Shown piece after piece: positions 1 to 64,000 of a DNA stretch of 64,000 nucleotides. The translations under genes and the position numbers were made by a program. A model generated the notes under the pieces. The model had not been told where the DNA came from. It saw only the letters and a list, made by a program, of their open reading frames with translations, and ran no database searches. The DNA comes from Aliarcobacter sp. Lineage in GTDB: Bacteria; Campylobacterota; Campylobacteria; Campylobacterales; Arcobacteraceae. Every line of letters starts with the position of its first letter. The stretch's first letter is position 1. The stretch covers positions 161,636 to 225,635 of the forward strand of contig JAQTXB010000004.1 of NCBI GenBank assembly GCA_028688995.1. The letters run 5' to 3'.

Positions 1-3000
1 AATGGTGAGAAATATAATGTTGCAATTACAAAAGTAGATACAAATGAATTTGAGAATGTAGTAATTGGTGATAAGAGTGGAAATAATAAAGATGTTACTA
101 CAGAGATATTAGATGATACAGATAATACTCCAAATAATCCAAATGATGGTGTTGAATCAAACCATGAATCAGTAATTATTAAACTTATAGCTTGTGATGC
201 AAGTGGTAATCCAATACTTGAAGCAGATGGAAAAACATATAAAATTGTAAACAGTGTAAATGAAGCTGATAGTGCCAAATACATGGCCTTGGCATTTGAA
301 CCAAATAGTACAACATTTACAACAGAAACAAAATTATCATTACAAGGTGGAACTGTAACTGTGGATACTGCAAATGGTACAGCTATAGGCGTAGTTTCTC
401 AAACTAAAGAAGATGGAACGCAAGATTTTATTATAGTTGATGATAAAGTTGTAAGTCTTGGAGTTGTATTTGAAGTAGAAACTTTGGATGATTATATTTC
501 AGATAATAATGAAACTTACACAGTATCAATAAATAGTGGTTCATACACTCACCCAACAACGCCAATATATGAAAATGTAGAAATAAATACACAAGCAGTT
601 ACAACGACGATAAAAGATAATAGTAATCCAAATGATTCTACTCCTTATAATCCAAATGATCCAACTAACCATACTCAAGAGAGTGATAAAGAGATTGTTC
701 TTATTAAACTTTTTGCTGCAGATGAAAATGGAAATGTAATAAAAGATGTAAGTGGAAATTATCTTTTAGCAAATGAAGCCCCAGAAGGAACAAATGCAAA
801 CTATATAGCTTATGCATTTAAAGATGGAACAATAACTTTTAATGATTCAACAAAATTAGATATTCAAACAGGTACAGTTGATATAAGTTTTCACAATAAT
901 ACAGCATCTGGTGCAACAACTAAAACATTGACAGATGGAACACAAGACTTTAATAATAGTGCTAAAACATCAGTTACTATAGGTCAAAGTTTTAGTACAG
1001 AAATTTTTAAAGATTTAGTGGCTGAGTCAACAGAAAACTACACAGTTACAATAGATAATAACTCTTATAGTGGAAATTATGAAAGTGTTAATATTGATAC
1101 GAATCCTGTAACTACAACAATTCATGATGAAAAACTGTTTGTTAAAATTGAAGCAATTGATAATGAAGCTTTTGAAGGTGAAGATTTAACGTATAAAATT
1201 TCAATAGTAAATAAAGATGGAGATTTAGTAGAAGTACCAGCTGGGAAAAGTATAGATGTAGAGTTAATTTATAATAAAAATAGTACAGATACAGCTACAC
1301 AAGCAGTTGATTATGATAATACACTTCATCATACAATTACTATTAATGGTGGAACTAGTGGAACAACAATTACTATTCCAACTATTGATGATTATTATGC
1401 TGAGGGTGATGAGGGATTGAGTATAACTATTGGAACTATTACAAATACTGGAAATGCTTTTGAAAATATAGCTTCTCATACAGTAGTAAATGGTGCAACA
1501 AGTGATAAAATTACAACAACTGGAACAATCAAAGATAATCCTGCAAAAATTGATCAACCTGATACAAGTACAACTCCTGATGAACCAACAAATGGAAGTT
1601 ATGGAGAAGAGGATACTGTTTATGCAATAATAACTGGACCAGCTAATGTAAATGAGGGTGATACAACAACAAATTACACAATAAAACTTGTTGATAAAGA
1701 TGGAAATGCAGTTGTAGTTACAAAAGATACAAAAGTAACAATAACATACAATAATTCAACAACACAAGATGGTGATACTGAATATAATAATGGTAATACA
1801 ATTGAAGTAACAATTCCAGCAAATAGTTCATCAAATACATTTACAGTTGATACAATTGATGACCCTTACAAAGATGATGGAGAAAAATACAAATTAACTA
1901 TTACAGATGTTGAAAATACAGGTGAATTTGAAAATGTAAAAATTGGTGATAAAGATGGAAATAATAAAGATGTTACTACAACTATACATGATAATACAAA
2001 TTCAGGAACAGAAACAGATGTAGATTCTGTAAAAATTGTTTTAGTTGCTGTAACTTCACTTACAACTACAATAGCAGATATTACAAATCCTGATGGAACT
2101 TTAAATATAGATAATACAAATAGTACACCAGAAGGTGATAAATTATATTATATGGCAGTTGCAGTTGATAACAATGGAAAACCTTTAACTACTCAAAATG
2201 GAACAGTTGATTTAACTTATGGAACAACAAGTGATAACAGTGATAAAGATGCAACTGCAAATAGTGATTATGATAATACAACTACTACACAAGTAACAAT
2301 AGGAACAGTATTTGAAGTTCAAACAAAAGATGATTATTTTGCTGAGGGTGATGAAAACTTTACTGTAAAAATAACAAATTTAACAAATTCACCATATGAG
2401 TCTCCATCTATTGATACTTTAAATGATACAGTAATTTCTACTATAAAAGATAATCCAGCAAAAGTAGAACAACCAGATACAAGTACTGGAAATGATAATC
2501 CAACAGATGGAAATTATGGGAAAGATGATACAGTTTATGTAAAAATTACTCAAACACCTTCAACAGTAGAGGGTGGAAATTTAGTACATACTATAACTTT
2601 AGTAGATAAAAATGGAAATCCAGTAACTGTACCAGTAGGGCAAACGGTAACTGTAAATTTAACTTATTCTGTAAATAGTGGAGATTTCACTGAAAGTGAT
2701 TTATCTACAATAGTAAAAAGTGTAACTATTGTTGGTGGAACAAATCATACAGATTTTACAAACGTAACTAAAGATGATTTTACATATGAAGGTAATGAAG
2801 TTTATAATGTAACTATTTCTAGTGTTACTCAATCTGGTGCTTTTGAAAATGTTGCAATTCACACAGATGATACAACAACAGGAACTATCAAAGATGGTGT
2901 AACTATATATAAAGATGGTGCATATATAAATCCTGAAAATGCAATTGTTGATGAAGATGATTTTGACGTATTAAATCCTAATTCTTCAATTAGTAATAAA

Positions 3001-6000
3001 GATGGAAATGCAAGTGATGGAACAATTACTTATCAAGGTGAATATTTAAATATTATAAAACCAAATACTGATAATAATTACTCTTTAGTATTTGATAATA
3101 CAATAAATATTTATGAGGGTGATCAAAATAGCAATATAGATTATGGTTTACCTAATTTAAAATCAGGTGGACAAGATATACATTATCAAATTATTGGAAA
3201 TAAAATCATTGCATATATTGGTGCTGATGTTGGAAATGGTACAGTAAATCAAAGTAATAAAGTATTTGAAATTACATTAAATAAAGATAGTTCGATTCTA
3301 AGTGGTACAACAACTAAAGATAATTATACATATACTCAATACAAAAATATTGACCATCCAACAGGTGGTATAATAGGAATAGATTCTGGAATAGATGACA
3401 ATATCACTTTTGAGTTTGGATTTAAAATAACAGATCAAGGTTCAACAAGTGATGTAGTGAATTTTAAAGTAACAGTAAATGACTCTTTACCAAAAGCTAC
3501 AGATTGGACAGAAAATGTAAATGAAGATGGAAGCGTAAAAATAGTAATCAGTCCTGAAAACTTCTTAGATGGAAAAATTGATATTAGAGTTAAAACAACT
3601 GATTCTTTCACAACATTATCTAAAGATGAAACAATAAGAGTATTTGATCCAAATGATTCTACTAAAGAAATTGGAACTCTTACAAATAATGGTGATGGTA
3701 CAGTAACATTTAAACCAGATGCGGATTATAGTAATTATGATGCTAAACCTTGGTTTGAATATGCTGTTAGTGACTTCGATGGAGATGAATCAGGGGCAAA
3801 AGTAAGTATAAATGTTAAGCCAGTTGCAGATGCTCCTACAATTTTTGTAAAAGATATAACAACAACTGAAGATGATGGAAATACAAAAGAAGGTACAAAT
3901 AAAGTAAATTTAGAGTTAAAAGTGCCATTTTTATCAAAAGATAGTGATGCAACAGCTCAAACATCTCCTAGTGGTTATACTGCTAAACAAAATAGTAATA
4001 CAACAGTAGCTACACCTACATTAAATGGTACAGGTGATTATAATGCTTCTCAAACAGGAGATAATCCTGAAAGAAATGGTGAAATTACTCTTACATTTAC
4101 AAATGGGGATAAAGTTGATGGTGCAAAAATATTCAATGGTGCAACACAAATAGCAACAATAAATTCTGCAAATCAAACTTTAAAAATTGTTATAGTAAAA
4201 ACATCAGGTGGAACGGATATAGATTATGACTATCACCATGCAAATATAACTGCTGGGCAAGCTAATACTTTATATCTTACAAAAGCAGAGTATGAATCAT
4301 TACAAATTCAACATGCAGAAGATAATGACACAGATATAAAAGTTAAAATAGGTGTAATTTCTTATGAAGTAGATGATAGTGGAAAACCATTAGATACGGC
4401 TACTTATGGAAATCAAGTAGAAAGTGAAACAACAGCAAATATGACTGTAAAAATAAATCCAGTTACAGATGGATTTACTTTAAACTGGGATGGTACTGTA
4501 AATTCTCAAGTACAATCTGTAAATACAGGAACAAAAACTATTGTATTTAAAAATATCCAAGAATATGACCCAAATCCACAAAGTGGTTCTGTAGTTGATA
4601 CATCAATAGATTTAAAAGCACTTTTAACTAATACAAGTGGAACTTCTTCTGTAGGTGGTACTGATACAAGTTTAGATTTAGATGGTTCAGAAAAACGAAG
4701 TTATACTATAAAACTTACAGCAGGTCTAAATACTGAATTACCTGAATATATTTATATAACAATTGGTGATAAAACAGATGTTAAAGTTTATAAAGATGCA
4801 AATGATGAATATACAATAGCATTTGATAATACAACAAATAAAATTGCAGATCCAGATTTTAGTATGAAATTTCCTGATTACTGGAGTGGAAAAGTAACAG
4901 GAACTATTACCTTAACATCACAAGATAAAGGTGTAGATAGTACTGATACAGCTGGAACAGTATTAACTGATAGTGTTAATTTTGAAGTAACAGTTCAACC
5001 AGTAGCTCAATTAGCAACTATTCAAGTAGCACAATCAGTTGGATATGAAGATGCAGGTAGAATTAATGGTAATAGTTCAACTCCTAATGATACTATTGAC
5101 AATCAAACAGGAGGAATACCTCTTAATATTAAAATAAGCTCAGATGATAAAGATGGTTCAGAAACATTTAATGTAAAAATAGAAGACATTCCAAATGGGT
5201 CTTCATTATATCTATTTGATAAAAGTTTAAATGGTGGAACTGGTGATTGGGTATTAGTAGATAAAGATTTTGTATCTTCAGGAAATATAACAGTAACTCA
5301 AAGTGCTGGAAAATATGAAGTAGTGATAAAAGATTATCAAAATGATAAATTATCAAAATTTATTCCAGCACATAATGATGATACAGATTATACACTAAAA
5401 GTATCTTCTCAAACAGTTGATAATAATGGAACAACTACAGATACAAGTGCTTGGACAGCTACAAAAAATATTGATGTTATTGTAAAAAATGTTGCTGATG
5501 CTCCAGTTGGAATAGATTTAGATACAAATATAAATGTAGATGAAGATAATAAACTGAATTTAAAAGATATATATGTAGATTCAAGATTACTTACTTCTTC
5601 TGATAATAGTGAAGAATTGACAGTAAAAATAGCTTTACCAGCTGGATTTACAGTAGATTCAGGTAGTCCATATTATATAGAAGATGGAATGTATGTTGTA
5701 AAAGCAAGTGATATAAAAGATGGAAAAATTTTAATAAATGTTCCAGAAAATTTCAGTGGAAGTGCAAGTTTTGATTTAACATATGTAACTACTGAAAAAG
5801 CAGGAGAAAACGATAGTAAAACTTGGGATAAACAGACTGTAACTATTTTTGTTAATCCAATAGCAGATGATGTATCAGTTGCCAATTCTTCAACTATCTA
5901 TGAAGATGCAGATGGAAGTACAAATAAATTAAATATAAATCCATCATTAAGAGATACAGATGGAAGTGAAACTATAACTACAGTTAAAATTTTAGCTTCA

Positions 6001-8706
6001 ACTGTTCCAGCTGGATATGAGTTATATCTAGATTCAGCTATGACACAATCTATATCTTCAACACTAATTGGAGGATATTATATGTTAACACCTGAACAAG
6101 CAGATAGTATTTATGCAAAAAATACAATTACAAATGAAGCAGATAAGAGTGATAATTTTAATTTAACAGTTGTTTATACTGTAAAAGATACTGCAACTGG
6201 AGCAAGTGATGTTACACATGATTTTACACATACACATACTGTGAATGTTCAAGCAGTTACTGATGCTCCAAGTTTAAGTGTAGGAACAATAACTCAAACA
6301 GCAGGAAATGTAACAATAACTGGCACAACAGTGTCTGTTACAACTGAAAATTCAGAGTTTAAAGTTCCAGTTACAACTACAAGTGCTGATACGGATGGAA
6401 GCGAAACGGTACAAAAAATAGTAATAACTGGTGTTCCAATGGGTGTTGAAGTTGTTGGAGCTACATATTATGGATATTCTGGAAGTGAACATAATGGTAT
6501 TTGGGTTATAACTGCTCCATCTGATAGTACTTTAGATGTAAATGGTGCACTACAAGATATTACATTTAAAGTAAATCAAGGTGCAGATTTTGATAGTAGA
6601 GATATAACAATCACAACTTATACAAAAGATATTGATTCAGAGGTTAAAAGTGCTTCTCAAACTATTCATATTGACAAAACATATACTCCTGGAACTCAGC
6701 CAGGAGTACCTGCTGATTTAGAATTAGCAGTTAAAACAACAAATGTTACAGAAGATACAGAGTTTAATCTAGCAAATCTATTAGAAGTTAATTTGAAATC
6801 TGGTGGTACTGAAGGAAATGGTGGAGCAGTTATCACTATTACAGATATTCCTGAAGGTTCAACAATTTCTGGATATGATTATTCTTATGAAGAGGGTGGG
6901 AAAACTTATTATGTTATAGTTGGAAATGGTAATGCAGCTGATATGAATGCACAATTATCAGATGTAAAAATAACAACTCCAAAAGATATGAACTCTTCTC
7001 AAGAAGGTAGTTTAAAAGGTGATTTTACATTTACTGCTAATATTGCAACATATTACAATGGAGGATTTAATAAAGGAAATGAAGTAACATCAACACAAAC
7101 GATATTACCTTTAACAGATGAAATGACTATTGCAATAAATGCGAATAATATAAATGAAGATGGTACAAGTAATCTTACTATAACTTTATCAAATCCTAAT
7201 GATAAAACTAAAACAGAACTTATAGGAAATAGCATCACTATAAAAGTAACTGAAAATTGGGCAGATGTAGCAACTGGTGGAGGAACAAAAGGAACTTTAA
7301 CTGATTCTAGTGGAAAATATAATATAACAGATAATGGAGATGGAACATACACAATTACTCCAAAATCAGGACAACCTGCATTTACTGTTGATACACCAAT
7401 TACAGGCTTAGTTTATACTTCTGCAACAAATAGAGATGGAAATGTAAACTTTGAAGTAAGTGTTCAAAATAAAGAGATAGGAAGTAGTGTAACATTAGAT
7501 TCAAAAGGAAGTACAACTATATCTGTAACACCTGTAATTGATGTAGAATTAAATGCTTCTGTTGTAACTGCAACAGGAGTTGAAGATGTAGCAATTACAG
7601 TTGGAAGTACAACTTTAGCAAATCCAGTAAAACTTGAAATAACTTCAGGTACATTTAGTGATGGTTCTGAAAAACTTGGGAATATTATTTTAGATAAAGT
7701 ACCAAATGGCTTTACTGTTTGGTATAAAGATAGTAATGGTGATTTAGTAATGGCAACAAATATTGGTGTAACAAATGGTACATTTGATTTAACTCCAAAT
7801 ATTAGTGGTGATACAGATGTTCATAGAAACAAATGGTTAATTCCAGCTTCTTCTGATGGAAGTATGCCAGAAGTTTATATTAATGCTCCATCAAATTGGT
7901 CAGGAGATTTTGATTTTATAACTAAATTTACAATTAGTGAAGAGAATTTATCAACATCAACTCCTGTTGAAGTTAATGTAACAGGACATATAAATGCAGT
8001 TGCAGATGGTGTAACTATTGATCCAACGATGACATTTGGAAATGCTTACTCTTGGGTAAGTTTAAATTTAAATGCAAATATGAAAGATACAGACGGTAGT
8101 GAAACTATGAGTCTTGAATTAAGTGGATTAGATGAATCTGCGCAATTCAGATATAGTGATGGTACAGTTATAAGTGGTGCAAGTTGGGACGGAAGTAAAT
8201 GGACTATTGAAGGAGTAGCCTTTGATCAAATAAATAATATAGAGTTATTACATGATAAATCTGCTAATGTGTCAGTAATTGCTAAAACGGTTGATACAGA
8301 TGGAACAATTACTGATGAAAGTTCTACTGTTAATAGTTCATTTGATTTAAAACTTTCAGATGTTTCTGGTAACTTTACTCTTGAAAAAGGTGTTAGTTTA
8401 AATTTTGATAATATTGATAGTTTATCATCAAATGATACTTTAAAAAATATTAGTACAATTGATTTAAGTCAAAATGGTGAAAACAAACTTGAAAATATAA
8501 CTTTACAAGATATATTAGATATGACAGATAGTAGTAATACTCTTAAAATTACTGGTACAAGTGAAGATAAAGTTTCATTTAAAAATGATGGAAATACTTG
8601 GTCAAAAACTGTTGGAGTAGGAGCTGATACTGGGTTTGATGTTTATACAAATAGTGCAGATAACACTGTTCAGGTTAAAGTTGAACAAGATATTCAACAT
8701 ATTTAA
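1..8706 (+). CDS. Giant repeat adhesin of the type I secretion class, C-terminal part (5' end outside window)
   Basis: The frame is open from base 1 without a stop, so the gene starts upstream; 2,901 residues are visible. Up to about base 2900 the protein is made of Calx-beta-like blocks of roughly 110-150 residues, each closing with a T-T-x-I-K/H-D-N type motif. From about 3480 to 8030 it changes to larger blocks joined by hinges such as KPVADAP, KNVADAP and NPIADD, as in VCBS/T1SS-143 type repeats. The last 110 residues (LDMTDSSNTLKITG, then GFDVYTNSADNTVQVKVEQD) look like the conserved C-terminal secretion region of LapA-like adhesins. Cysteine is almost absent. I saw no GGxGxD RTX nonapeptides in the visible part. 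The protein probably sits on the outer surface, and the LapG and LapD homologues directly downstream suggest regulated release. The retention module and the secretion genes would be upstream, outside the window. Confidence 0.88.
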   Translation, partial: NGEKYNVAITKVDTNEFENVVIGDKSGNNKDVTTEILDDTDNTPNNPNDGVESNHESVIIKLIACDASGNPILEADGKTYKIVNSVNEADSAKYMALAFEPNSTTFTTETKLSLQGGTVTVDTANGTAIGVVSQTKEDGTQDFIIVDDKVVSLGVVFEVETLDDYISDNNETYTVSINSGSYTHPTTPIYENVEINTQAVTTTIKDNSNPNDSTPYNPNDPTNHTQESDKEIVLIKLFAADENGNVIKDVSGNYLLANEAPEGTNANYIAYAFKDGTITFNDSTKLDIQTGTVDISFHNNTASGATTKTLTDGTQDFNNSAKTSVTIGQSFSTEIFKDLVAESTENYTVTIDNNSYSGNYESVNIDTNPVTTTIHDEKLFVKIEAIDNEAFEGEDLTYKISIVNKDGDLVEVPAGKSIDVELIYNKNSTDTATQAVDYDNTLHHTITINGGTSGTTITIPTIDDYYAEGDEGLSITIGTITNTGNAFENIASHTVVNGATSDKITTTGTIKDNPAKIDQPDTSTTPDEPTNGSYGEEDTVYAIITGPANVNEGDTTTNYTIKLVDKDGNAVVVTKDTKVTITYNNSTTQDGDTEYNNGNTIEVTIPANSSSNTFTVDTIDDPYKDDGEKYKLTITDVENTGEFENVKIGDKDGNNKDVTTTIHDNTNSGTETDVDSVKIVLVAVTSLTTTIADITNPDGTLNIDNTNSTPEGDKLYYMAVAVDNNGKPLTTQNGTVDLTYGTTSDNSDKDATANSDYDNTTTTQVTIGTVFEVQTKDDYFAEGDENFTVKITNLTNSPYESPSIDTLNDTVISTIKDNPAKVEQPDTSTGNDNPTDGNYGKDDTVYVKITQTPSTVEGGNLVHTITLVDKNGNPVTVPVGQTVTVNLTYSVNSGDFTESDLSTIVKSVTIVGGTNHTDFTNVTKDDFTYEGNEVYNVTISSVTQSGAFENVAIHTDDTTTGTIKDGVTIYKDGAYINPENAIVDEDDFDVLNPNSSISNKDGNASDGTITYQGEYLNIIKPNTDNNYSLVFDNTINIYEGDQNSNIDYGLPNLKSGGQDIHYQIIGNKIIAYIGADVGNGTVNQSNKVFEITLNKDSSILSGTTTKDNYTYTQYKNIDHPTGGIIGIDSGIDDNITFEFGFKITDQGSTSDVVNFKVTVNDSLPKATDWTENVNEDGSVKIVISPENFLDGKIDIRVKTTDSFTTLSKDETIRVFDPNDSTKEIGTLTNNGDGTVTFKPDADYSNYDAKPWFEYAVSDFDGDESGAKVSINVKPVADAPTIFVKDITTTEDDGNTKEGTNKVNLELKVPFLSKDSDATAQTSPSGYTAKQNSNTTVATPTLNGTGDYNASQTGDNPERNGEITLTFTNGDKVDGAKIFNGATQIATINSANQTLKIVIVKTSGGTDIDYDYHHANITAGQANTLYLTKAEYESLQIQHAEDNDTDIKVKIGVISYEVDDSGKPLDTATYGNQVESETTANMTVKINPVTDGFTLNWDGTVNSQVQSVNTGTKTIVFKNIQEYDPNPQSGSVVDTSIDLKALLTNTSGTSSVGGTDTSLDLDGSEKRSYTIKLTAGLNTELPEYIYITIGDKTDVKVYKDANDEYTIAFDNTTNKIADPDFSMKFPDYWSGKVTGTITLTSQDKGVDSTDTAGTVLTDSVNFEVTVQPVAQLATIQVAQSVGYEDAGRINGNSSTPNDTIDNQTGGIPLNIKISSDDKDGSETFNVKIEDIPNGSSLYLFDKSLNGGTGDWVLVDKDFVSSGNITVTQSAGKYEVVIKDYQNDKLSKFIPAHNDDTDYTLKVSSQTVDNNGTTTDTSAWTATKNIDVIVKNVADAPVGIDLDTNINVDEDNKLNLKDIYVDSRLLTSSDNSEELTVKIALPAGFTVDSGSPYYIEDGMYVVKASDIKDGKILINVPENFSGSASFDLTYVTTEKAGENDSKTWDKQTVTIFVNPIADDVSVANSSTIYEDADGSTNKLNINPSLRDTDGSETITTVKILASTVPAGYELYLDSAMTQSISSTLIGGYYMLTPEQADSIYAKNTITNEADKSDNFNLTVVYTVKDTATGASDVTHDFTHTHTVNVQAVTDAPSLSVGTITQTAGNVTITGTTVSVTTENSEFKVPVTTTSADTDGSETVQKIVITGVPMGVEVVGATYYGYSGSEHNGIWVITAPSDSTLDVNGALQDITFKVNQGADFDSRDITITTYTKDIDSEVKSASQTIHIDKTYTPGTQPGVPADLELAVKTTNVTEDTEFNLANLLEVNLKSGGTEGNGGAVITITDIPEGSTISGYDYSYEEGGKTYYVIVGNGNAADMNAQLSDVKITTPKDMNSSQEGSLKGDFTFTANIATYYNGGFNKGNEVTSTQTILPLTDEMTIAINANNINEDGTSNLTITLSNPNDKTKTELIGNSITIKVTENWADVATGGGTKGTLTDSSGKYNITDNGDGTYTITPKSGQPAFTVDTPITGLVYTSATNRDGNVNFEVSVQNKEIGSSVTLDSKGSTTISVTPVIDVELNASVVTATGVEDVAITVGSTTLANPVKLEITSGTFSDGSEKLGNIILDKVPNGFTVWYKDSNGDLVMATNIGVTNGTFDLTPNISGDTDVHRNKWLIPASSDGSMPEVYINAPSNWSGDFDFITKFTISEENLSTSTPVEVNVTGHINAVADGVTIDPTMTFGNAYSWVSLNLNANMKDTDGSETMSLELSGLDESAQFRYSDGTVISGASWDGSKWTIEGVAFDQINNIELLHDKSANVSVIAKTVDTDGTITDESSTVNSSFDLKLSDVSGNFTLEKGVSLNFDNIDSLSSNDTLKNISTIDLSQNGENKLENITLQDILDMTDSSNTLKITGTSEDKVSFKNDGNTWSKTVGVGADTGFDVYTNSADNTVQVKVEQDIQHI

Positions 8707-8714
8707 GAATTTAA

Positions 8715-8752
8715 ATGAAGAGATAAATTCCTTTTATCTCTTCATATATTTT
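8715..8752 (+). terminator. Rho-independent terminator after the adhesin gene
   Basis: A perfect 13-bp inverted repeat (8715-8727 with 8733-8745, arm ATGAAGAGATAAA) with a 5-nt loop begins 8 bases after the adhesin stop and is followed by a T-rich stretch. It separates the adhesin transcript from the lapG/lapD pair. Confidence 0.8.
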
Positions 8753-8754
8753 GA

Positions 8755-8760
8755 TACAAT
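8755..8760 (+). promoter_or_regulatory. Candidate -10 box for a leaderless lapG transcript
   Basis: The hexamer TACAAT (preceded by TTGA) ends 6 nt before the lapG start codon. There is no purine-rich ribosome-binding site between it and ATG, and the adhesin terminator lies just upstream. Transcription would start at or next to the ATG. This is an inference from spacing only. Confidence 0.4.
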
Positions 8761-8766
8761 ATTTTT

Positions 8767-9369
8767 ATGAAAATTTTTATAATAATATTATTTTTTTTGT
8801 TCACAAGCCACTCTGAAGATTTTTCAAGTGATTCACTTATAAAAAGAGTTGAAAATAAATACAATAGATTTGCCAAAAATAGATTTATTGCTCTAAATGA
8901 ATTATTAAAAAAATTGGAAAAAGAAAATATCTCAACAAAACTTGAAAAAGTTAATGATTTTTTTAATAATGTTGGATATGGAGATGATAAAAAGGTTTAT
9001 GGAGTTGATGATTATTGGGCAACTCCTTATGAATTCTTAGCAAGAGACAAAGGTGATTGTGAAGATTATGTTATAGGTAAATATTTTGCATTAAAATACT
9101 TAGGCGTTCCCACTTCAAAAATGTTTTTAAGTTATGTTCGAGTTGATGGTGCAAAAGATGCTCATATGGTTCTTACTTATTTTGATACACCAAGTTCTGA
9201 GCCTTTAGTTTTGGATAGCATTAGAAGAATAATTTTTCCAGCATCAAAAAGAACTGACTTAAAACCAATTTATAATTTTAATCCAAATGTTTTAGATAAA
9301 GGTGGCAAAACAGCTGCACATAAAAAATGGGATGAATTATTAAAAAGAATTCAGGAGAATAAAATATGA
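8767..9369 (+). CDS. lapG: LapG-type periplasmic transglutaminase-like cysteine protease
   Basis: The 200-residue protein starts with a signal peptide (about residues 1-16) and belongs to the bacterial transglutaminase-like cysteine protease (BTLCP) family. The catalytic triad is visible: Cys98 in GDCEDY, His133 in DAHMVL and Asp150 in LVLDSI; the DDYWATPYEF segment before the cysteine is also typical. In this family the enzyme cuts LapA-like adhesins near their N-terminal retention domain and releases them from the surface. The gene lies 60 bp after the adhesin and overlaps the lapD-like gene by 4 bp (ATGA), so the two are translationally coupled. The substrate is inferred from context; the cleavage site would be in the adhesin part outside the window. 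Confidence 0.85.
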   Translation: MKIFIIILFFLFTSHSEDFSSDSLIKRVENKYNRFAKNRFIALNELLKKLEKENISTKLEKVNDFFNNVGYGDDKKVYGVDDYWATPYEFLARDKGDCEDYVIGKYFALKYLGVPTSKMFLSYVRVDGAKDAHMVLTYFDTPSSEPLVLDSIRRIIFPASKRTDLKPIYNFNPNVLDKGGKTAAHKKWDELLKRIQENKI

Positions 9370-11264
9370 GTTTATTTAAACAAGTTTCACTTGTATTGTC
9401 ATTTGTTTTTACAATATTATTTATATTAATTACAGCAGTTTCATTTAAAATCATAAAAGATTCAACAGAAAAATCTTTATATGAAAATGTACAAAATAGT
9501 GTTTCAAGTATTAGTCTATCAATTACAAATTCAGGGACAGATATAAGTTCTATAAAAACAGTTATAAATGCAACTTTTGATAATGGAAATTATGAAAAAA
9601 TAGTATTTAAAGATACAAATGAAGATATAATTTATGAAGTTAAAAAAGAGATAGTTTTAGATGAAAAAGATATTCCATCTTGGTTTATATCTTTAATAAA
9701 TATCGATGAAATATCAGCAAAATCAACTATTTCAAATGGATGGAATATTTTAGGATATATTGAAATATATAATGATAGAACTATTTTTTATCATCAAATA
9801 TACTCTATTTTTTATAATCTGATTTTCTCTTTATTAATTTGTTTTACCTTTTTATTAGTTATTCTTTTTTATCTATTCAAATACATATTAAAACCTCTAA
9901 TATCAATTAAAAAACAAGCAGATGCAGTGATGAAAAATGAGTTTATCATTGAAAAAAAGTTACCTTTTACATCAGAATTTAAATCTGTTACTTTAAGTAT
10001 AAATAGTATGATAAATAAGATTGAGAATATGTTTGAAAATACAAATAATGTTTTAAAATTAAACAAAGAACTTTTATATTTTGATGAAGTAACAAAAATA
10101 AATAATAGAAAATATTTCATTCTAAAAGCAAATGAATATTTAGATAAATATAATCCAAACAATAAGGGTTTTGTAATAATCATATCTTTAAAAGTAGATA
10201 TTTTGAATAAGTTGTTTGGTTATGAAAAAACTAATAATGTTTTATTAAATCTTGTAAATCTTATGAAAGAAGAGTTTCAAAATGATTCAAATTTAGTTGT
10301 AAGAATAAATGGTTCAGAATTTGTTCTTTTACTGCCAAATATGGATGAAATAAAAGTTGAAAAAGAGTTATCAGAATTCATAAATAAAGCTTATACAATT
10401 TTAGAAATAATTAAAGATAAAATGTTTATTGGATTATTTAAATATGAGGCAGAACAAAGTGTTAGTGCTCTTTTAACTAAAATGGATTATGTTATCTCTC
10501 AAGCTAAACTAAATAATGATAAAAAATACTATTTTATTAAAGATATTGATAAATGTATGACAAAAGAAGAGTGGATTAAAATAATTAATATTTCATTGGA
10601 AGAGGATTATTTTAAATTGCTCTATAGAAAAGTATTAGATATAAATTTAAAAGATGTATTACATAAAACTATAAGTTTTGAGTTAAATTATAATCAAGAT
10701 AGTTTTTCATACCAAGGATTTATAGCTCCTATTTTAGAATTAGGAAGATTGAATGAAGTTTATTTATATATTATAGAAAAAGTTCTAAAAAACAATCAAA
10801 ATAAAGATGAAAACATATCTATTCAATTGCCAATATCATTTGTGGAAGATTTAAATAACTATTCAAAACTCAAAGAGTTAGTTGTTTCTTATAAAATATC
10901 AAATAATCAAAATATTATATTTGAAATAGAAGAAGAAGCTTTTAACAAAAATCTTGATAATACGGTTATTTATATAAATTTATTTAAAGAGTTTGGTTTT
11001 AAATTTGCTATATTTAATTTTATAGCAAATAGTGATGATTATACTTACTTAAAAGAGTTAAAACCTCTATATATCAAAGCTTCAAAATATTTCTTATTAG
11101 AATCTAGACAAAGTTTAAGTGTTTTAAAAATATTAACACAATCTTTAGATATAAAACTAATAGCAACTTCAGTAAGTAAGGTTTCGGATATAGAAATCTT
11201 ATTTGAAATAGGAATAGATGCTATTTCTGGCCCAATTATACAAAATCTAATTGAAGAAAACTAA
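9366..11264 (+). CDS. lapD: LapD-like inner-membrane receptor with degenerate GGDEF and EAL domains
   Basis: The 632-residue protein has a transmembrane helix at about 7-29, a periplasmic LapD/MoxY-type domain (30-145), a second helix (146-171), a HAMP region, then GGDEF-like (235-395) and EAL-like (400-632) domains. The GGDEF signature is replaced by NGSEF (315-319), so no cyclase activity is expected. The EAL region reads FELNY where EALLR is usual, and lacks the DDFGTG and catalytic Asp/Glu/Lys motifs. Trp126 in SNGWNILG matches the position of the Trp that contacts LapG in Pseudomonas LapD. The expected role is holding or releasing the neighbouring LapG protease in response to a cytoplasmic signal. 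Whether it still binds c-di-GMP is doubtful, since even the ligand-contacting arginine of EALLR is gone. Confidence 0.78.
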   Translation: MSLFKQVSLVLSFVFTILFILITAVSFKIIKDSTEKSLYENVQNSVSSISLSITNSGTDISSIKTVINATFDNGNYEKIVFKDTNEDIIYEVKKEIVLDEKDIPSWFISLINIDEISAKSTISNGWNILGYIEIYNDRTIFYHQIYSIFYNLIFSLLICFTFLLVILFYLFKYILKPLISIKKQADAVMKNEFIIEKKLPFTSEFKSVTLSINSMINKIENMFENTNNVLKLNKELLYFDEVTKINNRKYFILKANEYLDKYNPNNKGFVIIISLKVDILNKLFGYEKTNNVLLNLVNLMKEEFQNDSNLVVRINGSEFVLLLPNMDEIKVEKELSEFINKAYTILEIIKDKMFIGLFKYEAEQSVSALLTKMDYVISQAKLNNDKKYYFIKDIDKCMTKEEWIKIINISLEEDYFKLLYRKVLDINLKDVLHKTISFELNYNQDSFSYQGFIAPILELGRLNEVYLYIIEKVLKNNQNKDENISIQLPISFVEDLNNYSKLKELVVSYKISNNQNIIFEIEEEAFNKNLDNTVIYINLFKEFGFKFAIFNFIANSDDYTYLKELKPLYIKASKYFLLESRQSLSVLKILTQSLDIKLIATSVSKVSDIEILFEIGIDAISGPIIQNLIEEN

Positions 11265-11296
11265 AAGAGTCTTTAACCTCTTTTTAGTTTTTTTTT
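11259..11296 (+). terminator. Terminator after the lapG-lapD pair
   Basis: An 11-bp stem with one bulged T (11259-11269 with 11278-11289) overlaps the lapD stop codon and is followed by a run of eight T. Confidence 0.75.
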
Positions 11297-11342
11297 AGCT
11301 ATTATAGAATCCTTATTAAATAAATATTTGGATAGATAAAAA

Positions 11343-12377
11343 ATGACTGTTAAAATTACTTTACCCCATGATAACTCTTATGAAATTTTTATAGATGAAT
11401 TATACGAACTATATTTTGATAGAAAGGTTGTGATTATTACAAATCCAACTGTTAGTGGATTTCATTTGGATTATTTAAAAACAAAAATAAAAGCCAAAGA
11501 ACTTAGTGTTTGTACAATTCCAGATGGTGAAGAGTACAAACATATGCAAACAATTGAAGATATGTTAGCTCATTGTTTTACTCACAGACTTGATAGAAAA
11601 TCTCTACTTATTGCTTTTGGTGGTGGTGTTATTGGAGATATGACTGGATTTGCAGCTTCAATTTATCAAAGAGGAATTGATTTTGTTCAAATTCCTACAA
11701 CTTTACTTTCTCAAGTTGATGCAAGTGTTGGTGGAAAAACAGGAATTAACAATAAATTTGGTAAAAATCTAGTTGGTGCATTTCACCAACCAATTGCTGT
11801 TTATATAGACCCAAATTTTCTAAAAACTCTACCAAAAAGAGAGTTTGGAGCAGGAGTTGCTGAAATTGTAAAAATGGCAGTAACTTTTAACAAAGATTTT
11901 TTTGAGTGGCTAGAACAAAACGATTTAAATGATGATAATAACATTAGAATTGCAATTGCTAAATCTGTTCAAACAAAAGCAGATGTAGTTTCGCAGGATG
12001 AAAAAGAGTTAGGAATACGAGCAGCTCTTAATTATGGGCATACTTTTGGACATGTTATTGAAAATGAAACAAACTATGATACATATTTACATGGTGAAGC
12101 TGTGGGAATTGGTATGTGTATGGCAAATGCTTTAGCAGTAAAAATTGGACTTATGAGTAAAGATGAAGAGTTAAGAGTTAAAAATTTATTAGAGAAATAT
12201 GAGATTCCAACAACTTATAAAATTAAAGATGTAGAAGATTTTTATGAGCATTTTTTCTTAGATAAAAAGTCTTTGGATAATAAAATTAAGTTTATTCTTC
12301 CAGTTGGGTTAGGTGATTGTAAAATCACAAATGAAGTTACAAAAGATGATGTTATAGAAATATTAAAAGGTTTTTAA
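11343..12377 (+). CDS. aroB: 3-dehydroquinate synthase
   Basis: AroB converts DAHP to 3-dehydroquinate, the second step of the shikimate pathway, using NAD+ and a divalent metal. The 344-residue length is normal. Clear family motifs are present: the glycine-rich GGGVIGDMTGFAASIYQRG, then IPTTLLSQVDASVGGKTGIN, and metal-ligand segments AAGNYGHTFGH-like (here ALNYGHTFGHVIE) and HGEAVGIGM. It heads a tightly packed run that continues through mscS, mtaB, an FtsH-like ATPase, a bioV-like gene and mog; this order up to the ATPase is conserved in Helicobacter and Campylobacter. A plausible promoter lies after the upstream terminator (TATAGAAT near 11301). Confidence 0.97.
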   Translation: MTVKITLPHDNSYEIFIDELYELYFDRKVVIITNPTVSGFHLDYLKTKIKAKELSVCTIPDGEEYKHMQTIEDMLAHCFTHRLDRKSLLIAFGGGVIGDMTGFAASIYQRGIDFVQIPTTLLSQVDASVGGKTGINNKFGKNLVGAFHQPIAVYIDPNFLKTLPKREFGAGVAEIVKMAVTFNKDFFEWLEQNDLNDDNNIRIAIAKSVQTKADVVSQDEKELGIRAALNYGHTFGHVIENETNYDTYLHGEAVGIGMCMANALAVKIGLMSKDEELRVKNLLEKYEIPTTYKIKDVEDFYEHFFLDKKSLDNKIKFILPVGLGDCKITNEVTKDDVIEILKGF

Positions 12378-12378
12378 A

Positions 12379-14133
12379 TTGATTAAAAAATTAGCATTTA
12401 TATTATGTATTAGTTGCTTTTTATGGGCGGAAAATGCTCCAGATACGACTGTTGCAACAGTTGATAAAAAAGATAAAGCAGAAGTAAAAAAGATTGAACA
12501 AAATATCATAACTGAAAAATATGAAGAGGCTCAAAAAGAGTTAGAATTAAAGAAAAAGCAAGAGCTTCAAGATTTAAAAAGTAAAGAGCAAAATATGCAA
12601 GATATTGCAGAAATAAATACTTTACTTGAAAGTATTGCAAAAATTGAAGCTGAATTAAAAGATAATATTTTATTAAAAAGATATTCAAACTATAGCTCAT
12701 ATAGTAAAATTTCTAATGAATTGGCAGATTTAAAAGATAATTTAAAAAGAAAAACTAATGTTTCAGATGAATTGACTTATCAATTACATAATAAAATTAG
12801 AGTTAAAGAAAATGAATTAGAATTAATAGATGAATATAAAGGTTCACCAATTGGTGGACTTATTAATCCTCCTGAGATTGAAAAATATGAAAATATTACA
12901 AATCCTTTTGGGATAATAAACGCTTTATCTCAAATTAAAAAATTAGAAACAAATAAAAAAACTTTTAAAACATTAGATGCAGATATTGATTATGTGACAA
13001 CAAAACTTGATGAAGAGTTGCGTTTATATTTAGAATTATTTAATTTAGATCAAAAACCTGAATATAAAGAAAAAATTACTTTTTTAGATAAAGAGAAAAA
13101 AGATTTTGCAATGGTTTTGGAAATTGTTACAACAACTGAAGATGTTTATACGAGAAAAATTGAGCAAGTAATATTAGAGATTAAAAATCAAATATCTCAA
13201 CAAGTTCAAAAGATGGTTGTTATTTTTGTAATAATTGTTATTTTATCACTGATAGCATTTTTAGTAAAACTTGCTTTAAAAAGATATTTTTCTCAAAATG
13301 AAAACTACTATATGGTAAATAAAATAATTAATTTTACTTTAGTATTTTTGATTTTGATGGTTATCTTATTTTCATATATTGATAATGTTTCATATCTTGT
13401 AACAATCCTAGGATTTGCATCAGCGGGGATTGCAATTGCCTTAAAAGATTGGTTTATGTCGATTTTTGGTTGGATGGTAATTGTAACATCTGGTTCAATT
13501 CAAGTGGGAGATAGAATTAAAGTTAGTAAAGGAAATGTTGAAACAGTTGGGGATGTTTTAGATATTTCATTATTTAAAATTACAATTAGAGAAGATATTA
13601 CGCTTACTTCATATACAACAAATAGAAGAACAGGAAGAATATTTTTTATTCCAAATAACTACATTTTCTCTGAGTTAATTGCAAACTATACACACTCAGG
13701 TTTAAGAACAGTTTGGGATGGAATTGATATTACAATTACATATGATTCAAATTATAAAAAAGCTCAAAAAATATCTAGAGAAATTTTGAAACACTATTCA
13801 AAAGGTTACACGGATATGACAAGAAAACAGTTGTCAAAAATGAGAAATAAATATCAGTTAAGAGCAACTGGAGTTGAACCTAGAGTTTATACTTTTGTTG
13901 AGCCACATGGTATTGTTATCTCTTCTTGGTATTTGACAAATTCTTATGCAGCTCTTGTATTAAGAAGTACAATAAGTCCTGAAATACTTGATGCTTTTAT
14001 GAAAGAAGATGATATTCATATTGCATATCCTACTTCTCAAATTAATATTAATAGAACAGATAATGCCTATGGGCCAGCAATGAAAAGTAAAAAAGTTCCA
14101 AGAGATTTGGAAGATGAAATTATACAAAGATAA
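12379..14133 (+). CDS. MscS-family mechanosensitive ion channel with a periplasmic coiled-coil region
   Basis: The protein has 584 residues. I accept the TTG start because AAAGG lies 8 nt upstream, inside the end of aroB, and the N-terminus becomes a good signal peptide (cleavage after about residue 17, FLWAENA). Residues 30-270 are charged and helical, likely a periplasmic coiled coil. Three membrane helices follow (about 279-300, 316-335, 338-356); the last, with GFASAGIAIALKDW, is the pore-lining MscS helix, and a cytoplasmic beta domain with QVGDRIKV follows. The family releases solutes on hypo-osmotic shock. It starts one base after aroB and precedes mtaB by 18 bp. Confidence 0.9.
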   Translation: MIKKLAFILCISCFLWAENAPDTTVATVDKKDKAEVKKIEQNIITEKYEEAQKELELKKKQELQDLKSKEQNMQDIAEINTLLESIAKIEAELKDNILLKRYSNYSSYSKISNELADLKDNLKRKTNVSDELTYQLHNKIRVKENELELIDEYKGSPIGGLINPPEIEKYENITNPFGIINALSQIKKLETNKKTFKTLDADIDYVTTKLDEELRLYLELFNLDQKPEYKEKITFLDKEKKDFAMVLEIVTTTEDVYTRKIEQVILEIKNQISQQVQKMVVIFVIIVILSLIAFLVKLALKRYFSQNENYYMVNKIINFTLVFLILMVILFSYIDNVSYLVTILGFASAGIAIALKDWFMSIFGWMVIVTSGSIQVGDRIKVSKGNVETVGDVLDISLFKITIREDITLTSYTTNRRTGRIFFIPNNYIFSELIANYTHSGLRTVWDGIDITITYDSNYKKAQKISREILKHYSKGYTDMTRKQLSKMRNKYQLRATGVEPRVYTFVEPHGIVISSWYLTNSYAALVLRSTISPEILDAFMKEDDIHIAYPTSQININRTDNAYGPAMKSKKVPRDLEDEIIQR

Positions 14134-14151
14134 ATTAGGAAATAGACATTA

Positions 14152-15420
14152 ATGAATTTTTCACAAAACAAACCAAAGGTTTATTTTAAAACTTTTGGTT
14201 GTAGAACAAATGTATTTGATACTCAAGTTATGATGAGTAATTTAAAAGATTTTGAAGTAACACAAAACGAAAAAGATGCTGACGTAGTTGTAATAAACTC
14301 ATGTACAGTTACAAATAGTGCAGATAGTACAGCACGTGGATATATTAGTGGCTTAAAAAAACTTCCAAAAGATCCAAGAGTTGTATTCACAGGTTGTGGA
14401 GTTTGGACAAAAGGTGAAGCCCTTTTTAAAGAAGATAAAGTTGATTCTCTTTTTGGTCACTCTGAAAAAGAGAAAATAAATGAGCTTTTATTAAATGAAA
14501 GTAGATTTTTCCACGCTGGTGATTTAACACATATTGATGAAACAATTGTTGAAGAGTTTGTTGGAAAAAGTAGGGCATTTATAAAAATCCAAGAGGGTTG
14601 TGATTTTAGATGTTCATATTGTATTATCCCTTATGTAAGAGGTGATGCAAGAAGTTATAGCGAAGATAAAATTTTAGAGCAAGTTACAACACTAGCTTCA
14701 AATGGTTTTGGAGAGTTTATTTTAACTGGAACAAATGTTGGAAGTTATGGAAAAAAACAACACACTTCTTTAGCAAAACTTCTTAAAAAAATGGCATTAA
14801 TTAAAGGTGTGAGAAGAATAAGAATGGGAAGCATTGAACCTATTCAAATTGATGATGAGTTTAAAGAGTTAATAAATGAACCATTTATGGCAAAACATCT
14901 TCATATTGCACTTCAACACACTTCAAAAGAGATGTTACAAATAATGAATAGAAGAAATAAAGTTTTATCAGATTTAGAACTTTTTGAGTTTTTAAGCTCT
15001 AATGGATATGCATTAGGAACAGATTTTATTGTTGGACATCCTGGTGAAACTGAGCAGTTGTGGCGTGAAGCTATGGAAAATCTTCATAGATTTCCATTAA
15101 CTCATGTTCATGCCTTTACTTATTCAAAAAGAGATGGAACACCAAGTGCTACTATGAAACCTCAAATAAAAGGTGACATTGCAAAAATAAGATACAATGA
15201 GTTAACAAAAATCATTGAACAAAAAAATTATGATTTTAGAAAAAATAACACTCAAAAATTAGAAGTTTTAATAGAACAAGAAAAAAATGGGAAATATATA
15301 GGTTTCGATCAATTTTTCAATCAAATAGAGATAGATTCACCAGTTGATTTAGTTGGAGATTGGGTTTTTATAGATGATTATGAAGTAAAGGCTGATAAAA
15401 ATGTCGCAAGATTCAAATAA
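14152..15420 (+). CDS. mtaB: tRNA (t6A37) methylthiotransferase MtaB
   Basis: This is a radical-SAM methylthiotransferase of the MiaB/MtaB family, 422 residues. Three N-terminal cysteines of the UPF0004 domain (Cys17, Cys51, Cys82) would hold one 4Fe-4S cluster, and Cys150-x3-Cys154-x2-Cys157 (EGCDFRCSYC) holds the SAM cluster. The family adds a methylthio group to t6A at position 37 of tRNAs decoding ANN codons. MtaB rather than MiaB or RimO is favoured by the overall length, the FGCRTN start and the conserved gene order. The 3' end overlaps the next gene by 20 bp, suggesting coupled translation. Confidence 0.92.
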   Translation: MNFSQNKPKVYFKTFGCRTNVFDTQVMMSNLKDFEVTQNEKDADVVVINSCTVTNSADSTARGYISGLKKLPKDPRVVFTGCGVWTKGEALFKEDKVDSLFGHSEKEKINELLLNESRFFHAGDLTHIDETIVEEFVGKSRAFIKIQEGCDFRCSYCIIPYVRGDARSYSEDKILEQVTTLASNGFGEFILTGTNVGSYGKKQHTSLAKLLKKMALIKGVRRIRMGSIEPIQIDDEFKELINEPFMAKHLHIALQHTSKEMLQIMNRRNKVLSDLELFEFLSSNGYALGTDFIVGHPGETEQLWREAMENLHRFPLTHVHAFTYSKRDGTPSATMKPQIKGDIAKIRYNELTKIIEQKNYDFRKNNTQKLEVLIEQEKNGKYIGFDQFFNQIEIDSPVDLVGDWVFIDDYEVKADKNVARFK

Positions 15421-16876
15421 TAAAAATTTAGAAAAAAATTTTAAATTAATGGCTATGTCAGCAGTTATTCTGTTGATCCTATTTGTATATACTATTTATA
15501 AAAGTGGTACTCATATTGTGGGAAATTCTTATTATATAGGAATTGGATTTTTATTTATTTTGCTTTTTTTAGCTTTGTATTTAAAAATAAAACAAGAAAA
15601 AGTTAAAGCTTTTTTTAATAGAAATAAGAAAAACAAGGAAACAAGTGCTTTTGATAATGAACTTACAAAATCAAAAGCAACAATTTCAAATGAGGATTTA
15701 AATTCAAATATTCAAGCAGTTACTTCAAATGTTACTTTTAAAGATGTTGCTGGAATAAATGAGATAAAAGAGGAACTTGAAGAGGTTGTTGATTTTTTAA
15801 ATAATCCAAAAAAATATCTTGAACAAGGTGTAAAACTTCCTAAAGGTGTTCTATTAGTTGGCCCTCCAGGTGTTGGAAAAACTTTAATTGCAAGGGCAGT
15901 TGCTGGTGAAGCTGATGTTCCATTTTTTTATCAAAGTGGTGCAAGTTTTGTTCAAATATATGTGGGAATGGGTGCTAAAAGAGTTCGAGAACTTTTTGCA
16001 AAAGCAAAACAAAGTGCACCTGCAATTATCTTTATTGATGAAATTGATGCCGTTGGAAAAGCTAGAAGTGGAAAATCAAATGATGAAAGAGAATCAACAT
16101 TAAATGAACTTCTAACACAAATGGATGGATTTGATGGAGATAGTGGAGTTATTGTAATTGCAGCAACAAATAAAATTGAAGTTCTAGATGATGCACTATT
16201 ACGTGCAGGAAGATTTGATAGACGAGTTCATGTGGGACTTCCAAATATAAATGACAGAAAAAAGATTTTAGAATTATATTTAACTGGTAAAAACCATGAA
16301 ATAAATATTGAAAGATTAGTAAATGAAACAGCTGGTTTTAGTTCAGCAACACTAGCTACACTTATAAATGAAGCTTTATTAAATATGATTAAAAATAATA
16401 AAAGAATATTAAATAATGATGATATTTTAATTGCAAAAAACAAACTAGAATTTGGTAAAAAACAATTAAAAATCTTAGATAATAGACAAAAAGAGATTTT
16501 ATCTATTTATCAAGCTTCTAAAGCATTTATTTCAAAAACAAAAGTTGCTTTATTTGATGAAAGTGTTCAAAAACTCAACTCTACATATCCATCTTATGCT
16601 GAATTATGCGAAAATATTAGAAGAGATTTAGCTGGATTCATTGGTGTTGAAGTTATAGAAAAAGAGAAATATGCAATAAATCATGAAGATTTAGAATCTG
16701 CTTCAAAAACAGCACATGACATTGTAAATAAATATAAAATGGCAAATTCAGTTGAAGAGTTATTAACAGATATTAAAAATAATTTAAGAAGTGAATTATC
16801 ACAAAATTCTCAAGAGATAAATAGATTAAAGAATATTATGATTAAAAATGAAGTGATTACAAAAGATGACATTTAA
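15401..16876 (+). CDS. FtsH-like membrane AAA+ ATPase without the protease active site
   Basis: The 491-residue protein has two membrane helices (about 16-34 and 44-63) and an AAA domain with Walker A GPPGVGKT (154-161), Walker B IIFIDE (209-214), an FtsH-like pore segment FVQIYVG and a second region of homology ATNKIEVLDDALLRAGRFDRR. The C-terminal part is shorter than in FtsH (usually about 640 residues). The zinc-binding HEAGH site is replaced by IYQASK near residue 370, so both histidines and the glutamate are missing. It probably remodels or extracts membrane proteins without cutting them. It lies in the conserved aroB cluster, so the loss is likely ancestral rather than recent decay. 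It overlaps the next gene by 11 bp. Confidence 0.85.
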   Translation: MSQDSNNKNLEKNFKLMAMSAVILLILFVYTIYKSGTHIVGNSYYIGIGFLFILLFLALYLKIKQEKVKAFFNRNKKNKETSAFDNELTKSKATISNEDLNSNIQAVTSNVTFKDVAGINEIKEELEEVVDFLNNPKKYLEQGVKLPKGVLLVGPPGVGKTLIARAVAGEADVPFFYQSGASFVQIYVGMGAKRVRELFAKAKQSAPAIIFIDEIDAVGKARSGKSNDERESTLNELLTQMDGFDGDSGVIVIAATNKIEVLDDALLRAGRFDRRVHVGLPNINDRKKILELYLTGKNHEINIERLVNETAGFSSATLATLINEALLNMIKNNKRILNNDDILIAKNKLEFGKKQLKILDNRQKEILSIYQASKAFISKTKVALFDESVQKLNSTYPSYAELCENIRRDLAGFIGVEVIEKEKYAINHEDLESASKTAHDIVNKYKMANSVEELLTDIKNNLRSELSQNSQEINRLKNIMIKNEVITKDDI

Positions 16877-17381
16877 GAGATATTTTTCTGGTTTTTGTTT
16901 TAAAAATGAATCGGAACTTTTTGATGAATATCTAATAAGTAATGATTTCACAATTTCTGGTTTTTCTTATGGTGCTATAAAAGCTTTTGAAGAGGCTTTA
17001 TCTACAACAAAAAGGGTTGATAAACTTCAACTCTTTTCTCCTGCTTTTTTCCAAAATTTTGATGATAAATTTAAAAGAACTCAACTTATGTATTTTAAAA
17101 AAGATGCTAATGCTTATTGTCAAAATTTTTTAGCAAATGTTATTTATCCTTTACAAACAGATATTTCAAAATATTTTGAATTAGGAACAATAGAGCAATT
17201 AGAAGAACTTTTAAACTACAAATGGAGTGAAAAAAAACTTCAAAGTTTAGTAGATAGGGGAACAAAAATAGAAGTATATTTAGGTGGAGTTGATAAAATA
17301 ATTGATGCTTCTATTACAAGAGATTTTTTTAAGAACTTTGCAACAGTCTATTATATAAAAGAAAAGGGACATTTATTATGA
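16866..17381 (+). CDS. bioV: Alpha/beta-hydrolase, likely pimeloyl-ACP methyl ester esterase BioV
   Basis: The 171-residue protein is a minimal alpha/beta hydrolase. The nucleophile elbow GFSYG puts the serine at residue 34, a candidate acid lies in GGVDKIID, and the catalytic histidine would be His169 in the C-terminal EKGHLL. BioV of Helicobacter removes the methyl group from pimeloyl-ACP methyl ester, the last step of pimelate synthesis for biotin; small size and sequence style match that family. No other biotin gene is in the window. It overlaps the ATPase gene upstream and mog downstream (ATGA), so it is inside the same transcript. Another small esterase role cannot be excluded. Confidence 0.65.
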   Translation: MTFKRYFSGFCFKNESELFDEYLISNDFTISGFSYGAIKAFEEALSTTKRVDKLQLFSPAFFQNFDDKFKRTQLMYFKKDANAYCQNFLANVIYPLQTDISKYFELGTIEQLEELLNYKWSEKKLQSLVDRGTKIEVYLGGVDKIIDASITRDFFKNFATVYYIKEKGHLL

Positions 17382-17914
17382 GTGAAAAAATAGCAAAAAT
17401 AGGAATAGTAACAGCTTCAGATAGAGCAAGTAGAGGAGAATATGAAGATTTATCTGGACAAGCTATTATTAATACACTAAATAGCTACCTAAGTTCATCT
17501 TGGGAGCCAGTTTATAGATGTATTGAAGATGATAGAGTTACTATTGAAAATACACTAAAAGATTTAGTTGATAATGAAAAGTGTTGTTTAGTTGTAACAA
17601 CTGGCGGAACTGGACCTGCTTTGCGAGATGTAACACCAGAGGCCACAGAAGCTGTATGTGATAGAATGATGCCAGGTTTTGGAGAATTAATGAGAGCTGA
17701 ATCATTAAAGTTTGTACCAACTGCAATTTTATCACGCCAAACAGCAGGATTAAGAGGTTCTTCTCTTATTGTAAATCTTCCTGGAAAACCAAAATCAATC
17801 AAAGAGTGTTTAGATGCTGTATTTCCAGCAATTCCATATTGTATTGATTTAATGGAAGGACCATTTTTGGTTTGTAATGAAGATGTTATCAAAGCATTTA
17901 GACCAAAAAAATAA
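17378..17914 (+). CDS. mog: Molybdopterin adenylyltransferase (Mog/MoaB family)
   Basis: The 178-residue protein carries the MoCF domain signature TTGGTGPALRDVTPEAT and the second conserved block LPGKPKSIKECLDAVFPAIPYC. Mog adenylates molybdopterin with ATP before molybdate insertion, in molybdenum cofactor biosynthesis in the cytoplasm. The start overlaps the preceding stop by 4 bp, and the gene precedes an anion transporter by 16 bp. The linkage to the transporter could hint at oxyanion uptake, but DASS transporters normally move carboxylates, so this is only a guess. Confidence 0.93.
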   Translation: MSEKIAKIGIVTASDRASRGEYEDLSGQAIINTLNSYLSSSWEPVYRCIEDDRVTIENTLKDLVDNEKCCLVVTTGGTGPALRDVTPEATEAVCDRMMPGFGELMRAESLKFVPTAILSRQTAGLRGSSLIVNLPGKPKSIKECLDAVFPAIPYCIDLMEGPFLVCNEDVIKAFRPKK

Positions 17915-17930
17915 TATATAAAGGCTAATT

Positions 17931-19265
17931 TTGAAAAATATGATTATTTCATTATTTGTATCTGTTGTTTTCTTTTTTGTTGCAACTACCACTTTTAGTA
18001 TGCAACATTCTATTTTAATTGCTTTAATAGCATTATTTGTAATATTGTGGACAAATGAGTCTTTGCCTATTGGTGTTGTTTCGTTATTACCTATAATTTT
18101 ATTTCCAGCATTTGGTATTTTAGACATAAAAACTACAACGGCAAACTATTCTAATACAACTATATTTCTATTTATGGGTGGATTTATGATAGCAATTGCT
18201 ACTCAAAAAATAAATCTACATAAGTATATTTCAAATAAGTTATTAACAATTTTCCCAAATACTCCAAGGGGAATGATTTTTTCTTTAGCAATAACATCAG
18301 CACTATTAAGTTCTATTTTATCTAATTCAACAACTGCTTTACTTTTAATACCAATAGCTGTATTTTTAACCCATGATTTAAGATTAAAAGCAAGACTTGC
18401 TCTTTCAATTGCTTATGGATGTAGTATTGGTGGAATTATAACTCCAATTGGAACTCCTCCTAATTTAATTTTATTAGGATTTATGCAACAACATAATCTT
18501 GAACCAATCGCATTTATACAATGGATGGTATTAGTTGCACCTTTGGCTTTAATAATGTTAATTATAATTCCATATATTTTATCTCTTGGTTTATCTGATA
18601 TAAAACTTGACAAAAAGCTTGAGATGACTGAAAAGCTACTTCCTAATCAAAAAAGATTACTTTTTATTTTATTAGGATTAGTTGTTACTCTTTTAGTAAA
18701 CTCAAAAATTGAGCCTTATTATTCTGGTTTAGGTTTAAATGAAACAGCAATATTATTAAGTTTTGGACTTTTAATGTTTGTTCCAAAAATTGGATTTATC
18801 GAGTGGGAAGATGCAAAAAATATCCCTTATGAAATAATCTTCTTATTTGGTGCAGGTTTTGCAATTGCAGCAGCATTTTCAAAAACAGGACTTGCAAATG
18901 TAATTGCAAACTATATGTTATCTTTAACACATTTACCTGTTATTGCTTTAATATTAATTATTGCTACAATGATTACATTTACAACTGAAATTACTTCAAA
19001 TACAGCTCTTATTTCAATAGCTCTTCCAATTATTTACTCTTTAGGTCAAGTTGCCAGTGTAAATATGACTCTTATTTTAATGGTTGCAACAATATGTGCT
19101 TCATATGCCTTTATGCTTCCAATTGCAACTCCACCAAATGCAATAGCCATGAGTAGTGGAGCAGTAAAAGTAAAAGAGATGGCAAAATTCGGATTTTTTA
19201 TAAATATATTAGCCATTTTAATGATTACAATAGTTGCTTTAGTTTATTGGCAATACTTCATCTAA
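17931..19265 (+). CDS. DASS/SLC13-family anion:sodium symporter
   Basis: This 444-residue membrane protein has about 11-12 helices and the paired family motifs SNSTTALLLIP and TSNTALISIALPI, each an SNT sodium/substrate site, plus GTPPN (IGTPPNLILLG) and ATPPNAIAMSSG. The TTG start is chosen because AAAGG ends 6 nt upstream; the in-frame ATG three codons later would be too far. Family members import dicarboxylates, citrate or sulfate; the substrate cannot be told here. It closes the aroB-mog run. A short degraded copy of its 3' end lies 520 bp downstream, after the next gene. Confidence 0.88.
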   Translation: MKNMIISLFVSVVFFFVATTTFSMQHSILIALIALFVILWTNESLPIGVVSLLPIILFPAFGILDIKTTTANYSNTTIFLFMGGFMIAIATQKINLHKYISNKLLTIFPNTPRGMIFSLAITSALLSSILSNSTTALLLIPIAVFLTHDLRLKARLALSIAYGCSIGGIITPIGTPPNLILLGFMQQHNLEPIAFIQWMVLVAPLALIMLIIIPYILSLGLSDIKLDKKLEMTEKLLPNQKRLLFILLGLVVTLLVNSKIEPYYSGLGLNETAILLSFGLLMFVPKIGFIEWEDAKNIPYEIIFLFGAGFAIAAAFSKTGLANVIANYMLSLTHLPVIALILIIATMITFTTEITSNTALISIALPIIYSLGQVASVNMTLILMVATICASYAFMLPIATPPNAIAMSSGAVKVKEMAKFGFFINILAILMITIVALVYWQYFI

Positions 19266-19272
19266 CTAAATT

Positions 19273-19305
19273 AAATTCTAGCTTTTAAAGCTGGAATTTT
19301 TCTCC
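19273..19305 (+). terminator. Terminator closing the aroB-to-DASS run
   Basis: A 12-bp stem with one G-T pair (19273-19284 with 19288-19299; arm AAATTCTAGCTT) is followed by a run of T. Confidence 0.75.
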
Positions 19306-19326
19306 TTTTTAAATAAAAATACAAGT

Positions 19327-19347
19327 TGTGACACCATATGTGACACC
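19327..19347 (+). promoter_or_regulatory. Direct repeat TGTGACACC x2 upstream of a -10 box
   Basis: TGTGACACC occurs at 19327-19335 and 19339-19347, a 12-bp period. A TATACT hexamer follows at 19355-19360, so the repeats cover the -35 region of the next gene. This looks like an activator or repressor site, but no regulator can be named. Confidence 0.4.
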
Positions 19348-19388
19348 CTTTTGTTATACTTTTTAGATTATAAAAAAGGAATAACAAA

Positions 19389-19742
19389 ATGAAATTACCA
19401 GATTTAATAGGTCTGTATTTAAATAGTTATTTAATAGAACCTATAGGAAAAATTTTAAATATATCAGAAAGTATAATAATTTTTGTTTTGATTGCAATAT
19501 GTGTAGTTATTTTTGGATATGTGAGTAAATTATATATAAATACATTTAATAGAGATCTTTATATGGAAGAGACTATTCAGAAGTTTGGAAATGAATTAGA
19601 TTTAAAAGACAATTTAAGTTTTGCGGAAAAAATTACATTATGGATCGAAGATGGTTATGGTGTTGAGCTTTGTAATAAAATGGCTATAACAATAATAATT
19701 ATTGGAATTTTATGGGAAATTATAGAAAATTCATTTGTTTAA
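19389..19742 (+). CDS. Small membrane protein of unknown function
   Basis: I do not recognise this 117-residue protein. It has two hydrophobic helices (about residues 29-51 and 95-112) separated by a charged, mostly helical loop of about 45 residues that contains YMEETIQKFGNELDLKDNL. AAGGA 8 nt before the ATG supports the start, and its own promoter is visible (see the direct repeat upstream). It sits between the DASS transporter and a 46-bp degraded copy of that transporter's 3' end, which suggests the gene arrived by insertion or that a second transporter copy was lost beside it. Confidence 0.7.
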   Translation: MKLPDLIGLYLNSYLIEPIGKILNISESIIIFVLIAICVVIFGYVSKLYINTFNRDLYMEETIQKFGNELDLKDNLSFAEKITLWIEDGYGVELCNKMAITIIIIGILWEIIENSFV

Positions 19743-19784
19743 AGGCAATTTCTTATTTTAATCTGAAGTTTAGGAACGAAGAAT

Positions 19785-19830
19785 ATGGTAACAATAGTTG
19801 CTTTAGTTTATTGACAATATTTTATTTAAC
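19785..19830 (+). pseudogene. 46-bp degraded copy of the DASS transporter 3' end
   Basis: Bases 19785-19830 match 19221-19266 (last codons and stop of the transporter) at 40 of 46 positions, including 20 identical bases in a row. The copy encodes the same MxTIVALVY peptide but TGG has become TGA. Homology ends abruptly at the left edge. It is a scar of a duplication or insertion that bracketed the small membrane-protein gene. Confidence 0.7.
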
Positions 19831-19845
19831 AATCTTCATAAAAAT

Positions 19846-19867
19846 ATTATAGCCTTTTGGCTATAAT
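19846..19867 (+). promoter_or_regulatory. Perfect palindrome containing the -10 box of mutS2
   Basis: ATTATAGCC (19846-19854) and GGCTATAAT (19859-19867) form a perfect 9-bp inverted repeat around TTTT. Its right arm contains TATAAT (19862-19867), which ends 6 nt before the mutS2 ATG. No ribosome-binding site is present in between. It may be an operator on a leaderless promoter, or a weak hairpin end for the upstream gene. Confidence 0.45.
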
Positions 19868-19873
19868 CCCGCC

Positions 19874-22075
19874 ATGCAAAATATATTAAAAAAACTAGAC
19901 TTAATTGATTATATAGAGAGTTTCTCAAAGCTTATGGCTAGGGAGAAATCTATTATTTTAGAAGGTGATATAAACCTTCATTTTAAACTTATAAATGAGT
20001 TGTCAAAATTTGACATAAAAGCACCAAATAAAATTGAAAATCTTGATACACCTTTGATGCATATTCAAAAGCAAGGTATCCTAAAAATTGATGATATTTT
20101 TGAGTTTATCAAAATGATAAACTATTTTAGATACTTAAAAAGATTTAATTTTGATGGAAAACTTGCTGAATGGCTTGATAAAATAGTTATTCCAGCTGAT
20201 ATTATAAAAATCTCAGAATATTTTGACGATAAAGCAAATCTAAAAAATGGAATAAACGAAGACTTTGACAATATTAAATATGCAATTTCTAAAAATAAAG
20301 AGATGATAAAACAAAGTCTTTACAAGATTATAAACTCTACAAAAATAAGAACATATTTAGTTGATTCTCAAGTTCATTATATAAATGGCGAAGAGTCTTT
20401 ATTGGTTCGTGGTGGATTTAATCACGTGTTAAATGGTTCTGTAATTGACCGTTCTAACTCTGGATTTTTTTATGTGATTCCCCATAGTATTTCAGAATTA
20501 AAACAAAAACAGAGTGATTTGCGAAATAAACAAGAAGAAATTTTATTTAAAATTTGTAAAGAGATTTCCTCTTTATTTGAAAAGAATCTTTTATTCTTAA
20601 AGTTTTTAAATAAAGAGTTTGATAGATTTGATCACTATCAAGCAAGACTATTTTTTGCAAAAATAGGGGATAAAAACTTTATTCTTCCATCAAAAAGTGG
20701 TGTTAATAAACTTGTGGATTTTTGCCATCCAGCCTTACATAATGCAAAACCAATATCAATTGATTTCACAAAATCAGTTGTAATGATTACAGGAGTAAAT
20801 GCAGGGGGAAAAACTATGATGTTAAAATCTATTTTATCAGCTGTTTTTCTTTCAAAATATCTACTTCCATATAAAGCTCACCATGATACACAAGTTAGTA
20901 ATTTTAAATCAATAAATGCAGTTTTAGATGACCCTCAAAGTGTAAAAAATGATATTTCAACATTTGCTGGACGTATGGTTGAGTTTTCAAAACTTTTTGC
21001 TTCAAAAAATGCAATAGTTGGAGTTGATGAAATTGAACTTGGAACTGACTCAGATGAAGCAGCAAGTTTATTTAAAGTAATAATCGAAGATTTAATCCAA
21101 AGGGATATAAAAGTAATTATTACTACTCACCATAAAAGATTGGCTGCACTTATGGCTGCAAATGATAATGTTGAGCTAATCGCTGCACTTTATGATGAAG
21201 AAAATCAAAGACCAACATATGAGTTCTTGCAAGGTACTATTGGTAGGTCTTATGCCTTTGAAACAGCAACAAGATATGGAATTCCTTTAAGTGTTGTAAA
21301 AAGAGCTAGAGAAGTTTATGGAGATGATAAAGATAAGTTAAATGAGTTAATAGAAAGAAGTAGTTCTTTAGAGAGAGAATATAAACAAAAAATTGCAAAA
21401 CTAGATGAAGAAATAGCAAATATGCAAAGAATTACTTCTAATCTAAAAGACCAAAAAGAGAAATTAGATGAGCATATTTATTCTGAGAAATCAAAACTTC
21501 ATAAAGAGTATAGCAATGCCCGAGATGAAGCAAAAAAAGCTATAAAAGCTAAACTTGTACAAGAATCACATCAACATCTAAATATTGCTCACAAAATTGC
21601 AAGCGAAATCAAAACTGAAAAAGTTCAAGAAGTAGTTGAGTTTAAAGCAGGGGATAGAGTTAAATATAGAAATACAAAAGGAACAATTGTTTCAATCAAA
21701 GGTGCAAAAGCATTTATTGAAAATGATATGGGAATGAAAGTTCAAGTTCTTATTGCTGATTTAAGTAGAAGTGGAAATCCACCTCCAAAAATTCCAGCAA
21801 AAAAAGCAACTGTAACTATTGAAAAACCAGAAACTGGAAATATAAAACTAGATTTACATGGACAAAGAGCTGATGAAGCCCTTGAAAATCTTGATAAGTT
21901 TTTAAGTGATGCATTATTAGCTGGTTTTGAAGAGGTTTTAGTTTATCATGGAATAGGAACTGGAAAACTTGCCTTTGCTGTAAAAGAGTATTTGAAAAAA
22001 CATCCAAAAGTTAGAGGTTTTGAAGATGCACATCCAAGTAGTGGTGGTTTTGGAGCTAAAGTTGTAAAACTTTAG
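19874..22075 (+). CDS. mutS2: MutS2 family ATPase/Smr endonuclease
   Basis: The 733-residue protein has a MutS-type core with Walker A GVNAGGKT (307-314), a Walker B region AIVGVDEIELGTDSDEA, a helical coiled-coil stretch (about 490-570), a KOW-like segment (GDRVKYRNTKGTIVS), and a C-terminal Smr nuclease domain with LDLHGQRADEAL and VYHGIGTGKL. MutS2 acts against homologous recombination and, in other bacteria, on collided ribosomes; it is not the mismatch-repair MutS. In Helicobacter it protects against oxidative DNA damage. The ATG lies directly after a TATAAT box, so the mRNA may be leaderless. Confidence 0.95.
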   Translation: MQNILKKLDLIDYIESFSKLMAREKSIILEGDINLHFKLINELSKFDIKAPNKIENLDTPLMHIQKQGILKIDDIFEFIKMINYFRYLKRFNFDGKLAEWLDKIVIPADIIKISEYFDDKANLKNGINEDFDNIKYAISKNKEMIKQSLYKIINSTKIRTYLVDSQVHYINGEESLLVRGGFNHVLNGSVIDRSNSGFFYVIPHSISELKQKQSDLRNKQEEILFKICKEISSLFEKNLLFLKFLNKEFDRFDHYQARLFFAKIGDKNFILPSKSGVNKLVDFCHPALHNAKPISIDFTKSVVMITGVNAGGKTMMLKSILSAVFLSKYLLPYKAHHDTQVSNFKSINAVLDDPQSVKNDISTFAGRMVEFSKLFASKNAIVGVDEIELGTDSDEAASLFKVIIEDLIQRDIKVIITTHHKRLAALMAANDNVELIAALYDEENQRPTYEFLQGTIGRSYAFETATRYGIPLSVVKRAREVYGDDKDKLNELIERSSSLEREYKQKIAKLDEEIANMQRITSNLKDQKEKLDEHIYSEKSKLHKEYSNARDEAKKAIKAKLVQESHQHLNIAHKIASEIKTEKVQEVVEFKAGDRVKYRNTKGTIVSIKGAKAFIENDMGMKVQVLIADLSRSGNPPPKIPAKKATVTIEKPETGNIKLDLHGQRADEALENLDKFLSDALLAGFEEVLVYHGIGTGKLAFAVKEYLKKHPKVRGFEDAHPSSGGFGAKVVKL

Positions 22076-22083
22076 CTTTTAGC

Positions 22084-22482
22084 TTAATAAATATAAGTTT
22101 TTAGAGATTTTATAAACTCTTCAATGGTTTTATTTACAGCTTCACTTGGAGCTTCTAAAAAATTTATTACAAATGAATCTTCCATTTCACAAACACCAAT
22201 ACTTCTAGGTCGAACTGCCATTATTTCAGGTGTTGGTATCTCTTTTCCAAAACAAAATATTATGTTTTTTGCATCTTTTATATTTGGATTTATCACGTTA
22301 TTTTTTAAACTTGAAGTATGTTTATAATGGTCAAAAATAGCTATAAAAGCTATATCTGGACGTTCCTCAATTCTTTTTTTAAGTGCAGTGATTATTTCAT
22401 CAACGTTTTTAAATTTTAATTCATCTTTTTTGTATTCTATTTCAAATATAGGATATTTATCTTTAAATATTTTTTGTTTCAT
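22084..22482 (-). CDS. Conserved small cytosolic protein, probably DUF6858 family
   Basis: The 132-residue soluble protein has no signal peptide or membrane helix. Conserved-looking blocks are FIAIFDHYKHT, DAKNIIFCFGKEIP and AVRPRSIGVCEMED. I believe this is the DUF6858 family common in Campylobacterota, but cannot confirm it here. Its start overlaps the stop of the upstream gene by one base, so the two are co-translated. No function is known to me. Confidence 0.75.
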   Translation of the reverse strand: MKQKIFKDKYPIFEIEYKKDELKFKNVDEIITALKKRIEERPDIAFIAIFDHYKHTSSLKNNVINPNIKDAKNIIFCFGKEIPTPEIMAVRPRSIGVCEMEDSFVINFLEAPSEAVNKTIEEFIKSLKTYIY

Positions 22483-23042
22483 TATTTTCCTTTCTTATTA
22501 ATTGAAGTAAATGAATTAAGAACACAATCCATTCTCTCTTCTAAATCATTTGCATCAAGATTCATATAATCTGTTTGTATTTTATAAACTAATTTATCAT
22601 CATATTTAAATTCAAACACCAAATAACCAGCATATCTTTTTGCTTCATTGTTTTTTTTACCACTATCTTCTTTATCATTTTCATATATATAATAATCTAT
22701 TAGAAGTTTTTTATCATCTTTATTAGTTATGGGCTTTTCATTAATATATTTATCAATGATTTTTTTTAGTTTTTCATCACTTTGCTCTTTAGTTAAAATA
22801 TTTATTAAATGACTTTTCATATATTTTGAATATTTAATGTCAGAGTTTATTTCATACTTATTTGATTCAAAAGAATCTATGGCACTTTTGATTGGATTTT
22901 CTACAAATATCTTTTCAAATGTAGTAGTTTTTGTTTGACATTCCAATCTTTTTACTTTTGAACTTTTTGTAGCTTCTTTAAATATTGCATAAAAAATTAT
23001 ACTAAATAAAATTATTACTACAAGAGGTAATATTTTATTCAT
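22482..23042 (-). CDS. Membrane-anchored protein of unknown function
   Basis: This 186-residue protein has one N-terminal membrane helix (about residues 4-22) and then a charged, probably periplasmic domain with a Lys/Asp/Glu-rich middle. AAGGGA upstream of the ATG supports the start. I do not recognise the family. It is followed immediately by the small DUF6858-like gene. Confidence 0.7.
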   Translation of the reverse strand: MNKILPLVVIILFSIIFYAIFKEATKSSKVKRLECQTKTTTFEKIFVENPIKSAIDSFESNKYEINSDIKYSKYMKSHLINILTKEQSDEKLKKIIDKYINEKPITNKDDKKLLIDYYIYENDKEDSGKKNNEAKRYAGYLVFEFKYDDKLVYKIQTDYMNLDANDLEERMDCVLNSFTSINKKGK

Positions 23043-23052
23043 TTATCATCCC

Positions 23053-23082
23053 TTATTTGATTTTTACGATATTATCAAATAA
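23053..23082 (-). other. Inverted repeat just upstream of a ribosome-binding site
   Basis: TTATTTGAT (23053-23061) and ATCAAATAA (23074-23082) are perfect 9-bp arms around 12 nt. On the minus strand the second arm runs into the AAGGGA ribosome-binding site of the 186-residue gene. It has no T-run, so it is a poor terminator; an operator or an mRNA hairpin affecting translation is possible. Confidence 0.3.
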
Positions 23083-23133
23083 AGAATAATAAGTCAAGAT
23101 TATCTATAAAACATAAGTAAATATAATAATAAT

Positions 23134-26037
23134 CTATTTTTTTGAGATATTCAAGTTTATTGCAGAACTATTATTCTCAATTTTATTTGTCATAACTATT
23201 TGTTTTGGATTAATACCTTTTTCTTTTACAAGATAGTTAGAAATATTTGTTATTCTATTTTTTGCAATTTTTTCTAAGTTTGGTATTTTTATTTTTTCAT
23301 TTAAAATTAAAGCTTCGATTTGCTCTGGTTTTAGATTCCTATCATCATCTTTTCTTGCTAAATAGTTTTGTTTTTGTTGAGCATAACCTTCTGTATTCAT
23401 ATCATAAGAAGCTGTTAATTCAATAGCTATTTCATTTCTTGCTTTTAAAATTTGAGAGATTTTATCTAAAGTCTCTTTTTGAATAGGTCCAACTTCATCT
23501 TCAAGTAAACCATATTTAACACTACTTATTTCATCTTCACTAAAGTTAAACATTGCTCCAAGAAGTGAAAATGGCGCAGTTACAGCTTTTGTAATTAGAT
23601 TTGTAAACGCTCTCCATAAAATTGAACCAATAGCAAATTGTGGGTCATCTACATTTCCAGAAACTGGAAGATTTATATCTATCACACCTTTTGAGTCTTT
23701 CAATAAAGATATTGCAATATCTAAAGGTAAAGAGATAGCATCAGGGCTTTCTACTTTTTCTCCAAACTCTAATTGTGTTATTACAATATTGTTTTTTGCT
23801 TCAAGATTTGATTCTTCAATGTTATATTTTAAATCTAAATCAAGTTTTCCAGCTTTGATTTCTCTTCCTACAAATTTACCTGAATATGGAGTGAAGTTTT
23901 TTATTGCAATATTGCTAAAAATTAGATTTATATCTGTTAATAGTTTTATATTATTTGGATGTAAAATTCCTGTTATTTTAGCAACTCCATACTCATCAAC
24001 AACACCTTTTACTTCAAGATTTGTAGTGCTTGATTTTGTGTTTTTAAACTCTGAGATTTTTCCATTTAATTTTGTTACAGTTGTTTTAAAAGGAAGTGGC
24101 AAGTTTTTATCTTCAAAACTGAAAATACCATTTGTGATATTTACAGGTCCAACATTAATTTTTGTTTTAGAAGGAGTTCTTTTTTTATTTTCAACAATTT
24201 TTTGCTCTTTTTGAACAACTTTTTCTTCTTCTTTTGTAGGTTTTTCATCCTTTTTTATTGCATCTTTTTTAGCTAAAACCACAGAAATATTTGGTTTATT
24301 TAAATTTGTTTTTTCAATTTTAAATTCAGCTTTTGAATTCGAAATCTTTTTAATTTCCAAATTTAAATTTTTAGCCAATATTTTTGTTTTATCACTTGTA
24401 TTTAGAAATTCAAGATTAGGTTCAAGAAGTTTGATAGAATTTATAGATAAATCATCTTTTTTATTAATTAAGTTATTAACATCAAGTTGAATATCTTTTG
24501 CTTGTAATTCAATATTGTTTGTTTTATCACTCATATTTATAGTTGATTTTATTAGTTTTATCTCTTTTATAGATATGTTGTCCTTATCAAGTAAAAATGA
24601 ATTTACATTTAGATTTATATTTGAAGTTTGTAGTTTCATTTTAGATTTTATATCATCAAAATTTAAACTTGGAGTTTTTAAAGCCATAGAATTTATATCT
24701 AAAATATTCTCTTTAAATGACAATTTATCAAGATTTATATTTGCATTTTTTGCTATTAGAGATAAATTATTGTTATTATCAACATAACTTAAATTTGGAT
24801 TTTCAAAAAGTAAACCACTTAAATCAATATTAGAGCCAATAATTCCCAAATTTGTAAGATTTATATTAAAAGCTTTACTTTGAGAAATTGAATTATTTAC
24901 CTTATCATTAAAAACAAAATCACTACTATTTACTTTTATATTTGATAGATTTATAGTCCAAGGTTTTACTTCTTCTTGTGGTTTTGCTGTGGTAACTTCA
25001 ACTTTTAACTCTTTATTTTTTTCCTCTTTTGTTGATGGAGTATTTATAAGATTCGCAAAGTTAATTCCATTTTTATCTAAAACCATATTTGCTTTTAAAG
25101 TTTTAAAATTAACATCATCAAAGGCTACATTTTGATTTTGTAAATCAAAAATGAAATTTCCAATATTAAGCTTTTCAAGATTTACCAAAGAATTTTTATT
25201 TTGTTTTAGGTTTAGATTGTTTAACTCAAATTTGTCCGTACTTAGAGTCAATGCAAGCTCATTTGTAGTGTCGATATTATAATTTAGAATAAGATTTAAA
25301 TTTGTTTTTTCATCTAAATCAAAATTTAACATATCTTTTTTATATGTAAGAAACTCTTTTAATCTTAAATCTTCAATTGAAACTTTTCCATAGGCTTTAA
25401 ATGGTTGCAGTTTAAATGCTCCACCAATAGAAACATTTGTATATTCGTTTAATTTTAGGGTTAAATTATTTGAAGTTAGGCTGTTTTTATAAGTTCCTAA
25501 ATCATATAAAGTGTAATTTATATTTTTTAAATTTAAAGAGTAAGGAATTTCACCTTCTTTTGAATATTGAACATTTGCATTATCCAATGTAAGCTTTGAA
25601 ACTAAAAAATTTATATTTGAAGAACTTTGTTCTTCTTCTTTTGGCTCTTCTTTTAATGAGGGTTTCACTAGATTCGCTAGATTTAAATTTCCATCTTTAT
25701 CTTGAATTACATTTATAAAAGCATCTGTTAAAGTAACTTCTTTAAATCTAATATTTTGTTGTTTAATTGATCTTAAAAGTGAAAAATCAACTACAAATTC
25801 TTTAAATGAAGCAGTTGTAACATTATTTGAATCGAATATTTTAAAATCATGAATTATTATTTTAAAAGTAAGTGGATTAAATTCTATTTTAGCAATATCA
25901 GTTTTTTGAGTGAGATTTTCATCTAGATTTTTTATTAATTGGTCTTTTAAAACAATAGGAAGAACCTTAAAACCAACAGCTATATAAACAATTATTAATA
26001 AACCCAATCCATAAAGTATTTTCTTTAGTTTAGTCAT
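23134..26037 (-). CDS. AsmA-like protein with DUF748 domain
   Basis: The 967-residue protein has a single N-terminal membrane helix (about 8-27) followed by a long periplasmic region of beta-rich AsmA-type repeats (LEKLNIGNF, LDKLSFKENILDI and similar) and a C-terminal DUF748 part with FTPYSGKFVGREIKAGKLDLDLKY and an OmpA-like tail (ELTASYDMNTEGYAQQK). AsmA-like proteins such as YhdP, TamB and YicH are large envelope proteins, several of which carry phospholipids between membranes. It is the first gene of a minus-strand run with two small genes 91 bp downstream. A low-complexity Lys/Glu stretch (KKDEKPTKEEEKVVQKEQK) splits the repeats. Confidence 0.88.
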   Translation of the reverse strand: MTKLKKILYGLGLLIIVYIAVGFKVLPIVLKDQLIKNLDENLTQKTDIAKIEFNPLTFKIIIHDFKIFDSNNVTTASFKEFVVDFSLLRSIKQQNIRFKEVTLTDAFINVIQDKDGNLNLANLVKPSLKEEPKEEEQSSSNINFLVSKLTLDNANVQYSKEGEIPYSLNLKNINYTLYDLGTYKNSLTSNNLTLKLNEYTNVSIGGAFKLQPFKAYGKVSIEDLRLKEFLTYKKDMLNFDLDEKTNLNLILNYNIDTTNELALTLSTDKFELNNLNLKQNKNSLVNLEKLNIGNFIFDLQNQNVAFDDVNFKTLKANMVLDKNGINFANLINTPSTKEEKNKELKVEVTTAKPQEEVKPWTINLSNIKVNSSDFVFNDKVNNSISQSKAFNINLTNLGIIGSNIDLSGLLFENPNLSYVDNNNNLSLIAKNANINLDKLSFKENILDINSMALKTPSLNFDDIKSKMKLQTSNINLNVNSFLLDKDNISIKEIKLIKSTINMSDKTNNIELQAKDIQLDVNNLINKKDDLSINSIKLLEPNLEFLNTSDKTKILAKNLNLEIKKISNSKAEFKIEKTNLNKPNISVVLAKKDAIKKDEKPTKEEEKVVQKEQKIVENKKRTPSKTKINVGPVNITNGIFSFEDKNLPLPFKTTVTKLNGKISEFKNTKSSTTNLEVKGVVDEYGVAKITGILHPNNIKLLTDINLIFSNIAIKNFTPYSGKFVGREIKAGKLDLDLKYNIEESNLEAKNNIVITQLEFGEKVESPDAISLPLDIAISLLKDSKGVIDINLPVSGNVDDPQFAIGSILWRAFTNLITKAVTAPFSLLGAMFNFSEDEISSVKYGLLEDEVGPIQKETLDKISQILKARNEIAIELTASYDMNTEGYAQQKQNYLARKDDDRNLKPEQIEALILNEKIKIPNLEKIAKNRITNISNYLVKEKGINPKQIVMTNKIENNSSAINLNISKK

Positions 26038-26151
26038 TACAAACCCCTTTATACAATTAAATAATAAAATTTAAAATTTTTTAATTGAATTTTATTATAA
26101 CAAAATAAAGTTAAGTTAGCTAAAATCTGCCCTAACTAAAAGGATATATAA

Positions 26152-27252
26152 ATGACTATTATAGAATTATTTCAAAAATTATTAAGATTCAAATCACTAA
26201 CTCCAAATGATGATGGAGCATTCGATTTTATAGAAGAGTATTTAGGGGCTGATTGGACTTGTATCAAAGTAGATATGGAAGGCGTAAAAAACAGATTTTA
26301 TTATAAAAAATTCAATGAAAACCCACAACATCTATGTTTTGCAGGACATATTGATGTAGTTCCAGTTGGTGAAGGTTGGCCAATCGACCCATTTGCAGCA
26401 GAAGTTGTTGATGGAGTAATAAGTGCACGTGGTGCTCAAGATATGAAAAGTGGCGATGCAGCCTTTTTATATGCTTGTAAACACGCCCAAAACTTTGATG
26501 GAATGTTAAGTATTTTAATGACAAGTGATGAAGAGGGTGAGGGAACTTACGGAACTATAAAAATGCTTGAACATCTAAAAGAGATTAATATGATTCCAAA
26601 CTACGCAGTTGTAGCAGAACCAACTTGCGAAGAGGTATTTGGTGATGCCATAAAAGTAGGACGACGTGGAAGTATAAATGGATACCTAACAATCCAAGGA
26701 AAACAAGGACACGCAGCATATCCAGAAAAAGGAATAAATCCAGTTCATCAAATAGCTCCAATCTTAGAAAAAATTGCTGGCTTTGACCTAGACAATGGAG
26801 ATGAATATTTTGCTCCAAGTAAACTGGTAATCACAGATATTAGAGCTGGTATGCAAGTAACAAATGTAACACCAAATAAACTTGATTTGATGTTTAATGT
26901 TCGAAACTCAACAAACACAAAAAGAGAAGATGTAGAAGCATACATAGAAAAAATCTTCGGACACTTAAACTATAGTTTAAGAACAACACAAGGTTCATAT
27001 CCATTTGTTACAAACAAAGAATCAAAAGTTGTTAAGGCTATGGAAAATTCTATTCAAGAAATTTTAGGAATTAAAACAAAACACTCAACAGCAGGTGGAA
27101 CAAGTGATGCTAGATATTTTGGTGCATTTGGAATCGAAGCTATCGAGTTTGGAGTTATAAATGATACTATTCATAGTATTGGAGAGAGAACTACTGTTAA
27201 AGAGGTTGAGGGATTAGGAAAAGTGTTTGAAGATTTGATTAGGAAATTTTAA
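26152..27252 (+). CDS. dapE: Succinyl-diaminopimelate desuccinylase
   Basis: DapE hydrolyses N-succinyl-LL-diaminopimelate in the lysine/meso-DAP pathway that feeds peptidoglycan. The 366-residue M20 peptidase has the metal ligands in FAGHIDVVP, the bridging aspartate in ARGAQDMKSG, the catalytic glutamate pair in TSDEEGEGTYGT, and the C-terminal histidine ligand in NDTIHSIGERT. AAAGGA lies upstream of the ATG. It is a single gene with its own terminator. Confidence 0.96.
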   Translation: MTIIELFQKLLRFKSLTPNDDGAFDFIEEYLGADWTCIKVDMEGVKNRFYYKKFNENPQHLCFAGHIDVVPVGEGWPIDPFAAEVVDGVISARGAQDMKSGDAAFLYACKHAQNFDGMLSILMTSDEEGEGTYGTIKMLEHLKEINMIPNYAVVAEPTCEEVFGDAIKVGRRGSINGYLTIQGKQGHAAYPEKGINPVHQIAPILEKIAGFDLDNGDEYFAPSKLVITDIRAGMQVTNVTPNKLDLMFNVRNSTNTKREDVEAYIEKIFGHLNYSLRTTQGSYPFVTNKESKVVKAMENSIQEILGIKTKHSTAGGTSDARYFGAFGIEAIEFGVINDTIHSIGERTTVKEVEGLGKVFEDLIRKF

Positions 27253-27253
27253 A

Positions 27254-27292
27254 ATATGTCATAAGCAATTTAGCTTATGACATATCTTTTTC
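27254..27292 (+). terminator. Terminator after dapE
   Basis: A perfect 13-bp stem (27254-27266 with 27273-27285; arm ATATGTCATAAGC) with a 6-nt loop begins 2 bases after the dapE stop and is followed by CTTTTT. Confidence 0.85.
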
Positions 27293-27384
27293 AGAAATAA
27301 TTAATATATATACAAAATTGTGATTTTTTTATTGTAAAATAATTTTTTATATATTTTAAAAAAGCTAACTGAAAAAGGTTTATC

Positions 27385-28425
27385 ATGAAATATCTTTTTT
27401 TCCTTATATTTGTGACTTCTTTTCTATTTTCTGACCAAAGAATATTGAAAATCTCCAATTTTATTGATTATATTGATATTGAATTATTAAAAGATTTTGC
27501 ATCTGAAAATAATGTAAAAATAATATATGATATTCATGAAGTTAATGAAGACATATTCTCAAAAATAAAGAAACAAAATGATTATGATTTAGTTATAGTC
27601 TCTTCAAATTATATCTCCAAACTAAAAAATATTGAAAAACTTGAGAAAATCGATACTACAAAATTAAAAAATTATTCAAATATAAACCAAGAATTTTTAC
27701 AAACAAATTTTGTAAATTCAGTGGATTATACAATTCCATATTTATGGGGAACAGTGGGTCTACTTTATAATAAAAAACTTGTAAAAGAACCTATTACAAA
27801 ATGGAATGATTTATGGAAAAATGAATTCAAAAACTCAATTCTTTTATCAAATGAACCATCTGATGTAATGGGAATGGCATTAAAATCATTAGGATATAGT
27901 GCAAATAGTGCGAAGGTAGAAGAACTTAATGAGGCAAATAGTAAACTAGAAAAATTAATTCCAAATATAAAAGATATAAGTTCAGCTAATGCTCTTTCCT
28001 TTTTTATTATAAATGGTTTTAGCGTTGGAATGATATATAGTGGTGATGCAAAGTTAATAATGGACAATTCAAAAGATTTTGAGTTTATTTATCCAAAAGA
28101 GGGTGCTTTAAAATGGGCGGATGGAATTGTAATTTTAAAAGATTCAAAAAATAAGGATTTAGCATATAAATTTATTGATTTTATAATTGATTCAAAAAAT
28201 ATAGCAAAGATAGGAAATAAAACAGGATATGCTGTTTCTAGTGAATCTTCAATGCAATATATAGATAAAAATAATTTACAGAATAATATAACATATCCAA
28301 CTCAAAATAATCTTTTGAATTCTGAAATATTAATTGAGAATGATAATATTTATGATAATAGTGTTGAAAAGTTTGAAAATTTAAAAAAAGAGTATATAAA
28401 AAATGGAGCTTTAAATGAAAAATAA
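27385..28425 (+). CDS. PotD/NspS-like periplasmic polyamine-binding protein
   Basis: The 346-residue protein has a signal peptide (cleavage near residue 17) and aligns along its length with E. coli PotD: ISNFIDYID for NWTEYVP, YTIPYLWGTVGLLYN, WNDLWKNEFKNSILL, and KWADGIVI for FWMDSLAI. Of the PotD polyamine ligands, the Trp/Asp pair of the last motif is kept, while other aromatic positions are changed (GMIYSGD for GMIWNGS). No PotABC transporter genes are adjacent. Instead the gene overlaps an HD-GYP sensor by 11 bp, so it probably serves as a periplasmic sensor subunit, as NspS does for MbaA in Vibrio cholerae. The ligand is inferred. Confidence 0.8.
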   Translation: MKYLFFLIFVTSFLFSDQRILKISNFIDYIDIELLKDFASENNVKIIYDIHEVNEDIFSKIKKQNDYDLVIVSSNYISKLKNIEKLEKIDTTKLKNYSNINQEFLQTNFVNSVDYTIPYLWGTVGLLYNKKLVKEPITKWNDLWKNEFKNSILLSNEPSDVMGMALKSLGYSANSAKVEELNEANSKLEKLIPNIKDISSANALSFFIINGFSVGMIYSGDAKLIMDNSKDFEFIYPKEGALKWADGIVILKDSKNKDLAYKFIDFIIDSKNIAKIGNKTGYAVSSESSMQYIDKNNLQNNITYPTQNNLLNSEILIENDNIYDNSVEKFENLKKEYIKNGALNEK

Positions 28426-30802
28426 TAGATATACCTTTATGGTAAGTATTTTGGTATTATTTGGTTCTTTAACACTTTTTTTATCTCTATTTTTAATATC
28501 AAATTTTTATTTAAGAGGTCAAGAACAATCTTATAAAATGTTAGAAGATAAAAATCTTGAAGTAACAAGTAATATTTCAAATACAATATTAGAATCACTT
28601 AGAAGTATAATTGGCCAATTAAATGTATTATCAAAAATTACTAATGGTAAGAATATAATAGAAGATGAGAAGATAATAGAAAAAGTGATGTGGGAACAAT
28701 TAAAATTTAACCCAAATATTGCAAGTATTTTTTTAGCAGATGAAAATGGTAATTTTTTACAAACAAGAAGAGAACCTCAATATGCTTACAGAAGTATAAA
28801 TAATGTTGATAAAAGAGGTTTAGATTGTTGGTATTATAAAAATCAAGATTATTTAACGAGTTCTATAAATATTAGTAAATCAACCTATGACCCAAGAAAA
28901 AGAGATTGGTATAAATTAGTTGAAAATTCAAAAGTTTTTTGGTCAGAACCATATATTTTTGACTCAACAAAAGAACCTGGAATTACTATTTCTGTTGGAG
29001 ATTTTAATGAATATAATCTAAAAATAAAAGTTGCTGCAGTTGATTTTACTTTAAATAAAATATCTAAATTATTAGAAGAAAAAGCAACTACTTTAAAAGG
29101 TAATTTAATTTTATTTAATCAATCAAAAGATGTAATTGCAACTTCATTTAATGTAAATCTAAAAACCAAGGATAATAAACTTTTAAATCTTGATGATTTA
29201 AATTCTTCTTTATATTTAGATACTTTCAAAGAAATTGAAAAAAATATATTTACGGGCGAATTAAAAGAAAAAAATGGAAAAGAGTATATATATTTTGTCT
29301 CAAAATTGGAAAAAAGTAGTGGGCAAAATTGGTATATTGCTTCTTATGTAGAAAAAGATATTGTAATGGCTGATATAAGAAATACTCTTTTAAATAGTAT
29401 TTTGATTTCATTCTTAATTATTGTGATTATTTATTTTCCAATACAATATATATTACAAAGATTTGTTACAAAACCTATTAATCAATTAGAAAATCTAACA
29501 AATGAAATTGCTCAAAATAAATATGAAAATGTAAAACCTATAAAAACTATAATATATGAATTTCATAAATTATCCTCTTCCATTGTAAGTATGGCTAAAT
29601 CTATTCAAAAATACGAAAAAGAGCAAATAAATCTAATTGATTCATTTATAAAAATTTTAGCAGAAGCAATCGATGAAAAATCACCTTATACAGGTGGACA
29701 TTGTAAAAGAGTTCCTGAATTGGCTATTTTACTTGCAAAAGTTGCGAGTGAATCAGATTATGGAGAATTATCTGATTTTACTTTTAAATCAGAAGAAGAA
29801 TGGCGAGAGTTTAAAGTTGCTGCTTGGTTACATGATTGTGGGAAAATTGTAATGCCTGAATATGTTGTTGATAAAGCCACAAAATTGGAAACTATCTATA
29901 ACCGAATTCATGAAATCAGAACTAGATTTGAAGTTTTACACAGAGATGCAACTATTAAATATTATGAGCAACTATTATTAAATCCACAAAATAAAGATGA
30001 ATTAGAAAAAGAGTTAAAACAAACCCATGAACAACTCTATTCTGATTTTGCATTTATAGCTAGTTGTAATGTTGGTGGGGAGTTTATGGAGCAATCTAGC
30101 ATAGATAAATTGACGCAAATAGGCAAAACAACATGGCTAAGAAACTTTGATAATAGATTGGGATTATCTGATGACGAGTTAAAAAGAGTTGAAAATAAAG
30201 AACCTTTTGTTCCTGTTGTTGAAAACTTACTCCAAGATAAAATAGAACAAATTATTCATAGAACTAGACAAATAGATTTAGATGAATATACTAAATTTGG
30301 TTTTAAAATGGATATTCCAGAATATGAAAGAAATTTAGGTGAGTTATATAATCTTAGTATAAAAAAAGGAACATTAACTCAAGAAGAAAGATTCAAAATT
30401 AATGAGCATATTATAATGACTATAAAAATGCTTGAAAATATTCCTTTTACAAAAGATTTAAAAAATGTACCAGAATATGCAGGTTCTCATCATGAAACAA
30501 TGATAGGAACGGGGTATCCTCGAAAATTAGTAAAAGAAGAGTTATCAATTCCTGCAAGAATTATGGCAATTGCTGATATATTTGAAGCATTAACAGCTGC
30601 TGATAGGCCTTATAAAAAAGCAAAAACATTAAGTGAATCAATAAAAATTATGTCATTTATGAAAAAAGATAAACATATAGATGAGGACCTTTTTGATATA
30701 TTTTTAACAAGTGGAGTTTATAAAGAGTATGCAAACAAATTTTTAATGGAAGAACAAATTGATGAAGTAGATATTAGTCAATATTTAGGAAAAAAAGTTT
30801 AA
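28415..30802 (+). CDS. dCache-HAMP-HD-GYP c-di-GMP phosphodiesterase
   Basis: The 795-residue protein has a helix at about 9-29, a periplasmic dCache domain (30-320, with RDWYKLVENSKVFWSEPY), a second helix (325-345), HAMP, and an HD-GYP domain (405-775). The catalytic elements are present: GGHCKRV, HD at 473-474 (LHDCGK), His665, HHE at 692-694, and GTGYP at 698-702. About 140 residues are inserted between the HD pair and the conserved KKGTLTQEER segment. HD-GYP proteins hydrolyse c-di-GMP. The overlap with a PotD-like gene suggests the periplasmic partner controls the enzyme. Confidence 0.88.
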   Translation: MKNNRYTFMVSILVLFGSLTLFLSLFLISNFYLRGQEQSYKMLEDKNLEVTSNISNTILESLRSIIGQLNVLSKITNGKNIIEDEKIIEKVMWEQLKFNPNIASIFLADENGNFLQTRREPQYAYRSINNVDKRGLDCWYYKNQDYLTSSINISKSTYDPRKRDWYKLVENSKVFWSEPYIFDSTKEPGITISVGDFNEYNLKIKVAAVDFTLNKISKLLEEKATTLKGNLILFNQSKDVIATSFNVNLKTKDNKLLNLDDLNSSLYLDTFKEIEKNIFTGELKEKNGKEYIYFVSKLEKSSGQNWYIASYVEKDIVMADIRNTLLNSILISFLIIVIIYFPIQYILQRFVTKPINQLENLTNEIAQNKYENVKPIKTIIYEFHKLSSSIVSMAKSIQKYEKEQINLIDSFIKILAEAIDEKSPYTGGHCKRVPELAILLAKVASESDYGELSDFTFKSEEEWREFKVAAWLHDCGKIVMPEYVVDKATKLETIYNRIHEIRTRFEVLHRDATIKYYEQLLLNPQNKDELEKELKQTHEQLYSDFAFIASCNVGGEFMEQSSIDKLTQIGKTTWLRNFDNRLGLSDDELKRVENKEPFVPVVENLLQDKIEQIIHRTRQIDLDEYTKFGFKMDIPEYERNLGELYNLSIKKGTLTQEERFKINEHIIMTIKMLENIPFTKDLKNVPEYAGSHHETMIGTGYPRKLVKEELSIPARIMAIADIFEALTAADRPYKKAKTLSESIKIMSFMKKDKHIDEDLFDIFLTSGVYKEYANKFLMEEQIDEVDISQYLGKKV

Positions 30803-30804
30803 AA

Positions 30805-30841
30805 AGTAAAAATTAAAAAGAAGAGATTAGAAAATCTCTTC
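30805..30841 (-). terminator. Terminator of the minus-strand ABC gene
   Basis: GAAGAGATT (30820-30828) pairs with AATCTCTTC (30833-30841) around 4 nt; on the minus strand a T-rich tract follows. One arm lies in the last codons of the ABC gene. Confidence 0.65.
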
Positions 30842-31615
30842 CACAAAATATCTATTGTTTTTTACATTGATATGCACATTTGTATCAAAAATTTCTGATA
30901 GATTTTGGCTTGTTAAAATATCCTCTTTTTTCCCGCTTTTATGAATTGTGTTGTTATAAATCAAAGCTACATTTTCTATTTCTTCAAATATCTCTTCTAA
31001 GTGGTGAGTTACAAGGATTATTGAGCAATTTTTTGATAATTTTTGAATCATTTTAATAAAATTTATTTGAGCTTTTATATCAAGTCCAACAGTTGGTTCA
31101 TCAAGAATAAAAGCTTTTGGATCATGGATTAATGCCCTTGCAACTATACATTTTCTTAGTTCCCCAGTTGACATCTCTTCAACATATTTATCTGCTAAAT
31201 GTTCAATTTCCAAAAACTTCATAGTCTCTTTTGCTTTTTCGTGTTGAGCTTCTGTAAAATCTTGATGTTTAAAAACACCAATAGAGCTATAATGTCCACT
31301 TAAAACTGTAATATAACCAGTTAAAAAGTTTCCATGGGTTGCAAAATAGTTGTGCAAATCATTTGTAATGATTCCCAATTGTTTTTTTAGTTCAAAAATA
31401 GAGTAGGTTGCTTTTCCTAAAATCTCTTTTTTATATTCATTTGTTTTTCTTGGATGAATTTCTGATTGGATTAGTTTCATTAAAGTTGATTTCCCACTTC
31501 CATTTGCTCCAAGTATTGCCCAGTGTTCATTTTCTTTTATTTTTAGAGTAATATCTTTTAATACAATTTTTTCATCATATCCAACATTTATATTTTCAAA
31601 GTCAATAATATTCAT
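30827..31615 (-). CDS. ABC transporter ATP-binding protein (single, soluble)
   Basis: This is a 262-residue ABC ATPase with Walker A GANGSGKST, signature MSTGELRKC, Walker B FILDEPTVGLD and H-loop VTHHLEEI. I start at the second ATG (31615) because AGGA lies 6 nt before it, while the upstream in-frame ATG at 31630 has no ribosome-binding site. The sequence resembles ModF/iron-chelate type ATPases. No permease or binding protein is next to it, so it is an orphan ATPase of unknown substrate. It is divergent from the accessory operon that starts at 31711. Confidence 0.88.
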   Translation of the reverse strand: MNIIDFENINVGYDEKIVLKDITLKIKENEHWAILGANGSGKSTLMKLIQSEIHPRKTNEYKKEILGKATYSIFELKKQLGIITNDLHNYFATHGNFLTGYITVLSGHYSSIGVFKHQDFTEAQHEKAKETMKFLEIEHLADKYVEEMSTGELRKCIVARALIHDPKAFILDEPTVGLDIKAQINFIKMIQKLSKNCSIILVTHHLEEIFEEIENVALIYNNTIHKSGKKEDILTSQNLSEIFDTNVHINVKNNRYFVEEIF

Positions 31616-31710
31616 AATTTTTCCTAACATTTACATTTTTTAAGATACTACTAGCAAATGTTTAATATAATCCTTAAAATTAATAAAAATCTATAAAATA
31701 AAGAGTAAAA

Positions 31711-32154
31711 ATGAAAGTTACAAGAGTAAAAAAACTAATGATTTCAGGTATTAGTGTTGTTACAAATAATGAATTTGAAATGAGTGAAGAAAATGGGAAA
31801 ATAGCTGGTCTTTGGGAAGAATACTTTGAAAAAGATGTATATAAAAAAACATTTGACAAAGCAAATAGCGATTTTATGTATGGAGTTTATAGCAACTATG
31901 AATCAGATGCAAGTGGAAACTACAAAGTAACAGTTGGAGTTGAAGTTACAAAACCAAAAAATGCTATTGTAATTGAAGATAAAAAATATTTAGTTTTCAC
32001 AAAACAAGGCGAACTTCCAATGGTTGTAGTTGAATTATGGGAAGAAATTTGGGATTATTTTGAAAAAAATAGCGAATATGAAAGAGCTTTTGAAGTAGAT
32101 TTTGAGAAATATGCAAAAGAAGATGAAATAGAGATTTACGTTTCTATAAAATAA
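31711..32154 (+). CDS. GyrI-like effector-binding domain protein (copy 1)
   Basis: The 147-residue single-domain protein resembles the GyrI-like/AraC-effector-binding fold: an N-terminal strand with VKKLMISGISV, YGVYSNYESD, YKVTVGVEV and the C-terminal FEKYAKEDEIEIYVSI ending typical of the group. Stand-alone members bind small, often cationic or hydrophobic compounds; some hydrolyse cyclopropanoid cytotoxins. A clear paralogue lies at 41613-42059. It starts the operon that continues with chorismate mutase 14 bp downstream. Confidence 0.8.
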   Translation: MKVTRVKKLMISGISVVTNNEFEMSEENGKIAGLWEEYFEKDVYKKTFDKANSDFMYGVYSNYESDASGNYKVTVGVEVTKPKNAIVIEDKKYLVFTKQGELPMVVVELWEEIWDYFEKNSEYERAFEVDFEKYAKEDEIEIYVSIK

Positions 32155-32168
32155 AGGAAAATATCAAA

Positions 32169-32456
32169 ATGATTGAATGTAATTCAATAGATGAAGTAAG
32201 AAATAACATAAATAATATTGATGAGCAAATAGTAAAACTAATCGCTTTAAGAGGTGGTTTTGTAAAACAAGCTGCTACATTTAAAAAAGATAGTGAAGAT
32301 GTTAAAGCTCCTAAAAGAGTAGAAGAAGTTATTTCAAAAGTAAAAAATATTGCACGATTAAATGGTGCAAATGAAGAAGTTGTTGAAAATATTTATAGAA
32401 CTATGATTGATAGTTTTATAAAGCTTGAGATGAAAGAGTTTGAGAATCTAAAATGA
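32169..32456 (+). CDS. Chorismate mutase type II (AroQ/PchB-like)
   Basis: The 95-residue all-helical protein has the AroQ pattern: RNNINNIDEQIVKLIALRGGFVKQAATFK with the active-site Arg and Lys positions, then KAPKRVEEVISKVKNIARLNGA and the C-terminal IYRTMIDSFIKLE. It would turn chorismate into prephenate; the related PchB isochorismate-pyruvate lyase activity is possible, since this branch is hard to separate by sequence. Its stop overlaps the next start (ATGA). It is monofunctional, with no prephenate dehydratase domain. Confidence 0.85.
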   Translation: MIECNSIDEVRNNINNIDEQIVKLIALRGGFVKQAATFKKDSEDVKAPKRVEEVISKVKNIARLNGANEEVVENIYRTMIDSFIKLEMKEFENLK

Positions 32457-33454
32457 AAGAGTTTTTAGAAGAGACAGATATAATAGACTTTAAAAACAAA
32501 GAAGTTTTTAATCTTGCTCAAAAGTTGGCAAAAGATTGTAAAACAGATGTTGAAATTGCAAAAAACTGTTTTATTTATGTAAGAGATAATATTCATCATA
32601 GTGGTGATTTTAAAGATGAAATTACAACTTATAAAGCAAGTGATGTTTTGAAATACAAAACTGGTTGGTGTTATGCAAAATCTCATCTTTTAGCTGCACT
32701 TTTGCGAGCAAATGGTATTCCAACAGGTTTTTGTTATCAAAGATTATCTTGTAGTGAATATAAAAAAAATATTTATTGTTTACATGGATTAAATGCGATT
32801 TATTTAAAAGATTTTGGTTGGTATAAAATCGATGCAAGAGGAAATAAAAAAGGTGTAAATGCACAGTTTACTCCACCTCTTGAACAACTTGCATTTAATT
32901 TAGAAAAAAATGAGTTTGATTTAGCAAATATTTATTCTAAACCTTTAGATGTTGTAATTGAAGCTTTGAAAAAAAATAAAACTTATGATGAAATGATAAA
33001 TATCTTTCCTGATGTTGAGTATTTTATAGGAAAAGCAAAAACTTTAGATGCTTTGAGATTAAGTGTGATATCAAAAGATTTAACAAAATATATTTTTGAA
33101 AAAGAAGTACCAAAATGGTTTGAAGATGAACTTTTAGAAGAGAGTTTTAAAGAAAGAATTTTAAGTGAGGAATACGAGCATTTTGTTTATGTGATAAAAG
33201 ATGAAATCGTAGGATTTATTGCAATAAAAGATAAAACTCGCCTTTTTCATCTATTTGTTGATGAAAAATATCATAAAAAAGGGATAGCCAAAGAACTTTG
33301 GCAATATATCAAAGAAAATTTTGATGTTTCAAATATGAGTGTAAATTCATCTATTTATGCTATAAAAACTTATGAATCTTTTGGTTTTGAAATAAGCGGC
33401 GAACAAAAAGAATATTTAGGATTAAAATATCAACCGATGAATTATAGATGTTAA
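32453..33454 (+). CDS. Transglutaminase-like domain fused to a GNAT acetyltransferase
   Basis: The 333-residue protein joins two domains. Residues 1-210 form a transglutaminase-like cysteine hydrolase with the triad Cys73 (TGWCYAKSHLL), His111 (LHGLNAIY) and Asp127 (YKIDARGNK). Residues 225-325 form a GNAT domain with the acetyl-CoA loop region VDEKYHKKGIAKELW and IKTYESFGFEISG. There is no signal peptide, so it acts in the cytoplasm. A second GNAT gene overlaps it by 7 bp. Substrates are unknown; peptide or amide cleavage coupled to N-acetylation is conceivable. Confidence 0.82.
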   Translation: MKEFLEETDIIDFKNKEVFNLAQKLAKDCKTDVEIAKNCFIYVRDNIHHSGDFKDEITTYKASDVLKYKTGWCYAKSHLLAALLRANGIPTGFCYQRLSCSEYKKNIYCLHGLNAIYLKDFGWYKIDARGNKKGVNAQFTPPLEQLAFNLEKNEFDLANIYSKPLDVVIEALKKNKTYDEMINIFPDVEYFIGKAKTLDALRLSVISKDLTKYIFEKEVPKWFEDELLEESFKERILSEEYEHFVYVIKDEIVGFIAIKDKTRLFHLFVDEKYHKKGIAKELWQYIKENFDVSNMSVNSSIYAIKTYESFGFEISGEQKEYLGLKYQPMNYRC

Positions 33455-33930
33455 CTGAACAATTTTTTCTTATAAACTATGATAAAAAATATTTAAAACA
33501 AATAGTTGAGTTATTTACAAATACAATTCGTAATATAAATAAAAAAGATTACACACAAGAGCAGTTAAATACTTGGGCAAATCCAAATTATGATTTAAAA
33601 ATTTGGGAAAAAAGACTTGAAAAATCAAAACCATATCTTTGTGTTTTAGAAGATGAAGTTGTTGGATTTTGTGAGTATTATGATGGATATATTGATTGTT
33701 TTTATGTTCATTGTAAATATCAAAATTGTGGTATTGGAAAACTACTTTTAAATCATATATTTAAGATTGCAAAAGAAGAAAATATAGATGAAATCAAAGC
33801 TGATGTAAGTATTACAGCAAAGCCATTTTTTGAAAAATCAGGGTTTATTGAAGTTAGAAAAAATGTTGTAAAGAGAAATAATGTTGAGTTGATAAATTTT
33901 AGTATGATAACTGAATTACAAAATAAATAA
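33448..33930 (+). CDS. GNAT family N-acetyltransferase
   Basis: The 160-residue protein has GNAT features: a pyrophosphate-binding region in VHCKYQNCGIGKLLLNHI (Q/R-x-x-G-x-G/K type) and AKPFFEKSGFIEVRKN at the end. The N-terminal FTNTIRNINKKDYTQEQLNTWA block is typical of a small-molecule or protein N-acetyltransferase subgroup. It overlaps the transglutaminase-GNAT fusion gene, so both are probably made together. The substrate is unknown. Confidence 0.88.
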   Translation: MLTEQFFLINYDKKYLKQIVELFTNTIRNINKKDYTQEQLNTWANPNYDLKIWEKRLEKSKPYLCVLEDEVVGFCEYYDGYIDCFYVHCKYQNCGIGKLLLNHIFKIAKEENIDEIKADVSITAKPFFEKSGFIEVRKNVVKRNNVELINFSMITELQNK

Positions 33931-33942
33931 CAGGAATAAAAT

Positions 33943-34254
33943 ATGATAGCAAATACTTTAAAAGCTCCATATTACGCTGTGATTTTCACTTCAATAAGAA
34001 CAAAAGGTGATAATGGATATGAAGAAATGGCTAAAAAAATGTTGGAGCTTGTGAGTAAACAAGAAGGCTTTTTAGGCGCAGAATCTGCAAGGGAAGATTT
34101 GGGAATAACTGTTTCGTATTGGTCAAGTTTAGAATCTATGAAAAAGTGGAAAGAAAATATTTTACATCAAGAAGCACAGAAAAAAGGCAAAGAAATCTGG
34201 TATAAAAACTATAAAGTTAGAATTGCAAAAATAGAAGAAGACTATGAATTCTAA
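33943..34254 (+). CDS. Antibiotic biosynthesis monooxygenase (ABM) fold protein
   Basis: The 103-residue protein looks like a dimeric alpha/beta-barrel ABM domain: YYAVIFTSIRT strand, MLELVSKQEGFLGAESARED, ITVSYWSSLESMKKWKEN. Members oxidise quinol-like or polyketide substrates or degrade heme, and many have no known substrate. AGGA lies upstream of the ATG. It follows the GNAT gene by 12 bp in the chorismate mutase operon. Confidence 0.82.
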   Translation: MIANTLKAPYYAVIFTSIRTKGDNGYEEMAKKMLELVSKQEGFLGAESAREDLGITVSYWSSLESMKKWKENILHQEAQKKGKEIWYKNYKVRIAKIEEDYEF

Positions 34255-34279
34255 AAAATTTAAATAAAAAAGGATATTT

Positions 34280-34516
34280 ATGGCATTTTCAAAAGAAGAA
34301 AAAGAAGAACTTTTAAAAGTAAAATATGTAGGTGAAACTGTTATAAAAAGATTTGAGCAAATAGGAATAGATTCCTTAGAAAAACTCTCCCTTAGTAGTG
34401 TAGAAGAGATAACAGATATTGTTTCAGATATTTTAGGAAGTTCTTGTTGGAAAAACTCTCCACAAGCAAAAAAAGCTGTTTCTAATGCTATTGAGTTTGC
34501 AAAAGAGAATAAATAA
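34280..34516 (+). CDS. Small helix-hairpin-helix protein
   Basis: The 78-residue helical protein reads LLKVKYVGETVIKRFEQIGIDSLEKLS, a helix-hairpin-helix motif with the usual V-G-x-x hairpin, as in Cdd1/pathogenicity-locus type proteins. Such motifs bind DNA backbone without sequence preference, but single small versions are uncharacterised. It is the last gene of the operon, just before a strong hairpin. Confidence 0.75.
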   Translation: MAFSKEEKEELLKVKYVGETVIKRFEQIGIDSLEKLSLSSVEEITDIVSDILGSSCWKNSPQAKKAVSNAIEFAKENK

Positions 34517-34547
34517 AGAAGAATAAATGAAAATCTATTCTTCTTTA
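34514..34547. terminator. Bidirectional terminator between converging genes
   Basis: A perfect 12-bp stem (34514-34525 with 34536-34547; arm TAAAGAAGAATA) with a 10-nt loop overlaps the stop of the helix-hairpin-helix gene and ends 4 bp before the stop of the EAL gene on the other strand. Confidence 0.75.
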
Positions 34548-34551
34548 AGAT

Positions 34552-36540
34552 TTAATTACTAAGCCAACTACTTAGAGCTCTTGGTTTTCCAAGATAATAT
34601 CCTTGACCGTAAGTTATTCCTATTTTTGTTAACTCTTCCACATCTTCTTTTGTTTCAACATATTCTGCAACTGTTTCTTGATTTTTTAGTGTTGCAATTT
34701 CTTGAATATATTTTATAACTGCTTTATCAATAGGGTCTTTGTGCATATCTTTTATAAAACTTCCATCAATTTTTACCACATCAAAAGGCATACTTTTTAA
34801 GTATTCAAATGAAGCCATTCCAGTTCCAAAATCATCAAGTGCAAGACCTATATTTTTGCTTTTTAACCAAGTTATAAATTCATTTGCCATATTAAAACTT
34901 CCAATTGCTGAACTCTCCGTTATTTCCAATTCAAGTTTTTCCCAAGGGAAATCAAAATGTTCAATTGCCTCTTTTACTTTTGCTTGGAAATCTGGATTAT
35001 TTAAACTTGAACCTGCAAGATTAATATGAGCAGAGTGTAGTTTTTCAATATGTGCTCTATCTTTTATAACAGTTTCAAGATATGTCCAAAGTACATAAAT
35101 ATCTATTTCACTCATAAGTTGGTATCTCTCAGCTGCTGGTAAAAAGCTATCAGGTGCAATAAAATTATTATCTTTATCCCACATACGAATAAGTATTTCA
35201 TAACCGATTTTATCACTTTGTTTTTGTAGTGGAACAATATCTTGGGCAAATAGTTCAAATCTTGCTGGTCCATCTCTTAGAGCTTCTTTTATAAGCTGAG
35301 CGCTATGTTGTTCCCTTGAAAATCTTTTGATAGTTTCGTCACTTTTATTATAAATATGAGATTTATTTCTACCTTTTTCTTTTGCTGTGTAAAGTGCCGT
35401 TGAACTGGCTTTTAAAAGCTCTTTTAATGTATATTCAAAAGCCTTAAAATAAACAAGAGAAATTGATGCTGAAACACTAAAAGTTTCATTATGGTGTGAG
35501 AATCTAAAATCTTTTAGTTTTTCTAAACTCTCTTGTAAAAATGATTCTCCTTCTTCTTGGGTAGAATCACTAAGAAGTACCATAAAACCATTTCCATCAA
35601 CCCTTGAAAAAGAAGCATTTTTGGGTAGTGAAGTTTGAAAATAAGCAACTAACATTTTTAAAAGCTCATCACCTGCTTGATAACCTGCTGAATCATTTAT
35701 TAATTTAAACTGGTCAATGTCTAAATATAATAGATTGTAACCATTTTTATTCTCTTTTTTTAAAGAGTTTTTCAAACTATTTTCAATATAAAATCTATTA
35801 AAAATATTTGTTAATTGGTCATGGGTAGCTTGAAAGTGAAGCTCTTTAGAAGAGTTAGATATTTGATTCATTTGGTTGTTAAAGCCATCAAATAACTCTT
35901 TTATTTCATTGTTTGCACTTGTTTCTACTTTTATGATTTTGTCATTTGTTGGGTCGCTTTTTTTCATAGCATCTATTAAACTAATAAAAGGTTTTGTGTA
36001 ACTTCTACTTAAAAATAGACTAAGAATCAAACCAAAAACTAAAGCAAAAGGAAAAATTGACAAAATAGTATAAGTTGTTTCCATCTGTTTTTTTTGATAG
36101 CTACTCAGGTCAATATTAAAAAGTACATAACCAAAGTCATAACCCTCAGCTACAATCTTTTCTTTTACCAATAAATCATCTTTTAAAAATACGATATTTT
36201 CAGAAAATATTCTATCTTGAAGAGTTTGAATTTTGTTTATATCTGCATATTTAAAGATGCCATTTTTATTTGTATCGGTTAAAAGGATACCTTTTACTTT
36301 ACTAAATGCTGTAAGTCTGTATGTAATATCTGAAACCACATCTGCATTTGGGTTTAAGATAATTTTGATTAAATCATTGTTCAAAGATTTTGTGATTGTA
36401 TTAACTTCTATAAGAGCATTTTCTTTATTCTCTTTTTTTTGGTATTGATTTACAAAATAAAGAGTTGATAATTCAACCACGCAAATTATAACAACCATAA
36501 AGATTGTTAATTGTATTTTTATATTAAATTTATTCCACAT
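34552..36540 (-). CDS. Membrane GGDEF-EAL protein, probable c-di-GMP phosphodiesterase
   Basis: The 662-residue protein has two membrane helices (about 10-30 and 155-179) flanking a small periplasmic domain, a HAMP-like linker, then GGDEF and EAL domains. The GGDEF site reads DGNGF, so cyclase activity is unlikely. The EAL domain keeps the catalytic set: EIL in GYEILIRMW, the Asn of HINLAG, Glu of LEITES, the Asp pair in LDDFGTGMASF, Lys of VVKIDGSF, Glu of YVETKEDVE and the terminal GQGYYLGKP. It most likely degrades c-di-GMP. It follows a rhodanese gene by 3 bp, so that both are in one transcript. Confidence 0.88.
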   Translation of the reverse strand: MWNKFNIKIQLTIFMVVIICVVELSTLYFVNQYQKKENKENALIEVNTITKSLNNDLIKIILNPNADVVSDITYRLTAFSKVKGILLTDTNKNGIFKYADINKIQTLQDRIFSENIVFLKDDLLVKEKIVAEGYDFGYVLFNIDLSSYQKKQMETTYTILSIFPFALVFGLILSLFLSRSYTKPFISLIDAMKKSDPTNDKIIKVETSANNEIKELFDGFNNQMNQISNSSKELHFQATHDQLTNIFNRFYIENSLKNSLKKENKNGYNLLYLDIDQFKLINDSAGYQAGDELLKMLVAYFQTSLPKNASFSRVDGNGFMVLLSDSTQEEGESFLQESLEKLKDFRFSHHNETFSVSASISLVYFKAFEYTLKELLKASSTALYTAKEKGRNKSHIYNKSDETIKRFSREQHSAQLIKEALRDGPARFELFAQDIVPLQKQSDKIGYEILIRMWDKDNNFIAPDSFLPAAERYQLMSEIDIYVLWTYLETVIKDRAHIEKLHSAHINLAGSSLNNPDFQAKVKEAIEHFDFPWEKLELEITESSAIGSFNMANEFITWLKSKNIGLALDDFGTGMASFEYLKSMPFDVVKIDGSFIKDMHKDPIDKAVIKYIQEIATLKNQETVAEYVETKEDVEELTKIGITYGQGYYLGKPRALSSWLSN

Positions 36541-36543
36541 AAG

Positions 36544-37401
36544 CTATTTTTTCGAAATCGTAACAATAGGTAATTCAGAATCATTTCCCCACTCTTTCCA
36601 AGAAGCATCATAGTTTGCAACATCGTATCCTAGTTGACGAAGAGCAAAATAGTTTGATGATGAAACTCTACCTATATCACAATAAGAGATAATTTTTTTG
36701 CTTTTATCTATGTCTTTATATAGTTCTTCAAGCTCTTTTATATCTTTTAACTTAGAAAAATTATTACTTGAAGAGATATTGTGAGTTGCTGGTCTACTTA
36801 TAGCTTCTGGAATATGACCAAATCTTTTTGCATTAGACTCTTCTCCAATATATGCGTTGTAACTTCTAGCATCCATTATAAGCATAAAAGGACTTTTAGT
36901 AGCAATTTGTGTTGAGAATTTTGTTGCTAATTTTTTATTATCAACTGAGGCAATATAAGCACTCTCTTTAGTTTCAGTATTCTCTTTTGAAACAGGCAAA
37001 TCAAGGTCACTCCACTCTTCAAAACCACCATTTAACAGTTTTACATGTTTAAATCCATAAACTTCTAAACCCCAAAATAATCTAGCTGCATCAAAAAAAG
37101 TACCATCATCATAAATTACAACTTGGTCATTTACATCAAGACCTTGTTTTCTTAATGTTTCTTGCATTTTATTTGGTTCAGTTAGTCTGCCATTTACAGA
37201 TTTGTCATTGTAAGTTAGTGCAATTGGAAATGTTAAAGCATTTTTAATATGTCCTTTTTGATACTCAGCCGTTGGTCTTACGTCTATGATTTTGTATGTT
37301 GAAATATCTTTAGATAATTGATCAATTTGTAATCGTAAATCCTCAGCATTTAAAGATAAAAAACCAAAGAATAAGAAGATTAATAGCAGTTTTAGTTTCA
37401 T
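36544..37401 (-). CDS. Periplasmic two-domain rhodanese (sulfurtransferase)
   Basis: The 285-residue protein has a signal peptide (about residues 1-19) and tandem rhodanese domains. The first (VIDVRPTAEYQKGHI, VIYDDGTFFDAARLFWGLEVYG) lacks a cysteine. The second has the active-site loop Y-C-D-I-G-R-V-S, so the persulfide-carrying cysteine is present, in a loop differing from CRxGxR of the classical enzymes. The role is thiosulfate or mercaptopyruvate sulfur transfer in the periplasm. It is followed by an EAL phosphodiesterase gene; the functional link is unclear. Confidence 0.88.
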   Translation of the reverse strand: MKLKLLLIFLFFGFLSLNAEDLRLQIDQLSKDISTYKIIDVRPTAEYQKGHIKNALTFPIALTYNDKSVNGRLTEPNKMQETLRKQGLDVNDQVVIYDDGTFFDAARLFWGLEVYGFKHVKLLNGGFEEWSDLDLPVSKENTETKESAYIASVDNKKLATKFSTQIATKSPFMLIMDARSYNAYIGEESNAKRFGHIPEAISRPATHNISSSNNFSKLKDIKELEELYKDIDKSKKIISYCDIGRVSSSNYFALRQLGYDVANYDASWKEWGNDSELPIVTISKK

Positions 37402-37463
37402 TGATTTACTCCGTTAAAATAAAATAGTACCTATTTTAACATAATACACTTGATTAATTTACA

Positions 37464-37571
37464 AATGAAGTTGTAAAAAATGAGCTAGATAAAGAGATAT
37501 TTAATTACTTTTAAGAACTAGGATTTATAAAGTATGAAGAAATATTTATCTTCAAATCAAATAATAATTAA
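37464..37571 (+). pseudogene. Possible remnant of an acetyltransferase 3' end
   Basis: One frame reads NEVVKNELDKEIFNYF, stop, ELGFIKYEEIFIFK and then stops again. The second half resembles the end of GNAT proteins (ELGF...YEE), with TAA at 37512 in place of a sense codon. There is no start codon or ribosome-binding site. Too short for a firm call. Confidence 0.25.
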
Positions 37572-37651
37572 AAATATTGCAATTTGTAATATTTTTAATT
37601 ATTAATAAATATTTTAGTTAAACTTTTCAAAAATTTACATAGGAAAAATTT

Positions 37652-37756
37652 ATGGAAAATTTACCACAAGAAGTTATCCAAAATCAAACTAATCAAAATA
37701 GTGAAAATACACAAGACAAAGTTATGGGGTTTAGAGTTGGAAAAGGTAATAAATAA
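37652..37756 (+). CDS. Putative 34-residue small protein
   Basis: AGGA (37641-37644) lies 7 nt before an ATG that opens a 34-codon frame encoding a Gln/Asn-rich peptide (NQTNQNSENTQ) ending in basic GFRVGKGNK. It occupies the otherwise empty 419-bp gap between the rhodanese and a GNAT gene, and nothing else in that gap looks coding apart from the remnant just upstream. The good ribosome-binding site is the only support; I do not recognise the peptide. Confidence 0.4.
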   Translation: MENLPQEVIQNQTNQNSENTQDKVMGFRVGKGNK

Positions 37757-37820
37757 TTTGTAATATAATTTATAAAGATTTTGTTAAAATAATTAAATTT
37801 GGAAAAAATAGGAAGTTTAT

Positions 37821-38294
37821 ATGGAAAATATAATATTTGAAAGAGTTAAAAAAGAAGATTCAAAAGAGGTTGCAGTTTTAGTTGGAAATCTTCTTAATGA
37901 AATAATGTTAAGAATTAATATTAAAGCTTTTAATTTTGATTTAGAAGAGACAAATGTTAGGTTAAAACATTTTATAGAAACAGAAAAGAATTATATATTT
38001 ATTGCAAGAAGAACTGAAGAAATTATAGGATTTATTACAGCTTATGAAGGTTTTGCACTATACACAGAAGGTGCTTTTGGGACAATAGCTGAGTTGTATG
38101 TAAAACCAGAATATCGTTCAAAAGGAATAGGAAAAGAATTAATAAAAACCTTGAGTAAATTTGGACAAAATAAGAAATGGTCAAGATTAGAAGTAACAAC
38201 TCCACCACTTCCTCAGTTTAATAAGACTTTAGAATTTTATCAAATAGAAGGATTTGATATTAGTGGTGGACGAAAATTAAAAATATGTTTGTAA
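37821..38294 (+). CDS. GNAT family N-acetyltransferase
   Basis: The 157-residue protein has the GNAT acetyl-CoA site VKPEYRSKGIGKELIKTL (R-x-K-G-I-G-K) and the terminal LEFYQIEGFDISGG. It is the first of six plus-strand genes of types often found with drug or toxin modification (methyltransferase, VOC protein, P-loop kinase, ABC-F, GyrI-like). GGAAG lies upstream of the ATG. The substrate is unknown. Confidence 0.87.
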   Translation: MENIIFERVKKEDSKEVAVLVGNLLNEIMLRINIKAFNFDLEETNVRLKHFIETEKNYIFIARRTEEIIGFITAYEGFALYTEGAFGTIAELYVKPEYRSKGIGKELIKTLSKFGQNKKWSRLEVTTPPLPQFNKTLEFYQIEGFDISGGRKLKICL

Positions 38295-38310
38295 AGATTA
38301 GTTAAATAAA

Positions 38311-38997
38311 ATGACATTAAAACTAGAAAACATAGCAATAACTGGAAGAACTTTTGCAGAATATAGTGCTTTTTTTGATTTAAAACTGCAAAATTTAAAA
38401 GGTAAAAAAGTTTTAGATTGTCCAAGTGGAGCAAGTTCTTTTGTGCAAACTTTAAAACAAAATGGTATTTTTGCAAAAGGTGTTGATATTATTTATGAAT
38501 TTTCTAAAGATGAAATAGAAAAACAAGGAATAAAAACTTTAGAAAAAATCTATCAAGATAGTTCTTGGATGGATGCATATAAGATGGATTTTTATAAAAC
38601 AAAAGAAAATCATAAAAAGCATAGAGAAGATGCTTTAAAAGGTTTTTTAGAAGATTATAATTTGGATGATTATATCTATTGTGAACTTCCAAATTTACCT
38701 TTTGAAAACAAAGAATTTGATTTACTTTTATCTTCTCATTTATTTTTTGTATATGATGATAGATTGGATTATGAATTTCATAAAAGTTCTATTTTAGAGA
38801 TGCTAAGAGTTTCAAAAGAAGTTAGACTTTTTCCACTTGTAGATATACAAAATAGTAAAGTTTTAGATGAGAAAAATTTTTCTCCATTTGTCTATAAAAT
38901 CATAGAAGAGTTATCAAAAGATTTTAAGTGTGAGATTATAAAAACAGATTTTGAATTTCAGCCAAAAGCAAATTACTATTTAAAAATATTTAAATAA
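38311..38997 (+). CDS. Class I SAM-dependent methyltransferase
   Basis: The 228-residue protein has a methyltransferase motif I VLDCPSGASSFVQTLKQNG with the acidic end of strand 2 in KGVDIIYEF, and a later motif FENKEFDLLLSSHLFFVYDD followed by LEMLRVSKEVRLFPL. This is the pattern of small-molecule methyltransferases of the Methyltransf_11 type. It follows a GNAT gene by 16 bp. The substrate cannot be told. Confidence 0.82.
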   Translation: MTLKLENIAITGRTFAEYSAFFDLKLQNLKGKKVLDCPSGASSFVQTLKQNGIFAKGVDIIYEFSKDEIEKQGIKTLEKIYQDSSWMDAYKMDFYKTKENHKKHREDALKGFLEDYNLDDYIYCELPNLPFENKEFDLLLSSHLFFVYDDRLDYEFHKSSILEMLRVSKEVRLFPLVDIQNSKVLDEKNFSPFVYKIIEELSKDFKCEIIKTDFEFQPKANYYLKIFK

Positions 38998-39016
38998 AAA
39001 CAAAAGGAATACAAAA

Positions 39017-39430
39017 TTGAAAGCAATAACATTAAATCTAGCAGTTAAAGATATGAAAGAAACTATAAAGTATTACCAAGAAAACTTTGATTTTGAAGTA
39101 CAAATGTTAGTTGATGAATCAAAAACTATCTTTGATACACAAATCAAAGAAGAGTTAAGCTATGTTTGGGCGATGATACATAAAGATAATGTTTCTTTAA
39201 TGCTTCAAAGTATAGAAAGTTTAAAAGAAGATGTTGGGAATTTTTTTGAAAATCTTGGTGCTTCTTTGACTATGTATATTGAAGTTGAAAATGTTGAAAA
39301 ATTATATTTAAAGATAAAAGATAAAGTAATCATTTATAAAGAAATTGAAACCACTTGGTATGGGCAAAAAGAGTTTTATATAAAAGATATAAATGGATAT
39401 ATTTTAGGATTTACAAGTAAAAATAGTTGA
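39017..39430 (+). CDS. VOC/glyoxalase-fold protein
   Basis: The 137-residue protein shows the paired beta-alpha-beta3 modules of the vicinal oxygen chelate family: ITLNLAVKDMKETIKYYQENFDFE at the start and YIKDINGYILGFT at the end. The family includes bleomycin- and fosfomycin-resistance proteins as well as glyoxalases and dioxygenases. Start is TTG, supported by AAGGA 8 nt upstream. The substrate is unknown. Confidence 0.85.
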   Translation: MKAITLNLAVKDMKETIKYYQENFDFEVQMLVDESKTIFDTQIKEELSYVWAMIHKDNVSLMLQSIESLKEDVGNFFENLGASLTMYIEVENVEKLYLKIKDKVIIYKEIETTWYGQKEFYIKDINGYILGFTSKNS

Positions 39431-39477
39431 ATTTGTAGAATCTAAGATATTTTAAAAATTAGAAATAAAGTAGAAAA

Positions 39478-39957
39478 ATGAAAAATAAATTATATTTAAT
39501 GTGTGGAAAAATGGCATCTGGAAAATCTACACTATCAAAAAAACTAGCAGAAGAGAATAATGCAATACTATTGAGTGAGGATGAAATACTAAAAAAACTT
39601 TATCCAAATGAGATAAAAACTATTGAAGATTATATAAAATATTCTTCAAGACTAAAAAATATGCTAAGAGAACATATAATCGAGCTTTTAAAAAAAGAAA
39701 ATAGTGTTGTTTTAGATTTTCCTGCAAATACAATCAATCAAAGAGATTGGTTTAAAAAGATTATTGAAGAGGCAAATATAGAACATGAAATGTTTTATGT
39801 AAAAAGAAATGATGAAATATGTAAAAATCAATTAAAAAAACGAAATGAAAACCTATCTAAAGATGAGCCTTTGATTGATGAAGCTACATTTGATGCAATT
39901 ACAAAATATTTTCAAGAACCAAAAGATAATGAAGATTTTAATATAATCTATTGTTAG
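39478..39957 (+). CDS. P-loop kinase/AAA_33-type ATP-binding protein
   Basis: The 159-residue protein has Walker A GKMASGKST (10-18), a DxD-like LLSEDEILKKLYP, and VVLDFPANT as the Walker B region, followed by RNDEICKNQLKKRNE as a likely lid. This is the zeta-toxin/small-molecule kinase branch of P-loop proteins. No antitoxin partner is adjacent. It is followed by a 111-bp leader that appears to regulate the next gene. Confidence 0.8.
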   Translation: MKNKLYLMCGKMASGKSTLSKKLAEENNAILLSEDEILKKLYPNEIKTIEDYIKYSSRLKNMLREHIIELLKKENSVVLDFPANTINQRDWFKKIIEEANIEHEMFYVKRNDEICKNQLKKRNENLSKDEPLIDEATFDAITKYFQEPKDNEDFNIIYC

Positions 39958-39984
39958 AAATAAAAAATTTAAAAGGAAAAGACG

Positions 39985-40002
39985 ATGAATACATTATTTT
40001 AA
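39985..40002 (+). CDS. Candidate leader peptide MNTLF of the ABC-F gene
   Basis: AAGGA (39973-39977) is 7 nt before ATG at 39985, opening a five-codon frame (Met-Asn-Thr-Leu-Phe) that stops at 40000-40002. The stop lies directly before the first arm of a pair of alternative hairpins. Leader peptides of this kind regulate many antibiotic-responsive ABC-F and erm genes through ribosome position. This one is inferred from layout only. Confidence 0.5.
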   Translation: MNTLF

Positions 40003-40003
40003 T

Positions 40004-40063
40004 TCAAGGATAAAATCTAAAAATTACAATTATCCTTGATACTCAAACGGCAAAAATCAAGGA
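40004..40063 (+). promoter_or_regulatory. Alternative hairpins that control access to the ABC-F ribosome-binding site
   Basis: Three elements are visible. Element 1 (TCAAGGATAA, 40004-40013) pairs perfectly over 10 bp with element 2 (TTATCCTTGA, 40030-40039). Element 2 (TCCTTGAT, 40033-40040) also pairs perfectly over 8 bp with element 3 (ATCAAGGA, 40056-40063), which contains most of the AAGGAG ribosome-binding site of the ABC-F gene (40059-40064). The two stems exclude each other: 1:2 leaves the site free, 2:3 hides it. A ribosome finishing the leader at 40002 would cover element 1. Confidence 0.6.
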
Positions 40064-40068
40064 GTTTT

Positions 40069-41562
40069 ATGCAACATTTACAAATAAATAATCTTACATT
40101 TAAATATCAAGATATAGATATTTTTACAAATTTAAATCTTAGTTTTCAACCTTTTTCTTGGAATTGTATAGTTGGAAATAATGGTTCAGGAAAAACAACA
40201 CTTTTAAAACTTATTGCAAAAAAAATTAAACTAGAAAGTGGAAATATAATTGGAAATGAGCTAGTTTATTATTGCCAACAAAATCTCGATAAAACCCCTG
40301 AATGTTTTGAAGAGTTTATCTACACTTTTAATAGTAAAACTTTTAAATTAAAAGAGTTACTTCATATCCAAGATGAGTGGTTTTATAGATGGGAAACTTT
40401 AAGTTATGGTGAGAAAAAAAGAGTACAAATAGCAATTGCTTTATATCAAGAAATTGATGTTTTACTGCTAGATGAACCTACAAATCATTTGGATTATAAA
40501 TCAAAAAATATTGTTTTAGAAGCTTTGAAAAGTTTTAGAGGTATTGGTATTTTAGTTAGTCATGATAGAGAAATTTTAAATACTTTATGTACAAACACTG
40601 TAATAATAAAAAATCAAAATGTTTATTTTTACAAAAGTAATTATGATACTGCAATAAAAGAGTTAAACCAATATAGAAGTTTTTTACAAAAAGAGAATGA
40701 AAATATAAATAAAGAACTAAAAAAACTTCAAAAAAATATTCAAACTCAAAAGGAGAAAGTATCACTTTCTAAAAGTAGATTATCAAAGAAAAGTATAGAT
40801 AAAAATGATAAAGATTCAAAAGAAAAAATAAATCTTGCAAAACTTACTGGAAAAGATAAAAATGATTCAAAATTAGTTACGACTTTTTCTAAAAAATATG
40901 AAGAACAAATCTCCAAAAGAAATGAAATAGATAAAGAGTTTGAAAAAGGTATAAAAATAGAAAACAATATCTCAAAAAAAGATTTATTCTCTTTTTATTT
41001 AGAAGAGGGAAGTTTGAAATTATCCCAAGAAAAAACTTTATATTATCCTAGTTTAACTATAAATTCAACCGATAAAATAGCAATTGTAGGAGATAATGGT
41101 GTAGGAAAAAGTAGTTTTTTAAAACATATCATTTCAAAAATAGATTTAAATAATAACTATTTATATCTTCCTCAAGAAATAGAAGAAAATCAAATCGAAA
41201 AATTATATGAAGAGATAGATTCTTTTGACAATAATAAAAAAGGTTTACTTTTTACTTTTGTACGAAGATTAGCTTCAAACCCAAAAAATCTTTTGGAAAA
41301 TAGACTTTCAAGCCCAGGAGAAATTAGAAAACTTTTTATAGCCAAGGCTTTGTTGGAAAATATTAGTTTAATAATACTTGATGAACCTACAAATCATATG
41401 GATATAGATTCTATTGAAGCAATTGAAAAAGCGTTATTAGTTTATGAAAAAACTTTGATTGTTGTAAGCCATGATAAAACATTTATTAAAAATCTTAATT
41501 TAGAAATATGGAATATTAATAAGAAAAATAATAAGAATTTTTTTATAGTAAAATCAATGTGA
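40069..41562 (+). CDS. ABC-F family ATPase, probable ribosome-protection type
   Basis: This 497-residue soluble protein has two ABC domains and no membrane helix. Domain 1: GNNGSGKTT, LSYGEKKR, LLLDEPTNHLD, SHDRE. Domain 2: GDNGVGKSS, an unusual signature LSSPGEIRK, IILDEPTNHMD, SHDKT. The Lys-rich linker (about residues 195-290) would be the P-site tRNA-interaction arm, with the NLAKLTGKDKNDSKL block typical of some ARE-like ABC-F proteins. I start at ATG 40069 because AAGGAG lies 4 nt before it; the longer TTG-started frame from 40036 would run through the hairpin region. ABC-F proteins rescue ribosomes from bound antibiotics or stalls. The leader upstream suggests drug- or stall-dependent expression. 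Confidence 0.88.
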   Translation: MQHLQINNLTFKYQDIDIFTNLNLSFQPFSWNCIVGNNGSGKTTLLKLIAKKIKLESGNIIGNELVYYCQQNLDKTPECFEEFIYTFNSKTFKLKELLHIQDEWFYRWETLSYGEKKRVQIAIALYQEIDVLLLDEPTNHLDYKSKNIVLEALKSFRGIGILVSHDREILNTLCTNTVIIKNQNVYFYKSNYDTAIKELNQYRSFLQKENENINKELKKLQKNIQTQKEKVSLSKSRLSKKSIDKNDKDSKEKINLAKLTGKDKNDSKLVTTFSKKYEEQISKRNEIDKEFEKGIKIENNISKKDLFSFYLEEGSLKLSQEKTLYYPSLTINSTDKIAIVGDNGVGKSSFLKHIISKIDLNNNYLYLPQEIEENQIEKLYEEIDSFDNNKKGLLFTFVRRLASNPKNLLENRLSSPGEIRKLFIAKALLENISLIILDEPTNHMDIDSIEAIEKALLVYEKTLIVVSHDKTFIKNLNLEIWNINKKNNKNFFIVKSM

Positions 41563-41612
41563 AAAAATATTATAGTAATATACGTTCCAAAAATTAAGAA
41601 TAAAGTGAAAAG

Positions 41613-42059
41613 ATGAAAGTAAAATATTTAGAAAAATTTTATGTTGCGGGAATCACAACAAGAACAAACAACAAAATAGAATTAGATGAAACAACAGCTC
41701 AAATACCAAAACTTTGGCAAAGATATGTGGATGAAAATATTGAAAGTAAGACATTCAACAAGTCAAGAAATTTGGCTATGTATGGAGTTTATAACAAATA
41801 TGAAAAAGATGTAAATTCTGACTATGATTATACAATTGGCGTTGAAGTTACAAAATCTAAAAATGCGATTACTATAGAAAAAGATAGATATTTAGTATTT
41901 TCAAAAAAAGGTGAATTTCCAAAAGTTGTAATAGAAACTTGGCATGAAGTTTGGAACTATTTTGCTTCAAAAGAGTGTGAATATGAAAGAGTATATAATT
42001 TTGATTTTGAAAAATATTCAAAAGATGATGAAATAGAAATATATATTTCTATTAAATAA
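41613..42059 (+). CDS. GyrI-like effector-binding domain protein (copy 2)
   Basis: The 148-residue protein is a clear paralogue of the one at 31711-32154: the same length, YGVYNKYEKD, YTIGVEVTKSKNAI, and FEKYSKDDEIEIYISIK match it almost block by block. Stand-alone GyrI-like proteins bind or break down small cytotoxic compounds. Located 50 bp after the ABC-F gene, it is probably in the same accessory cluster. Confidence 0.8.
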   Translation: MKVKYLEKFYVAGITTRTNNKIELDETTAQIPKLWQRYVDENIESKTFNKSRNLAMYGVYNKYEKDVNSDYDYTIGVEVTKSKNAITIEKDRYLVFSKKGEFPKVVIETWHEVWNYFASKECEYERVYNFDFEKYSKDDEIEIYISIK

Positions 42060-42182
42060 AATATCTTATTTCAAAGATTGGTTTAATAAAACTTTTTATA
42101 TCAAAAACTTCATTGTAAAATCTTAAACTAATAATCTTTAAGATATATTTTATAATAAATTTTAATATAAGGGAGAACAGTT

Positions 42183-43238
42183 ATGAAAGGTTTTGCAATG
42201 TTGAAAATAGGGCAAATAGGTTGGATAGAAAAAGAAAGACCAACGTGTGGTGTAATGGATGCAATAGTTAAACCCATAGCTGTTTCACCTTGTTCTTCTG
42301 ATGTTCATACTGTTTGGGCAGGTGCTTTAGGTGATAGACACGATATGATTTTAGGTCATGAAGCTGTTGGTGAAGTAGTAGAAGTTGGCTCACTTGTAAA
42401 AGATTTTAAAGTTGGTGATAAAGTTGTTGTTCCAGCAATTACTCCTGACTGGAATAGTTTAGAAGCTCAAAGGGGTTATTCTATGCACTCAGGTGGTATG
42501 CTTGCTGGTTGGAAATTTTCAAATTTTAAAGATGGAGTATTTGCAGAATATTTCCATGTAAATGATGCAGATGGAAATTTAGCACTAATTCCAGAGGGCG
42601 TAGATCCAATAGAAGCTGTAATGTTATGCGATATGGTACCTACAGGTTTTCATGGAGTAGAACTGGCAGATGTTCAGTTCGGGGACAGTGTTTGTGTTAT
42701 TGGAATAGGTCCTGTTGGATTAATGGCAGTTGCAGGTGCAGCTTTGAGAGGTGCTTCTAAACTATTTGCTGTTGGTTCAAGACCAAAATGTGTTGAAGTA
42801 GCTAAAGAGTTTGGAGCAACTGATATTATCAACTATCGTGAAGGTGATATAGTAGAGCAGATAATGGAAAAAACACAAGGAAAAGGTGTTGATAAAGTTA
42901 TTATTGCTGGTGGAAATTCTGATACTTTTGTTCAAGCTGTAAAAATTGTAAAACCTGGTGGAAGAATAGGAAATGTAAATTATTTAGGAAGTGGTGATTT
43001 TATTCAAATTCCAAGAGTTGAATGGGGAAATGGAATGGCTCATAAAACAATAGTTGGTGGATTGATGCCAGGAGGAAGACTAAGAATGGAAAAATTAGCT
43101 TCTTTAATACAAACAAACAGAATAAGTCCTAAAAAACTTATAACACACAGATTTAATGGTATGGAACATATAGAAGAAGCTTTACTTTTAATGAAAGATA
43201 AGCCAAAAGATTTGATTAAACCAGTTGTAATTTTTTGA
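42183..43238 (+). CDS. NADP-dependent secondary alcohol dehydrogenase (zinc)
   Basis: The 351-residue medium-chain dehydrogenase closely follows Thermoanaerobacter brockii/Clostridium beijerinckii ADH from MKGFAML to KDKPKDLIKPVVI. The catalytic zinc ligands Cys37, His59 and Asp150 are at the same positions. The NADP-selecting residues Gly198, Ser199, Arg200 and Tyr218 are also in place. It would interconvert isopropanol/acetone or similar secondary alcohols and ketones with NADPH. It lacks the structural-zinc cysteine lobe, as expected for this group. GGGAG upstream supports the start. It is a single gene and a likely candidate for horizontal acquisition, though codon use looks like its neighbours. 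Confidence 0.93.
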   Translation: MKGFAMLKIGQIGWIEKERPTCGVMDAIVKPIAVSPCSSDVHTVWAGALGDRHDMILGHEAVGEVVEVGSLVKDFKVGDKVVVPAITPDWNSLEAQRGYSMHSGGMLAGWKFSNFKDGVFAEYFHVNDADGNLALIPEGVDPIEAVMLCDMVPTGFHGVELADVQFGDSVCVIGIGPVGLMAVAGAALRGASKLFAVGSRPKCVEVAKEFGATDIINYREGDIVEQIMEKTQGKGVDKVIIAGGNSDTFVQAVKIVKPGGRIGNVNYLGSGDFIQIPRVEWGNGMAHKTIVGGLMPGGRLRMEKLASLIQTNRISPKKLITHRFNGMEHIEEALLLMKDKPKDLIKPVVIF

Positions 43239-43310
43239 TGATAATGCGCTAAATTATAAGAAAGTATACTTATTGTATAATGCCAAAATCTAAAGTTTAA
43301 AAGGAAAATA

Positions 43311-43658
43311 ATGAGTCAATTACCAAACTGCCCAAAATGTGGAAGCGAATATACTTACGAAGATGGAAATTTATATATCTGTCCTGAGTGTGCCAATGAA
43401 TGGTCACAGGATGCATCATCTTCTGAAAGTAGCGATACATTAGTAGTAAAAGATGCAAATGGTACTATTTTACAAGATGGAGATGATGTAACTGTTATCA
43501 AAGATTTAAAAGTTAAAGGTAGTTCATCTGGAATTAAAGTTGGTACTAAAATCAAAGGTATTAGACTTGTAGAGGGAAATGATGGTCACAATATCGACTG
43601 TAAAGTTACAGGTGTTGGAGCTATTAAATTAAAACAAGAATTTGTTAAAAAATCTTAA
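43311..43658 (+). CDS. yjdM: YjdM/PhnA family zinc-ribbon protein
   Basis: The 115-residue protein starts with a zinc ribbon (Cys7-x2-Cys10 and Cys24-x2-Cys27) and ends with the compact PhnA beta domain ([40 protein letters not shown]). It was once called alkylphosphonate uptake protein but has no proven role in phosphonate use. No phn genes are nearby. A strong bidirectional hairpin follows. Confidence 0.92.
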
Positions 43659-43667
43659 TTTAGTTAA

Positions 43668-43698
43668 CTAAGAAGTTTTGAATTTCAAAACTTCTTAG
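43668..43698. terminator. Bidirectional terminator between yjdM and the AhpD-like gene
   Basis: A perfect 15-bp inverted repeat (43668-43682 with 43684-43698; arm CTAAGAAGTTTTGAA) lies between the two converging stop codons, with A/T-rich flanks. Confidence 0.85.
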
Positions 43699-43703
43699 AA
43701 ATT

Positions 43704-44240
43704 TTAAGCCTTATAATCTTCAATTTTAAAGGCGTTAAAAATTATATCAGTTGCTAACATTCTAGTCCCATGATTTAGGGCATCAATTATATCTTTGTCT
43801 TGCCAATTTAATTTTCTTAGTTCATCCATATCATTTTCAGTTACTTTGTGAGGATTTTTCATAGAGTTGATTACAAATTTTAAAAGAGCATTCTCTTTTT
43901 GAGTCAGTTTTGAACTATCTAAATCTTTTTTCATAGATTGTACTTCTTCAAGACTCCATTTTGCGTAGTTTACTAACATTGCTGTATTAAAATCGATACA
44001 AAAATTACACTCTTGTTTACTTGATACACAAATTCTAATACTTGCAAGTAGTGGCATTGATAAAGTAGGGTGTGTTGAGTAATATTTTATAAAATCTAAT
44101 TGTTGTTTTAAAAGTTCTGGACTTGAACTAAATAGTTTTGCATTGTTTCCAATTTCACCTCTTAATTTGATAATCTCATTATAAATTTCTAGTAATTCAC
44201 CAGTTGCTTCATTTGTTTCATATGTTTTTATAATTGGCAT
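43704..44240 (-). CDS. Carboxymuconolactone decarboxylase/AhpD-like protein
   Basis: The 178-residue helical protein has the CMD-domain redox motif Cys78-x2-Cys81 (QECNFCIDFN), as in AhpD-type peroxidase partners, and lacks a signal peptide. Family members act as alkylhydroperoxidases or as decarboxylases; the CxxC favours a redox role. It is divergent from a TetR gene, and the 91-bp gap holds two matching operators, so it is the probable target of that regulator. AAGGA is present before the ATG on the minus strand. Confidence 0.87.
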   Translation of the reverse strand: MPIIKTYETNEATGELLEIYNEIIKLRGEIGNNAKLFSSSPELLKQQLDFIKYYSTHPTLSMPLLASIRICVSSKQECNFCIDFNTAMLVNYAKWSLEEVQSMKKDLDSSKLTQKENALLKFVINSMKNPHKVTENDMDELRKLNWQDKDIIDALNHGTRMLATDIIFNAFKIEDYKA

Positions 44241-44259
44241 TGTTTATCCTTTTTTATTG

Positions 44260-44275
44260 TTGACTTATGGGTCAA
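44260..44275. promoter_or_regulatory. Operator half-palindrome 2 (TTGAC-N6-GTCAA)
   Basis: TTGAC (44260-44264) and GTCAA (44271-44275) are inverted around 6 nt, the same core and spacing as the longer operator at 44290-44313. It lies over the promoter side of the AhpD-like gene. Confidence 0.5.
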
Positions 44276-44289
44276 GTAAAATATTACTA

Positions 44290-44313
44290 AAACTTGACCA
44301 ATTTGTCAAGTTT
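44290..44313. promoter_or_regulatory. TetR-type operator palindrome 1
   Basis: AAACTTGAC (44290-44298) and GTCAAGTTT (44305-44313) form a perfect 9-bp inverted repeat with a 6-nt spacer. It lies directly upstream of the TATAAT box (44321-44326) of the tetR gene and shares its TTGAC/GTCAA core with a second site 34 bp away (centre to centre). Confidence 0.65.
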
Positions 44314-44320
44314 AAAATGT

Positions 44321-44326
44321 TATAAT
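44321..44326 (+). promoter_or_regulatory. -10 box of a probably leaderless tetR transcript
   Basis: TATAAT ends 5 nt before the tetR ATG and no ribosome-binding site is visible. The start of transcription would fall on or next to the start codon. Confidence 0.45.
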
Positions 44327-44331
44327 TCAAA

Positions 44332-44907
44332 ATGGAAAATAATACAAGAAAAAATTTAATTGATTCAGCCTTTAATGAAATTTACTCAAATGGCTATCAA
44401 GGTGCATCCTTAACAACAATATTAAAAAATGCAAAAGTACACAAAGGCTCAATGTATCATTTTTTTGAAAATAAAAAAGATATGGCATTGATTTGTATAA
44501 AAGAGAAAATCTACGAACGATTTGTGCAAAGATACTCTTTGATTTTAGCTTTAGAATCAGGCTATTTAGAAGCTTTTATAAATGGCTTAAAAGATACAAG
44601 CCAAAGGGATTTTAACAAAGGTTGTCCTATTGCAAATATTGTTCAAGAGATGTCAAATATTGATGAAGATTTTAAAGTTCTAATGGAAGAGATTTATCAA
44701 TCATTTAGAAAAAATATAAAAGATATTTTAGATATAGCAATACAAAAAAATGAAATGCAACAGTGTGATACAAGAAAACTTGCACTTTATATTGCTTCAA
44801 CTATTGAAGGTGCAATTTTGTCTGCAAAAGCTACTCAAAATATCCAAGATTACGTAGATGTGATAGATATTTTATCTTCTTATATTTTATCATTTAAAAA
44901 GAGTTAA
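44332..44907 (+). CDS. TetR family transcriptional regulator
   Basis: The 191-residue protein has an N-terminal helix-turn-helix (residues 7-50: NLIDSAFNEIYSNGYQGASLTTILKNAKVHKGSMYHFFENKK) and a helical ligand domain with FNKGCPIANIVQEMS of the TetR_C AcuR/YcdC-like subgroup. It is divergent from the AhpD-like gene across two similar palindromes, which suggests that it represses both that gene and itself. The next gene starts one base after its stop. Confidence 0.92.
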   Translation: MENNTRKNLIDSAFNEIYSNGYQGASLTTILKNAKVHKGSMYHFFENKKDMALICIKEKIYERFVQRYSLILALESGYLEAFINGLKDTSQRDFNKGCPIANIVQEMSNIDEDFKVLMEEIYQSFRKNIKDILDIAIQKNEMQQCDTRKLALYIASTIEGAILSAKATQNIQDYVDVIDILSSYILSFKKS

Positions 44908-44908
44908 A

Positions 44909-45529
44909 ATGAATTTAGAAAAATTAAAAGATATGGAAGCAGAGTTTTTATTTCAATATCCAACAGGTTTTGAAGATGCAAAGTTTTTCCCAACAATGAA
45001 AAAATTTAATCCATCAAAACTAGAAGAGTTCACAAGAGAAAATCTAAAAAAAGAGAATTTTTCAAACCCAAATTTGGTTGTTGAGGCTTTTTTCAAAATA
45101 ATCCAAAAATCTGTTTTGGTTTCACTGTTTGATAAACTAAAGTTTAGAGATATGTTAGCAAATTTAACTTCTTATGAAAAAGATATGTTAAGTATAGAGC
45201 TTTTTGAACTTTTACATGGAAATCAAAAAAATGGTTTTGAGGGAATAGTTGAGTTTTTATCTCAATACAATCTTGCAAAATGGACGATAATTTCTGTTGT
45301 TTTATATTATAACGATAGACAAAAAGAGTATTTTATAAAACCAACTACTACAAAAAATGTAATCAAATATTTTGAAATAAAAGATTTAGTTTATAAACCA
45401 ACTCCTAGTTTTGAGTTTTATGACTCTTATAAAAAAATCTTAAATGAGATGAAAAAAAATGTAGATAAATCTGTGAGTTTTGATAATGCAGCATTTACTG
45501 GATTTTTACGAATAGGAATGGAAGATTGA
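44909..45529 (+). CDS. Conserved hypothetical helical protein
   Basis: I do not recognise this 206-residue protein. It is soluble and helical, starts with LKDMEAEFLFQYPTGFEDAKFFPTMKKF, and has no signal peptide or known motif. It follows tetR by one base and precedes a Crp/Fnr-type gene by 4 bp, so it is likely co-expressed with both regulators. Confidence 0.7.
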   Translation: MNLEKLKDMEAEFLFQYPTGFEDAKFFPTMKKFNPSKLEEFTRENLKKENFSNPNLVVEAFFKIIQKSVLVSLFDKLKFRDMLANLTSYEKDMLSIELFELLHGNQKNGFEGIVEFLSQYNLAKWTIISVVLYYNDRQKEYFIKPTTTKNVIKYFEIKDLVYKPTPSFEFYDSYKKILNEMKKNVDKSVSFDNAAFTGFLRIGMED

Positions 45530-45533
45530 TTTT

Positions 45534-46121
45534 ATGAATGAATTGTATTATGAACAATTTAGAAATGTGTGTAAACAATATTATGATTTTGATGATGAAA
45601 ATTTTGAAAGATTAAAAAATATCACTTTTTTAAAAGAGGTAAAAAAAGCAGAAATTTTACTTGATAATTATTCAAAAGCAAAATATATTTATTTTATTTG
45701 TAAAGGAATTTTACGAACTTATTATTTAGGGGAAAATGGAGAAATTTATACAAAAAATCTTTTTAGTGAAAACTACTTTTCTGCCTCAAAGGTTTCACTT
45801 ATTACCAAAGAAGATTCATACTTAAATATTGAAGCTTTGGAAGATTGTACACTTATTTTTATTGATTTTGAAAAGTACAAAGAGTTGATAAATAAATATA
45901 ATGAATTTAAGAATTTTTATATAAATTATTTAGAAAAAAATTGGGTAATTGTAAAAGAAAAAAATGAAATATCTTTGATTCTTGATGATGCAACAACAAG
46001 ATATGAAAACTTTATAAAAAATAATCCAAATATAGAAAATAGAATTGCTCAACATCATATCGCAAATCATTTGGGTATAACTCCAACCCAGTTGAGCAGG
46101 ATAAGAAAAAAAATTAAATAA
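45534..46121 (+). CDS. Crp/Fnr family transcriptional regulator
   Basis: The 195-residue protein has a cyclic-nucleotide-binding-like beta domain (IYFICKGILRTYYLGENGEIYTKNLF) and a short C-terminal helix-turn-helix (IAQHHIANHLGITPTQLSRIRKKIK). The cAMP-contact residues of CRP and the N-terminal cysteines of FNR are missing, so the effector is unknown; the shape matches small Bacteroidetes/Campylobacterota Crp-like regulators. It is third in the tetR operon. Confidence 0.85.
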   Translation: MNELYYEQFRNVCKQYYDFDDENFERLKNITFLKEVKKAEILLDNYSKAKYIYFICKGILRTYYLGENGEIYTKNLFSENYFSASKVSLITKEDSYLNIEALEDCTLIFIDFEKYKELINKYNEFKNFYINYLEKNWVIVKEKNEISLILDDATTRYENFIKNNPNIENRIAQHHIANHLGITPTQLSRIRKKIK

Positions 46122-46231
46122 AATTAAATTATATTGTTTATAAATTTGTGATTTTTAATCAACATATGTAAATGACTAAAAAAAATTATTCTATTATGAT
46201 TAGATTTATTATTTACATTTAAAGGATTATT

Positions 46232-47113
46232 TTGACTCAAACATTAAAAGCCCATTTATTAGTCTTATTAGCCACTTTTTTAGTTGCTGGTTCGTTTATT
46301 TCTTCAGCTAAACTCTCAGGAGTTATTGACTCTATTTCTCTTACTTTATTTCGTTTTTTTGTAGCTTCTTTATTTTTAGCACCTATTATATTTTTAAATA
46401 AAAAATATAGAGAAAAAGTTCTTTCTACGATGCCCCGAGCTATGATTATAAGTCTTTTTTACTCTTTATATTTTATCTCATTTTTCAAAGCGTTAGAAAC
46501 AACAACTGCTTTAAATGCAGGAACAATATATACTTTAGTTCCTTTGATTACAGCAGTTTTTTGTGTTTTTATATTCAAAGATAAAATTAGTTTTTATCAG
46601 ATGATTTTATATTTTATTGGAATAATCGGAACTTGTATTGTTGTTTTTAAAGGAAATTTAGAACTGTTCTTGAATTTTTCTTTGAATTATGGGGATTTTA
46701 TCTTTTTGTTTGCGACAGTTTTTATGGCTTTGTATTCTATTTCATTAAAATTTTTGCATAAAAAAGATGATGAACTTCTTGTATTAGTTTTTACAACTTT
46801 GCTTGGTGGGTGCATTTGGATGTTCACGGCATTAGAAATTTTTAATATACCTTTAGAATGGAGAAAAATAGAGGGAAATTTGATTTTTTATATGGCTTAT
46901 TTAATAATTGGAGCAACTTTAACTACTGTTTATTTATATCAAAAAGCTTCAATTATTATTGGTCCTAAAAAACTTATGGCATATATTTATTTAAATCCAG
47001 TAGCAGTTGCTTCATTGATGTTTATATTTGAGGGAAAAGTTGTAAATTTGAAAGTTTTACTAGGAATTATAATCTCTACATTTGCTACAATAGTTTTATT
47101 AAAACAAAAATAA
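46232..47113 (+). CDS. DMT superfamily (EamA) transporter
   Basis: The 293-residue protein has about ten membrane helices as two EamA repeats; the ALNAGTIYTLVPLITAVF and LNPVAVASLMFIFEGKV segments are typical. TTG start is supported by AGGA 5 nt upstream. Family members export amino acids, metabolites or drugs. It is followed 9 bp later by an aldo/keto reductase. Confidence 0.85.
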   Translation: MTQTLKAHLLVLLATFLVAGSFISSAKLSGVIDSISLTLFRFFVASLFLAPIIFLNKKYREKVLSTMPRAMIISLFYSLYFISFFKALETTTALNAGTIYTLVPLITAVFCVFIFKDKISFYQMILYFIGIIGTCIVVFKGNLELFLNFSLNYGDFIFLFATVFMALYSISLKFLHKKDDELLVLVFTTLLGGCIWMFTALEIFNIPLEWRKIEGNLIFYMAYLIIGATLTTVYLYQKASIIIGPKKLMAYIYLNPVAVASLMFIFEGKVVNLKVLLGIIISTFATIVLLKQK

Positions 47114-47122
47114 GAGATTAAT

Positions 47123-47935
47123 ATGAAAATACCAAATATGATTTATGGAACAGCTTGGAAAAAAGAAAATACTACAGATTTAGTTTTTGAAGCTTTAAAA
47201 CAAGGATTTAAAGGTGTTGATACAGCATGTCAACCAAAACATTATAGGGAAGATTTAGTTGGACTTGGACTTTTAAAAGCCTATGAAATTGGAATAAAAA
47301 GGCAAGATTTGTTTATTCAAACAAAATTTACTCCAATAGATGGACAAGACCAATCTAATATGCCATATTTAGCAAACGATGAAATAGAAATTCAAGTAGA
47401 AAAATCTTTTGAAACTTCTAAAAAAAATCTTCATACTGATTTTATAGATGCTTATATTTTACATTCACCTGTATATCCAGGAAGTAAACTTCAAAAAGTT
47501 TGGCAAAAAATGGAAGAGTTTTATGACAAAAAAGAAGTAGGGGCTTTGGGAATTAGCAATTGTTATGATTTGGATGTTTTAAAATATCTATTTAATAATG
47601 CAAAAGTGAAACCAAGTATAGTTCAAAATAGATTTTACGCTCAATCAGGTTATGACAAAGAACTAAGAGTTTTTTGTAATGAAAATAATATTAAATATGA
47701 GAGTTTTTGGTCACTAACAGCAAATCCAAATATATTAGTAAGTGAAGTGTTACAAAATCTTTCAAATAAATATCAAAGAGGTGTTGCTGAGATTTTTTAT
47801 AGATTTTTAAATCATATAAATATAACTCCATTAAATGGAACAACTTCAACAAAACATATGATTGAAGATTTAAAAATAGGCGAGTTTGAACTTTTAGATG
47901 AAGAGATAAAAAAGATTTATAATTTATTGGCTTAA
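47123..47935 (+). CDS. Aldo/keto reductase
   Basis: The 270-residue TIM-barrel enzyme carries family blocks: GTAWKKENTTDLVFEALKQGFKGVDTA (catalytic Asp), the Tyr in the KHYREDLVG region, TKFTPIDGQDQ (catalytic Lys), HTDFIDAYILHSP (catalytic His) and ALGISN. It reduces aldehydes or ketones with NADPH; the substrate is unknown. It probably shares a transcript with the EamA transporter upstream. Confidence 0.88.
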   Translation: MKIPNMIYGTAWKKENTTDLVFEALKQGFKGVDTACQPKHYREDLVGLGLLKAYEIGIKRQDLFIQTKFTPIDGQDQSNMPYLANDEIEIQVEKSFETSKKNLHTDFIDAYILHSPVYPGSKLQKVWQKMEEFYDKKEVGALGISNCYDLDVLKYLFNNAKVKPSIVQNRFYAQSGYDKELRVFCNENNIKYESFWSLTANPNILVSEVLQNLSNKYQRGVAEIFYRFLNHINITPLNGTTSTKHMIEDLKIGEFELLDEEIKKIYNLLA

Positions 47936-48042
47936 TTAAGTCTACTTTTTAGACAATTGTTTAGTTATTTCTTAATGATTTCTTTCTAACTTCTGATATA
48001 ATAATTAAAGATAATTTTTATTATTAGATGAAGGTTCGAGAT

Positions 48043-50712
48043 ATGACAATAATTATAAACTTATTAAAAACAAAAATAATATTAATAATTTTATTATTTT
48101 CATTTGTATATTCTCAAGATAAAGTAACCCTTCAACTTAAATGGTTTCATCAATTTCAGTTTGCTGGATATTATGCAGCAAAGGAAAAAGGATTTTATGA
48201 TGAAGTTGGTTTAGATGTTGAAATAAAACAAAGAGATTTAGAATTTAACAATATAGAACAAGTTATAAATAATGAAGCCCAATATGGTATTGCCGATTCG
48301 GCTTTGTTATTATATAAAATGAAAAACGAACCAGTTGTTATTGTTGCTCCAATTTTCCAGCACTCTCCTAATGTTTTAATCTCTTTAAAAAGTAATAAAA
48401 TTAATTCTCCCTATGATTTAGAAGGTAAAAGCATCTCTATTTATGCAAATAATACAGATAGTTTTGCAATTTTAGCGATGTTGAAAAAATTTGGAGTTAA
48501 ACCAAATTTTTTAACCCAAAGAAATAGTGAAGATTATTTAAAATTAATAAATAAAGAAATTGATTTAACTTCTGCATATTTAAGTAATGAAACTTTTTAT
48601 TTTAAAGAAAAAAATATAGATATTAATATTATAAATCCGATGTTTTACGGCTTTGATTTATATGGTGATATGTTATTTACAAATAAAGATGAAGCATTAA
48701 ATCATCCAGAACGTGTTGATAAGTTTAAAAAAGCTAGCTTAAAAGGTTGGTTATATGCTTTAAATCATAAAGAAGAGATAATTGAATTAATTCATAAAAA
48801 ATATAATAATAAAAAATCAATTGAGCATTTAAGATATGAAGCAGAGATTATTGAAGAGATGACTGATATTAAAAAAGTACCTTTAGGAACAATGGATAAA
48901 GGACGATTTAAATATATTTCAGATTTATATAAAGATTATGGAATTGCACAAAATAGTTTAGATATAAAAGATTTTATTTTTGAAGAGTATGAAAATAATT
49001 TAAATCTAACAAAAGAAGAGTTAAATTATCTAAAAAATAAAAAAGAGTTAAATTATTGTATTGACCCAAATTGGATGCCTTTTGAAAAAAATGTTGATTC
49101 AAAACATATGGGAATTACAGCAGAGTATTTTAAAATTTTCCAAAAAGAGTTGGGGATACCTTTTAACTTTATTCCAACTGCAAGTTGGAGTGAATCTTTA
49201 TCTTTTGTTGAAAATAAAAAATGTGATATTATCTCTTTACTTGTATCAACAAAAAAACGAAAAGAGTTTTTAAACTTTACAAAGCCTTATATACAATCAC
49301 CTTTAATTATCGTAACTAGAAATGATGAGATTTTTATTTCTGATATTTCTGATATAAAAAATAAAAAAATAGGTATTGTAAAAGATTATGCATATATTGA
49401 ACTTTTGAAAAATAAATATCCAAATATAAATATTTCTGAAGTAAAAAGTGTTGAAGATGGCTTAAATAAAGTTAAAGATAAAGAGCTATATGGGTTTATA
49501 GACACTTTAACTACTGTTTCTTATGTAATACAAAATAAATTTGTTTCCCAATTAAAAATTAGTGGAAAGATTGATGAGAGTTGGGATTTAAGTATGGGAA
49601 CTAGAGTTGATGAACCCTTATTAAGTGATATTCTCAATAAGGCTATTAATACTGTTACTTTTGAAGAAAAACAAGTAATTTTTAATAAATGGATTCCTGT
49701 AAATATTGGAGAATTAACAAATTATAAACAGATTGCTTTGTGGGTTTTAGGCACGATATTTTTATTTGGCATAGTTCTTTATATTTTTATTAGTGCAAAT
49801 ATAAAACTTAGTAGAGAGATAAAAAAAAGAGAAGAGATAGAAAAAAGATTAAAAAGTTTTAATAAGTTGATAGATAAACATATTATCTCTTCTGAAACTG
49901 ATTTAAGAGGTTATATTACAGATGTTTCAAGTGCTTTTTGTCGTATTAGTAAATATTCAAGGGAAGAGCTAATTGGTCAAAATCAAAATATTGTAAGACA
50001 TCCTGATATGCAAAAAGAAGTTTTTAAAAATTTATGGAAAACAATAACAGAAAATCAAGTTTGGATTGGTGAAATAAAAAATATTGCAAAAGATAGTACT
50101 GATTATTGGGTACATACAACAATTAGTCCAAAATTTAATGAATTTAATGAAAAAATTGGATATATTTCAATTCGACAAGATATTACAGATAAAAAAACAA
50201 TTGAAGAAATATCTATAATGGATAGTTTAACAAATATTTATAATAGAAGATTTTTTAATGATTTTTCACCTAAATTTCTAAATAGTGGAAAAAGAGAAAA
50301 TCAATATTTATCTTTTTTGGTTATTGATGTGGATTATTTCAAACAATACAATGACACCTATGGTCACTTAATGGGAGACGATGTTTTAAAACAAGTTGCA
50401 AAAGTATTAAAAGAGTCAACTTTAAGATCTGATGATTATTGTTTTAGGTTAGGTGGAGAAGAGTTTGGAATATTGTTTAAGACAGAAAATAAAGAAAAAG
50501 CATTTAATTTTGCAAATAAGATTTTAAAAACAATTGAAAGCTTAAAAATAGAACATAAAAATAGTAAAGCAAATAAATATGTTACTGTTTCTATGGGATT
50601 ATTTAGTGCTTATGCAAATGATATAAGTGATATTGATGATATGTATAAAAAAGCAGATGAAAAGCTTTATCTTGCAAAAGAGAGTGGACGAAATAGAGTG
50701 ATAAATGAATAG
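48043..50712 (+). CDS. Diguanylate cyclase with two periplasmic binding-protein domains and PAS
   Basis: The protein has about 889 residues. Domains in order: N-terminal signal/anchor helix, an NMT1/THI5-like domain (LQLKWFHQFQFAGYYAAKEKGF onward, about 25-285), an SBP_bac_3 domain (about 325-560), a membrane helix (562-584), PAS (605-715) and GGDEF (730-885). The cyclase signature RLGGEEF is intact, and an RSDD inhibitory site lies five residues before it, so it should make c-di-GMP with product feedback. I prefer the ATG at 48043 because AAGG lies 8 nt before it; an in-frame ATG exists at 48028. Ligands of the two sensor domains are unknown, possibly pyrimidine- and amino-acid-like compounds. 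Confidence 0.9.
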   Translation: MTIIINLLKTKIILIILLFSFVYSQDKVTLQLKWFHQFQFAGYYAAKEKGFYDEVGLDVEIKQRDLEFNNIEQVINNEAQYGIADSALLLYKMKNEPVVIVAPIFQHSPNVLISLKSNKINSPYDLEGKSISIYANNTDSFAILAMLKKFGVKPNFLTQRNSEDYLKLINKEIDLTSAYLSNETFYFKEKNIDINIINPMFYGFDLYGDMLFTNKDEALNHPERVDKFKKASLKGWLYALNHKEEIIELIHKKYNNKKSIEHLRYEAEIIEEMTDIKKVPLGTMDKGRFKYISDLYKDYGIAQNSLDIKDFIFEEYENNLNLTKEELNYLKNKKELNYCIDPNWMPFEKNVDSKHMGITAEYFKIFQKELGIPFNFIPTASWSESLSFVENKKCDIISLLVSTKKRKEFLNFTKPYIQSPLIIVTRNDEIFISDISDIKNKKIGIVKDYAYIELLKNKYPNINISEVKSVEDGLNKVKDKELYGFIDTLTTVSYVIQNKFVSQLKISGKIDESWDLSMGTRVDEPLLSDILNKAINTVTFEEKQVIFNKWIPVNIGELTNYKQIALWVLGTIFLFGIVLYIFISANIKLSREIKKREEIEKRLKSFNKLIDKHIISSETDLRGYITDVSSAFCRISKYSREELIGQNQNIVRHPDMQKEVFKNLWKTITENQVWIGEIKNIAKDSTDYWVHTTISPKFNEFNEKIGYISIRQDITDKKTIEEISIMDSLTNIYNRRFFNDFSPKFLNSGKRENQYLSFLVIDVDYFKQYNDTYGHLMGDDVLKQVAKVLKESTLRSDDYCFRLGGEEFGILFKTENKEKAFNFANKILKTIESLKIEHKNSKANKYVTVSMGLFSAYANDISDIDDMYKKADEKLYLAKESGRNRVINE

Positions 50713-50721
50713 AGTATATTA

Positions 50722-51567
50722 ATGAAAGTTGTATTAACAGATTTTTTAGAAAAAAATTATAGTTTAAATAAGTTAGAGAATATTTCTATTTGTCAATATG
50801 TCCAATATGAAGAACAGTATAAGAATGAAGTTTTTATCTCTACAAACATACTTATATTTGTAATAAAAGGTTCAAAAGTATTGCATTTTAAAGATGAAAA
50901 AATAGTTGTAAATTCACAAGAGATACTTTTCCTAAAAAGTGGAAATTATGTAATGAGTGAGATGTTGGATGATTATTATGAAGCAATATTATTTATGTAT
51001 AATGATAATCTTCTTATAGATTTTATAAAGAAATATGATTTGTCTTTTTCTGAAAAGAATCTATTTAAGAATAATGTTTTAAAAATAGAAAAATCAACAA
51101 AGTTTGAAATTTTTCAATCTTCAGTTTTATCATATTTAAAAACGACTACTTTAAATCAAGAATCTATAATTAAACTTAAATTAGAAGAAGCCTTTTTAAA
51201 TATCTTAGAATCGAATTCAAAAGATCAGTTTAAAGGTTTTTTATCTTCTATTTATTTGAATAATTCTTTTAAAACAAAAATAGAAAAAGAGTTTGATGTT
51301 GATAAAAATATACTTTTATTTGCAAAAGAGTTTCATATTACGGATTTAGCTTTTAGAAATAAGTTTAAAGATACTTTTGGAATGAGACCTAAAAAATGGC
51401 AAAATATAAAAAAACTTGAAAAAGCAAAATTATTACTTGAAACGACGGATTATAATGTTACACAAGTTTGTCAACAAAGTGGATTTGATAATATTTCTTG
51501 GTTTATACAAGCTTTTAAAAAAGAGTATAACATTACTCCCAAACAGATAAAAAACAACAAAAATTGA
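50722..51567 (+). CDS. AraC family transcriptional regulator
   Basis: The 281-residue protein has an N-terminal cupin-like effector region (ISTNILIFVIKGSKVLHFKDEKIVVNSQEILFLKSG) and a C-terminal double helix-turn-helix (FGMRPKKWQNIKKLEKAKLLLETTDYNVTQVCQQSGFDNISWFIQAFKKEYNITPKQ). It starts 9 bp after the GGDEF gene, so it is likely co-transcribed. The inducer is unknown. Confidence 0.9.
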   Translation: MKVVLTDFLEKNYSLNKLENISICQYVQYEEQYKNEVFISTNILIFVIKGSKVLHFKDEKIVVNSQEILFLKSGNYVMSEMLDDYYEAILFMYNDNLLIDFIKKYDLSFSEKNLFKNNVLKIEKSTKFEIFQSSVLSYLKTTTLNQESIIKLKLEEAFLNILESNSKDQFKGFLSSIYLNNSFKTKIEKEFDVDKNILLFAKEFHITDLAFRNKFKDTFGMRPKKWQNIKKLEKAKLLLETTDYNVTQVCQQSGFDNISWFIQAFKKEYNITPKQIKNNKN

Positions 51568-51632
51568 ACTTTTCCCAATAGAATAAAAGATTTGTTTTTT
51601 ATATAATATTTTAAAATTATAGGAGAAAAAGA

Positions 51633-52157
51633 ATGAAAAAAATATTTTTAAGTTTAGGTTTATGTGCAACTTTTTTATTAGCAGATAACTTTACATTAAG
51701 TAGTTCAGATTTACAAGGACAACTAACTTTAAAACAAGTATTTAATGGTTTTGGATGTACTGGCGAAAATATTTCACCAGAGCTTTCATGGAAAGATGCA
51801 CCAAAAGGAACTAAATCTTTTGCAATTACAGTTTATGATCCAGATGCACCAACAGGTTCAGGCTGGTGGCATTGGTTAGCTTTTGATATTTCAAAAGATA
51901 AATTTACACTTCCAAGTGGTTTTGGAAATAGTGAATCAAAAGATATTATTCAAAGTATGACAGATTTTGGAAAAACTGGCTTTGGTGGAGCTTGTCCTCC
52001 AAAAGGTGACAAAGCTCATAGATATATCTTTACAGTTCATGCCCTTGATATTGAGACAATCGACTTAGATAAAAATGCAAATCCTGCACTTGTTGGATAT
52101 TACATAAATGCTCACTCTTTGGCAAAAGCTTCTTTGATTTCATATTACGGAAGATAA
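51633..52157 (+). CDS. YbhB/YbcL family phosphatidylethanolamine-binding-like protein
   Basis: The 174-residue PEBP-fold protein has a signal peptide (cleavage near residue 18) and the family motifs ISPELSWKDAPKGTKSFAITVYDPDAPTGSGWWHWL and HRYIFTVHALD. The role of bacterial PEBPs is not settled. GGAG upstream supports the start, and a TATAAT box lies at about 51601. A long terminator hairpin lies just past its stop, inside the converging LysR gene. Confidence 0.9.
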   Translation: MKKIFLSLGLCATFLLADNFTLSSSDLQGQLTLKQVFNGFGCTGENISPELSWKDAPKGTKSFAITVYDPDAPTGSGWWHWLAFDISKDKFTLPSGFGNSESKDIIQSMTDFGKTGFGGACPPKGDKAHRYIFTVHALDIETIDLDKNANPALVGYYINAHSLAKASLISYYGR

Positions 52158-52159
52158 AA

Positions 52160-53029
52160 CTATTTAAATCTACTTTTTAGAAACTCTATTAGGGTTTCAA
52201 AAAGTAGATTTTTTGATTTTTCTTTATGATAAACCAAATAAAACTCTCTTTTTAATTCTAGATTTTTTAGTTTGATTTGAAATAGTTTTTTCTCTTCTAG
52301 CTCTTTTTGAACTATAACTTTTGAGATAGCTGTTACTGTATTTGAATTATTTAAAACTATAGTTTTAATCTCTTCAAAATCTTGTAATTGCATAAAAATA
52401 TCTAAATCTTTTGCTATTTCTCCAAGATGATTTATAAATATTTCTCTTGTTCCTGAGCCAGTTTCCCTTAAAATCCATCTTTTTTTTATAGCATCAATAA
52501 ATGCCTCTTTTGGATGATTTTCATCACTTGTTACAACTATTAGTTCATCATCACATAGTTTTTCTTTTATTAAACTAGAATTTTGTGTATCAACTTCAAT
52601 AAGTCCAATATCAAGTTGGGATTTTAAAATCTTATCTATAATTTTACTTGAATTTATGGTTAAAATATCTAATTTTACTTCATTGTATTTTGATAAAAAG
52701 TCGTAATAGATATTTGGCATTATGTAGTTTGAAATAGTTTTACTTGCTGCTATTTTGATATTTCCTGCTAGTTTATTCTCTTGGAAAATATTTTGTGCAT
52801 CAATAAGTGCTAAATAGTGAGAAAGGGTTTTCTCTTTGAAATATTTTCCTTTTTCATTTAATATAAGTTTTTTACCAATTCGGTCAAAAAGTTGTTCATT
52901 TAACGAATTTTCAAGTGATTTAATAGCAAGTGAAATTGCCGATTGACTTATATTTAACTCTTGTGATACTTGTGTAACTTGAGGGTTTTCACAAAGTTTA
53001 TAAAAAAAACTTAGTTCTTTTAAAGTCAT
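52160..53029 (-). CDS. LysR family transcriptional regulator
   Basis: The 289-residue protein has an N-terminal helix-turn-helix (VTQVSQELNISQSAISLAIKSLENSLNEQLFDRIGKK) and a substrate-binding domain with an RETGSGTRE effector loop, as in CysB/YeiE-like regulators. It is divergent from a YeiH-type exporter gene, the usual arrangement of a LysR regulator and its target. Its 3' end converges to within 2 bp of the PEBP gene and contains that gene's terminator. Confidence 0.92.
   Translation of the reverse strand: MTLKELSFFYKLCENPQVTQVSQELNISQSAISLAIKSLENSLNEQLFDRIGKKLILNEKGKYFKEKTLSHYLALIDAQNIFQENKLAGNIKIAASKTISNYIMPNIYYDFLSKYNEVKLDILTINSSKIIDKILKSQLDIGLIEVDTQNSSLIKEKLCDDELIVVTSDENHPKEAFIDAIKKRWILRETGSGTREIFINHLGEIAKDLDIFMQLQDFEEIKTIVLNNSNTVTAISKVIVQKELEEKKLFQIKLKNLELKREFYLVYHKEKSKNLLFETLIEFLKSRFK
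52166..52214 (+). terminator. Terminator of the PEBP gene embedded in the LysR coding end
   Basis: An 18-bp stem with one bulged A (52166-52184 with 52194-52211) is followed by T residues on the plus strand. It begins 9 bp after the PEBP stop and lies entirely inside the last codons of the opposing lysR gene. Confidence 0.7.
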
Positions 53030-53055
53030 ATCTTTCCTTATTAAAAATATTAATC

Positions 53056-53072
53056 ATTATATTAGAAATAAT
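53056..53072. promoter_or_regulatory. Possible LysR site in the divergent promoter
   Basis: ATTAT-N7-ATAAT fits the T-N11-A inverted pattern of LysR sites and lies mid-way in the 99-bp gap between the LysR gene and the exporter. In DNA this AT-rich the match is weak evidence. Confidence 0.3.
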
Positions 53073-53128
53073 ATATTTTACAAATTAAATCAATAGGGTT
53101 ATACTTTTAAAATCAAAGGATTAATATT

Positions 53129-54151
53129 ATGAAGACTAATAATTTAAATATCAAAGATACATTTTATGGAGTTTTATTTGTAGGTGTTTTTGCATTAATT
53201 GCAACAATCATAGCAGATGTAGATTTTTTAAAAAACTTAGCAATTAGTCCACTTATTGTTGGAATTGTTTTAGGGATTTTTTATGCTAATACTTTAAAAC
53301 ATAAATTTCCTTCTACTTGGCAAAGTGGAATTATATTTTCTACAAAATATATTTTGAGATTTGGAATTATCTTATATGGATTTAGATTAACTTTTCAAAA
53401 TCTACAAGAAGTAGGGTTTAGTGGGATTTTTATAGCTTTTTGTATCGTTGGTTTTACTTTTATTTTTGGATATGTAGTTGGAACAAAAGTTTTAAAACTT
53501 GACCGTGAAATTACAATATTATGTAGTGCTGGAAGTTCTATTTGTGGAGCAGCAGCTGTGTTAGCAACTCAAAGTGTATTAAAAAATGAAGCCTATAAAA
53601 GTGCTATTGCTGTATCTTTTGTGGTGATTTTTGGAACTGTTGCAATGTTTTTATATCCATTTTTATATAAATTAGGTTTTTTTGATTTGAGTGCATCTGA
53701 AATGGGAGTTTATATTGGAGCGACTTTACATGAAGTGGCTCATGTTGTTGGAGCATCTACTGCTTTAGGTGAAGATGTATCTAAAGATGCAATTATAGTA
53801 AAAATGATAAGAGTTATATTTTTAGTGCCTTTTTTGATTTTGTTATCTTTATGGTTGATTAAAACTGGATTTCACAGCATTAATGAGAAAACAAAAGTTG
53901 TAATTCCTTGGTTTGCTGTGATGTTTATTCTAGTTGTAGGTTTTAACTCTTTTGGATTTTTAGGAAAAAATACAATCACAGCTATAAATTTTGTAGATAC
54001 TTTTTCTTTGACAATGGCAATGACAGCTTTAGGAATGGAAACAAGTTTTGATAAGTTTAAAAATGTAGGTATGAAACCTTTTTATTTATCTTTGATTTTA
54101 TTTATTTGGTTGATGGTTGTAGGATATTTTTTAGTTAAATATTTTTTTTAA
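53129..54151 (+). CDS. YeiH family (UPF0324) putative sulfate exporter
   Basis: The 340-residue protein has about ten membrane helices and the family blocks SAGSSICGAAAVLATQSVLK and GVYIGATLHEVAHVVGAST. YeiH proteins are predicted anion (sulfate/sulfite-like) exporters, often next to a CysB-like LysR gene, as here. AAAGGA precedes the ATG. A perfect 15-bp bidirectional hairpin follows. Confidence 0.92.
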   Translation: MKTNNLNIKDTFYGVLFVGVFALIATIIADVDFLKNLAISPLIVGIVLGIFYANTLKHKFPSTWQSGIIFSTKYILRFGIILYGFRLTFQNLQEVGFSGIFIAFCIVGFTFIFGYVVGTKVLKLDREITILCSAGSSICGAAAVLATQSVLKNEAYKSAIAVSFVVIFGTVAMFLYPFLYKLGFFDLSASEMGVYIGATLHEVAHVVGASTALGEDVSKDAIIVKMIRVIFLVPFLILLSLWLIKTGFHSINEKTKVVIPWFAVMFILVVGFNSFGFLGKNTITAINFVDTFSLTMAMTALGMETSFDKFKNVGMKPFYLSLILFIWLMVVGYFLVKYFF

Positions 54152-54181
54152 AATAAGTATCTTTTTAAAGATACTTATTTT
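54150..54181. terminator. Bidirectional terminator between yeiH-like and dsbC-like genes
   Basis: A perfect 15-bp inverted repeat (54150-54164 with 54167-54181; arm AAAATAAGTATCTTT) spans both converging stop codons. Confidence 0.85.
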
Positions 54182-54909
54182 ACTTCAATTCCATATTTTT
54201 CAAGTAGATTTACCCAAATAACATTTTTCCCATCTTTATCAAAAATAGTTGGTGTTCCTTGAACATTTAATTTCATACCAATTTGAATTTGTTCATCTAA
54301 TTGTTTTTCAAGTTTTTCTAATTCACCTTGAGAATATTTTGTAGCTTTTGCTTTTTCAATATTTTCAGAAGCATCAAACATAGCAGCAATTTTTTTCTCA
54401 TTAGTTTTTTGACTTAAAATATATAAAGATAAATCTTTTGCATTTACGTGAGAATCTAGTGGGAAATAGAATACTCTAATTTTTACTTTATTTGCAATTT
54501 GTGGTAAATACGATTCTAATTTTTTGCAATATGGGCATTCAGGATCTGTAAATAAGAAATACTCTTCACTTCCTTGTCCATAAACAAAAGCTTCTTTTCC
54601 TCTAACACCTGTTAAATCTGCTGGTGCTGTAACTTTTGTTCCATTTGAAACATCAATAACATCACCTGCAAGAACAAATTTTTTATCTTTTGTTAGGTAA
54701 ATTTCGTCAGGATTACCTTGAACATTGATATTTAAAACATATAAGCTACCTGTATCATAAGCTTTTGTTATTTTTATTTGAGCTCTTTTAAACAATTCTA
54801 ATTGTTCCATTTGAGCTATTTCATTTTTTGTAATTTCTTTGTAGTCAGCATACGAACTAACACTTAAAAGTAAAGAACTGATTATCACTTTTTTAGTAAA
54901 ATCAAACAT
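54175..54909 (-). CDS. DsbC/DsbG-like periplasmic thiol-disulfide protein
   Basis: The 244-residue protein has a signal peptide (cleavage near residue 21), an N-terminal dimerisation-like domain and a thioredoxin domain with Cys125-Pro-Tyr-Cys128 (DPECPYCKKLE) and the cis-Pro loop VQGTPTIF. Such proteins reshuffle or reduce wrong disulfides in the periplasm. It is the single gene of its transcript; the AEC transporter upstream on the same strand is 85 bp away. Confidence 0.9.
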   Translation of the reverse strand: MFDFTKKVIISSLLLSVSSYADYKEITKNEIAQMEQLELFKRAQIKITKAYDTGSLYVLNINVQGNPDEIYLTKDKKFVLAGDVIDVSNGTKVTAPADLTGVRGKEAFVYGQGSEEYFLFTDPECPYCKKLESYLPQIANKVKIRVFYFPLDSHVNAKDLSLYILSQKTNEKKIAAMFDASENIEKAKATKYSQGELEKLEKQLDEQIQIGMKLNVQGTPTIFDKDGKNVIWVNLLEKYGIEVK

Positions 54910-54994
54910 TAAAATTCCTAATATAATTTTTTTGCGTATTGTATCTAGTTTATAGCTATTTTGCGTCAGTTATTAAAGAAATTTTAATCTATTT

Positions 54995-55894
54995 TTAATT
55001 TATCAGTTTAAACAATATTCCTGTTGTAATAAATGAAATTAATATTCCATAGCCAACTATTGCAGAGCTAAGTCGTGGTGCAAGTCCTGCCATTGATGCA
55101 ATTGCACCTGCTGTTATCATTGGAGCCATTCCTGCTTCCATTATTGATACTATTGAAGCTTGATTATCCCAGCCAAATAATTTACAAAGTGCGATTGCAA
55201 TAATTGGAGCAATAATCAGTTTGATTCCAAGGGCAACAGAAAAAGGTTTTATATCTTCACGTGGAAGTTTAAATTGAAGTTGAAGCCCAACAGCTACAAG
55301 TGCCATAGGAACAATTGTGCTTGAAAAAGAGCCTAAAACTTTTGAAATTATTGGATTAAATTCAACTCCCATTAAAAATAGGGCAGCAACCAATGAAATA
55401 AATGGTGGAAAAGTAAGAACTTTAAGAGTAATTACTTTAAAAGTAATTTGACTTTTACTTGAATAGTATGAAGCAATAAAAGTTCCATAAATTGCTAAAG
55501 CTATAAATGTTCCTAATTGGTCATAAACTAAAACATAAGGTAGAGCACTTTCGCCCATGTAGGCATTTAAAATAGGAATACCCATAAATGAACTATTTGT
55601 TAAAATAGCTACTAACATTAAAGAACCCGTAATCTCTTTTGAAAAAGAGAAAATTTTTGAAGATATTAAAACCAAAATTGCACTAATAAACATTACAAGC
55701 CAAGCAATTATTATAGGAATTAATGTATCCATTGAAAATGTAAGTTTTGGAATTTGTAAAAGAATCATAGAAGGAAGAGAAATATAAATTACAAATTGGT
55801 TTAAAATAGCAGGTGCATCTTTTGAGAAAATATTTAATCTATTTATTCCATAACCAATTGTAATTGCTAATAAAATTAGTACAAAATTTTCCAT
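54995..55894 (-). CDS. AEC family transporter (auxin-efflux-carrier type)
   Basis: The 299-residue protein has about ten helices in two repeats, with NQFVIYISLPSMILLQIP at the start and SIMEAGMAPMITAGAIASMAGLAPRLSS in the second half, typical of AEC permeases such as malonate or amino-acid carriers. It starts one base after the HxlR gene, so both are co-transcribed and probably co-regulated. Confidence 0.9.
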   Translation of the reverse strand: MENFVLILLAITIGYGINRLNIFSKDAPAILNQFVIYISLPSMILLQIPKLTFSMDTLIPIIIAWLVMFISAILVLISSKIFSFSKEITGSLMLVAILTNSSFMGIPILNAYMGESALPYVLVYDQLGTFIALAIYGTFIASYYSSKSQITFKVITLKVLTFPPFISLVAALFLMGVEFNPIISKVLGSFSSTIVPMALVAVGLQLQFKLPREDIKPFSVALGIKLIIAPIIAIALCKLFGWDNQASIVSIMEAGMAPMITAGAIASMAGLAPRLSSAIVGYGILISFITTGILFKLIN

Positions 55895-55895
55895 G

Positions 55896-56267
55896 TTAGT
55901 TGCAAATATTTACTTCACAAAGATTATCAGGAGTAACTTTTCCATACTCTTTTGAGTAGTTAATTCCCCATTTATGCATTGCTTCTAAAACTGGTTTTAG
56001 ATTTTCTCCAGCTTGAGTTAGACTATAAACAACTTTTGGTGGAACTTCCGCATAAACTTCTCTGTGTATAATATTTTTTTCTTCTAACTCTTTTAATTTT
56101 ACAGTTAGAGTTTTTTGAGTAATTTCACTTATTGTTTCATGTAAATCTTTAAATCTTTTTTCTCCATCAAGTAAGTGCCAAATTATTCCTAATTTCCATC
56201 TATCATTAAATATATCCAGCGTAACTGCCACTGAACATTTGTATTCTTTATCGTTTATATAGTACAT
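55896..56267 (-). CDS. HxlR family winged-helix regulator
   Basis: The 123-residue protein has the HxlR fold: KCSVAVTLDIFNDRWKLGIIWHLLDGEKRFKDLHETISEITQKTLTVKLKELEEKNIIHREVYAEVPPKVVYSLT. Cys10 near the N-terminus matches the redox-sensing cysteine of YodB/QorR-type members that respond to quinones. It is divergent from the mdaB operon, whose products handle quinones; a palindromic site lies between them. Confidence 0.92.
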   Translation of the reverse strand: MYYINDKEYKCSVAVTLDIFNDRWKLGIIWHLLDGEKRFKDLHETISEITQKTLTVKLKELEEKNIIHREVYAEVPPKVVYSLTQAGENLKPVLEAMHKWGINYSKEYGKVTPDNLCEVNICN

Positions 56268-56321
56268 AATAGTTTCCTTTTAATTCAGATGCAATTATAA
56301 CATAAAGAAAATTAATTTCCA

Positions 56322-56344
56322 TTACTTACCTAAAGTAAAGTAAG
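56322..56344. promoter_or_regulatory. Probable HxlR operator
   Basis: TTACTT (56322-56327) and AAGTAA (56333-56338) are inverted around 5 nt, and CTTAC (56325-56329) with GTAAG (56340-56344) form a second, nested pair. TTACTT/AAGTAA-type sites are usual for HxlR regulators of oxidoreductase genes. It lies in the promoter gap between hxlR and mdaB. Confidence 0.55.
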
Positions 56345-56398
56345 AGTAAATTAAGTTTATTACATATATAATTTTCAAATAGTTTAAAAGGAGTAAAT

Positions 56399-56980
56399 AT
56401 GAAAAAAGTTTTAATTTTAAATGGACATCAATATTATGATGTGGTAGCAAAAGGTGAGTTAACTCAACACTATATAGATAAAGCAAATGAGTTTTTTACA
56501 AAAAATGGTTTTGATGTAAAACATACAACTATAGAAAAAGGTTATACAATTCAAGAAGAAATAGAAAAATTTGAATGGGCAGATTATATTTTATTTCAAT
56601 ATCCAGTATTTTGGATGGGACTTCCTTGGATTGCAAAAAAATACATAGATGAAACATTTACACAAGGTAGACACTATGCAAGTGATGGAAGAAGTAGAAA
56701 TGATGCTTCAAAATTATATGGAAGTGGTGGATTATTACAAGGTAAAAAATATATGTTATCTTTGACTTATAATTGTCCAGCATCTGCATTTGGAAATGTA
56801 AATAGTCTATTTGATGGAATGACTTTAGATGAAGCTCATGTTGCTGTTCATAAAACTTTCCAATTTTGTGGATTAAAACCATTAGAAACTTATGCTGTTC
56901 ATGATATTTTTAAAGGTGATTTAGATTTAGATTTTGAATTAGAAAAGTTTGAGAACTTATTATCTAAAAACTTTTTATAA
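56399..56980 (+). CDS. mdaB: NAD(P)H:quinone oxidoreductase MdaB
   Basis: The 193-residue flavodoxin-like protein has LNGHQYYDVVAKGELTQHYID at the FMN/FAD phosphate site, the FQYPVFWMGLPWIAKKYIDETFTQG block and LSLTYNCPASAF, as in E. coli and H. pylori MdaB. It reduces quinones by two electrons, avoiding semiquinone radicals. The next gene is YgiN-like, the same pairing as mdaB-ygiN in E. coli. AGGAG upstream supports the start. It leads a five-gene operon divergent from hxlR. Confidence 0.92.
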   Translation: MKKVLILNGHQYYDVVAKGELTQHYIDKANEFFTKNGFDVKHTTIEKGYTIQEEIEKFEWADYILFQYPVFWMGLPWIAKKYIDETFTQGRHYASDGRSRNDASKLYGSGGLLQGKKYMLSLTYNCPASAFGNVNSLFDGMTLDEAHVAVHKTFQFCGLKPLETYAVHDIFKGDLDLDFELEKFENLLSKNFL

Positions 56981-56989
56981 AGGAAAAAT

Positions 56990-57286
56990 ATGAAAAATAT
57001 AGTAATAGTTGCAACTATAAAAGTAAAAGATGGATTTAAAGCTGAAGTTTATGCTGAACTTTTAAAATTACATGAAGCAACTCACAAACATGATGAGGGT
57101 TGCATTCAATATGATTTACATAAAAATTTAGAAGATGAAAATAGTTTTACTTTTGTTGAAACTTGGCAAAGTGCAGAGCTTTTGGCTGAGCATGAGAAAA
57201 AAGAGCACTTTAAAACTTTTGTTTCTAAAGTAGAAAATAAAATAGATGGTTTGACGATTAACAAGTTAGAAAAATTAGATATTTAA
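56990..57286 (+). CDS. YgiN-like quinol monooxygenase (ABM domain)
   Basis: The 98-residue protein is a single ABM domain: IVIVATIKVKDGFKAEVYAELLKLHEATHKHDEGCIQYDLHK and FVETWQSAELLAEHEKKEHFKTFV. In E. coli, YgiN and MdaB are proposed to form a quinone redox cycle. The 9-bp gap to mdaB supports a shared role. Confidence 0.9.
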   Translation: MKNIVIVATIKVKDGFKAEVYAELLKLHEATHKHDEGCIQYDLHKNLEDENSFTFVETWQSAELLAEHEKKEHFKTFVSKVENKIDGLTINKLEKLDI

Positions 57287-57295
57287 GGAATAGTC

Positions 57296-58327
57296 ATGAG
57301 TCTGTTATTCAAAAAAGGCAAAATTGGAACTTTAGAATTAAAAAATAGAATTGTAATGCCTCCTATGTGTATGTATGCTAGTGATAATAGTGGAGAGTTA
57401 AAAACTTTTCATAAAGGTCATTATATGGCTAGAGCAATTGGTGGAGTTGGATTCATTATTGTTGAAGCAACTGCAATTGAAGCAAGGGGAAGAATCTCAG
57501 CAAATGATTTAGGTTTATGGTCTGATTCTTTAATAGCTAAACATAAGAAGTTAAATAAAAATTTACACTCTTTAGGAAGTAAAACAGCTATACAAATAGC
57601 TCATGCAGGTAGAAAAAACACAGTTAAAGATGAAATACCAATAGCTCCAAGTGTAATAGCATTTAGTGAAAATGAACCTTTTAAAATGCCTAAAGCTGTA
57701 ACTTTAGACGAAATTAAAGAGATAAAAAAACTATTTTTAAAAACAGCTTTTAGAGCAAAAGAAGCAGATTACGATGCGATTGAATTACATGCAGCTCATG
57801 GTTATTTATTGTGTGAGTTTTTATCACCTTTAAGTAATATACGAAATGATATTTATGGTGGAAGTTTAGAAAATAGATGTAGATTAGTTTTAGAGATTGC
57901 TAAAGAAATTAAAGAAAAAGTTGATTTACCTTTGATTGTACGAATTAGTGCTGATGAGTGGATGAATGAAGGATGGAATATAGATGATTCTATCTATTTA
58001 TCAAAAGAGCTTGAAAAAATAGGTGTTGATGCTATTCATGTTTCAAGCGGTGGAAATCAAGAAAAAACTAATAAAGCGCCAAAACTTGAGGCACTTTATC
58101 AAGCTTCTTGGGCAAAACAGATAAAAGAAAATATAAATATTCCAGTTATTGCTGTTGGATTAATTACTACAGCAGTTGAAGGTGAAAAACTTTTAGAAGA
58201 GTCTTATTGTGATTTTGTAGCATATGGGCGTGAATTATTACGAAACCCTAATTTTACCTGTTATGCTGCAAATGAGTTTAAAGAAAAAGATAAAATTATT
58301 GCCTCTTATCAAAGAGCATTTCATTAA
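57296..58327 (+). CDS. Old yellow enzyme family NADPH:flavin oxidoreductase (YqjM/NamA class)
   Basis: The 343-residue FMN TIM-barrel has the class-specific cysteine (Cys25, in MPPMCMYASD), substrate-binding His pair region AIQIAHAGRKN, and the conserved ELHAAHGYLLCEFLSPLSNIRNDIYGGSLENR. It reduces activated C=C bonds and electrophiles such as enones and nitro compounds. It lies between the ygiN-like gene and an EamA transporter in the quinone/electrophile operon. Confidence 0.93.
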   Translation: MSLLFKKGKIGTLELKNRIVMPPMCMYASDNSGELKTFHKGHYMARAIGGVGFIIVEATAIEARGRISANDLGLWSDSLIAKHKKLNKNLHSLGSKTAIQIAHAGRKNTVKDEIPIAPSVIAFSENEPFKMPKAVTLDEIKEIKKLFLKTAFRAKEADYDAIELHAAHGYLLCEFLSPLSNIRNDIYGGSLENRCRLVLEIAKEIKEKVDLPLIVRISADEWMNEGWNIDDSIYLSKELEKIGVDAIHVSSGGNQEKTNKAPKLEALYQASWAKQIKENINIPVIAVGLITTAVEGEKLLEESYCDFVAYGRELLRNPNFTCYAANEFKEKDKIIASYQRAFH

Positions 58328-58346
58328 ACAATAAAAAGAAAGAAAA

Positions 58347-59246
58347 ATGGATAATAATAAAACAAAATACGTTATTGGTATGATTGTAGCTATGTTAATT
58401 TGGGGAGTTGCTTGGACTTCAGGAAAAGCAGCTGTTGAGCATTCAAATGCACAAATTGCTTCGTTTTGGAGATATGCTATATCTTTTATAGGTATGCTTC
58501 CTGTTATTTGGTATATGAAGAAATCTCTAAAAACAGATAGAGTAGCTTATATTTATATGATAATTGCTGGATTATTAAGTGCAGCTTTTAGTTATCTATT
58601 TTTTGCTGGACTTTCACATGGAGATGCTGGATATGGTGGAACAATGGTGACATCACTATCTCCACTTATTACATATTTGTTATCTATTATGATATTTGGT
58701 ACAAAAGTAACAACTAAACAAATTATAGCACTTTGTATAGGTGTTATAGGTGCTATAATACTTTTACATATTCCAACTGAAGGATTAGATTTTTTAACTA
58801 TTGATAGTTCATACTTTTTAGCTTGTGCTTTTGTTTGGTCTTTGGTTACAATTATAACTCAAAAAGTATCTCATAGGGTTGAGCCTATGTTTTATACTTT
58901 GATTGTATTTGCAATAACAGCATTAGTTAATATGCTTTTTGCACTGCCTTATGAACCTTTTGCTATTGCTTCATTTGATATGGTATTTTGGTTAAATATA
59001 TTATTTGTAGGACTTTTATCAGGGACTTTTGCAATGGCAATATTTTTTATAAGTGCAAGTAAAATTGGTGCTCATAATACTGGTGTTTTTATGTTTATCG
59101 TTCCAATTGGAGCAATCGTTTCAAGTATGTTTGCTTATGGTGAACAAATAGAATTATCTACAATATTAGGTTGTGGATTATCTTTTTTAGCTGTTTTATT
59201 GTTTAATATAAGAAGCTTTAGAAAGAAAAAAACAGTAACAAATTAA
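58347..59246 (+). CDS. DMT superfamily (EamA) transporter
   Basis: The 299-residue protein has ten predicted helices in two EamA repeats (AMLIWGVAWTSGKAAVEHSNAQIASFWRY; VFMFIVPIGAIVSSMFAYGEQIE). Its place inside the HxlR-controlled operon suggests export of the stress compound or its product. It is different from the EamA protein at 46232, which aligns poorly with it. Confidence 0.9.
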   Translation: MDNNKTKYVIGMIVAMLIWGVAWTSGKAAVEHSNAQIASFWRYAISFIGMLPVIWYMKKSLKTDRVAYIYMIIAGLLSAAFSYLFFAGLSHGDAGYGGTMVTSLSPLITYLLSIMIFGTKVTTKQIIALCIGVIGAIILLHIPTEGLDFLTIDSSYFLACAFVWSLVTIITQKVSHRVEPMFYTLIVFAITALVNMLFALPYEPFAIASFDMVFWLNILFVGLLSGTFAMAIFFISASKIGAHNTGVFMFIVPIGAIVSSMFAYGEQIELSTILGCGLSFLAVLLFNIRSFRKKKTVTN

Positions 59247-59265
59247 TTAATAAAAAGGAAAAAAT

Positions 59266-59895
59266 ATGGAAAAAACATTTATGGAAGCTATGGATTTTAG
59301 ACACGCGTGTAAGATTTTTGATGAAACAAAAAAAGTTAGTGATGAAGATATGAACTATATTTTAGAAGCAGGAAGAAAATCGCCATCTTCTTTTGGTATG
59401 GAAGCTTGGAAATTTTTAGTTATTACAAATGAAGAGCTAAAAGCAAAACTTAAACCTGCTTGTTGGGATCAAGTTCAAATTACATCTTGTTCTCATTTAG
59501 TTGTTGTTTTAGCTGGAATTGATTGTGTTAAACCAGAATCTGGTGAAGTTGAGAGAAAATTTAAAAGAAGAGAAATGCCTCAAGAAAAATTAGATTTTTA
59601 TATAGGATTATATGCAGGGCATTTAAAAGATACTTTAAGTAGTGATGAAAATATTTATGCTTGGACTGCAAAACAAACAGCATTTGCAGCAGGAAATATG
59701 ATGACAGCAGCAGCAGTTAAAGGTATAGATTCTTGTCCAATTGAAGGATATGATAAAAGTAAAGTTGAAGAGATTTTAGGACTTGATACTAAAAAATATC
59801 AATTATCATTAGTTATTCCTTTTGGATATAGAATAAATGAACAATCAACTCAACTAAGAGAACCTCTAGCAAATATTGTTGAATACATAAAATAA
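59266..59895 (+). CDS. Nitroreductase family NAD(P)H oxidoreductase
   Basis: The 209-residue FMN enzyme has the nitroreductase layout: FRHACKIFDETKKVSDEDMNYILEAGRKSPSSFGMEAWKF at the flavin site, and GNMMTAAAVKGIDSCPIEGYDKSKVEEILGL later, as in NfsB-type proteins. It would reduce nitroaromatics or quinones. It ends the mdaB operon before a strong hairpin. Confidence 0.93.
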   Translation: MEKTFMEAMDFRHACKIFDETKKVSDEDMNYILEAGRKSPSSFGMEAWKFLVITNEELKAKLKPACWDQVQITSCSHLVVVLAGIDCVKPESGEVERKFKRREMPQEKLDFYIGLYAGHLKDTLSSDENIYAWTAKQTAFAAGNMMTAAAVKGIDSCPIEGYDKSKVEEILGLDTKKYQLSLVIPFGYRINEQSTQLREPLANIVEYIK

Positions 59896-59904
59896 CATTT
59901 AATT

Positions 59905-59940
59905 AGTATCTTTTTTTATTTATTAAAAAAAGATACTTTT
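59905..59940 (+). terminator. Terminator of the mdaB operon
   Basis: A perfect 14-bp stem (59905-59918 with 59924-59937; arm AGTATCTTTTTTTA) is followed by TTT, 9 bp after the nitroreductase stop. Confidence 0.85.
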
Positions 59941-60068
59941 ATGATATAACTTAAAAATAAAAATTACTTATTAAATATTTCAGAAAAAAATAATTCAAAA
60001 ATCAAATATAAACCCTTTTAAATAGAATATTATAAAAATTAATAATTTCTTTATGAAATTATTTAAAA

Positions 60069-60102
60069 TGATATTATTGTAATACTATTTAATTATAAAA
60101 TT
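60069..60102 (+). promoter_or_regulatory. Three-part direct-repeat element, copy 1 (upstream of the OmpR-type regulator)
   Basis: TG then ATATTATT (60071-60078), ATACTATT (60082-60089) and ATAAAATT (60095-60102). Starts are 11 and 13 bp apart, exactly as in the copies at 62216 and 63934. The third unit could be the -10 box, with the first two in the position of a pho-box-like activator site. Confidence 0.55.
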
Positions 60103-60133
60103 ACATTAAGAGATATTAATTAAGGAGATTTAC

Positions 60134-60826
60134 ATGAATAGTGTTTTTATAGATATCGCAAATAATAAAAATATTAGTTCAGTTTTACTTATTAGCACTG
60201 ATGTTGAGTATTTGAATAAAATAAAAAAAGTTTTAGGTGATAAATATGATGTTGTTTTTTTTAATAATGATAGATTTTATTTATTAAAAGCTGAAATAAA
60301 TTGTTTTGATTTAATAGTTTTTGATAATAGTAATAGCTTATTACCAAAATTTATAGAAGGGTTTAAACTTACAAGATTATCTAGTTTAAATGTTCCTATG
60401 ATTTTATTAGAAGATGATATTTCAGAAGACCTTTCAATATATAAATTTTCTAATGTTTATTCAATTTTTAATAAAAATGTTGATGAAAAAATTTTACTAG
60501 ATAATATTGAGTTAAGTCTAAACTTTTTGAACTCTAATAAAAAAGTTCAATTTGAAAAAGGATTTTATTTTGACATAAATAAAGAGATTTTATTTCAAGA
60601 TAAAAAAATCATTAAACTTACACGAACTGAAAGAAGATTGGTTAGTTTACTTGCTTCAAAAGTAAATACTTTAGTTACATATGAAGACATAGCAGATATT
60701 GTTTGGAAAGGTAAAGAGTTTTCAATCTATTCATTAAGAAATGTTGTTAAACATATTCGAGAAAAAACAGATGAATTATTTATTAAAAATTCATCAAATA
60801 GAGGTTATGTAATTAATACTATTTAG
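60134..60826 (+). CDS. OmpR/PhoB-type DNA-binding regulator with atypical receiver
   Basis: The 230-residue protein has a receiver-like domain (residues 15-125) and a winged-helix domain (135-229: LTRTERRLVSLLASKVNTLVTYEDIADIVWKGKEFSIYSLRNVVKHIREK, SNRGYVI). The possible phospho-acceptor Asp is present (DLIVFDNS). However the N-terminal acidic pair is reduced to one Asp (LLISTDVEY), the Thr/Ser after strand 4 is Leu (MILLEDD), and the Lys is followed by Asn, not Pro. Phosphorylation may therefore not be the switch. AAGGAG upstream supports the start. A repeat element shared with two neighbouring promoters lies before it. Confidence 0.87.
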   Translation: MNSVFIDIANNKNISSVLLISTDVEYLNKIKKVLGDKYDVVFFNNDRFYLLKAEINCFDLIVFDNSNSLLPKFIEGFKLTRLSSLNVPMILLEDDISEDLSIYKFSNVYSIFNKNVDEKILLDNIELSLNFLNSNKKVQFEKGFYFDINKEILFQDKKIIKLTRTERRLVSLLASKVNTLVTYEDIADIVWKGKEFSIYSLRNVVKHIREKTDELFIKNSSNRGYVINTI

Positions 60827-60861
60827 TAGGAATAGATAATTTAATTTAAAAGGAGTTTCTT

Positions 60862-61035
60862 ATGTATAAATATTTACAAATTCTTTGTATTGCTGTTTTA
60901 TTTTCAGGATGTTTTGATTCTAACTCTTTGGAAGATGCAAAACAAATTTGTCTAAAAGATAATAAAAATTTTTACATTGCAGAAACGTTAAATTATCGAA
61001 CAGGAAAATATGAACCAAGAGTTATATGTGAATAA
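60862..61035 (+). CDS. Small lipoprotein, 57 residues
   Basis: AGGAG (60851-60855) lies 6 nt before the ATG of a 57-codon gene. The N-terminus is a lipoprotein signal peptide with lipobox LFSGC (Cys17). The mature part is 41 residues with one more Cys near Lys (QICLKD) and a C-terminal VICE, so a disulfide is possible. It follows the regulator by 35 bp and is probably co-transcribed. I do not recognise the family. Confidence 0.75.
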   Translation: MYKYLQILCIAVLFSGCFDSNSLEDAKQICLKDNKNFYIAETLNYRTGKYEPRVICE

Positions 61036-61037
61036 TT

Positions 61038-62090
61038 CTAGAATTTATTTATAATAATATTGAAGATGACACCATCATTTTTATTTTCAACTTTTATGGT
61101 TCCTTGATTATTTTTTTCAAGGATAGTTTTACAAATATAAAGACCTAAGCCTGAACCATTTTTTTGACTTTTTGTTGAAAAATAAGGGTTGAAAATATTT
61201 GATATGATTTTGTCATCAATTCCTTTTGCATTATCTTCAATAAAAATATTTTGAAATTCATCATCTTCCGAAAATGAGATCTTGATTTGAGGATTTTGAA
61301 TATTTCTTTCTAAAAAAGCATCCCTTGAGTTGTTTAATATGTTTATTATAATTTGAATAATTTCATTTTTATATAAATATCTTTTTGTTAATTCAACATT
61401 TTGAATATCAATATTGATATTTTGTGAATCAAAAGATTTATTTATTAATTTTTGAACATCTAAAACTATTTCAGGTAGAGAAAGTAACTCTTTTTTTGTG
61501 TCAATACTGAAAAAATTTCTAAAATCATCTATTGTAATTGACATGTATTGGATATATTCATTCATCTCATCTAAAACAGTGTTTAAAAACTCTTTATCAA
61601 CTTTATTCATATTATTTTTTAATTTTATTCTACTTAGTATACTTGAAACACAAGCTAATGGCTGTCTCCATTGGTGAGCAATCATTGAAATCATTTCACC
61701 CATTGCAGAGTGTTTTGATTGTAAAAGAACCATTCTTTCTTTTTCTTTTAATTCAGTTAAATCTAAAATAGAAACCATTTTATATTCTTCATTTGAAAAA
61801 GTTATATCTTTGATTTTTATAATTACAGGAATAATATCTCCATTTTTTGTTATTATTGATATTTCTTGAAAGATTTTGCTGTTATATTTTATAAATTTTT
61901 CTTTTGATGTTGGTATTAAAATACCTGTTGCAAGATTTCCTATTAACTCTTTTTTATCATCATATCCTAAAATATCAAGTAAGGATTGATTCATATTTTG
62001 GATAAAACCATTTTTGATTATTAAAATACCTTCTATTGCATTATTTATAATCTCATTTAAATCCATAAAAATTTCAGTTGATTTTTGCAT
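61038..62090 (-). CDS. Cytosolic PAS sensor histidine kinase
   Basis: The 350-residue protein has no membrane helix. An N-terminal PAS domain (about 12-115; IINNAIEGILIIKNGFIQNMNQSLLDILGY) is followed by a short coil and the H-box MIAHQWRQPL with His139, the form common in Campylobacterota kinases. The ATPase domain has an N-box NILNNSRDAF, G1 EDNAKGID, F-box IFNPYFSTK and G2 GSGLGLYIC. The partner regulator is not certain; the nearby OmpR-type protein has an atypical receiver. It converges with the small lipoprotein gene (2-bp gap). Confidence 0.92.
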   Translation of the reverse strand: MQKSTEIFMDLNEIINNAIEGILIIKNGFIQNMNQSLLDILGYDDKKELIGNLATGILIPTSKEKFIKYNSKIFQEISIITKNGDIIPVIIKIKDITFSNEEYKMVSILDLTELKEKERMVLLQSKHSAMGEMISMIAHQWRQPLACVSSILSRIKLKNNMNKVDKEFLNTVLDEMNEYIQYMSITIDDFRNFFSIDTKKELLSLPEIVLDVQKLINKSFDSQNINIDIQNVELTKRYLYKNEIIQIIINILNNSRDAFLERNIQNPQIKISFSEDDEFQNIFIEDNAKGIDDKIISNIFNPYFSTKSQKNGSGLGLYICKTILEKNNQGTIKVENKNDGVIFNIIINKF

Positions 62091-62215
62091 TTATCTCTCA
62101 TAGTTAAAATTTATAGTTTTGTATTTTAACTAAATTTTATAGATAATAAGAAATCCTCATATTTTCCTCAGATTTATGTGTTAGACTTGCAATTCTAAAA
62201 TAAGATTTTTTTAAA

Positions 62216-62249
62216 TGATATTATTTGAATACTATTTATTGATATTATT
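62216..62249 (+). promoter_or_regulatory. Three-part direct-repeat element, copy 2 (upstream of the chemoreceptor)
   Basis: TG then ATATTATT (62218-62225), ATACTATT (62229-62236) and ATATTATT (62242-62249), with the same 11- and 13-bp start spacing as copies 1 and 3. It lies 24 bp before the chemoreceptor ATG. Confidence 0.55.
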
Positions 62250-62273
62250 TAATAAACAAAGAAAGGTGTTATT

Positions 62274-63854
62274 ATGTTTAATTTTACAAAGAATGAAGAA
62301 GAAGCAGGACGATTGAGTGCAATGGATGAAAACTTTGCAATTATATCATTTAAACCTGATGGAACAATATTACATGCAAATGATAATTTTTTAAATGTTT
62401 TAGGTTATAAACTCAATGAAGTTGTTGGTAATCATCACAGAATGTTTTGTGATAAAAAATATATAAGTACAACTGCTTATGCTGATTTCTGGAATAACTT
62501 AAATAAAGGAATATCTCAAATAAATGAGTTTGAAAGAATTAGAAAAGATGGTAGTTCTGTTTGGATTCAAGCTTCATATACTCCTGTAAAAAATAAAAGT
62601 GGAAAAGTAACAAGGGTTGTTAAATTTGCACAAGATATTAGTGAAGCAAAAAAAGTAATAGATGCAGTTAAAAAAGCTATTGAATTAGCAAAAACAGGTA
62701 TATTAAAACAAACTATTATAGAATCAACTAAAAATGAAGGGATAGAAGAGCTTAAAAATGGTGTTAATGATTTATTTGAAATTGTATCTTCAAAAGTTGA
62801 TGGTGATTTAAATAAAATATCAGATGCTTTAACATCTTTTCAAAAATTAGATTTTAGACATAGAATAACAGGAAATAGTTTGGGAGAAGTTTCTGTTGGA
62901 TTAAATAATCTTGCTAATGTTGTAAATGATATGCTAGTAGAGAATAAATCAAATGGATTAACACTTGACAAAAGTTCAGATATTCTTTTATCAAATGTAG
63001 ATAAATTAAATATAAGTTCAAATGAAGCAGCAGCAAGTCTTGAAGAAACAGCAGCAGCACTAGAAGAAATAACATCAAATATTAGAAATAATACACAAAA
63101 CATAGCAAAAATGGCTAGTTATTCAAGTAGTGTAACTGCATCAGCCCATGATGGAGAAAAACTAGCAAATGAAACAACAGTTGCAATGGATGAAATAAAT
63201 GTACAAGTTAATCTAATAACAGATGCAATTTCAATAATAGACCAAATAGCATTCCAAACAAATATTCTTTCATTAAATGCAGCTGTTGAAGCAGCAACAG
63301 CAGGAGAAGCAGGGAAAGGGTTTGCAGTAGTTGCAGCAGAAGTAAGAAACTTAGCATCTCGTTCAGCAGAAGCAGCTAAAGAGATAAAAAGTATTGTAGA
63401 AAATGCAACAAAAAAAGCAAATCAAGGTAAAGATATAGCAAATAATATGATAAGTGGATATAAAGAGTTAAATCAAAATATATCTCAAACTATAAATTTA
63501 ATTTCTGATATAGAAATGTCAAGTAAAGAACAACTTTCAGGAATAGAACAAATAAATGATGCAGTAAATAGTCTTGACCAACAAACACAACAAAATGCTA
63601 GTATTGCATCTCAAACCCATGATGTAGCTGTAATAACAGATGAAATAGCAAAATTAATTGTATCTAATGCTGATTCAAAAGAGTTTGTAGGTAAAAATGA
63701 AGTTAAAGCTAAAAATATAAATGTAAAATCTAACTCTTCTTATGAGGTAAAAAATAAATCAGTAATACATAAAAAAATTGAAGAAAAAGTAAAAAAACAA
63801 GAAACAAAAATATCTACAAATAAATCAAATGATGGAGAATGGGAAAGTTTTTAA
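62274..63854 (+). CDS. Cytosolic PAS-domain methyl-accepting chemotaxis protein
   Basis: The 526-residue protein lacks membrane helices. An N-terminal PAS domain (about 17-125; [27 protein letters not shown], ending VVKFAQDIS) suggests an internal redox, light or ligand signal, as in Aer-like receptors. The signalling hairpin (about 230-470) contains [41 protein letters not shown] Lys/Ser-rich linker of about 50 residues ends in the C-terminal pentapeptide EWESF, an x-W-x-x-F tether for the CheR methyltransferase. AAAGG upstream of the ATG fits. It probably shares regulation with the upstream OmpR-type gene. Confidence 0.93.
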
Positions 63855-63868
63855 AACTTTCCTTTTTC
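63842..63868 (+). terminator. Terminator of the chemoreceptor gene
   Basis: GGAAAGTTTT (63842-63851) and AAAACTTTCC (63853-63862) form a perfect stem that includes the stop codon and is followed by five T. Confidence 0.7.
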
Positions 63869-63933
63869 CCCTAAAATTCTCTCTGATTTCTCTCACATTT
63901 ATATATTATTATTTTATATTAAAAAATTTAAAT

Positions 63934-63967
63934 TGATACTATTATAATATTATTTATAGATAAAATT
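63934..63967 (+). promoter_or_regulatory. Three-part direct-repeat element, copy 3 (upstream of the next gene)
   Basis: TG then ATACTATT (63936-63943), ATATTATT (63947-63954) and ATAAAATT (63960-63967), again with 11- and 13-bp spacing. The window ends in AAAAAAGGAGAA, a ribosome-binding site, so a plus-strand gene must start a few bases beyond 64000. Confidence 0.55.
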
Positions 63968-64000
63968 TTTATAAATTAATTAAATAATAAAAAAGGAGAA

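Follow-up and report, generated by a model that had tools for sequence, protein, structure and literature searches.

Closest described systems

In the Escherichia coli pho box, two 11-bp direct repeats replace the −35 element just upstream of the −10 box, and the phosphorylated regulator, PhoB, activates transcription. The element analyzed here, located at one end of a 64,000-nt stretch of Aliarcobacter sp. DNA (the window), likewise combines 11-bp direct repeats with an adjoining −10 box, but its sequence and regulon are different, and a PhoB-like activation is here only predicted. The closest described box appears to be that of PceP, an OmpR-family regulator of Sulfurospirillum, in the same phylum, which controls tetrachloroethene respiration genes through CTATW-N17-CTATW; at the best-mapped PceP promoter, CTATA repeats six bases apart, an 11-bp period, overlap the −35 region (PMC7755780). 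The boxes described below contain a similar CTATT-N6-CTATT with the same period, a likeness drawn from the sequence of the box. They differ in preceding signaling genes, in having a full half-site of TGATACTnTT, and in comprising only two adjacent units before the −10 box.

The window also encodes an atypical OmpR/PhoB-family response regulator (RR-A). It shares its predicted fold and a degenerate receiver with the atypical orphan regulators CosR of Campylobacter jejuni and HP1043/HsrA of Helicobacter pylori, but identity in the fold alignment is only 16 to 20%, and no more than 14 of 101 genomes of the family Arcobacteraceae encode RR-A. CemR (HP1021; Abu0127), an atypical regulator studied in Arcobacter butzleri, is described as redox controlled and as affecting energy conversion (PMC11334517, PMC12632262); compared by description only, it resembles RR-A in being an atypical response regulator and differs in its role in energy conversion. 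Arcobacter species have lost RpoN, FlgRS, and FliA/FlgM, and what regulates their flagellar genes is described as not known (PMC9321776). The defined box, its candidate regulator, and the list of genes behind it open the control of chemoreceptor supply in the family to direct testing.

Two half-sites and a −10 box

The consensus of the element is AAAATGATACTnTTnnaATACTnTTT-N5-TAtAATt, with the half-sites spaced by 11 bp. A sequence-only reading of this DNA had described a direct repeat of three units, each preceded by TG, at 60069, 62216, and 63934. All three copies are present (TGATATTATTGTAATACTATTTAATTATAAAATT, TGATATTATTTGAATACTATTTATTGATATTATT, and TGATACTATTATAATATTATTTATAGATAAAATT, in the order of boxes 1 to 3 in Table 1), and each keeps the 11-bp and 13-bp spacings without deviation; the positions given, however, are those of the leading TG, and ATA begins 2 bp later. 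TG itself precedes the first unit in all three copies and the third unit of copy 2, but not every unit. The third unit, ATAwwATT, is better read as a −10 box than as a third protein site, since TAnAAT stands at a constant distance from the half-sites and the TA..AT of the −10 box is near-invariant; the three-unit repeat is thereby reduced to two half-sites. The 11-bp period is kept in 79 further sites outside the training set of the matrix described below, whose consensus is nnnnAAAATGATACTtTTnTaATACtaTTTtttnnTAtAATtnn, and self-similarity in sites outside training is 0.77 at an offset of 11 bp against 0.19 to 0.49 at other offsets, values that are descriptive because it was the matrix that selected these sites.

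Paired direct half-sites with a period of about 11 bp are those of an OmpR/PhoB-type operator, as had been proposed, and their fixed position beside a predicted promoter −10 box agrees with that assignment. By analogy with OmpR/PhoB promoters, the repeats would cover the −35 region and activation would be expected, with repression as the alternative.

Table 1. Boxes and genes of the signaling cluster, in window coordinates; rank refers to the matrix scan
Feature	Position	Strand	Remarks
Box 1	60069..60102	+	Half-sites TGATATTATT / TAATACTATT, −10 box TATAAAAT; ends 31 nt before the RR-A ATG; rank 1
RR-A, atypical OmpR/PhoB-family response regulator, 230 aa	60134..60826	+	Trans_reg_C; degenerate receiver
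Small lipoprotein-like ORF, 57 aa	60862..61035	+	...LNYRTGKYE...; conserved alongside the system
PAS histidine kinase, 350 aa	61038..62090	−	Pfam PAS_9, HisKA, HATPase_c
Box 2	62216..62249	+	24 nt before the PAS chemoreceptor ATG; rank 3
PAS-MCP chemoreceptor, 526 aa	62274..63854	+	Pfam MCPsignal 3.5e-38, PAS_9 3.4e-15
Box 3	63934..63967	+	40 nt before the ATG of the 4HB/TarH-type MCP; rank 2
4HB/TarH-type MCP, 670 aa	starts at 64008, just past the window		4HB_MCP_1, TarH, MCPsignal; first gene of the chemosensory run

The boxes lie close before the ATGs of the atypical regulator and the chemoreceptors, where they had been placed. The three promoters first named are all boxed but form an incomplete set, as three more boxed promoters follow in the same gene run, at approximately 66119 (rank 5), 68850 (rank 7), and 69836 (rank 4) in window-extended coordinates. 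At least six promoters of the cluster thus carry the element: those of the atypical regulator, the PAS-MCP, the 4HB/TarH MCP, a unit of a PAS protein and a NIT-MCP, an HDOD protein, and a Cache MCP.

Rarity of the element

Genome-wide counts were obtained by pattern and model searches. In the 2.95-Mb genome the exact pattern occurs three times, always inside this cluster, and allowing two mismatches raises the genome-wide number to five, while a reversed-pattern control gave no match genome-wide even at two mismatches. A looser pattern with at most one mismatch matched five times in the genome, always in the same cluster. We also trained a matrix on 12 promoters of orthologous regulators from other genomes, from which the genome under study and its 83% sister were excluded to avoid circularity, and scanned both strands of the window and of the 10 kb that follow it (146,644 positions). 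The six cluster promoters took ranks 1, 2, 3, 4, 5, and 7. When 3 million genome-like and as many intergenic-like random positions were scored, none reached five of the six; the remaining one, that of the HDOD gene, was equalled by two and three of these, respectively. The rank-6 match, at 59923, was set aside: it lies 3' of a nitroreductase gene, among recurrences of AAAGATACTTTT, and resembles a terminator, not a promoter.

The element is far above chance, and its reality as a repeated element is confirmed. A match frequency at background had been proposed as the result that would refute it; the scan was run and left the element standing. Chance similarity in AT-rich DNA, offered as the main caution, is not borne out by matrix ranks 1 to 5 and 7 and a reversed control near zero.

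RR-A and the canonical regulators

RR-A matches Pfam Trans_reg_C above the cut-off (1.3e-7), with a fold match agreeing on a winged helix; the Pfam search gave no Response_reg match. Its predicted structure (pLDDT 79.7) has the (beta-alpha)5 topology of a receiver plus a winged helix, and its best PDB fold matches are OmpR/PhoB regulators, with C. jejuni CosR at the top and HP1043 (2hqr) listed. The Asp position (D64) is unchanged in all orthologues, which have only part of the acidic pair and no longer have the Thr/Ser, so that RR-A, judged by its residues, lacks a complete phospho-receiver and is of an atypical, pseudo-receiver type. The 14 genomes hold 15 orthologues (50 to 83% identical), separated by a clean score gap, and in all 15 the box lies 30 to 40 nt before the ATG. 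Each of the 14 genomes also encodes a canonical regulator of the type termed here RR-C, RR-D, or RR-E.

These canonical regulators, assigned at 121 bits or more on a DNA-binding-domain model, are widespread in the family and share the recognition helix NLKN[IL]ISRLR. The RR-D of the genome under study (G000:C14:1873-2622) lies on another contig than the cluster in the draft assembly and combines a complete receiver with a winged helix (Response_reg, 1.1e-22; Trans_reg_C, 2.6e-13); its relatives keep the acidic pair, Asp, Ser, and Lys. Orthologues of the window's kinase are divergent from or flank RR-D in most relatives examined (loci L201, L203 to L209, L211, and L212). The kinase and RR-D, which are on separate contigs here, presumably form a pair, as suggested by this adjacency in relatives. 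In RR-A-less genomes of several genera (L203 to L205 and L207 to L209), kinase and RR-D are neighbors and a box follows closely after RR-D, and a box downstream of RR-D, preceding a receiver or lipoprotein gene, is found in many relatives. The promoters of RR-C and RR-E genes are themselves boxed, including that of RR-C in G005, the sole such regulator found there.

We surveyed 101 Arcobacteraceae genomes, counting boxes at no more than one mismatch against the reversed-pattern control. A sequence-only covariance model of the regulator promoters (R1) picked up boxes throughout the family but gave weak sites in AT-rich DNA poor ranks, and pattern counts with the reversed control were therefore adopted. 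Genomes with both RR-C/D/E and RR-A or RR-B (19 genomes) have 98 boxes versus 5 in the control, and the 20 with RR-C/D/E but neither RR-A nor RR-B have 57 versus 9. The three genomes with RR-A or RR-B but no RR-C/D/E have 4 versus 1, and the 59 with neither regulator type have 47 versus 31, near background. By permutation, the effect of RR-C/D/E among genomes lacking RR-A and RR-B has a P value of about 5e-5 and the added effect of RR-A/B beyond RR-C/D/E one of about 0.02, both of which overstate independence, since the genomes share ancestry. The box tracks the canonical OmpR regulators RR-C/D/E, not RR-A. Since it occurs in RR-C/D/E genomes without RR-A, and every RR-A genome has a canonical regulator as well, autoregulation by RR-A is unnecessary. 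The earlier proposal that RR-A binds the box and controls itself gives way to an association with the NLKN-helix regulators, and RR-A is more likely a target of the box than its binder.

Genes behind the box

Across the 101 genomes, the box mostly precedes signaling genes, encoding chemoreceptors, receivers, kinases, HDOD proteins, and FIST proteins, and also a TolC-like protein. All but 1 of 60 strong sites fall between ORFs, and most stand no more than 150 nt ahead of a start codon (gene calls at the fetched loci were simple ORF calls). Pfam domains in 42 downstream proteins, a tally that includes the HDOD protein of the genome under study, added by hand, were MCPsignal (11), Response_reg (11), PAS (11), HATPase_c (6), HDOD (3), FIST (3), and OEP/OmpA (3). 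Orthologues of the window's PAS-MCP are boxed in G084 and G090, where they occupy other loci, and in G081, which belongs to another genus, and the box of the TolC-like protein is conserved in the genome under study and in G092, G093, and G096. An undescribed regulon had been suggested, and a wider one of signaling genes fits both the dominance of signal transduction among the 42 proteins and the literature searched, in which we found no description of such a regulon in Arcobacter.

Proposed mechanism and alternatives

We consider it somewhat more probable than an even chance that the box is the operator-promoter module of a kinase and RR-C/D/E-type regulator which, depending on phosphorylation, adjusts, and probably activates, signaling genes. 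The half-sites TGATACTnTT and nATACTnTT, set head to tail at a spacing of 11 bp and preceded by an A-tract, would bind an OmpR/PhoB-family dimer, which would occupy the −35 region immediately upstream of the −10 box (TAtAAT). The binder that we infer is most likely canonical, here RR-D as the partner of the kinase at 61038-62090, and activation, control by phosphorylation, and the sites at which transcription starts are likewise predicted. Once phosphorylated, the regulator would adjust, probably activate, its gene set: several chemoreceptors, the HDOD protein, and RR-A in this genome, and other receivers, hybrid kinases, FIST sensors, and the TolC-like outer-membrane protein elsewhere in the family. 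Most likely, one two-component system would set the receptor numbers of the cell.

Some observations run against this explanation. Examination of RR-D promoters across the family found no box at the RR-D genes themselves, and the presence of RR-A or RR-B adds boxes. G016 and G089, both incomplete assemblies, have five to six boxes and no detected RR-C/D/E member; G079 and G083 have such a member and no box at up to one mismatch.

An unlikely alternative is that RR-A binds the box, autoregulates, and determines the dosage of chemoreceptors without need of phosphorylation, in the manner of CosR or HP1043. The boxed promoter of every RR-A orthologue and the CosR/HP1043-like predicted fold would suit it, as would the counts within the genus, where the 12 genomes with RR-A have 55 boxes versus 3 in the control and the 16 without have 15 versus 12. 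It does not account for the 20 genomes that have RR-C/D/E without RR-A or RR-B and yet are rich in boxes, nor for G027, G078, and G100, which lack RR-A and have boxes beside RR-D. RR-A was never found without an RR-C/D/E member among the 101 genomes, and the RR-B genes of G023 and G054, where a strong RR-C/D/E regulator is absent, are unboxed. Dual control, in which RR-D activates the box and RR-A, being one of the RR-D targets, provides feedback by competing for the box or binding it jointly, with RR-B and RR-E acting likewise in other genera, would explain the extra boxes where both regulator types occur and the adjacency of RR-B and RR-E genes in G044, G058, G067, G077, and G087. We regard it as quite improbable: the recognition helices are unlike (NLKNIISRLR versus IYSLRNVVKHIREK), and a common site for RR-D and RR-A is therefore unexpected.

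Campylobacterota promoters have no strong −35 requirement, and this, together with the AT-rich background and the conserved −10 box, would leave room for a sigma-factor promoter type, or for chance similarity, with no regulator operator at all. Such an explanation is very hard to reconcile with three exact copies confined to one cluster, the matrix ranks, and the near-zero reversed control; moreover, the box is tied to one regulator type, whereas a housekeeping sigma factor must occur in all genomes. As another candidate binder we considered a near-universal OmpR paralogue (own copy at G000:C14:90611) with an RR-A-like helix, and rejected it: it occurs in members of the genus without box enrichment, and its own promoter is unboxed.

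Returning to the canonical kinase/regulator system, a broader view, to which we give slightly less than an even chance, is that in the Arcobacteraceae it acts as a master dial of the sensory repertoire, with one box driving chemoreceptors, further response regulators, hybrid kinases, and HDOD/FIST sensors, signaling genes as a class forming one regulon, and RR-A and RR-B a lineage-specific second tier. If true, a nearly all-signaling regulon, kept across genera despite turnover of its members, would show how large receptor sets are co-ordinated. The small lipoprotein-like ORF next to RR-A also has similar ORFs that adjoin RR-D, often behind a box (L124, L190, L203, L208, L209, and L212).

Regulator pairing and box-associated genes

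The pairing of an atypical with a canonical regulator is recurrent: genes for RR-E, a canonical OmpR-type regulator, are adjoined by atypical regulators of a second family, RR-B, with divergent boxes (proposed OmpR/PhoB-type operators) at loci L160, L161, L169 and L121. A small lipoprotein-like ORF marked by an LNYRTGKYE motif (window 60862-61035; L124, L132, L190, L203, L208, L209 and L212) repeatedly adjoins the canonical regulator RR-D and lies downstream of boxes in several genera. At L170:864-1274, a short protein has a winged helix resembling that of the window's atypical regulator, RR-A, with a short N-terminal stretch replacing the receiver; such proteins are present in several other genera.

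The box variant TGATACTTTTGTGATACTTCT-N6-TATAAT is kept at a TolC-like outer-membrane protein (G000:C1:152889, in the same genome; L182, L183 and L185), relatives of which have OmpA domains. A weaker variant occurs at a giant Calx-beta-repeat protein (G000:C3:37.9k).

Genes past the window end

The domain content of the CheA-like protein includes no Hpt domain. The 205-aa protein, for which Pfam gives no match, might be the source of the missing phosphotransfer function.

Genes on G000:C1 directly beyond the window
Feature	Position	Description
Conserved 205-aa protein	L055:1660-2277	Precedes the CheA-like protein
CheA-like protein	L055:2278-3360	Dimerisation, ATPase and CheW domains

Repeats downstream of nitroreductase

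The AAAGATACTTTT repeats 3' of the nitroreductase gene (window 59895-59945) produced a weak match to the box matrix and look like a terminator.
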